In this document: piece after piece, positions 1 through 64,000 of the stretch
How the letters are laid out: each line of letters starts with the position of its first letter
How positions within the stretch are numbered: the first letter of the stretch is position 1
DNA from: Xiphias gladius
Lineage: Eukaryota; Chordata; Actinopteri; Istiophoriformes; Xiphiidae
Reading direction: 5' to 3'
DNA length: 64,000 nt
Assembly (NCBI RefSeq): GCF_016859285.1
Contig: NC_053416.1
Location: forward strand, 18,699,210 to 18,763,209
Notes under the pieces: generated by a model
Told to the model about the DNA's origin: nothing
The model's input: the letters and a program-made list of their open reading frames with translations, nothing else
Database searches by the model: none
Program-made: the position numbers and the translations under genes

Positions 1-668
1 ATAATTGGCTGAATGCCAGTTAGCATTTGGCGGCTAAAAAAACAGTCTTGCAAGTAATCAACGCCTTGTCATGTGAGTATTTAGATTAGCATAAAAAAGA
101 TTGCAGAGTTGCAGAGAAATCATCTGTGTCCGCACATATACCAAACAGATGAACTGCATGACAAAGAGAGACACTGTTCACAAGCTGTAGGGGAACTTAA
201 CAGGGATATTGAGGACTTGTGATCAGCATGTAGACCGACACATGCTGATTAAGAAGCAACTTGATATGAGACATGTTTGTTACAGTATGCCATTTTGTCT
301 AAATGCATACACCCACTTTTTGTTGTGGTTACCACAACAAAAAGTCAACATTTAGAAAAATGAAATTTTTATTTTTTTCAGGCATCTTAGCCTTAATTAG
401 TTTTCAGTATAGATAAGAAATGAGTGGAGAAAGAAATGAGTGATTATGTGCAACAAAGATCCCTAACTGGACTCTTGACATGGCAAATTCCTTGTCCACG
501 CAAATTACATTTTTGACACAAAGTTGCTTATTGCCAGAGTTCAGACGCTTTTCAAAATCTTTTGCAAACAATGAAGATTTTGGTTGCTATCTCTGTCTTA
601 TTTTACAATATGGACACTGCATTAAATGTCTGAAAAAAGCTCACGTTTGGTTTTGTATGTTTGCACAG
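1..668 (+). other. pls3: intron of pls3 upstream of its first visible exon
   Basis: No plastin coding sequence is visible here. The exon that should precede the one at 669 (start of the first calponin-homology domain) is not in this stretch, so the window opens inside an intron. The one notable feature is a 31-bp perfect palindrome at 315-345. A 75-codon open frame at 480-707 overlaps the true exon in another frame and shows no family resemblance. Confidence 0.7.
315..345. repeat. perfect 31-bp palindrome
   Basis: The arm actttttgttgtggt at 315-329 is followed by one base and its exact reverse complement at 331-345. It lies in a pls3 intron. It may be a degenerate miniature inverted-repeat element or simply a hairpin-forming sequence. 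Confidence 0.85.
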
Positions 669-6720
<6,052 letters not shown>

Positions 6721-7720
6721 GAGACTGGCTGGGATCATTGTGACACTTGCTAAACTTGTACCCACAAGCCATTAGTGTTTTGAAAGAGCGCCCCCAACTG
6801 AAGGAATGAAGAATGATTTTTTTTTTTTTTTTCTTGGTTTTTTTGAAGGAGAATAATGCAGTCAGAATCATAAATTTGCATGTATCTTTGCCCCTTTTGA
6901 TTAACAGAGGTGTTTACTGAAGAATAATGATCTGTCCTCTTATTTAAAATGGGTCCAAAATACTAAAATTTCTGTTACAGAGGACAACTTGTTACTTTCA
7001 ATATCCAGAACTCTTAATTAAAGTATAAGAATGCTGTTTTTTAAAGCAAGTATGCATATTTCCAGCTGCAAGGTTGTTTACATATTTTTACTCAGACTGA
7101 TAAGTAAATTATATCCTTGTCTAACCAACAAACATTCCCGAATACCATACTTATGGAAAAAATACTTGACAAGGCAAAAAAAAAAAAGTCAGAGGTCAGA
7201 TGTTTAGGTGCAGCACATGTCAAAAAACACCCAGACATTCCCTCTCACTTAATGAAGTACCAGCATGTCTTAATAACTGGCACCATAAACTTCTACATAT
7301 CTGCATACAGAAGCCACAAGGTCAAATTATACTAACGACCAGCCCGATGTGCTGTCTGTATGCTTGTACTTGTCATTTGTTTGTTTCTTGGGATTATTAT
7401 GTGAGGTAAATGCTGTTTTTGGGGTGTCTGGTGTCTGGTCTTTTTCTTTTTTTTTTCTTTTTTTTTTTTTTTTTTGGTCTGTTACGTTGGATTATGAGCA
7501 GGCTAACTGGACTCCCCTGGCTTCTGCTGTGCCTTCTTCTTGTCTTAAAGATGACTTGGACTTGTGCTTTTGAGGTTTTCCCTTTTTTCTTTTGTATTCA
7601 ACATTACCAAATATACAGTAAACAGTAACTTCATTCCAGGTAGCTTCATGATACTCTGACAATGGCCAGATTATATTTGGTCTTATGTTCATATATACTT
7701 GTAAGTGCTTTACATGTAAC

Positions 7721-7726
7721 AATAAA
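7721..7726 (+). terminator. pls3: polyadenylation signal AATAAA, likely for pls3
   Basis: A canonical AATAAA about 1.0 kb after the pls3 stop codon, in a T-rich 3' UTR. No other plus-strand gene lies between. Confidence 0.55.
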
Positions 7727-9326
7727 TATGACTTTGAAAACTGCTGTGTTTTTATCTTATAGTTCCTGGAAAAGGCATCTCCCATAGAAATGGAACTGGC
7801 CATATTAATCTGTTAATCCACCGCTTTTATCCTGAATAAGTGGTAATGGTGGTCCAAATATCTTGAACTGGTTGTTTTAAACCACATAGTGCATCTGATC
7901 ATAATAGGGTTTTGTTTTTTTTTTTTGGGGGGGGGGGCGTTTGCATATAAAAAATTAATTCCCTTAGAAGTTTTCATGTTATATTGTTTTACAACATTGA
8001 ATCAAAGTGGAGATAGTGTAGCTTTTTTGACACTGATCAACAAAAAAAAGATCCTTTAATATCAAAGTGAAGACAGTCAAAATGATTCAATTCATTACAA
8101 ATACAAAAAATGTGTTTGCCCATCCAATACATTAATATGTACACATCAAATTATTTACAATATTTACAACACAACACTGAAATCAATTTTGTATTGATAA
8201 CTGGAGTGCAATGGAATGCCTTAATTACCCGAAAGACACATTATCTGAATATAGTGATGTAGTTAGTAAATATATTTAATATAGTAGTCTACATTTTATT
8301 AACAATACAATAAAACACACCAAGAAACTGGTTCACACAAGTGACACAACAAACTAGATGATAATCCATCATGGATTTAAAAACAAATAGCTCAACTAGG
8401 ACAGGATAGCAAATTACAAAAAAAGTGAGGACTTTTAAATTAAACATTACATTAACACTATAGCTTGAATATCTTTGGAGTAAGATCTGAATATAAATCC
8501 TCGGACAACTAAATTTTCCTTACATGTAAAGTTGTATATCTTAACATATTAGAGACACTTAATAAAACGCCCTTTGAAAAATAATTTCACACACGTCTAA
8601 TGCCCTTTTCTATTTGCCGTGCAAAAGCAACAGTTAGATAAAACCGTAGTCATGACCATGACATAACGTAAGTAACATAAATACTGTTCAATATTCACGT
8701 AGTGTCATTATTATGCGATATGATCAAAAGCCCCAGGATGGCTACTAAATGGACTTTGTGGTGACGTGAGAGTTTTGGAACAACCAGCCAGAGGAACAGC
8801 AGCTATGATGACTGTTATGATCCGAGTTGTTACCTCCTTTTCTTTTTACTGCTGCCTGCTTCTCCTTTCTCTCGTCTCTTTCTCTCTGTTATTGCCCTCC
8901 TGCTTTTATGCTCTTCCCTCTTTCTCATTCTAAAGCACTCCACCTGTTGTAAATAGCACCTCATAAAAAAAGATACGTTTATTGCTGTTTGCGTTTCCCC
9001 TCCCTGCTGCTTTTGATTTATGACTGTTAAGTCTACCCAAGAGGAAATGCACCAAGACTGAGCCTAATAATTTTTCTAAGATTTCTACAAACACTTAAAT
9101 GGACTTTAAACATGGAGTATACAGTGACAAAAAAGAGAGGGAGAATCTGAGTTTTAAGATATTTGTTTTCCATAATTATAAGATATTATATTTGATCTAG
9201 ACTGTGTCTTGTTGGCTGTCAGTCATTGTTCACAGCCGTGATTTTCTTTACAGTCCATCAACAATCTTGTAGTACAACAGGGGATAGTGGTGGCAGATTG
9301 CAGTTTACTGTTCACTGGCCTGAATC

Positions 9327-9434
9327 TCAGTCAGATGTAAAGTCCTCCGGGCTCCGCTCCCCAAAGAGCTTCTCAGCAAGTCTCCAGTCCTCCAGTTTTG
9401 CCAAGGATCTGGTTAAAGATGAGACCGCCAGGCT
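9327..9434 (-). other. possible last coding exon of an unidentified minus-strand gene
   Basis: On the minus strand a pyrimidine-rich acceptor (ending ctctctgacag at the 9434 side) opens a 36-codon frame ending in TGA. It encodes AKLEDWRLAEKLFGERSPED near its C-terminus, a protein-like, amphipathic, charged sequence. A minus-strand AATAAA occurs at 8295-8300. No upstream exons with compatible splice sites were convincingly found and the family is not recognised. A second frame also stays open through much of the same exon, so the coding assignment is weak. Confidence 0.25.
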
Positions 9435-9810
9435 CTGTCAGAGAGCTGGATGATGAGGAGGCTGCCTCCTCAGGCCTTCATCATGTGGATTTTCAGGCTC
9501 CATGTACATCAGAGAGTGTCTGTGTGGTGTTGGAGAAACAGTTTGGATTGATAAAGACAGCATCAAATCACAAACACCTTAGACCATTACAACTTATTCA
9601 AAAACCCAAACTCGTCCCTTAAATAAGTGATTTTTCTTCAAGCGAAGTTTAAACAGAGGAGAGATCGGACAACGACCCATCCAAGTCTCATATCCAAACT
9701 GGAAATAATCAGTGATTCAAATTCCCAGAATGAACACCAGGACAAGAGAATCAGTTACTATTAAGGAAATATTATGTAAATAGACTAATGTTACACAAAA
9801 TATCAAGCCA

Positions 9811-9890
9811 GCAGCGGTGGAAGAGGTATTCAGATCCTTCACTTTAGTAAAAGTACCAATACAACAATGCACTGAAAAGTACCAACAACT
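9811..9890 (+). repeat. fragment of a dispersed teleost repeat (tattcagatcctt.. family)
   Basis: gcggtggaagaggtattcag, followed by a taaaagtacca-type stretch, resembles the left end of a repeat that recurs at 22050-22926 and, reversed, at about 59760-60230. Only one end is present here. Confidence 0.55.
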
Positions 9891-11043
9891 ATCTCTGTAG
9901 CAACTATTCTCCAGTGTAAGAGACAAGCAGAGGACAGGCCCTGCCAAGAGGTTGTCCCAGAAGACTCCCCAGTCTAAAGCTGACATCTGGGCTCTTAACC
10001 ATTCAAAGATTTCCCCGCCCTGCATCCCCCATCCTGCCTAGATCCTGCATGTGATGTGCTCGGTCCATCAGAGGATAAGGTGTTTACGCACCTGGGGGGG
10101 GAGAGGGGAACATACTTCAAGAGGAAGCTCACAGAAAATGTTGCAAGAACAGGACTTGTGATTGCTTTTTTTTTTTAAGGAATGTTGGATGCAGTTTGAT
10201 TTTTCCTCTTGTAACATCCACTGTGAGCACTGAGGATGGAATGGCCGGGAAAGAGCCGGTCTGGGTGTGTCTTTGTGAAGTCACCATAAGGAGTTTATTG
10301 GAATAACTGAAGGTAAAGAAAAGGTAAGAATAAAGATATGTGTGATCTGATGTACTTTTCCATGATTTACCTTTTTCTTTGACGCAAATCCGCATTTGCT
10401 CCTTTTGTTAAGAATGAAATTCAATTAAAAGTAATGGCCCTTTTGCAGAAATATATTCTTCTTCCTGTTTGGGTACGTAAAACTAAGATTCCTTTAATAT
10501 TTACAGTACTGTGTGTTGCAAGTGAAATAAGCAGAAGCTTTGTTTTATAATCTATTATGTAAGTCAAATCAATATTTATTTGTCGCTGTAAAGAAAATGT
10601 CTTCTCACCATGTTACTAGAAATGATCAGAAATACCAAAAAAGGGTCTATAATTTCCTAGAAAGTTTCCTAGAAATTACTGTAATGTGGTATTAATTATA
10701 GGGGAAATAGGAATTTCCCTAGAAGAAAAGGCTCAGTATTTAAACCCAAATAAATATTTAAGAATGTTTTATTTATTATTGACAACTTTATTCTTCAGAT
10801 ATGTTGAATTGTTTGCTTGCCTGCAGACAAATATCAAGATTACACAAGCACTTAATTTTCATTAATGTTCTTTCTAGGAATCTTCCTTTGAAATGATTGG
10901 GAAATCTGGACCCATAGAATAAAGTGTTACCAAAATAGAGGTCCAACGGCTTTTTCAGTCCACTCTTACAGTAATAAGTAGTATAAAAAACAGTTTGTCT
11001 CTTTGCAGTTGAATCGATTTAAAAGTGAATCACCAGTTTTCGC

Positions 11044-11071
11044 AGCTGCTGGGTTAAATAACCCAGCAGCT
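11044..11071. repeat. perfect palindrome with 13-bp arms
   Basis: agctgctgggtta (11044-11056) and taacccagcagct (11059-11071) are exact reverse complements separated by two bases. It lies about 600 bases upstream of the cnga2 start codon. No function is assigned. Confidence 0.85.
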
Positions 11072-11673
11072 ATCGGCAGTTATAACACATACACCCTGGT
11101 TTCCTAAGTGATGCGGCTCCTGAGGGAGAGCAGCTGATTGGCTCACTGAGCCGCAGAGCTTCGGGCCGACTGTGTGTGTGTTTTCGTTAATGATACACCA
11201 ATTAGTCACACAAAGGTAACAGTCGTCTAAACACCTCATCACCTGTCTGCGAGGAAGAGGGTGATAGTGTTTCCCTGCCCTCATAGTTTTGGGGGGGGGG
11301 GTGATACTCTTTGTGGTTGGAACTGGATTCTGCTTGAACTGCCACTACTTCAGAGCTGCATTTCAAACAATGCGTTATCTGCATGTAACTGCACTGAGTT
11401 TCTCCTCTCTTCTCAGTCACCACAGCAACCACCTGCTGTGTGACAGGCCAGTTAAGGGACTGTGGCAGACAGTCCCAGTTGTCCCCCCGTCCCCTGACTA
11501 TAATTTGTCATACGCACCATAAGCACTGAGGCTGCCTGTAAACTAGAAACACTGTCCTCTCCTGCCACAGTGTCACTGTGTAAAAAAGTCAACCGCAAAC
11601 ATGTTCAGCACTCCCCGTCGCATCGAAAAAGGGAATTTAACGTGAGTTTTTATCCACGCTGTCAGATCTGAAG

Positions 11674-14600
11674 ATGACGGGCCAGGTGGCTGAGAGAGGT
11701 CGGGCACCCCACAATCTGTCAGTCAAGACCACCTTGGAGGAGGAGATCGAGAGAGCGGAGAGTATTCTTAGCAGGTGACAGGAACAATTATCATGTACTT
11801 GTCTCAGAGGTTTGTTTGACAGAAGCAAACCCTGTGATTTGCACTAACGGGAAGGCTCGCATGTGCTTTCTGGTGTGTTTTTCACTCTTTTTCCCCCCAG
11901 AGTTCCATCTGTCTGTGATGACACATCCTCAGAGCTACAAAGAGTCGCTGCTCTCGACTCTCACGGAGGCAGCTCCAGAAATTCTTTTCAAAGGAGCGGA
12001 GCTATCTCAAGGTAAACCTCCCTCACAAGGGCTTTCAGAAACTGACTGATTAGACTGATTGTGTCGCTTGTTTTACGCAGAAAATAACACTGATGCATTA
12101 TTATTTCGAGCAAAGGTCGTCTGGCTTTTTAAAAGTAGCCCACAAGTGTTTCTTCAGACAGTTTCAAATTCGTACAGAAAATGTTTTGTTCAAGTCTTTT
12201 TAAGGTGGTTAAAAGTCAACGTAATGTACACACTGGATTCAAGCTCACATAAACCTTGATGACCAAAATGTTGTAGCAGGATCATGAAACCAGGGAAAAG
12301 CATGTTTTCATCTTATCCTGTCATTTTGTAAAACTTCTTGTTGTACTTTAAGTTGCTTGTTTCCCAGAATCTTGACCAAAACAAAAAGTACAACAACGTG
12401 ATGAAAACCAAGTTGTGATTCAAGACAGTTTATGAAAGCGTATGGACCAAAATTCTCTTGCCCTGTGTGAAAAAGAGTATTTCTTCATTTGTTTATGAGT
12501 TTAAGACTCATTGGAGGATTAAACAATGTGTAGAAAATGTTAAATATTTAATAGCAAAGGCATATCAAAAACATATCTCAAATTTTACACACGGAGAATT
12601 TCCTGGATGCCAAGATAAAAGATCTTTTCTTCAAGGATATTTTTCCCAAATAGTTTAATATCTTAAAGCTTACTTGTATTACTTTAAACGTAACATGTCA
12701 ATTAAATTGTGATTCCTTTGGTAGAATCATTTAACCCAGTGAGAATGTAGCCAAGCTAAATAGTACTGTTTTCTTAATATTTTCAATAAACCCGATTGCT
12801 TTCAGTCAAAAATACAATGTTGCAGATATATCTTACAGTCGTCTGTTATAGTTTTCTCATGAGAAAGACAGAAAGACATGCAAGACATGTAATTTTTTCA
12901 TCACCCTTTGACTTGTTCCACTGGCTGGTTTTGTGCAAGATCTTCTAGCAGTGTCTTTTACGTAGCCTGGTGAGACTGCCAGTCCTCTCCCTGATGTTGA
13001 TGTACATTTGTAACAATTCATTTGATTTTAATATGGTTCTGAATTATTATGCAGTGCCTTGAAGATGTGTGCCCTTTGTTTCACTGTGTTTGTTTCATGT
13101 ATACTGGCCAGGTACTTTAACAGAACTGTCACAAGTTGTTGCCAAACTAAATTCCCAAAATTTTGAATGAAGCTGTGGTTCACACATGGTGTTTCATTTT
13201 TAAAGAGGGTGTGTGTTCCTTTATGTGTGTGTCAGACTGGTGCGCCTGGTGGTGAGACTGAGGGAATGGGCACACAGGAGTCTGCTGGAGGAGGAGGAGC
13301 GGCCAGACTCCTTCCTGGAGCGCTTCCGTGGCCCCGAGCTGAGAATGCCCCCCAGCCGCGTCAGCAACACACAACCAGACGCCAATGGCAACAATGCAAA
13401 AGGGCTCTTTACGTATGCCGGGCCACCACCCTGAACCATTATTATGCACTTTGATGAACACTACACTATATGCATTACACTGGTTGAGCACAAAAATAGA
13501 AAAAACAAAACACCGTCATGCAGTCCAGTACAATAGTCCTGTAATAAAATTACCATTGTGAAACGTATTTTTAAAAATTGTTTATACCAAACTTTTAAGG
13601 GTCACAGGGAACCGCACCAGCACACAAGGTTAGAGCATGTTTAAATTCAGGGTTCATGCATCCCAGAGGTCACAACAGAGTTACACTTGAGCAAATCAGA
13701 CGGGCAGGGGTCTGGCCTCAGGGTAAAAAAATAAGCCAAGTGTCCCATTAGGTCACAGACAGGTCCTTTTGAAATAAAGGTTTTAGAAATAAAAAGGGGG
13801 GCACTTCAGCACTCAGAGTTGTTGATTCAACTCTGTGATAGTTTTAAGGCTGTAGTTTATGTTGCTGTGTATGTGATGAGCAATATACTAATATAATACA
13901 ATAGAAGACAACATCACAAAGCCTTAAAAATGACTACAAACAAAACTGTTTAAATGATAGCATTTATTGTAGAGCTATTGTGTTGCATTGCTTCGTATCT
14001 TGCAGCTGCTTCTATTTTTCTGTATATCTTTGCAGTAATATGAACTACTTTATAGAAACAAAAGCCACAGTTGTGCCTGGGTGTATTATTTATATTATTC
14101 TCTCCATGCTCTCAGGAAAAAGTGGGATTTGTTTGTGGTGTCCCCATCTGATAACGCCTACTACCGTTGGTTGTTTGTCATCGCCACAGCTGTGCTGTAC
14201 AACTGGTTCCTTGTTGTCGCAAGGTAATAACAGCACAGTCGTTATCAGTTTGGGCCCTGCAGCCTCCAGGGACTGGTGATGGATGCAGTGAACGGATGTG
14301 GTGTCCACCTCTTAGGCTGAAGCAGGAAATCACTTTTCTTTTCTTTTATCCATAGGGCATGCTTTGACAAGTTACAGGTGGGCAATTACATCTGCTGGCT
14401 GGTGTTAGACTACCTCTCTGACACTGTATACATTATGGACACTTGCGTCCGACTTCGCACAGGTAACTCGCCTCTGTCCTCTTGACAGTTTGTTGAAAAA
14501 TGTGACAATCCTGTCGCAGTTGACACAGTATATGTCACTTTCTGCCCATAACCGAAAGATTCAGTGTTTGGCAACATTTGAAATGCTATTACAACACAAT

Positions 14601-17035
14601 GTAGAATGATTCCTCTCAGCATCATACAACTGGTATGATTTATGTTTGCAAAGATTCTCGGTCCTCCAGTTCACAGGGTATCCAAAAGCACTAAGTCAAA
14701 GGCAACTGGACCTAACGCAAGTCATTATATTTGTTTGTATTTAATATTAATTAAGCCAGGTGAGGTGAGTCTGTGATTAAACTACTTTGTCATTCGGGTC
14801 TATTGGTAAGGACAACAGAACATGTGAGCGAGCACAAACAATGTTTAAAGCTGCATTATATAATCATTTTTCTTCTGGAGAGAGCAGAAAAGACTGTAAA
14901 CACAACACTGACATATTATCACCTTTAAAGTGTTAACAAATACTTGCCTATTTACACATCCAGCAGGCACAGGGCCACATTAGAATTTATTTTGAGTCGT
15001 GTTTCTGGCCACATGACAATTGTAAGTCTGATACTCACTCTCCTTTTGTTCTTTTTTGGTTTCAACAACTCCTGAGGGAATATCGGACAGTTAAGCTGCT
15101 ACACGCTCCGCTCACCAGCTAGTCGCCCATTTTTTCTGTCTGCTGTTGGGTGCTGGGCAGGTAGTGAAGAGTAGGGTCATCAGAGATTTTTTACTGAAAT
15201 CAGGTGCCTGCTGCTGGGTAAATGGGTAAATGAGAGGAGTGACTCTGAATCGAACAGTAAAGGTGCAGGAGAGAAAACAATGAGCTAAAAGATGCTAAAA
15301 TGTTCCTTAGAGAGTCAGGTGATAAATCTCTGGAAGTTTGTCGCTAAAGGTCAAACACCCATTATATTCAACATTGTACTGTGATCCAATGTTAGTGAAA
15401 AAATTTCGATTAGAGCAGCTTTTAAGTTTTTTCATCCACAGTTCAGCTTCATGTCATGACATGAACTGATTTTACAAAAAACACAGTAGTGAGCTAAGAT
15501 GAGGCATCACCTCTCAACTGAATTTGTGCTCTATTCATCTTTTCTCAGGGTTCCTGGAACAAGGTTTGCTGGTGAAGGACCATGCCAAGCTAAGAGACAG
15601 CTACGTCCGTACATTGCAGTTCAAGCTGGACGTGGTGTCCATCCTCCCCACTGACCTGGCCTACATCTCCACCGGCATCCACACACCACAGCTCAGGTTT
15701 AATCGTCTGCTGCGTTTCCCACGCATGTTTGAATTCTTTGACCGCACAGAGACACGCACCAACTACCCCAACATCTTCCGCATCTGCAACTTGGTACTTT
15801 ACATCCTGGTCATCATTCACTGGAATGCTTGCATCTACTACGCTATATCCAAGTCTTTGGGACTTGGATCAGACACTTGGGTGTTCCCAAACATCTCCAA
15901 ACCTGAGTATTCTTCCCTGACTCGGAGTTATGTCTACTGTCTGTACTGGTCGACTCTTACACTTACCACCATTGGAGAGATGCCTGCACCTGTGCGAGAT
16001 GAAGAGTACCTATTTGTGGTCTTTGACTTTCTTGTTGGGGTGCTGATCTTTGCCACAATTGTTGGAAATGTTGGCTCTATGATTGCCAACATGAATGCTA
16101 CCCGTGCTGAGTTTCAAGCCCGGATTGATGCCATCAAACACTACATGCACTTCCGCAAAGTCAGCAAAGAACTGGAGACGCGTGTCATTAAATGGTTTGA
16201 CTACCTCTGGACCAACAAGAAAACAGTAGATGAGCAGGAGGTGCTAAAGAACTTGCCCAACAAACTGCGGGCTGAGATTGCTATTAATGTACACCTCGAG
16301 ACCCTAAAGAAAGTGCGCATTTTTCAAGACTGTGAGGCAGGGCTGCTGGTGGAGCTCGTGCTCAAACTACGACCACAGGTCTTCAGTCCAGGGGACTACA
16401 TCTGCAGAAAAGGGGACATAGGTAAGGAGATGTATATCATTAAGGAGGGGAAGCTGGCTGTGGTGGCTGATGACGGGGTCACACAGTACGCTCTCCTCAC
16501 CGCCGGCAGCTGCTTCGGGGAAATCAGCATTCTGAACATAAAAGGCAGTAAAATGGGAAATCGCCGGACAGCCAACATCCGCAGCTTGGGCTACTCTGAT
16601 CTGTTCTGCCTCTCTAAGGATGACTTGATGGAGGCAGTGACCGAGTATCCGGATGCTAAGACTGTGCTAGAGGAGAGGGGCCGGGAGATCCTGATGAAGG
16701 AAGGTCTGTTGGATGAGAATGTAGAGAGTGGCGGGCTGCAGAAAGAGGACACAGAGGAGAAGGTGGAGAGGCTGGAGTCCTCTCTGGACACCCTTCAGAC
16801 TCGCTTTGCCCGTCTACTCAGCGAATACACACACACTCAGCAACGGCTGAAGCAGCGTATCACTCTATTGGAGCGGCAGCTGAATCAAATGGACTGCGGC
16901 GCAGGTGCAAACCATGACATGGATGCACACGCAGAGTTGGTCAGTGAAACAGACCCGGTGTCTGTTGCCCACACAGATGGATCTCCACAGCAGAATAATG
17001 TGCAAATAGAGGAAAAGAAAAGCCCAACATCATAA
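11674..17035 (+). CDS. cnga2: cyclic nucleotide-gated channel alpha 2 (olfactory-type CNG subunit)
   Basis: A cation channel opened by cytosolic cAMP/cGMP in the olfactory sensory cilium. Six phase-consistent exons: 11674-11774, 11901-12011, 13236-13412, 14116-14223, 14356-14462 and 15549-17035, giving 696 aa (mammalian CNGA2 is about 664). The N-terminus keeps DDTSSELQR and a basic-amphipathic calmodulin-type helix near residues 71-86 ([16 protein letters not shown]), then [16 protein letters not shown]1 starts about residue 145. S4 has [18 protein letters not shown]. The pore is [11 protein letters not shown] with selectivity Glu at about 345. The C-linker and cyclic-nucleotide domain show GEISIL (about 525) and RRTANIRS (about 541-547). 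A coiled-coil CLZ region spans about 606-648. The donor of exon 3 (AC then GTATGC) is weak but is the one that keeps phase. The first ATG follows an AG acceptor at about 11664, implying an upstream noncoding exon. CNGA2 rather than CNGA1/3 follows from the close match through C-linker, CNBD and CLZ. Confidence 0.95.
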
Positions 17036-17188
17036 CATTAACTGTCTCACCAAGGAGATTTTATATATCCTGAAATACTTTGATTCAGACTCATTAAGAG
17101 TATAGAAAAACCTCAACACCTCTTTTTATCTTCCATTGTGAGCAATTTTTTTTCAGTTTAGCTGAGTGTAAAGAGATATCAGCATGTC

Positions 17189-17194
17189 AATAAA
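17189..17194 (+). terminator. cnga2: polyadenylation signal AATAAA of cnga2
   Basis: AATAAA lies about 155 bases after the cnga2 stop codon, a suitable position for a short 3' UTR. Confidence 0.6.
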
Positions 17195-17219
17195 CATGAA
17201 AAGAAAGCTGGTGACACTG

Positions 17220-19340
17220 CTATGCCCATGCATTCTTTGAGTTCTTGACTGTGCCAAAACCAGTGAGTTGAATGTGTTTAAATTACTTCCTGCAATATGC
17301 TAAATCAAGGTATGGAGAAAAAAAAAGAAAAACTAGGGTACATCACAAACCTGCAAGTGAAGTTTAAATATTACTTTTTCAAAAACAAAGGGCAATTATA
17401 GACTAAAAAGCTCTGAAAATTGCTGGTTGTTGTAGTTTCTGGGTCACTTGTAAACATCTTGTGTTCGGTTGCATCAGCTGAGGGATTCAGATCTCTTGAC
17501 ATATATCCTGCTCTGGCCTTGTACACCTCGTCTCTTGCTGCCTCTCCTGAGAAAAACGTCCAAGGAGAGATGGTAGAAGGTGATTTGCTGGGTTCACATA
17601 CACAAACACGATTATTTTCCAGTGTCCTTATTTTCAATGTTCGATCTGAATCAGATATACTATGATGATTATCATAACAATCTTTTGATATTTTCTTCCC
17701 AACTTTGGCTTTTGTGGGACATTCAAGGTGTTGATTCTGTTTTTCAGTTGTGCTGTAAATGGGCTTTGTTTCATAAATATTTCAAATATTTGCTAGAAAA
17801 TTTACTTCGCCAGTCTTAGACTATTAAAATGACTAAGCTGCTTTGTATTTGTATACATTTAGTTGCTCCGATTTCTATTACACACACCCATTCTCACCCA
17901 TGAGGGACTGGGGATTTTCCAGTTATTCAGCCTCTACATTCCAGGATACAAGTCAACCACATGAGCAGTTACGATAAGCGCAACTGGAACAATGCCTCTG
18001 CAGCAGAGCTGGCTATAATAAAGAGGTGGGAGGTAATGAGTGCATATCCCTCCGCATCCCCTGAAGGAGTGGGTGGGATGAAGTGTAATGGACAAATCTC
18101 CACAAATCAGAGAAATCGTCCTAACTTAGTCAGATATGTGTTGTGGCTGTCTGGGCTCAATATATTGTTGGATATGTCGGCCTTGATATAAAAGTGGAAT
18201 TTACTTGTATTCAGCTGTCAAATTGAGGGACAAAAACAAAATATTTTCCACCAGTCTCAGCAGTGCATTTGTAATTTACAGCTATTGCTTACCTTGCCAA
18301 AACGCTGAAGAAATGCAGCGCTCTGTGATTTAAACAGCACAGCAACAGCTCAGTTTGAGTGTTTCAGGGGTAATCCACTGTGATACATATTGTTAAACAA
18401 TGGATTCAACAGATGGATGCAAAAAAAAGTTTGTTAGCAGTTCAGTGAGATTTGGTAAGCACCGATGACATGTATTTCTGTGCATCGATCAGAGTTTAGC
18501 AACATTAAATCAGACTCTGAGGACAGGTGTCCAGCTGTTTGATCACTGTCGATCAAATGTGTTCGAACCAATCCCACACAGTCCTGATGACGCAGATTAG
18601 CGGAGTTGTTGGGTGTCAAACTCTATATATAAAACCTTGAGATGTTTATAATCGTCATTGTTGCTTATGTAGTCATAAATATTGACTGTTATAGACAAAC
18701 ACTTACAAACAATTTTACATTTTGAAGCAAAGTTTCCAGGGGATTTAAGAGCCAATTCATTTATACCAACACAGGAGGTCAAAATTCACTTTCCATTACA
18801 TGCAGCTGTCTGTCATGGTAAAGTCACTGAAATGAACTCCACTCAGCTTGCTCAACAGGTGCACCGCACAGTCCTGTCAAGCTCCAACCCCCTACCACAT
18901 CAAACTTTTACCACCATATGTCGGGTACAGGACAACTGGTGCAGAGTGTCAATAGGGCTTTATGTGCACAGACATTGCAGTGAATAACATCAACCTTCTC
19001 TGAGCAGGATAGTTTTTACAGGAAGTAACTATGTACCAATATGTATATCTGTTTATAACATATGTACCAAAAATATGCTGTTTTTGTAAATGCTGATCGA
19101 GCGGTGAGCATTGTCAAAATATAAAAGCAGAAAAAACACATTCCATATATTTTTCTGAATATAACTATATTGTTTGTACTTTCAAAATGTAGCAGCTCGC
19201 AAACTACATCTGAAAATCAAATCTGGAGATAACACCCCCCGATAGCAGGGACTCATGCAGTGCAGGAAATGAATGTATCTTGTATGTGTATGACAAAGTG
19301 TGACAGCAAAGGTAGCCCCCTCCATACTAAACACAACTAT
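17220..19340. other. intergenic region between convergent cnga2 and rraga
   Basis: No coding exon, RNA gene or structured repeat was recognised. The open frames here are short and unlike any known family. An ATTAAA on the minus strand (19350-19355) could serve as the rraga poly(A) signal. Confidence 0.6.
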
Positions 19341-19581
19341 TCGTTTTTCTTTAATACGTCAAGTTAGCACAAATATTTCAACAGAATGCATCACTGTTCA
19401 AGACACTGTAGAAATTAGAAGAAAATATGATTTCTCCCGTAATAACTGTGATTGAATGTGAAGATATAGAGGAAACTGTGCAGGGCTGCTCATATGTATC
19501 GGGGAGCTGGAAGACCACATCATGCCGCCTGTGGTCTGTGGACTGATTGGCTGAGAGTGTCCACTGGGACAAATGCGCCGG

Positions 19582-22993
<3,412 letters not shown>

Positions 22994-22999
22994 CCCCCT

Positions 23000-23540
23000 C
23001 AGCAGACACGGTGTAGAGTATTTCTGTGAGCCGCAGGTCAGGTGACTTCAGTCTGTGTCTGCAGCAGCTCTCCTCTTCCTCTCCTTCAGCTGCGGAGCAA
23101 AACACAAAATCTTTCACCTAGCTGCCACCTAGCTCTGCCGAGGCAGAAAACCCATGGGACTACAGAAGACACGTTTGCACGCGGACACGTCCAAATGTTA
23201 AACCAGTCATTAGCTTAGCAGACACAGAAGAATATATAAACATCTAACTACTGTTGCTAAAACTCTTTTCTCTGGTCCGGATAAACACCAACGCTAATGC
23301 TAACTTAGCAAGCACGACAGGCAGTAAAGATATATGTCAAGTAGCATAGCCAGGCTAAACGGCCAGCTAGCGGAGTTAAAATTCAGCGGTGTATCGTCTA
23401 CTTACCCCGTTACTTATATTTAGGCAGTTTTAGACTACGGTTTTTACTTGTTTTTAAGAATACAGTTGTACACATTACTTGTTGGAAGCAGGCAGTGAAG
23501 TCAAGATCAGCTGCTTCCTGTTTACGCCAAAGTCACATGA
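23000..23540 (-). promoter_or_regulatory. rraga: probable rraga 5' UTR and promoter
   Basis: The stretch upstream of the rraga start codon has a gene-proximal, mixed-composition character. It includes a GTCACATGA (about 23531) resembling an E-box/CLEAR-like site. The transcription start is not identifiable by eye. Confidence 0.35.
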
Positions 23541-24431
23541 TGGTGAGTGGGGCTTTATGCCCCGAGTTTTGTCTCACAGCTCCCAGACGGACTTCCCCAG
23601 GTCATTCACAGATTAAATATTTAGGTCCAGGTTCAGGTTATAAACAAAAATCAAAGTTAGGGTTAGGACAATTGATAGGGTCTCCTGTTTGAGCGATTTT
23701 GGAAGTAGAGGTAAAAATGCCTAACAGACATTACACAGAGAAAGAAAAATTGTGGCGTCTTTCTCTCTTCCTCTTTGTAATGTTTAAATGGTTTTAGTTT
23801 TAGTAGACATTAGTACATTTGAATTTAGAATTTCATAATGGAAACATTTTTAAAATCGCGAGTATACTGCAATCAGGATAGTAGACCAATACAGTATGGG
23901 TAGTCGTGTCCACCATCCTTATAAAACTGATGATGTTGTCTAACTTTTTTTTTTTTCACTCAAGAATATGAAATTCACCCATTTGTGAAATAACTTTCAC
24001 CTTTCGAAGACCAACCAGGGCCTGGGTGAGGGCCATAAGCTGGAACGTGTTGGTCTATTAATAAGGTTGTTTCTGGAGTACCTCTTCAGACTTTTTCTCT
24101 TCTCCACGCACCTTGGAAGTGCGTTAAGTTGTGCCAGCTTCAACGCATATTTCGCTCATAGGCTCATTTTTTTTCAACGGCGGGGTGCTTAATTTAAAAA
24201 TTTTAATTTATTTTGAAAGGGTGCACAGGAAGTGTTACTATGCTATCACGCCTGTCTTGACGTTGGTATGAGACTCTCTCTCCGAACAAAACAAAGCTTT
24301 TATCAAACCATCTGGCGATTGATAATCATCACACATACAGTCATTACTTATAATAGCCACACTAATTCCATTTACATGTCGGTATTGTTAAATCTACAGA
24401 AATGAATATAGTGTTGCAGTTCCAGACGTGA

Positions 24432-24444
24432 CCACCAGATGGCG
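24432..24444 (+). promoter_or_regulatory. CTCF-like core motif
   Basis: ccaccagatggcg is close to the CTCF core (CCASYAGRKGGC). It sits in a ~40-base block (gttgcag..cgtgaccacc) that is a diverged copy of the block at 24669-24700. Confidence 0.35.
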
Positions 24445-24685
24445 AACAGTGAACAGTCATGATTCCATACACCCACGACCTCCGTCAAATGCGTGTTAAA
24501 AGGGCAGGACATAAGCAGACTACCACATCTGGAAAACACTTTCAAGGTTAAAAAAAAACTGTCCTCCCCACGAAATGCACTTAAATGCGGTGGATACTAT
24601 AGAAATTTTGTATTTATTGCAAGGCTGTTGTAATAGAATGTATTTTTCCCACTGAAGAATATGGAGTTGTAGTTTCCCACCGTGA

Positions 24686-24698
24686 CCACTAGAGGGCA
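24686..24698 (+). promoter_or_regulatory. CTCF-like core motif
   Basis: ccactagagggca fits the CTCF core very well and has the same orientation as the copy at 24432. The shared flank (gttgyagtt..cgtgaccac) suggests both derive from one duplicated or repeat-borne sequence. Confidence 0.4.
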
Positions 24699-26354
24699 AT
24701 GAACACCTAATTTAATTAGAATAATAAAAGGTATTAGTAGTATATCATCAGTTAAGCAGAGAGGCTTCACTGTACAACCAGACCTCTCATGCCTTACAAC
24801 AGTTAGCCTAACACATACACCAATCTTAAGTTAACCAAGTTATATTTACATACAGTACCATGTACACATGGTATGGTATGCGTATGTCTGATATACAGTA
24901 TGGCTACATCTAAGGAGCAAAATATGCTGTTTGACCAATAGTCTGTCAAAGGAAGAGACCAGAGAAATAAATGATGTGCAGTAGTCTGCCAACATTGCAA
25001 GATTTCATGTACTTGCAATGATGTCACCTACTTTATCTATACTGTTTACTGGGGCTGTCATTGACTAAAGAAATTCTGTATATTAATGCAAAGGCTCTTG
25101 AAACCATGAAACACTTGAAAAACCAGATATGATAACAATCTTCCCATTGCCCTGAAGGGAATGCCAATGTCATCTCGCTCAGTAAGCATGGTTCAACTGA
25201 CGAGAAGTCAGATTTTTCTTACACAGAAATGTACGTCTTTAAAGCCCACAGTGATAGATTAGCTCTGATTTCATCTGCATGCAGTGGAGCAGAAAATTCA
25301 AAGATTAATTTGAAGTAAGGACTTCACTAGAAGGGAACTATGATTACCGAGAGGGACACAGCAGCAACAGACAGAGGGCGTAGAGAGAGGGAGAGAAGAG
25401 AGAGAGAGAGAAAGCAGCTAATTTGGACCATTTGTCCCCTTTTGGTTGACGAGTGAATGAAAGATGTCACTTGCAATGCTGTGGTCAGAAATAATCTGCA
25501 TTTGGGAATCTCACACGAAAAGCAAGGAGAGAGCATATTACATATTTAACTATTAGCGCCACATTTCTGCCAAACTATGAATGATTAATACTGACTGAAC
25601 TTTTAATCGCAGCTGCTGAAGTGTGAGTATTTTATGTCAAGAATTAAGTATTTAATACTTGTGGTTCTCTGAGGACGATTACTGCATATATGGCATTTAT
25701 TTTCTATTGGACACAAATAGTTCTCAATCTGGACTCTACTTAGAAATGTTGGTACCGGCATAATTTTGATTAATGATACCTTTTATCTCCTGTTCAGCCC
25801 GACAGTTTTAAGTGCCTATACTTCAACAGAAAAACACACTACTATCTCTGAGATGTCATAGAGCCAAAGATATACAGTATGAGTTTGTTTTTCAAAATAC
25901 ACGTTCCACTACAGAAAAAAGACAGATTTATATGGGATTCCTGAAAATTATAAATTTATTGAAAAGGCAAGCGATAAAAGTATTATAAAACTTTATTCTT
26001 TACCTACTGTATGTAATCTCCAAACTGGAACCCCTTCCCACAAAAAAAAAAAAAAATTAGTGAAATCACCCACGACGACCGGACAAACACACGGGCCAAT
26101 CATCCAGTATCTTCTCAAAATATTTGTCAGAAGTAAAATACAACAAATCATAACAAGAAGTCTGTTCACCAGTAAAGCAGGCGGGGGGGGGGTCAGTCTT
26201 TCACTATCATCCAAAACCTTAAGCTTATACACAATGAGTATATGAAATGGGCCTATAAATTATATGCAGGGTAATAACTGCCACGATCCACATTATTTTT
26301 ATGTATGGAGTTCTTAACTATACATAATTAACAATGAAGTTAAATTAGATCTCC

Positions 26355-26360
26355 TTTATT
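26355..26360 (-). terminator. chmp1b: polyadenylation signal (AATAAA on minus strand), likely for chmp1b
   Basis: tttatt on the plus strand reads AATAAA on the minus strand, about 300 bases beyond the chmp1b stop codon. Further copies occur near 25955 and 25989. Confidence 0.45.
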
Positions 26361-26657
26361 GGTGATTATGTATTTTTAAGAAATACATATATATTCCATA
26401 TCGTGCAGTTCTGTTAGTTTGAGGTGTCCAAAGAACAATGCAAATCTCTGTGAGGTCATCACCAACAGACAATCAAAAAGGGCCATTGTCTGAGGGGAAA
26501 AAAAAAAAAAAAAAAAGATACAGTAGCTCCTTGAGAAAGACACATGAGATGTAAAGAGGAGAGAAAACATGATGTAAATAAAATGTGTTTGGGAGTAATA
26601 TTAAGGTAGTGTACAGGCGTTTTTAGAGCTCTATTGCCAGTCCACTGCAGTCATCTT

Positions 26658-29600
26658 TCACATCTGATCTCTGAGTTTGGCGAGCCTTTGAGAGAGTTCA
26701 TCCTTTGGAAAAGAGAGAATTAAAAACAGGCATGAACGAGGAAGATGAAGATGACAGAAGAATCGGGGTTATTTGGAAAATACATTTCATTAGGCTTTTT
26801 GCAAATACTGCATTTTTAAAGTCTTTGTTTGACAAACACAGTTTACATTTCTTTTTCTGTAATCACATTACCTGTGTCTTTTTCACTAGGTCTATATGAC
26901 AATTTAAGTTTTGACAAATAATCAGGTTCATGTAGCAGTAACAGTAGTGAGGTTTGGATGTATATTTAAGGTTATATGTGCCAAATGTGACCTGACAAGG
27001 AAGTTGCAAAAAGCAAGTGTACCTGTTCTGCAGAGGCGACGCTGGTACCCACTGATCCTGTCTGTCCCTGAGGGAGCTCCATGTTCAGGTCCAATCTAAA
27101 CACGATGCACACACCAACTTTTAAAACTTACTTTGAGATTAAAGATACAAACACCTTTGCTTACACAATACTCAATAAAGCTTTCTACAACAGTCCTCAA
27201 ATGTCTATCAATTTTTTTTAAATAACCACCACTATTTACTGCATACACCTGTATATGTGAACAAACATCATTTCACAATAAATACTGGGATCAAATATGA
27301 AAAGGTTACCCTGCTTCATCGGCCATTTCATGCAGCAATGACTCCACTTGATTCTGAAGCACACGTTAAACATTAGACACATTAGATATACAGTGAACGT
27401 GTTCGTCTTTAAAACACTGTCAGACAAAAGGAAATATGATAAGAGTAGTTTAAGAAAACGTACCTGTGGTGTCGTGAGTGTTGTTGTGCTGCTCATGGTG
27501 TCCTCCATTTGGGCTGTCTGAACATCCAGAGTCTCAAACTGGTGTTCAAATTTGTCCATGAGAGCTGAAATCTGAAAAGAGAGGTTGGTGAATTGTTTGA
27601 TCATTTAAAGACGAAAGACAATAGTATTTTCAAGTTTAAATGACACCCCACCTTTTCCAAATTCATACTCTTCAGCGTGGCATCCATGCCTTTCACCACT
27701 CCAGCCATAGATTTTGTGACCTGTGAAATGAAACACCATCACTACAACTGAAACCAAAATGAAAACAAACAAGCTTTCTTAAGTCTGGAATGTCAATCTT
27801 CCGCCTGTAACCGATTCTCTAGGCCTACAGCAGTGTGCAGTGACCCTGTTTTCATCATACCTGGTTCATTGTAACTGCAGTTTGGACCCTTGCTGCAACT
27901 GCATCTACACGAGCGCTCATCCTCAGGAAGTTCACAGACTGGTTCTTCTGTCTGATGGCGTTCTCTGCATGGATCCTCGCCACCTCCATATTCCCCTTCT
28001 GGATGGCCTAGACACGACGTAAAAATAAAGTGGCTCAGTAAAATCTTATGCAGCCGACACCAGTCAGCGACCTCCAATAATGTGTTATTTTGATGTCTGG
28101 CTTCAGAAGTGCAACTTACTTTCTTGACTTTAGTCTTCTCTATTTTCTCCTCTTTGTCACATTTCTTGGAGTTTCTTTGGAGTTCTTTGGCAGCAAACTT
28201 TAAATTGAAGAGATGCTCTGAAATGCGATGTTAAAGAAAAAAAAAGTCCAAAGAAAGACAACGAGCAACCTTGGATGACCACTTTTATTACTGTGGATAA
28301 CTTAAAAGCTCTGTATTTTGTGTGAGAGCTGCACGAGGAGATGGCGGTGGTTATTACTTGTCACTTAGTTGTCTCAACTCAAATCCTGTCATTTCTGTTG
28401 GAAATGTGTTTGATCAAGACTATACTACTTTTTGCCCCTTTCTGGGGCCCACATTGTGTATGCATTATTTAGTAATTAGTTTGTGGTAACCTGTTTAAGC
28501 AGAGATTTTTGTTTAGTATTAAGTTGCCTTAAGGCCCTATCATTTCAGTTTATACTGTGCTTGAGTGGTGTATACAGTTTTACCAGACAAATTTGTAGGG
28601 ATGCACCCATCCGATCCAAAAGACTGGTTTTGGCAGCGATGCTGACCCCATAAAGTGGATGAGGTATTGGAGCTGATGTGACCAATCCAAATTAAATATA
28701 GTTTCTCTGTCAATGCTGCTATAAAATTCCATGCTTCTGCTATCAATTATATCCTTTCACATAAGGTCGCCAGGAAATTCCTGGCCATTATGCTTAACTT
28801 GCATAAAACATATTTCCATGTGCTCTATAATGAGCTATGCAGATTGTCAATTTGACTAAAAGCAAGCACTGGTATCAGACCATTAACTTGAGTTGAGGTA
28901 TCTAAAATAGTATTGGGTGAAAAAACTTTGGCGCATCCCTACAAATTTGCAGTTAATCAAATTACCACAAAATATCTGCCACACGTTAAACCTGGAGTCT
29001 TTGGGGCCCCCTAAGAGTCTTGGGGTCCAGGAGAGTTGCCTACTTTGCTCAGTTAGTAATCCAGCCTCGCGTGTATGTTCCTACTTTCTTACTTTAACAG
29101 GTTTTAAAGGAGAGCTAGACCAATAAATCTGCCATGCCGATATCTTGGCATTAGTGTATATGTTGGCTGGTAAGTAACAAGAAATGTCAGAACATGACTG
29201 TGAAACTAAGTTTGAGGTCATTTGCAAACAGTGTCTCCATTAAAGAGTTTTTCCACGAGAGAGCAGTGATAAGTTGATTTTTTTTTAACTGTAAAAGGTA
29301 ATGCTCAGTAGTCATCTTGATCAGAATACTTAAAAAAAAAAGAAAAATAGAAAGTTATAAGAGAGTAGTATCGAACCTATTGTTTATGTTAAAAAAAATA
29401 CTATTTGGACAATATACTGTCACGGGATTTTTTAAATGACCAAATATTTATTTTCAATATTAGCCCCCAAATATCCAATATCTGTCAAGCTATAGGTTAA
29501 AGTTTGAAATACCTCTTGACTCTGTATTTATGCAGTGACAAATACAGGTTATGTACCTGGTATTACTGGAGTTTCCCTTTCATTTGCTTATGTTTGTGTT

Positions 29601-30058
29601 GTTCCCGAGAAACCTTCACGGTGCTGTGTTAAATTAAAGACAGCCATGACAGGAATACCAGGTAAAACACACATCAGTTCTTGCCTTCATCATTTAGAGT
29701 TCTAACTGACAGCCTGACTGCACGGTGAAACGGTTAAACCACCCGGTTACTGTTGTTGGGTATTTCCAGCCATTAGCAATGAAGCTTTCCAGGCCTTCAG
29801 TCCGGTTCTCTCCCCTTGCACGACGCCTGGAACTGACTGGGAAATGTCCAAGTAATTGAATAAGGCAGCATTTGTGGCTTTGGTGGATATCTGACCTATT
29901 TCGCGATGTTCCATGTGTCTGTCACACGTAAATCTCGCCAGCCTCGCCATAAACTACGGTGTTGAGGTCGCTCTCTGAGCCCTCGTATTGACGTTACACC
30001 ACGGTCTCATCTCCCCTTCTCACCACTGGTTTAAAAGGATACTTTCGATCATCGGCAT
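26658..30058 (-). CDS. chmp1b: charged multivesicular body protein 1B (ESCRT-III subunit)
   Basis: An ESCRT-III subunit that assembles on membranes in multivesicular-body sorting, abscission and membrane repair, and recruits MIT-domain partners such as VPS4 and spastin. Eight minus-strand exons in phase: 30043-30058, 28120-28217, 27861-28007, 27652-27720, 27464-27571, 27310-27353, 27023-27095 and 26658-26702, giving 199 aa, the usual CHMP1B length. The start MPMIEK is followed by [20 protein letters not shown], the basic helix-1 region. Exon 3 has [20 protein letters not shown]. Exon 5 has [19 protein letters not shown], which separates CHMP1B from CHMP1A. The C-terminal MIM1 motif is [14 protein letters not shown]. 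Human CHMP1B is a single-exon gene on chromosome 18; here the gene has seven introns. Intron 1 (28218-30042) holds a hAT-like element. The start codon lies about 860 bases from the first tent5d exon end, head-to-head. Confidence 0.96.
28596..28941. mobile_element. non-autonomous hAT-like DNA transposon (346 bp)
   Basis: The element begins tagggatgcaccc and ends gcgcatcccta, imperfect terminal inverted repeats of about 12 bp of the hAT type. It is flanked on both sides by the identical 8-mer caaatttg (28588-28595 and 28942-28949). An 8-bp target-site duplication is diagnostic of hAT insertion. There is no open frame of note inside, so it is a MITE mobilised in trans. It sits in chmp1b intron 1. 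Confidence 0.85.
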
Positions 30059-30800
30059 CTTGAGGCGGCTCTTCGCGGATTCAACAGTTAAACGATGGAA
30101 TCCTTACGGACAATCCACAAAAGGGTAGTTAAATAAAGCGAAACCCGTCTGTGAAACTTCAGCCTTTCGCGTTTCGGTCTTCGCCTTCTCCGGCACTTCC
30201 TGATGTCTTACCAAAATACGAACGACGTCATAGTCACGTGGTGGCGGTATTCCATATCGACGTCACGAGGAAACTGCCCCCTCCCCCCGGAAAAATGTGA
30301 ATGAAAAGAGAGAGAGAAAAAAACAACAACTAACCTTTAACATTCAAACACGACACTTTTAACGTTTTTATCCGCGCCTCCGCTTTGTTGCGTATGTGCG
30401 AGTGGATTCAGTCAGATATAAGCGGACGCGGTGTTGTAGCGGCGGGGTGGTGGGCGGTGAAAACGGCCGATTGATGATTAGATTTACGGTGTGGATCACG
30501 GCGGGGAGAGAGGATGACTCACTCCGTCTGATGTGATGTTCACCCCGCAACAGCTCCTCGGCAGTGCGGTGGCACGCCGGTAGCTCGGCCTGACGTACCC
30601 GTGGGCTCCACCAATAAAAGTCCAACTTTATCCAAGTGTTTGGACGGCCCCGAGATACACCGTTTGTTTCAAACTTGAGTGACCGTCGCTTGGTAGTTAG
30701 AGAGAGACCCGGCGTCGTGATTTACCGTAAATTTCGTGACGCCTGATTGCCATGGAAACAGTGCTCCTGAGCTGAGAGGAAACTGTCCGTGTTAACTTCA
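30059..30800. promoter_or_regulatory. shared CpG-rich head-to-head promoter region of chmp1b (-) and tent5d (+)
   Basis: Between the chmp1b ATG and the tent5d first-exon donor the sequence is CpG-rich, especially 30360-30620. Visible sites: gacgtca (30224-30230, CRE-like), gtcacgtg (30233-30240, E-box/CLEAR-like), gacgtcac (30259-30266, CRE-like), an ETS-like cacttcctg near 30195, and an RFX-type X-box gattgccatggaaac (30745-30759) on the tent5d side. Transcription starts were not determined. Confidence 0.5.
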
Positions 30801-30914
30801 GCATCAACCTCTCCGACGGAGTCGGATAAACCTGTTGGGTATCTCACTCTTTATTTCTTTTCTTGTGTTGCTGCTCTGGCTTTACTTTCCATTTTAATTT
30901 TGGCCACAAACCAG
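30780..30914 (+). other. tent5d: putative noncoding first exon of tent5d
   Basis: A strong donor (accag then gtgagt) ends at 30914 just downstream of the CpG-rich promoter. The coding exon of tent5d begins after an acceptor at 34017. The 5' boundary given is approximate. Another GC-rich stretch at 31340-31700 could hold an alternative first exon. Confidence 0.4.
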
Positions 30915-32003
30915 GTGAGTTTTTTTTTTTTTTTTTTTTAAATTTAAATTGCGCGACTGTTGTGTTATTGTGTCTCATTCTGGCAAAACGCAGTTAACCT
31001 CAACTCTTCCCCCCCCTCCAGTATTAAGGCAGTTTCCTCCAAAATATTGGTCCGTTTCATTTACTCGAGCCGGCTGTCAACTTGCGAGCTGCATTCATGT
31101 GTAAATGGACCATAAAACATAGATTCCGGGCTCATCTTGAACTAACTAGTGATTTAGTGAGTTGCTACATTGGCAACATTTTGAGTTCAGAGGACAGCAT
31201 ACAATGGCTGCAGTGAACCATTAAGGAACAAGTGGCCTGTGCAAAAATGTTGGTCATAGCAGTTTTTGAAAAACGCCCGTCAACATGTATGTCTCCAGAT
31301 CACGACAATCCATAGGCTGAATAATATCGTCTGCAATGGGCCGTATTTCCCTCGCCGGGCTCACCGATGAAACATTTCGTGAGTGTCACAACCCCGAACG
31401 CCACCTGAAGTGCTGCATTTTGCGTCGTTTTTCTAGCGCACGGGGGGGGGGAGGATCCGGGAGAGCCAGCGAGTGGTGCCGCGTTCAGTGGCTGTATGAC
31501 TCATATAGTCTTATCTATAGAGAAGCCAAGAGGCAGAGGAGCAGTCCTGCTGCAGGACCGAGCTGATGTAACCCGCGAGGTTCACTAGAGGCTGCTGTGG
31601 GCCATGCTTCCCTGTGCCCCGAGCTACGGCCGCTGAACGAAGATACGCGGATGACCGCCAAATACTAACGTAGGCTGAGGAAGCGGTGGGCTGTTCACGT
31701 ACTGTGTGTGTGCACTCAACAGATGATCAGGTGCCGTTTACAGTGCATCGCATGGCCAGGTCGGGTTGAAAACAATACAAATGAAATCGACGCGGCAACT
31801 GACATATCAAATATCATTTAAACTATTTACATAAAGCTTTTGTAACTCTAGATGTATTTTATGTAATGTATTAAAATGCAAAAAATACGTTTTTTAAGCA
31901 GTTTTTATTTTTGTATCATTGTCAAAATTATATCTAAAATAAAAATGCTAAACTAAAACAAGGAACAGGAATCACCTTTGGCTTTATACACAAAATAAGT
32001 GAG

Positions 32004-32013
32004 TATAATAATA

Positions 32014-32053
<40 letters not shown>
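32004..32053. repeat. (AAT)n microsatellite
   Basis: A trinucleotide run of ataataat type with one or two interruptions, in the putative tent5d intron. Confidence 0.9.
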
Positions 32054-33494
32054 TAACAACAATCTTAGATGATACTTAAAGCACCATAGATCTGATGACC
32101 AGAAAGTTGGTGCACTGTCAAATTTTCTCTCAAGCTTTTACGAAATCGCACTGATTCACATACATCTGGAAAAAAATATTTGCGACTATTATTATTGTGG
32201 AGCGGCAGGAAGAGAAATAGCAGTGTAACCACTTGCTCAAAAGTAACCCAACTTCACAATTTATATAGTGTACACTTAGATGTACACACTAAAGCTCCTC
32301 TCTGTGGTGTTTTTGGTTGTGAGATTCTTTTCTCTACATTATTTGTTTCAACAGAAAAATCCAGTGAGAAATGAGCAAAATTTAATCCCCTGCTTCTTTT
32401 TAGAAATGTATATATATTTTAGCATGCTAGCATTGGGTAAAGCATAAAGGCAAACCAAAAAAAAAAAAAGATAATTAAAAGGACTTTATTATGAGTGCGG
32501 GGATGATGAGAGCATTCATGTTTCAAGACACCCTGAGGATCCTTAACTGATCCCTCATCTCTACTGTTGGCATAAATGTGTCTGAGAGTATGAGGGTCCT
32601 TTAAAGCCTAAAACAGGCAAAAAATAAATCCAATATTTTCCTCAGTAGTGAGTGAATCAGTGAACATCAATAATGAGGTACTCTTCTCCCTCTTATAAAT
32701 ACACTGTTTTCACATTATAACAGCAGCAATAAACACATCGTCAATCAACTGCATGCTGTTTATGAGCAATATTATGCAGCCAAGTGTATAACCACAGCAT
32801 TATATGCTTAGATTGGCATAACAAGCCTTAGTGCTCCTATTTCAGAGGAAGAGTGTTTATACATACAGGCGCAGTGTAAACAGACATGTCCTGTGTGCCT
32901 CAAATAGATCTATCAACCAGGTTGTCCCTGTAGCTGAAAGCCAGTGAATGACACACAGGTGAGTCACCTGTAACTAGCAGATGGGTGCATGATCGTAGAG
33001 GAAATGCGACATGGCACCTGCTAAATGTTTATCTTGCGTGACCAGCAAATTAAATGGCATGAGAAACAGCTTTCTGACGTTCGCATTGCCACTGGAATCT
33101 ATTGTATCACTCAGAAAAAAAAAAAGTTCCTTTCAAAACTCACAAAGCATTCTGGGAGGAGTTGCAAAGTAGACACATTAATCTTATTCACAGCTCGAAA
33201 TAGCCACAGTTTACAAATTTGTCCTCTGGACTAGATTAGTTGAAACACAAATCTGTTTATTACGATAGCCATGTTGCCATTCATCTGTAGAATATTAATT
33301 CCCGATCTGTTTAAGAAATAAAACTGAGAGCACATTTTTTTTACTTGCATGTTGCAGATAAACTTGTTGCTTGTTGAATTTTTCTGTGCAAGTTCAACAT
33401 GGAAAAATTAAATTAGGTCCAGTGCATCACCAGTGGCCTATGTTTGAGCCCTTACTGTGCCATTTAGTTGACGCCATATGTTATCATGCTGTTG

Positions 33495-33508
33495 CCACCT
33501 AGTGGCAG
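33495..33508. promoter_or_regulatory. near-palindromic CTCF-like motif
   Basis: ccacctagtggcag matches the CTCF core on the plus strand; the minus strand reads CCACTAGGTGGCA, also a good match. It lies about 520 bases upstream of the tent5d coding exon. Confidence 0.4.
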
Positions 33509-34023
33509 CAAGCCAGGCGACTTAATCCTTCATCAGTCCTCAGAGCTCACTTTGGGTATGTTGCTGCCCTTTATGCTTATTGCTGAATTTCAAATCTAGC
33601 TGATAAACAATGCCACATAGCTTAGGACATACTGCAATCAGAGAAGACCAAGGGTGAACACATCTCTGACAAAAGCACAGTGATTGGTACTTATTTGAAT
33701 GCATTTGTGGATTTGAGACTTTCAGGAGAGGATGAAAACAAAAGAGCAAATGCTAAGGACTAGAGTTTCAAGTAAACAAATTAGTAAAAAATATTTTCAA
33801 GGATAAGGATGTAGATAAGGTGCTGGGATGATACAGACAACACGTAAAGAAAAAAAAAGCATTCTCAGTACACATTGCCATTTGTAAAGGGCATCTTGCA
33901 CAGAAGACAAAAGGACAAGGGTTGTGGTTTATGCTCATCTAAGAAAAAGCCCAGTTTTTTAGACTACAACAGACATTAGCCATAATGTGATACATATGTC
34001 AGACCTCTATTTCACAGGTAAGG

Positions 34024-36348
34024 ATGATGGAGCTTCAAATGGAGAAGAGGTTCCACAACTTAACCCTTGAGCAAGTCCAAGCTCTGGACAAGGTCTTGAC
34101 AGAGGTAATCCCCATCCATGGACGGGGAAATTTTCCCACACTGCAGGTGAGAGCAAAAGACATCATTCGTGTGGTGAAGGACCGGCTGGTCGAAAGAGAC
34201 ATCCAGGTGAAAGATATACGCCTTAATGGCGCAACTGCTAGCCATGTCCTGGTGAGAGAGAATGGCCTGGGTTACAGAGATTTAGACATCATATTTGGAG
34301 TGGAGCTGCCCAGGCAGGAGGACTTCCAGGTTATTAAGGAGGTGGTGCTGGGAAGCCTACGAGACCTCCTCCCTTGTGGAGTTAACAGACGGAAGATTAC
34401 CTGCCTGACAATGAAGGAAGCCTACGTGCAAAAGATGGTGAAAGTTTTCAATGAGCATGACAGATGGAGCCTCATCTCGCTGTCTAACAACAGAGCTAAA
34501 ACCTTGGGGCTCAGGTTTGTTAGTTCCCTTCGAAGACAGTTTGAGTTCAGTGTGGACTCCTTCCAAATAATATTAGACCGTATGCTTGAGTCCTACTGGG
34601 AGACTGAAAGGAAACAAGGAGGAAAGTTGCCATTGAATGCTGGGAATTTGGCTAAAAGAGACAATGAGGATGAAAACAAAGAGCAAGAGCAGCCAAGCGT
34701 TCCTCGAGATATCGAAGAGGATAATGAGAAAGACTTAGCCACGGCACCCGGCAGAGAAAGTCAGTGTCCGGATGAAGCAGTTTCTGTGCTCGAGAAAGAG
34801 CTACCACATGCAAAGATTGAGCATGTAGATGGAAAGCATGAGTCACAGCGGGTGTTAGAACCTGAGAGCAGTAACTTAGAGCAGGAGCAGGAGCAGGAGG
34901 AAGTGAACGGCATCGAGGATGTTCATTCAGAGGAGGACATTGTGTTTGAGCTGTGTGAAGAAACCGAAGAGAAAGGACAGTTTCACAGTGACTGCCCTTC
35001 AGTTTCATCCCCTAAAACTTTATTTACAGAAGTGAGGGATCCGCTGGTGACACAGGCATGTTTAAAGCTACAGAGTAATGACGAGCTATGTGAGTCACAA
35101 GCTTGCCAGCCAGTGTCTATGATGCATAGAGAAAAGTCAGCTCCACAGGAAATAGTCAATTGTGAAGAAATTGCTCAGTTCAAAGTAGACTCTGTAATCT
35201 GCAAGACTGAAAATACCTCAGACCCACAAGATTCACACCTTGAGTTCTCCTTCCCTCCTCCTGCCAAGAAAACTTGCAGCACATCACAGGACGTTGTACC
35301 AGACTATTGCCCCTCACCGAAATTACAAAGAAAAATGTCAAGGAAGATGATCAGTAAGCCTGAAAAATGGTCTCTACTGACTGATTTGTCAGATCTTACA
35401 ACACAGCTGTTTCCGCCCATAGAAATACCCAAGCCACTTCAGCCTAAGCCTCCTTTACTGGATAACACTCAAGGTCATTGCTCAAAAGTACCAGACTCGA
35501 AGTCGGAGAACTCTGAAGATCCAGATGCTCTAACAGTTCCCACATACAGTCCAGCCAGTACGCGTCAGGATGGGAGTGGCTCAAATGAAACTGTAGAACA
35601 AACTGTTAAGCCAAAACACTCAAAGAAGCCCCCTGATTCAGAGACTCAAAGCCACACGTGTGCAGTGAACATAGCCACACAGGCTGAGGTTGATGAGCAA
35701 AAACCTGAGCTGACAGACACTGTCCCAAACGGCTCTGGGTCAAGCTCATGGGCCAGGCCAGCAGGGGAGCCCACCATCACTGTAGAAGCAGAGTGCATGT
35801 ACGGAGACTTTGAACAGGCGATGGACCACCTTCGCAACCGCCTAATCGCCACCCACAACCCAGAGGAGATCCGGGGAGGGGGCCTGCTAAAATACAGCGA
35901 CCTGCTGGTGAGAAACTTCAGGCCAGCTAGCGAGACAGAGATCAAGTCCTTGGAGCGTTACATGTGCTCCCGCTTCTTCATCGACTTTCCTGATGTAAGT
36001 GAGCAGCAGCGGAAGATCGAGGCCTACCTGCAGTGCCATTTCATTGGCAACGAGGAGACAAGCAAGTACGACTACCTGATGACCCTGCGACGCGTGATAG
36101 ATGAAAGCACGGTGTGTTTGATGGGACATGAGAGGAGACAAACACTCAATATGATCACAGTCCTGGCCCTGAGGGTGTTGGGCGAGCAGAATGCCATCCC
36201 CAACACGGCCAACGTTACCTGCTTCTATCAGCCGGCTCCGTACATGACAGAGCCGATTTACAGCAGCTTCTTCATCACCCAGGCCCAGCCCCCACTCGTC
36301 TACCACCCCTACCCTCTACACGTCCACATGCAGACTGGCCTAGTGTAG
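34024..36348 (+). CDS. tent5d: terminal nucleotidyltransferase 5D (FAM46D-type) with a large internal insertion
   Basis: TENT5/FAM46 proteins are non-canonical poly(A) polymerases that extend mRNA tails; TENT5D is testis-enriched in mammals. The 774-codon frame is in one exon, starting 6 bases after the acceptor at 34017 (ATGATG). The catalytic half spans about residues 10-195: motif LNGATASHVL (69-70 Gly-Ala), GYRDLDIIF (Asp86, Asp88), and RQFEFSVDSF (Glu174). The second half runs from about 583 (ITVEAECMYGDFEQAMDHL, EEIRGGGLLKY, YMCSRFFIDFPD, STVCLMGHERRQTLNMIT, TCFYQPAPY). Between them lie about 385 residues rich in Glu, Ser and Pro with no recognised fold. Family members are normally about 390-440 aa, with a very short linker at this point. 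The usual Gly-Ser of the family motif is Gly-Ala here. TENT5D assignment rests on EYDYLMTL/YQPAPY-type similarity and the BRWD3 neighbour. Confidence 0.92.
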   Translation: MMELQMEKRFHNLTLEQVQALDKVLTEVIPIHGRGNFPTLQVRAKDIIRVVKDRLVERDIQVKDIRLNGATASHVLVRENGLGYRDLDIIFGVELPRQEDFQVIKEVVLGSLRDLLPCGVNRRKITCLTMKEAYVQKMVKVFNEHDRWSLISLSNNRAKTLGLRFVSSLRRQFEFSVDSFQIILDRMLESYWETERKQGGKLPLNAGNLAKRDNEDENKEQEQPSVPRDIEEDNEKDLATAPGRESQCPDEAVSVLEKELPHAKIEHVDGKHESQRVLEPESSNLEQEQEQEEVNGIEDVHSEEDIVFELCEETEEKGQFHSDCPSVSSPKTLFTEVRDPLVTQACLKLQSNDELCESQACQPVSMMHREKSAPQEIVNCEEIAQFKVDSVICKTENTSDPQDSHLEFSFPPPAKKTCSTSQDVVPDYCPSPKLQRKMSRKMISKPEKWSLLTDLSDLTTQLFPPIEIPKPLQPKPPLLDNTQGHCSKVPDSKSENSEDPDALTVPTYSPASTRQDGSGSNETVEQTVKPKHSKKPPDSETQSHTCAVNIATQAEVDEQKPELTDTVPNGSGSSSWARPAGEPTITVEAECMYGDFEQAMDHLRNRLIATHNPEEIRGGGLLKYSDLLVRNFRPASETEIKSLERYMCSRFFIDFPDVSEQQRKIEAYLQCHFIGNEETSKYDYLMTLRRVIDESTVCLMGHERRQTLNMITVLALRVLGEQNAIPNTANVTCFYQPAPYMTEPIYSSFFITQAQPPLVYHPYPLHVHMQTGLV
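34612..35769 (+). other. tent5d: acidic low-complexity insertion within TENT5D (about residues 197-582)
   Basis: A continuous open frame without splice-like borders or stops. It is rich in Glu/Asp (QEQEQEEVNG, EEDIVFELCEETEE) early and Ser/Pro/Lys later (PKPLQPKPP, SSSWARPAGEP). It contains a basic KKTCSTS and KLQRKMSRKM stretch. No domain is recognised. It probably forms a disordered loop projecting from the catalytic core. Confidence 0.8.
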
Positions 36349-37188
36349 CTGCAGTGACATGCCCACAGGGAGGCATGTAGGCTTTCAGCATGGTGCTCTG
36401 CACGCAGCGGCACTAATGGAAGTTTTAACAACAGGCAACCGTGGCGTAGTGTTGTTTAATGCTTTGAAATCCCTCCTGCTTATGACGTGAAAGGTCATGA
36501 AAGGTCAGAACTGAAAGGGGTCTGGAGGCAAAGCACGTCACCCTTTCAAGATGAAGACTTTTGAAAAGGAAAGAAACGCTAAGAGCCCACTTTTCAGAGG
36601 GCTCGGAGATAGGTTTTCATTGAAGTGGAGGGACTGTGTTTACTGCCGTTTCAGCTCATTTTGGGCGGGGATCTGTACTGGTCCTACTCCCCTGTTGAGG
36701 AGAATATTGCAATGTAATAATTCTCTATGGCTACAAGATTAACTTATATAAAACCTAATCTCAGAAACACCTGTTAGCAACAAAAATCTTAGTTTGGATA
36801 AAGTTTGAATAATGATAAATTGTTAACGTTTCCTAGGGGTTAAAAACGCATATAGCAGTTTTGTGAATCATCATTCTCTGTAGAGTAAAATTCAGCACGT
36901 GGCTATACCTGTGTATTCACTGTATAGAAAGAGGACACCAAACATACATGAGCAGAATTTGCTGTGGTATTTCCATTATCTCATAAGTTCCGTATTGTGA
37001 GTGTAAACACCTCATTTCAAAGGTAGAAACAAGAGATCCCGGGTCCAGTTCCCTTAGGGAGTGTATGAATTTTTTTGGGATGGTGAAGAGGGCTGAACCT
37101 TATATTTCACTTTGTAAAAAAAACAAAAAAACAAAGTCCCTGAAAACCGATCGGCAGTATTTCTACAAACATGAAATATTCATGACAA

Positions 37189-37194
37189 AATAAA
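37189..37194 (+). terminator. tent5d: candidate tent5d polyadenylation signal
   Basis: AATAAA about 840 bases after the tent5d stop codon. A second AATAAA at 38223-38228 may end a longer transcript. Confidence 0.4.
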
Positions 37195-38259
37195 ACAGTC
37201 TGGAAAATCATCTTTATTTTATGTTTATTAACTGGCAACACGAGCAAAAAACCAAACAACTCTCAACAGAGTTTGAGTCAGATGTTGTGAAATTCTGATT
37301 GGTTTACATAAATACATGGCCGCCTTATTCCAACACCACACCGCCCGCTTCAAACCAGTGAGAAAACCACCTACAAAAACAGAAACACATAAATCTCTCG
37401 TGAAAAAAAAACAAAACGGTTCAAACTTGGGCACAAAAATGTGCCTTCATGTAGGAGCTCATTACTCTTAATAAAAACCTAATTGAGGAAGTGTGCTTTC
37501 AGGGCCTTTAATATTTTCTTTGCACATAAAAAAAAATGTAACTATCAACAGCTGAAAGAGCTCAAAAATTAAAGCTAAAAGCTGAAAAATATTAAATATT
37601 AAATAATATATAAAAATAATAAAAATTTAGTGCATGTAGTCGTACTTTGCACTGTAATGATTCAACATAGTGCTAGAAGTTATGAACTTGGAACTGTGCC
37701 CCTATCTCCCTGAATTCATCCTGCATTGGACAAATAAACTCTTATATTCCTCATCAGAGAAACATCACAAGGATTTGCCTCCTGATGGCAATATGAAGAA
37801 AGCCTTGGCTGTCTTGTCTTCAATTTTGAATAAAATATATTCACAAATCTAGGGTTGTACACAAAGTTGCCATTTCCATCTTCAACAGACTGAATAGACT
37901 TTGTGGATTACATGGTGACAGTCATTTGTTGTTGTGGACGTAGTGAATGTCACTTCTGTCGGGATTTGGTCTGCCATTGTGTGCAAAAATGTTAGTGCAC
38001 ATTTCAGTTATTCAAGCAGTCTACGATGCAGCCAGCAGTTATGACGCTCTGTCCCTCTATGTTTGTTTATTGTGTTTGCATAGCTACAGTACATGTACTC
38101 AGTATTTTTTTTTTTAAAAACAAAACAAAAAGATAATGTAAGGACAGGTTTGGATATGTGGGCTGTTCAGACTAAATCTGAGACTGAAGCACAATGTAAA
38201 TGCACATAGCTGTTGTTGACTAAATAAAGCTTTTCAGACTTGCTTGTATAGAATACTGT

Positions 38260-41200
38260 GTACGGTAGTCCCCTATGTAGCTTCAAAGTGATGTATCTAT
38301 CTTGAGACTTTGAGTATGTTATGTATTGTTAAGGAACTGTTTCACCAGTGGAGAATGTCAAATATTCCTGTTATGATATCTAGTTGCTCAGATTGTTGTG
38401 CTATTGTGATAATAAATGTAACAACTGGTTTTTGTCTGGAGTCTTCTCTTGCTGGTCTGAGTTACACTGTTACCAGTTTATTTTCATTAAGCTGCAAGGC
38501 CAGCCCTTTGTACAACTGTCTTTGCACTCAATTTTAATTAAATGATGGACGATAATTACATCTTCAGTGTTACTTTGAACAACACGTTTTAATAGATTGT
38601 ATCTCCTGATCAAATGTTGGTTTCTTGGTGCCATGGCAACATTATTGGCATGCAAACTACAAAAACCTTTTTATAGGCTCCTTTTCAGTGGTCAGAGATA
38701 AATACTTTAGAAACTGGGAATTGATATGTATCTCTTTATGCACACAAACGACCTAAGATGATAAAGAAGGCACTGTTTAGATTTTCTTTTTGTTTTAAGT
38801 GATTACATTTTAAGTCATTTTCAATAACCAGTCTTTTTTTTTTTCCAGATTTCATACTAACATTTTAAATTTTAATCCTGAAGAAGCACAATTATTTGGC
38901 TAACACAATCTTTGCCTCGCCACATTTCCTGCCCCAACCCAGAGATTGAACATCTGCACACTGCTATTCCCATTACTGTAAAAACTCTACCTGTTCAGTT
39001 TCACATTTTAGTCATTTGATATTATCAGTACTGGACAATCCAAACAAAACAGGGCTGATTTTCAGCATTCACATCATATATACAGTATTTACAATCAGGG
39101 TGTTTTATGGAGTGATAATAATAATTAAAAAAAAAAGTCATCGCTTATTCTTAATTTGTTCTGAATATCAATATGAACATGTTACAGACTTTGATTTGCC
39201 CCATTAAGCATCCTTTAAAGTGACCTTTCCCTCTTTATCCATTGACACATTTTCATTCCCATGATCCTCCAGTGTCTCTGCAGTTTCTAGGTGTGGCAGA
39301 GGATGGTGCGTCACAGCTCAACCTTGTTTGTTCCTTGTCTGACTCACCCCAGCTTCCAGTGCATCAATGCAGTTGCAAATGGTACAATCAGGTTTACAAC
39401 TGTCTGTCACGACTGACAGACAGTCCCAGCATCCTAAACCTCCTGAATCTTTGCCTTCGGTGCATGTTTATGACCCATCATAAACACTATAGATGACTCA
39501 GTCCCAGTGCTGGTGAGCAGCCGTTAAAGCTTTTGCTTGCTTAACATGCGCAGAAATCATGGTCAGTTGCGGAAAATTTTTTAAAATAAAATTTCAACAT
39601 TCATCAAAAAATACTTTAAAGAGAAATTTGTTTTATTAAAAAAAAAAAAAAAAAAAAAAATACAATCAAAACATTGTGTATAAAAGACAGCCACATAAGC
39701 TTATTCCACCTACAGTGGAATGTTATTGTATTTGTCATCAACTATCTGATGCTTAGAGGCAAGACTAAGAGCCATCTACTATATGAAAATAAGATCCCAA
39801 AATGTGAATCATCAGTCTTCTCACACTCAACCAGAATAATTTCAAGATGCCAGTTAATGCTGCTACTTGGAGCACCCTAGGTGCGGATTTGTGTGTTTTA
39901 TAAATGAGCAACTTACACCAACCAAATTCTCCAGCCTCCTAAAAAACTAACCTCTAAGGCCTCTGAACGTCAGTGACCACACAGAGGCAGAGTGGTGAGG
40001 AGGTGTGTTTGGAATACAGCACCCAGTGTTGAAATGAGAATTTGAGAGTCAGCTCTTCTGGTTTGTCCTCTAAATGATTTAACCAACCAACAACTGCACA
40101 AGCTTTAACGTAAACATTATTGGAGAAACAAAATGGGGGCATCCATTTTGATGTAATTCTACTAGGAGATTTCAAAAATATGAACCGATCAGTCAGGGAT
40201 CATGATTATAAAACTAGGCAGAAAAACTAAACACAGTGATTCTGAAACCAACTAAACACCTGATTGTATAATATCACGGAAAAAGCCATCATGTGTGCAG
40301 TTGATGTACGCAAAGCTAGAAACCCATCAGTCCATAGATGGTTGGAAACAAGGGGAGAAAGAAAATGGCACAACACACTCACAAAGGGCTGATCTGTGGT
40401 TGCTACCTTTGCCAAAAGAAAAAGTTGAGAATGTCAATCAGATTAGACCTTCAGCTTCACCACACACAGGTTCAAAGAGCCTCCAAGTTTTATCCTGTTT
40501 TACTTGTTCAAACTTAGGAAAAAAGACTAAATTGAGTGTGCTGGCACAGTTCAAAACATTTTTACACAAAAATCATGAGGTTTTGTCTCATTTCTCTTTT
40601 TCTAATATCTATTACTCAGCTGCCACATGGAGTAGATAAAGGTGCAAATACTTCCTTTTAGAAATAGTTAACATAACCCAAGTATAATACAATGGAAAAA
40701 TAAATATTTGTGTACAAGTGAGTTGGCCAGGGACCCTTTTTGCCTTTGCACATGCTGGTTGGAGAAGGTGTCGTGGAAGCAACCATGAATGGATGCTTGT
40801 CTGATCCATCAGGGAGCACAAAAGTACAAATACAAATAGAATGCAGTGGCTTTTTTTGAGAAAGAAAAGGGAAGGAGAAAAAAAAAAAAAAAAATCACTT
40901 AAATAAAAAAAAAAAAAAAAAAAAAAAAAGCACCCAATTCTAACTAAATAACTGAATTCAACAGCTAAAAAGCAGTCAAAACCAGTAAAAGAAAGCGGGG
41001 AGAACATTCAACATTCACAGACCAAGGAGGTCAAAAGGATATTACTATGGTACTGTATTCTACTGACCAAAGTCACTGATTCCCCAGTATTGCTAGTCCC
41101 AAAATTTAATTGGTCTTGCCTCCAGCCACAGATAGAACAACATCTGAATGATGTGAGCTCTGAAAACTAAGGCTTATGGTAGTGAAGAGAGACCAAGTAC

Positions 41201-41640
41201 CAAAAACATTGACATCAGTGACCTTGAGTGATATACACGTCTCTCACTGTGGTAGTGAGTGAACTAGTGGCCACTAGAATAGGAGTTCTGCTGAATTACT
41301 CGTTGAGAAAAATCAAAAGACAGAAAAATAAAATATGAGCACCATTTTTTGGCATCACCCCGTCCTTCTTTGGTGACCAGGAGTAAAAGTTGTGGGAGGG
41401 ATGAAGAGGAGTAGATATAGTGTTTTAGTATTGGACATGAAACGCACAGGACGAGAAGGAGAGGAGCAATTCCGTGTCTTAAAAGCTCCTCCAGCGAGCA
41501 GTAAGGCCAAGGTGAGTTAGTCCAGTTGGAGAGGGTCCGTGTTGAACAGTAGCTCTGTCCACCAGGGATGAAAACTCCTTGGCAACATTTCATGAGCACC
41601 AGCTATCAGTTTGAGAGTCATAAGCAGTCTCAGGTAAAAA
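38260..41640. other. region between the convergent tent5d and brwd3 3' ends
   Basis: No coding exon is recognised. It holds an X-box-like ggtgccatggcaac (38627-38640), a 22-base A-run at 39639-39660 preceded by tttatt (AATAAA on the minus strand, 39631-39636, a candidate brwd3 poly(A) site) and A-runs near 40880-40930. Most of it is probably the long brwd3 3' UTR and spacer. Confidence 0.45.
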
Positions 41641-41645
41641 GAAAT

Positions 41646-41769
41646 CATATATATATCTATATATATATATATATATATCTATATATGTGTATATATATAT
41701 GTATGTATTTATATATATATCTATATATATACACACACACACATACACACACACACATATACATATATG

Positions 41770-41810
<41 letters not shown>

Positions 41811-41831
41811 TTATATTATATATACACACAC
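41646..41831. repeat. compound (AT)n/(AC)n microsatellite
   Basis: Alternating at, tc and ac dinucleotides with interruptions. Open frames reading Tyr-Ile or Thr-His through it are artefacts of the repeat. Confidence 0.9.
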
Positions 41832-41906
41832 TTGTACAAAAAGAAAGAAAAAAATCCCTGAAGTATTACTCATGTTTTGTATTGAGGTTTGAAAAAGGCC
41901 GACATG

Positions 41907-55616
<13,710 letters not shown>

Positions 55617-55760
55617 CACTTAGTAAGACAGGCGACATTAAGACAAACTGATGTTTTAGCTTGCTCGTTAGCCGCCGGCTAGCTAACAGTAGCTAGGTGT
55701 GTGTAGCTAAAACAGGCTAGTGAATGGCCTCCTCCTTTCTCAAGTTGTTTCCAGACCACC
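55617..55760 (-). promoter_or_regulatory. brwd3: probable brwd3 5' UTR and promoter
   Basis: The sequence upstream of the brwd3 ATG (55616) is unique, with repeated gctag/cgttag motifs common near fish promoters. A CTCF-like motif lies just beyond, at 55776-55788. The start site is undetermined. Confidence 0.4.
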
Positions 55761-55775
55761 TGGTGCTTTGTGTTA

Positions 55776-55788
55776 GCGCCCTCCAGTG
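55776..55788 (-). promoter_or_regulatory. CTCF-like core motif upstream of brwd3
   Basis: gcgccctccagtg reads CACTGGAGGGCGC on the minus strand, a reasonable CTCF core. Its orientation is opposite to those at 24432 and 24686. Confidence 0.3.
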
Positions 55789-57407
55789 AAGCAGTGCAAT
55801 ACTGGACGTTTTGTTTTCTTTGTCGAAAATTAATAACTATGATACATATTTACATATTACAATATACAGTTTTCAGCCCCCCCCCCCCAAAAAAAAAAAA
55901 AAAAAACTCAGACAGAAATTAGGTGTAATTTTCAGTATTTAACGGTCGGATAAATACCTGTATTTCACTGCTTTTGTTGTCTGAAAACAAAGCTAAAATA
56001 TGTCTCCATATTTATCAGAAAGATTTTGTTTGTTTTGTAGGTTGCCATTGTCATCTTGTGGATGGGAAAAATATCATTTGTGTATCCTTAGGTTTAAAAC
56101 ATGCTGCAGCCATACATATCAACTCGACATTGTTGGGGAAATCTTACTCATCTTTACAGGTTTGGACACATGGACAGTTTACAATAAGATGGTCTATTAC
56201 TCAGTTTCTATTAAAAAAAGAAAAAAAGAAAACTGCATTCCTGTTTGATACTAGGGTAATTTTCGAAGACTTACTCTGGGGATAGCATCTGGGTTTAATT
56301 CTGGAAGAGGCCTCCTTGCCCTTAGTGGTAACAAAGAAATGTGCACGTTATATTGTAAAGTGGTAAATCATACATTTCCAAGCTTTGCAGCAGGATCCAG
56401 ATCACCCTTGCAAAATTTGCAGAGGTTGTATCTATAAGAATGAGACTTTATGTTTATGTCATATGAGGAATTGATCAATTTGGATCTTCTATATTTTAGA
56501 TTAATTGGATCTTTCCATATGATTTCACTAAAAATGTAAAGGAACACATATGAGGGACATTTTTATAGTTTTTAGTCTTCTTAGCCTGGATGAATATTTA
56601 CCGAAATCTGCTTATGAGATGTAATTATAGTTTCAGAAAAAAATTTACAATCTACAGATGTTATTTTTGCACATTTTCAAGGTAGAAATTACAGTTAATT
56701 CAGATGTAGTTCACACATATTAACCATACTGATATATTTTAATGGAACATCCTTAACATCCATAATAATGATGATAATTCATTTTTAAAAAAATGCCTCA
56801 GACTGTCTCAATATAATCCTGCACTGAAGTTGAAGCCTCTATAACGCAAAACCCATCAGTTCTTGGAAAACCTCAACCTAACAGAACAAGTAAAATAATT
56901 GAATAAGCTCTTTTTTCACTCTTTCTCACAGACATAATTTGCTTAAACAGAAACACTCATGGAAATCTTGAGAACATGTCTCGACTAACAACCAAGGTGA
57001 TGTCACTAGTCATTTGGAAAACTGAAAATAAATGTCCTAAGAGTCATGCTTAAATTTGTACTTATCTAACACTGACAAAAAAGAACTAAGAAAGACTCTT
57101 TCTTAATTTATTGTATTTTAGTTTATTTTAAACTTGCACCACTGTGGTTCACAAAGGAAGTTAATGGGTAACGTAACATCCAACTCAGCCTGGTATTAAA
57201 ACTCTTAAGGTAGATTGTTATTGGTTTCTTATTTGGTTTGTGGTGGTTTCACGTGCATCCAAAACCCACACTCCCAGCAAGGTTCACTCACTCTCTTCAA
57301 TGGACATAAAAAGGAAATTCTCTTGAATAGCATGCACAGTGGTCTGTTCATTAATTGTGCTTGAGAGCTTGGGCAGTATATGTTCACAGGGACACTGTAT
57401 GAACTGG

Positions 57408-57408
<1 letters not shown>

Positions 57409-57499
<91 letters not shown>

Positions 57500-57506
57500 G
57501 TGTGTG
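57409..57506. repeat. (TG)n microsatellite
   Basis: Nearly 100 bases of tg dinucleotides with two tatg interruptions near the right end. Confidence 0.95.
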
Positions 57507-59759
57507 GTTATGTTAAAGCTTGACATTTTAAATTGGAGCTGTCATGGAGCTGTTTTTTTTTTTTTTTTTTACATTATTTAACCTCATAATATTTTTATAT
57601 TCTTATTTCAGTTAAATTTTTTCATTACGTAGAACCTCCTGTCTAAGCTGTTACAATAGTATCTCTGCAGAAACTCAAAGGAAGGTCATGGAGAGCAGTT
57701 ACCTGACTGGTAAGTTGGCCTCTAATAGCACAGATGTTTTGTTGATTGAAGGCCACAGAAGTGCCTCAGACTCAACAGAAATTTATTCATTTTTAGAGCT
57801 GCCCTCCTTTACCTGTTCTCACTACTGAATGGCTTAACACCCACCTACACAACACTGAACCCACACAGTAGATACATATATTAGTATTTCAAATTCAACA
57901 GACTGCAAGACCTTTTGGTGTGACTCTTCCTTTTCAAGGACCCACAAATTTGAATCCTTCCGGACTCGTTGGAACATACAAATGGAAACAAAAAGAGTCC
58001 TACTTTTAGGTTTACTGTTCTTCAATCTGACACTTCACTGCATCAGAGGCCCTGTGCTTGCCTGCCTTGCAAGGAGAAGTTATGTGAGTAGCTCTTATGA
58101 CATAGCGTAGTAAAGTTGAGTCTGAGTAATGCATAAGTGATCGGCAGCATCGACAACCAAGGCAGCTGCTAAAAGTGAGAACATGCTGCAGGTGGCAAAC
58201 TAATGTTAGCTCACCCAGCATCACATGTTCTGTGTCCAGTGCATGAATCGGTGGCATCGAGGCCAAGGGAAAATTGTGGTTTTCTTTTTTTAAAAGAAAA
58301 TTATGCTCAACAGCTTTCTGACTCACAAGCATTTACACACATTTGGAGAAGGTAGTGATGACCATCCCTTTAGGCTCTTGTACAAGGCTGTTCTCCAAAG
58401 AGAAAGCATCTATCTAGAACCCTTTGGGTCTGAAAAATCCCTTTTTTGATTGAAAAAGTCCCTCAAGGGCTTTTTGTTAAATAACTATTAATGGTCCTTT
58501 TAATTTAAAGAACACTTAAAATTAAGAAGCAACTAATAGTTTTTTTAAAGATGATGAGAGACAGACTGAGAGGCATTTCTCTTATTTTACATGTCACAGT
58601 CAGTTTACTAGTCATGGTTAGTACTACTTAGCCTGTGAAAACAGTTGTATAATGTCCTCTATGACTGTGGAAGAGCTTGGTCAAATATGAAAAAACAACT
58701 GTAGTGACACCACTTGTTATATTTCAGATTGGTTTTTGGGACTACAGTTTCCTGCAACTGGAGGAGTGAAGACATGGGCACGAACCAGTCATTGATCTTT
58801 TTCTGAAAGTTGCTATCGAGTTGCATTACGGGAAGTGTAAGATCCAGTGTTTTTAGAGATCGATGCATACTACAACCATTCTTTTTTAAATCTATCTGTC
58901 TCACAAGTCCCACAACTTTATGGAGCTTCATTACAAAATCTTGTGTTTTTTTATACAAATTTGTATCTATGTAATCTATGATCAATAGCAATTTCCAAAG
59001 GGACACTTACAGATTGTAGCAAATCTGTATTTCTCTGTGGGAAATAAGTGCTTTCATGCAGAATATGCAGAATTTATCTCTATCAGGTACTGAACTCTGC
59101 TGCTGAGCCACACAGAGTTTGTTTAAGCTGCTGTAACTTAAATGAGGGCAAGGAGCTGACAGTTCTAAGCTTGAAACTTTTATGCACAATTTGACTAGAC
59201 ATATCTACAGTATAAGAAAAGCGCTCATCATGCGAGAGCATTCAGAAGTCCTGCAGCTCATTTGAAGCCTTGACTCACAACAAAACTTTTTAGAGCATGT
59301 GTGGTTTGCCACCAAAATCACTTCATGTTTACTAAATGATAGCATGTCAGAGTTGCTGTTCAGTTGGCACATTTAAGCTTTTATCAAATATGTATGTTAT
59401 GTAAGCAATCAGAGCCGAAATGTGCTCACCTCTGACTATTGTAAAAGACTAAAATGTGATCTTGGTAACACCAATGGAGAATTCAAAGAGAAGGTGAGAC
59501 TCCACTCTCCCAGTTAAAGCCAAGCTAAAAAAAAATGTATACCGTGGAACAATTTATTTAACTTGTTGTTGTTCTTTCCTTTTCCTTTTTCTTGTGGGCA
59601 GCTGGAAGATTGGATTTTTGAATCGGTACTGCTTTCTCACATGTTCTATATCGACAGCATACTGATTAGTGTGTAGCTGACACACAATATCCCAAATGAA
59701 GCAGATAAACTTATTGTAATGATGAAGCTCGTTGCAGAAAGCTGGCATTTTTTTAACTG

Positions 59760-60230
59760 CAACTTTGAAAGTAACTAAGTACCTTTACTTAATATAGTAT
59801 TTAGGTACTGTACTTTACGTAAGTACTTTAAAATTTTATGCAGCGTTATCCTTTATTATTTTGTATCAGAAGGGAAATACTGTTTATACCTATTACTTCA
59901 CTACATTTATTTTGTAAGGGTTACTGGTTACCTTGCAGATAGAATTTCTATATATGCCAACATATGCATCATATATAAAATCCGATGCAACGGAAGGAAA
60001 GTAAATAAAATTCACTCCAATACAACGAGCTACAACGCAAAAATGCTACTTGCACATGAATGCATTAGTATTAACAATTCAGTCATATAAAATCTATAAT
60101 AATATAACACTGACAAGGGCAATTTTTCTGCTCAAATACTTTTACTTGTACATTTACCTGCTAACACTTTTACTCAAGTAATATATTTCTTTGCAGGACT
60201 TTTATTTGTGATGGACTATTTTTCATTAAA
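59760..60230 (-). mobile_element. dispersed repeat copy, reverse orientation
   Basis: The left edge (gaaagtaactaagtaccttt..ggtactgtact) and right edge (ctcaagtaatat..tgcaggacttttatttgtgatgg) are reverse-strand versions of the two ends of the repeat in rraga intron 1 (22050-22926). The interior is AT-rich and noncoding. Confidence 0.55.
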
Positions 60231-60646
60231 GCGTTGCAACGCTCAAGGATCTAACCAATCTCCACCACCGAATTGCACTGCCTGACTTAAGGGTGGCTCT
60301 ACGGCATGTGGATTTGTCGGTCTGTAGGAGACCTGGGGGACTGATGCATCTCACCACTGCATTTGCCGTGCATTTTCAGAATTGCTCCTATCATCCCAAG
60401 CCCACGTATGCCAACATGTGATGATCGGCTATATCATGGCCTTTGACAGTATGACTCGGAGACCGAAAGGGATGGCATGACTCACTCAATGCTTTTTAAC
60501 CTGTTGAGCTTTGCATAACCAGGCATGGTTAGAATAAAGTCTTTTTTTTTTTTTTTTTTTTTACAGATCTTGACAGTGCATTAAATATTCATCGTTTACT
60601 ATTGATGTAAATATAAAGCGTATTTTTGAAGTATTATTCAAACCCA

Positions 60647-60647
<1 letters not shown>

Positions 60648-60690
<43 letters not shown>
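60648..60690. repeat. (CA)n microsatellite
   Basis: An uninterrupted run of ca dinucleotides immediately upstream of the GC-rich stretch at 60730-61130. Confidence 0.95.
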
Positions 60691-60693
<3 letters not shown>

Positions 60694-60739
60694 GCAGGCT
60701 CACATAACTTTATTTAATAGCCTATCTAGTCCGGTGGGC

Positions 60740-61130
60740 GGGACTCCGAGTGTGGACGCACACTGGCTCCACGGCAGAGAGCTCCTCGGTCAGCCTTCGC
60801 CCGTGTCAGAGGCCGGGATGCGTTTCGATCATACCTCAGTCAAACGAAGACGTAAGATGTGATGTGTGTGTGTGTGTATATGTGTGTCTGCCAGTGTGTG
60901 GGTGTGTGGGCTGGGCTGGGCTGGGCTGGATCTCAGGATCTCCCCCCTCGAGACGCTGTATCCTACATTCACCGGTAATAAACACTTGCAAACAGAGTCG
61001 GCGGTGCAGCTTCATCCCTTGGCAACTTTTTGGAATGTAGGACGTCGGGCGTTTTGCCCCTTCACAGCCCCTTCTCCCTCATGTCTCCGCCTGGATCCGT
61101 CTCTTGACCCTTATTCCACAGAATAGGGTA
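60740..61130 (+). other. probable noncoding first exon and promoter of an off-window plus-strand gene
   Basis: An abrupt GC- and CpG-rich stretch (ggtgggcgggactccgag; a ggctgggct tandem near 60908-60928) ends in an excellent donor, aatag then ggtaagt, at about 61130. The short frames inside are not conserved-looking. The strand is inferred from the donor only, and the gene cannot be named. Confidence 0.4.
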
Positions 61131-64000
61131 AGTTTCCAGCTTTGTGTTACCCGAGACTGAACGGTTCAGTCCATAACGTTAGCTATCAAGAACTGCTGAA
61201 AGATTAGAAAGGAAAGCAGAGTCTGCCCAAAGTCTTTCCTCCGCTTCTTTTGCTTCACAATTTTTAAAGCAGCTGTACAAAAAATGGACAAAACGTGTAT
61301 TTTTTCTTCGACAGTGGATGTTTTCCCACTGACTAGCTAATGCATGGGGGCAGTGAGGGCTTCACTTTTCTAGTTAGCCATATCAAAATTACATTTAAAT
61401 GTTAGCTACATGTGCATAACATTTTCGTCGGGTTAAGTTACAGACGCCACTGTAACTAACCACTGTGTAGCAGTGAGTGTATTTTAAGAGGATGACATTT
61501 TCTCTGGTATTAACATTATGTCAAACAGTGTGGTAGGTCATTAAAACTAGACCCTATTAATGAAGTGATGTTGGGCTGCGACGAAGCTCAGTATGTGTTG
61601 ACATAGCTGCATGGAAACCAGCTGCTGGTTTGTGGTATATACAGGCACAATATTACATCAGAAAATTTTGGGGAGAGTGAAATGTGAGTGTGATAGGTTA
61701 AGGCACAAGGTGCTCTTGTGCATGAAGAGACAAATAGGCTACTTAGACTTCTCCAAATTAGCGAGAGATGCTGGATTATGTGATTGGGCAAGACACCAAA
61801 TTCACAGGAGTCTGACAAGGCAAGGCTCTTGTTTCATTAAAATCAGGTTTTATACGCATCTTAATGTCTGACTGACTGATGCCAAGTCGATGGTACACAC
61901 ACAGTGCTGTGGAGAGAGGTCTGGCTATGTGAGACTAAGTAGATGGCAACTGTGCCACTTTGTTCAGGCACTGATGCCAAAAAAAAAAAGGTTGTAGTTG
62001 AAAAGAGCCAGGGTTTTGCAAGTCATGTCAGTGTCCAAATGATAATCCCGAGTCTCAGTCTATGCATACTCATGTTGAGGCTTGAGCCATTTTGCCGCCT
62101 TGCTGCGTCAGTGCCGAGGTTGGCCCAGCGGACATGAATAGTGATGAGGATGTATGCTGACAGCTGAGTGGGACAGGAAGGGCTGTTCCATGACTGAGTG
62201 AAGTGGCGTGTTCACTGCATCATATGCTCCTTTTTATATCATGCTACTAAACATTTGGGCCAGCCTCGTGACTCATGCTATATTCTTCTCCCTTCAGCAA
62301 ATTTTTAGCCCTGTCTCTACAGTAAATCTAACAATCCGAGTTTATACCCTTCGATAGATAAATTGGTGTGATCTATTTTGGTATAAGGTCTGCCTCTATA
62401 GAAACGGAGGTCAGAGGTCAATCATGATCCTCATACTTTCTGTACTGTGGCTGCCCACTACTGACAGCTATCTCACTCACTGTAAGGACACTTATTTCCG
62501 CCACTTGCCACCACCTTGGCAATAAACTACATTTATTGAACTGGGGATATTGTCAGTTTTTTAACAATCCATGTTTACTCATCTTGCAATTTTCCATAAC
62601 AACCAGTGACATATAATCAGAAGATCAATCAATCAGCCGTCTCAAAGTCCAGTCCAGGAGTCCAGAGTCTCTTAATTAGTCACACTGTCAGTGTCATATG
62701 TCATCCTGTCATAATTATTATCTCTGTTTAGTTGAGGGAGCAGGCACCTGCGCCAGTGGTGCACTGTCTATGCAGTCGCTGTGGGTGTTTTACATTAACC
62801 ACTCTGAAGAATGGTTTGGGGGTATCAGGTTGTAGGGTTTAACAGTTTATAGTGTGGTTCACCCTCTACATGGACTGTGGTGGGGTGGGATGTGCACAGA
62901 GAACATGGGAAACCCAAGGCATTGTCCTGGTGCCACTCAGCAATCCTTGGCAGTTAATGTAGATTTAAAATGTTAATGTTTCAGTGGGAAGTTCTAGTAA
63001 AACATTGTAAGTCATACAAAGAAACTTTCTGTCTCATAATTTTGAGTTTGTCACAAATATGATATGTCTAATATTTTTTTATAACTATAACTTATTATCT
63101 CATAATTATGACTAATTACTTCAGTACTACTGTATAACATAGCATGTCTCGCTGATATCACAATTCCCTTGACTAGTTCTGATGTCTCTCCCCTTATTCC
63201 TTGTTCTCTGTGTGTGTCTTTACTTTCTTCATGTCCTTAATTTTAATTTTACTCTCATCCACTGCTGATTTAAATACAAAGAATAAAAGTTTACAGCATT
63301 ATATTTCACCTTTAAGAGTAAACTGAGCAAGAGACCTTATGGAGTTTTCTTTTTCTGAGACACTACTGTGATCATTGGTATTCTGTTTTTTCTTAAGCAG
63401 TGCTGTGTCTGGGTTTTTGTGCCTCTTTGCTGAAACTATGCTGTGGTGAAGGTTAGTTAACAGATGACACACAGCCTCGTCTCTGATGTTACAGAGCATG
63501 TTGTGGGGAAAGTAGGTTAGTGGGCCATGTCCTGCAAGCTTAAACTGAATGCTAGTCTGAATATTGCTAGAGCTGCTTAGTGTGACTGGGCATGCACAAA
63601 TGGTGCAGGTCTGTGCAACTGCAAAGGGATCATTTCTCCTCTCTGTCTCTTTAAGAAAACAGAGCGGCGCTCCACATAAGATGAATGTTGAATGTTCAAC
63701 CTATGTTGATTCATCTCAAGCACATATGGAATGGAGTGAAATCTGACAACAGGTAGACTAACTTCACAGGTTGCAAATTACTCAGCCCTGTTTACCTTAA
63801 ACATCAGTGGTCTCATCCCTTTGTGTGTGAGCCCATTGTTGGCATATATAATTGTATTAATATCCACATCTTACTTACTCACATTGACATTAGTGGGGTT
63901 TTTTTGGTTTTAGAAATGAATCTTGGAGTTTTTTTTCTCTAAAAATATTCCGAACCTTTGGATTCATGGTGCAAGAATTAGTCTCGTACTGTATATGGAA
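61131..64000. other. right-hand end of the window: putative intron or intergenic
   Basis: No exon, RNA gene or repeat with recognisable structure was seen. If the exon ending at about 61130 is real, this would be the start of its first intron. Confidence 0.4.

Follow-up and report, generated by a model that had tools for sequence, protein, structure and literature searches.

A TENT5D-type gene of Xiphias gladius with a long insert between its lobes and loss of two catalytic residues

What kind of protein results when a TENT5D-type gene reads through several hundred additional codons between its two lobes, and would that protein still act as a poly(A) polymerase? The question arises from one reading frame in a 64,000-nucleotide stretch of Xiphias gladius DNA (the window), which the initial annotation described as a TENT5D gene with its catalytic region split by a long acidic insertion. 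TENT5 enzymes are described as lengthening the poly(A) tails of ER-translated mRNAs, and loss of TENT5D as leading to male infertility in man and mouse (PMC8901658, PMC11193744). The frame at 34024-36348 on the forward strand encodes 774 aa and contains no stops. The gene was laid out as follows.

34024..36348, + strand: complete coding sequence of TENT5D type, 774 aa in a single coding exon (reading frame, Pfam, PDB alignments, IQ-TREE)
34024..34611, + strand: nucleotidyltransferase (NTase, N) lobe, spanning residues 1-196 and keeping D86 and D88 (Pfam, PDB alignments)
34612..35769, + strand: inter-lobe insertion of 386 codons, rich in Glu, Ser, and Pro and predicted to be disordered; strongly acidic in its first third (composition, FoldIndex)
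35770..36348, + strand: C-terminal helical lobe and tail, keeping 85 of 95 sites identical in TENT5A, B, and C
34018..34023, + strand: possible 3' splice site of a 5' UTR intron, directly upstream of the ATG (tttcacag/gtaagg; acceptor 5.1 bits with approximate matrices)
37189..37194, + strand: AATAAA, possible polyadenylation signal (by eye)

The Pfam profile PF07984 (TENT5 nucleotidyltransferase) matched both lobes of the 774-aa protein in two stretches (E 1.1e-149 for the whole protein), the best of which aligned residues 13-192 with profile positions 1-180 of 321. Matches from the genome search covered profile positions 1-180 and 190-321, as expected of a TENT5/FAM46 member. Searching the window's own genome (690.8 Mb in 1298 contigs, with the window on contig C17), we grouped 14 TENT5 matches into seven genes, namely two on C22 and one each on C16, C24, C4, C17 (the window gene), and C23. 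Two of the 14 matches contain a stop and were taken as exon ends running into intron. A tree of 10 cores, comprising the seven in-genome genes and three PDB chains (TENT5A, B, and C), was built with IQ-TREE under LG+G4. The window and C23 genes paired with a support of 100, apart from the TENT5A, B, and C groups and on branches of similar length (0.228 and 0.193, respectively). The remaining genes fell into those groups: C16 in the TENT5C group (88), C24 in the TENT5B group together with one of the C22 genes (86), and C4 in the TENT5A group together with the other (98). The PF07984 match and the position of the core outside TENT5A, B, and C bore out the TENT5D-type identity first proposed. Because the tree holds in-genome genes and TENT5A, B, and C chains, the TENT5D label is a sequence-based assignment by exclusion from A, B, and C, together with an adjoining BRWD/PHIP-family gene. 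Two copies each of A, B, and D would fit the teleost whole-genome duplication. Two neighboring exons were assigned.

46199..46522, - strand: exon of a BRWD/PHIP-family gene with a BRWD_AD domain (Pfam match), supporting TENT5D synteny
15503..17032, + strand: large exon of a CNGA2-like channel, a neighboring gene (best PDB match CNG alpha-2)

The human gene order is given as FAM46D, BRWD3, HMGN5, SH3BGRL (PMC6770680), and the BRWD_AD exon near the window gene agrees with TENT5D synteny at the level of the BRWD family. A PDB search with this exon returned no match. For the surroundings of C23, ten 10-kb flanks were taken, and six frames picked by eye were given to Pfam together with the C23 frame. 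Of the six flank frames, one matched SH3BGR, two matched a Na/H exchanger, one had a 7tm match below the cutoff, and two had no match. The SH3BGR-family gene lies within ~20 kb of C23, but it is a weaker sign of synteny because the family is multi-membered.

The position of the insert was defined by structural alignments. Alignments of solved TENT5A, B, and C chains cover the N lobe as far as residue 188-191 and resume at residue 583-586. With TENT5A (8exe), the alignment reaches window residue 191 at chain position 186 and restarts at residue 586 with chain position 200; with TENT5C (6w36), it ends at chain position 184 and restarts at 198. The window protein thus has 394 residues between its lobes in place of the short family linker of 13 residues in the TENT5A and TENT5C chains, a net insertion of ~381 aa. 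The coordinates initially proposed for the insert, 34612-35769, held to within a few codons, with a length of 386 codons. Its site is the boundary of the NTase lobe and the C-terminal helical lobe, downstream of the catalytic residues; the earlier description was right in placing it at the lobe junction, but the catalytic fold itself is not split. The contrast drawn there between a 774-aa protein and a short-linker family also stands, given the 13-residue linkers and the 389 aa of human TENT5D, except that the insert is not peculiar to one gene. As for whether vertebrate orthologues share it, human TENT5D, the one orthologue considered, lacks it at 389 aa (PMC13291444).

The second gene with an insert is that on C23 (L009), in which two coding exons join in frame to encode 1244 aa. 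At the same junction, it carries a stop-free insert of 860 aa that is Ser/Pro-rich and contains 33 SP/TP sites; the other forward frames have 31 and 69 stops. None of the five remaining in-genome TENT5 genes has an insert at the junction. Because C23 carries one too, the insert is a trait of the TENT5D-type gene pair rather than a quirk of a single gene. The two proteins share a TENT5D-type core, a long disordered segment at the same site, and the terminal residues QTGLV, while C23 differs in the size of its insert, in a single coding intron (the window gene has none), and in keeping its active-site residues. TENT5A, B, and C (8exe, 6jyj, 6w36) and the five other genes have the fold family and two-lobe order of the window protein, but they have a short linker (13 residues in 8exe and 6w36) and keep all five of the catalytic residues considered here.

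Those residues, named among the catalytic residues of TENT5A, are Gly122, Ser123, Asp139, Asp141, and Glu215, the last being the catalytic base (PMC10075960). Through the ungapped N-lobe alignment, their equivalents in the window protein are G69, A70, D86, D88, and G162.

34231..34233, + strand: A70 (GCA) at the position of TENT5A Ser123 in the catalytic site; C23 has TCC, Ser
34279..34287, + strand: D86-L87-D88, with the metal/ATP aspartates (TENT5A Asp139 and Asp141) retained
34507..34509, + strand: G162 (GGG) in place of the catalytic base, TENT5A Glu215; C23 has GAG, Glu

The window copy has therefore lost two of the five (Ser123 to A70 and Glu215 to G162) and, with Gly and both Asp kept, lacks the full set of an active TENT5/FAM46 poly(A) polymerase. 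All 12 of the TENT5A residues that were mapped carry, in the PDB row, the letter given by PMC10075960, which indicates that the alignment register is right, and the window protein retains 10 of these 12, including the cleft lysines K105, K131, K137, and K140. Ser and Glu are present in all nine other aligned cores, including the six other in-genome genes, so the window protein alone among the 10 cores has lost either. The alignment places no acidic residue within 11 positions on either side of G162. Q occupies the Glu site in two TENT5C chains outside the 10 cores (6w3i and 8eqb), which suggests that crystallographers engineered the substitution to abolish activity. Enzymes of the NTase fold are reported to require three conserved acidic residues (PMC11646218).

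Judged by these residues, the window enzyme is probably inactive, and the loss of catalytic residues from a conserved core is what would be expected of a pseudoenzyme. The DxD motif is intact, residual activity or binding of ATP and metal is possible, and the A70 and G162 changes could in principle be a peculiarity of the assembly or of an allele. The initial annotation, which missed both losses, had suggested that the insert could regulate enzyme activity; with the catalytic base and the Ser replaced, such regulation is unlikely to be the central role, since the protein probably lacks activity of its own.

We give roughly even weight, for and against, to the interpretation that the window gene is a catalytically dead or crippled TENT5D duplicate that has kept its helical and C-terminal region and would serve as an adaptor or competitor bound to the ER. 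In human, TENT5D (389 aa) is reported to be brought to the ER by FNDC3 proteins, which need the region from residue 288 on (PMC13291444), and a candidate counterpart was placed in the window gene.

36040..36345, + strand: putative counterpart of human TENT5D 288-389, the FNDC3/ER-binding region (PMC13291444; start approximate, from length offsets)

This region appears to be present in the window protein and can be aligned with C23. TENT5D with the NTase deleted is described as partly reaching FNDC3 and the ER while failing to raise secretory cargo (PMC13291444), and TENT5C D90/92A as still suppressing Plk4 (PMC7431843); by analogy, these proteins make a non-catalytic action of a TENT5 protein credible. 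We propose that two TENT5D-type copies arose by an old duplication, most likely one such as the teleost whole-genome duplication, and that a long disordered inter-lobe segment (now ~390 and 860 aa) would have been acquired before they split. The window copy would then have lost its catalytic base and active-site serine while the rest of both lobes was conserved. Its protein would fold like TENT5D, reach the ER through FNDC3 proteins and its own helical and C-terminal region, and reside there as a pseudo-polymerase that does not extend poly(A) tails. It could act as an adaptor, with the disordered segment as a recruiting arm, as a competitor of the active sister for FNDC3 or mRNA, or as both. 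The more specific version, in which an ER-anchored, non-catalytic pseudo-poly(A)-polymerase recruits partners through its inter-lobe segment and antagonizes or scaffolds the active 1244-aa sister, is put forward tentatively, as somewhat less probable than its negation.

Known systems resemble this proposal in part. Human and mouse TENT5D/FAM46D share with the window protein both lobes, the DxD motif, the cleft lysines, and the C-terminal helical region, and the human gene likewise has a BRWD/PHIP-family gene nearby (BRWD3). Mammalian TENT5D is described as an active poly(A) polymerase (PMC10075960, PMC8901658) and differs from the window protein, which has 774 aa, the inter-lobe insertion, and neither the active-site Glu nor the Ser. 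The DZF pseudo-nucleotidyltransferases NF45 and NF90 likewise combine an NTase fold and a place in RNA metabolism with the loss of key catalytic residues (PMC11952958), but they belong to another family with other partners, whereas the window protein keeps DxD and only one of the two duplicates shows the loss. Among the matches listed in the open-access literature, there was no description of an inter-lobe TENT5 insertion or of a catalytically dead natural TENT5. If the proposal is right, the TENT5 family would gain what is, among those matches, its first described natural pseudoenzyme, and two TENT5D duplicates would divide the labor between them. One complete and one active-site-broken TENT5D in a single genome, both with very large disordered inter-lobe segments, amount to a natural separation-of-function experiment that would show for which TENT5D roles catalysis is required and how much the junction between the lobes can tolerate.

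It is unlikely, in our judgment, that the window copy still polymerizes A and that an acidic disordered segment at the mouth of the cleft tunes its activity, for example by mimicking RNA or the Glu-rich contacts of BCCIP-alpha with the cleft lysines. BCCIP-alpha is reported to inhibit FAM46 by entering the cleft and making acidic contacts with such lysines (PMC10075960), and the lysines and DxD are kept here. The insert consists of 12.4% E, 10.6% S, and 9.6% P, and its acidity is uneven, with 37 D/E and 13 K/R in residues 197-320 and a near balance of 18 and 16 in residues 321-450. The original label of an acidic insertion therefore applies to the strongly acidic first third rather than to the whole. 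Disorder, also anticipated at the outset, was predicted by FoldIndex, which fell below zero in 298 of the 348 50-residue windows across the 397-residue inter-lobe stretch and was positive for both lobes. Against continued activity, the catalytic base is Gly with no acidic residue nearby, all six other in-genome TENT5 genes keep Ser and Glu, and C23 combines a long insert with the full set of named residues. Since C23 keeps them, a regulatory insert suits that gene better than the window copy.

We consider it equally improbable that the window gene is a duplicate decaying under relaxed selection, with its active site gone, its insert neutral filler, and a future as a pseudogene. The core of the window gene carries more private changes than any other (10 of 153 sites at which the remaining nine cores agree, compared with 2-5 of 145-148), and four of these ten affect either the Ser motif or the GKN-E segment bearing the catalytic base; part of this signal may reflect general relaxation rather than a new role. 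At N-lobe sites shared by TENT5A, B, and C, the window gene had 23 of 115 changed, the corresponding counts being 3 of 95 for TENT5A, 5 of 97 for B, and 9 of 101 for C, although the window gene is also the outgroup paralogue in these lobe counts, which raises its numbers of itself. The GC content at third codon positions of the insert (0.425) is close to that of the window (0.40). On the other side, the 774-codon frame is intact, and the C lobe keeps 85 of the 95 shared sites, its private changes (10 of 95) being near those of TENT5A (7 of 92) and TENT5B (8 of 93), with TENT5C at 2 of 87. In gapless segments compared with C23 by NG86, 134 of 183 residues of the N lobe are identical (dN 0.179, dS saturated) and 125 of 145 of the C lobe (dN 0.094, dS ~1.95). 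After an old split, dN thus lies well under dS, the window and C23 branches are alike in length, and 386 freely drifting codons would be expected to have gained stops over that time.

Whether the insert is coding sequence was assessed in several ways. In frame, none of its 386 codons is a stop, compared with 21 and 34 stops in the other two forward frames, and every one of 2000 dinucleotide-preserving shuffles had at least 6 stops in its best frame of three (mean 15.5). GC by codon position is 0.573/0.404/0.425 in the insert and 0.37-0.42 at every position in the flanks, and the first-position excess is coding-like. Codon usage, scored with a training set that included both lobes and part of the CNGA2-like exon, gave -0.10 in frame and -0.22 and -0.49 in the other frames. 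In some 180-base windows of the insert, another frame outscored the open one; overall, codon usage weakly favors coding, and the local results against it may stem from the unusual composition. We scanned for donors at 34541-34760 and acceptors at 35561-35830 with approximate matrices. The best in-frame pair, 34760/35765, reached 4.7 bits for the donor and 0.4 for the acceptor, and acceptors anywhere in the coding sequence stayed at or below 6 bits. Stronger donor-like sites lie elsewhere, the best at 34147 (11.2 bits, N lobe) and 35032 (7.4 bits, inside the insert). Both chance openness and a hidden intron are disfavored for the insert, and the continuity of the frame claimed at the outset held, with 774 aa free of stops and no good in-frame donor-acceptor pair across the junction by these approximate matrices. 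That a retained or cryptic intron or an assembly error created the insert or the residue changes is very unlikely: its weak codon-usage score, the windows in which another frame scores higher, and donor-like sites of 5-7 bits inside it would fit such an artifact, but no convincing in-frame splice pair spans the junction by the same matrices, the six other TENT5 genes have no intron there, and C23 has an 860-codon open insert at the same junction.

The coding introns of the relatives lie elsewhere, as placed by eye from the reading frames, with splice sites read for C23 only. They fall between VQ and VV in C24 and in the C22 gene at 13.6 Mb, between TLK and EAY in the C22 gene at 7.4 Mb and in C4, and between FQ and VI in C23; C16 has no coding intron. 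An exonized ancestral intron as the source of the insert was not supported, because the other six genes have both sides of the junction within one open frame.

No similarity was detectable between the window and C23 inserts (Smith-Waterman score 98, which 27 of 200 controls with full shuffling and 42 of 200 with local shuffling also reached). PHAKIE, EDENKEQ, and an SPK..R.M.RK-like stretch were picked post hoc by eye and are no evidence of a common sequence origin, which was undetectable. Common descent of the insert is therefore argued from position and composition. Since both copies carry a long disordered segment, it was probably acquired before they split, and subsequent divergence beyond recognition is probably the simplest history; independent growth of two inserts at a permissive junction is possible.

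Further searches covered the insert and the protein as a whole. The insert had no similarity to PDB chains at E up to 10, and none of 16 consensus patterns for known short motifs exceeded composition shuffles in it. As expected, the whole protein had no relatives in viral contigs, and the C lobe, searched alone, had none in bacterial or archaeal genome contigs. Rfam returned no match at gathering thresholds. A single-sequence AlphaFold2 model of the window protein had a mean pLDDT of 38.3 and a pTM of 0.25, values too low for structural conclusions. In comparisons with the other DNA of the window, the insert matched over 22 bases at one place upstream of the gene (E 0.003) and more weakly at three places at 42.3 kb.

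The sister gene on C23 of the same genome is also of TENT5D type and carries an insert of its own.

L009 (G000:C23:22040000-22049000), 6573-2373, minus strand: TENT5D-type gene encoding 1244 aa, 860 of them in the insert

The named active-site residues (TENT5A Gly122, Ser123, Asp139, Asp141, and Glu215) are all retained in this gene. Its insert contains 33 SP/TP sites, several of which fall within SPP/TPP-type repeats. For the N lobe, insert, and C lobe of the window gene (34024-36348), GC3 was 0.60, 0.43, and 0.75, respectively; the C23 gene showed a similar dip (0.69, 0.43, and 0.64).

Coding intron positions were compared by eye across seven TENT5 genes, comprising the window gene (34024-36348) and those at loci L009, L010, L011, L012, L013, and L014. 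By this placement, the introns occupy three different N-lobe sites (VQ|VV, TLK|EAY, and FQ|VI), and two of the seven genes have no coding intron. The window gene lacks the coding intron of its C23 sister.

The second TENT5A-type copy, L014 (G000:C4:15287500-15292500), reads HGRWSFPTL in place of HGRGNFPTL, a motif that is otherwise shared. This change is a further sign that the N lobe of duplicated TENT5 copies can drift.

A within-window search matched the 5' flank at 33728-33749 to part of the insert at 34666-34686 (15 bases exact; 95% identity over 22 columns, E 0.003); this short repeat probably arose by chance. Long TA/CA-type simple repeats, open in several frames, were also present at 41553-41865 and 53643-54034.
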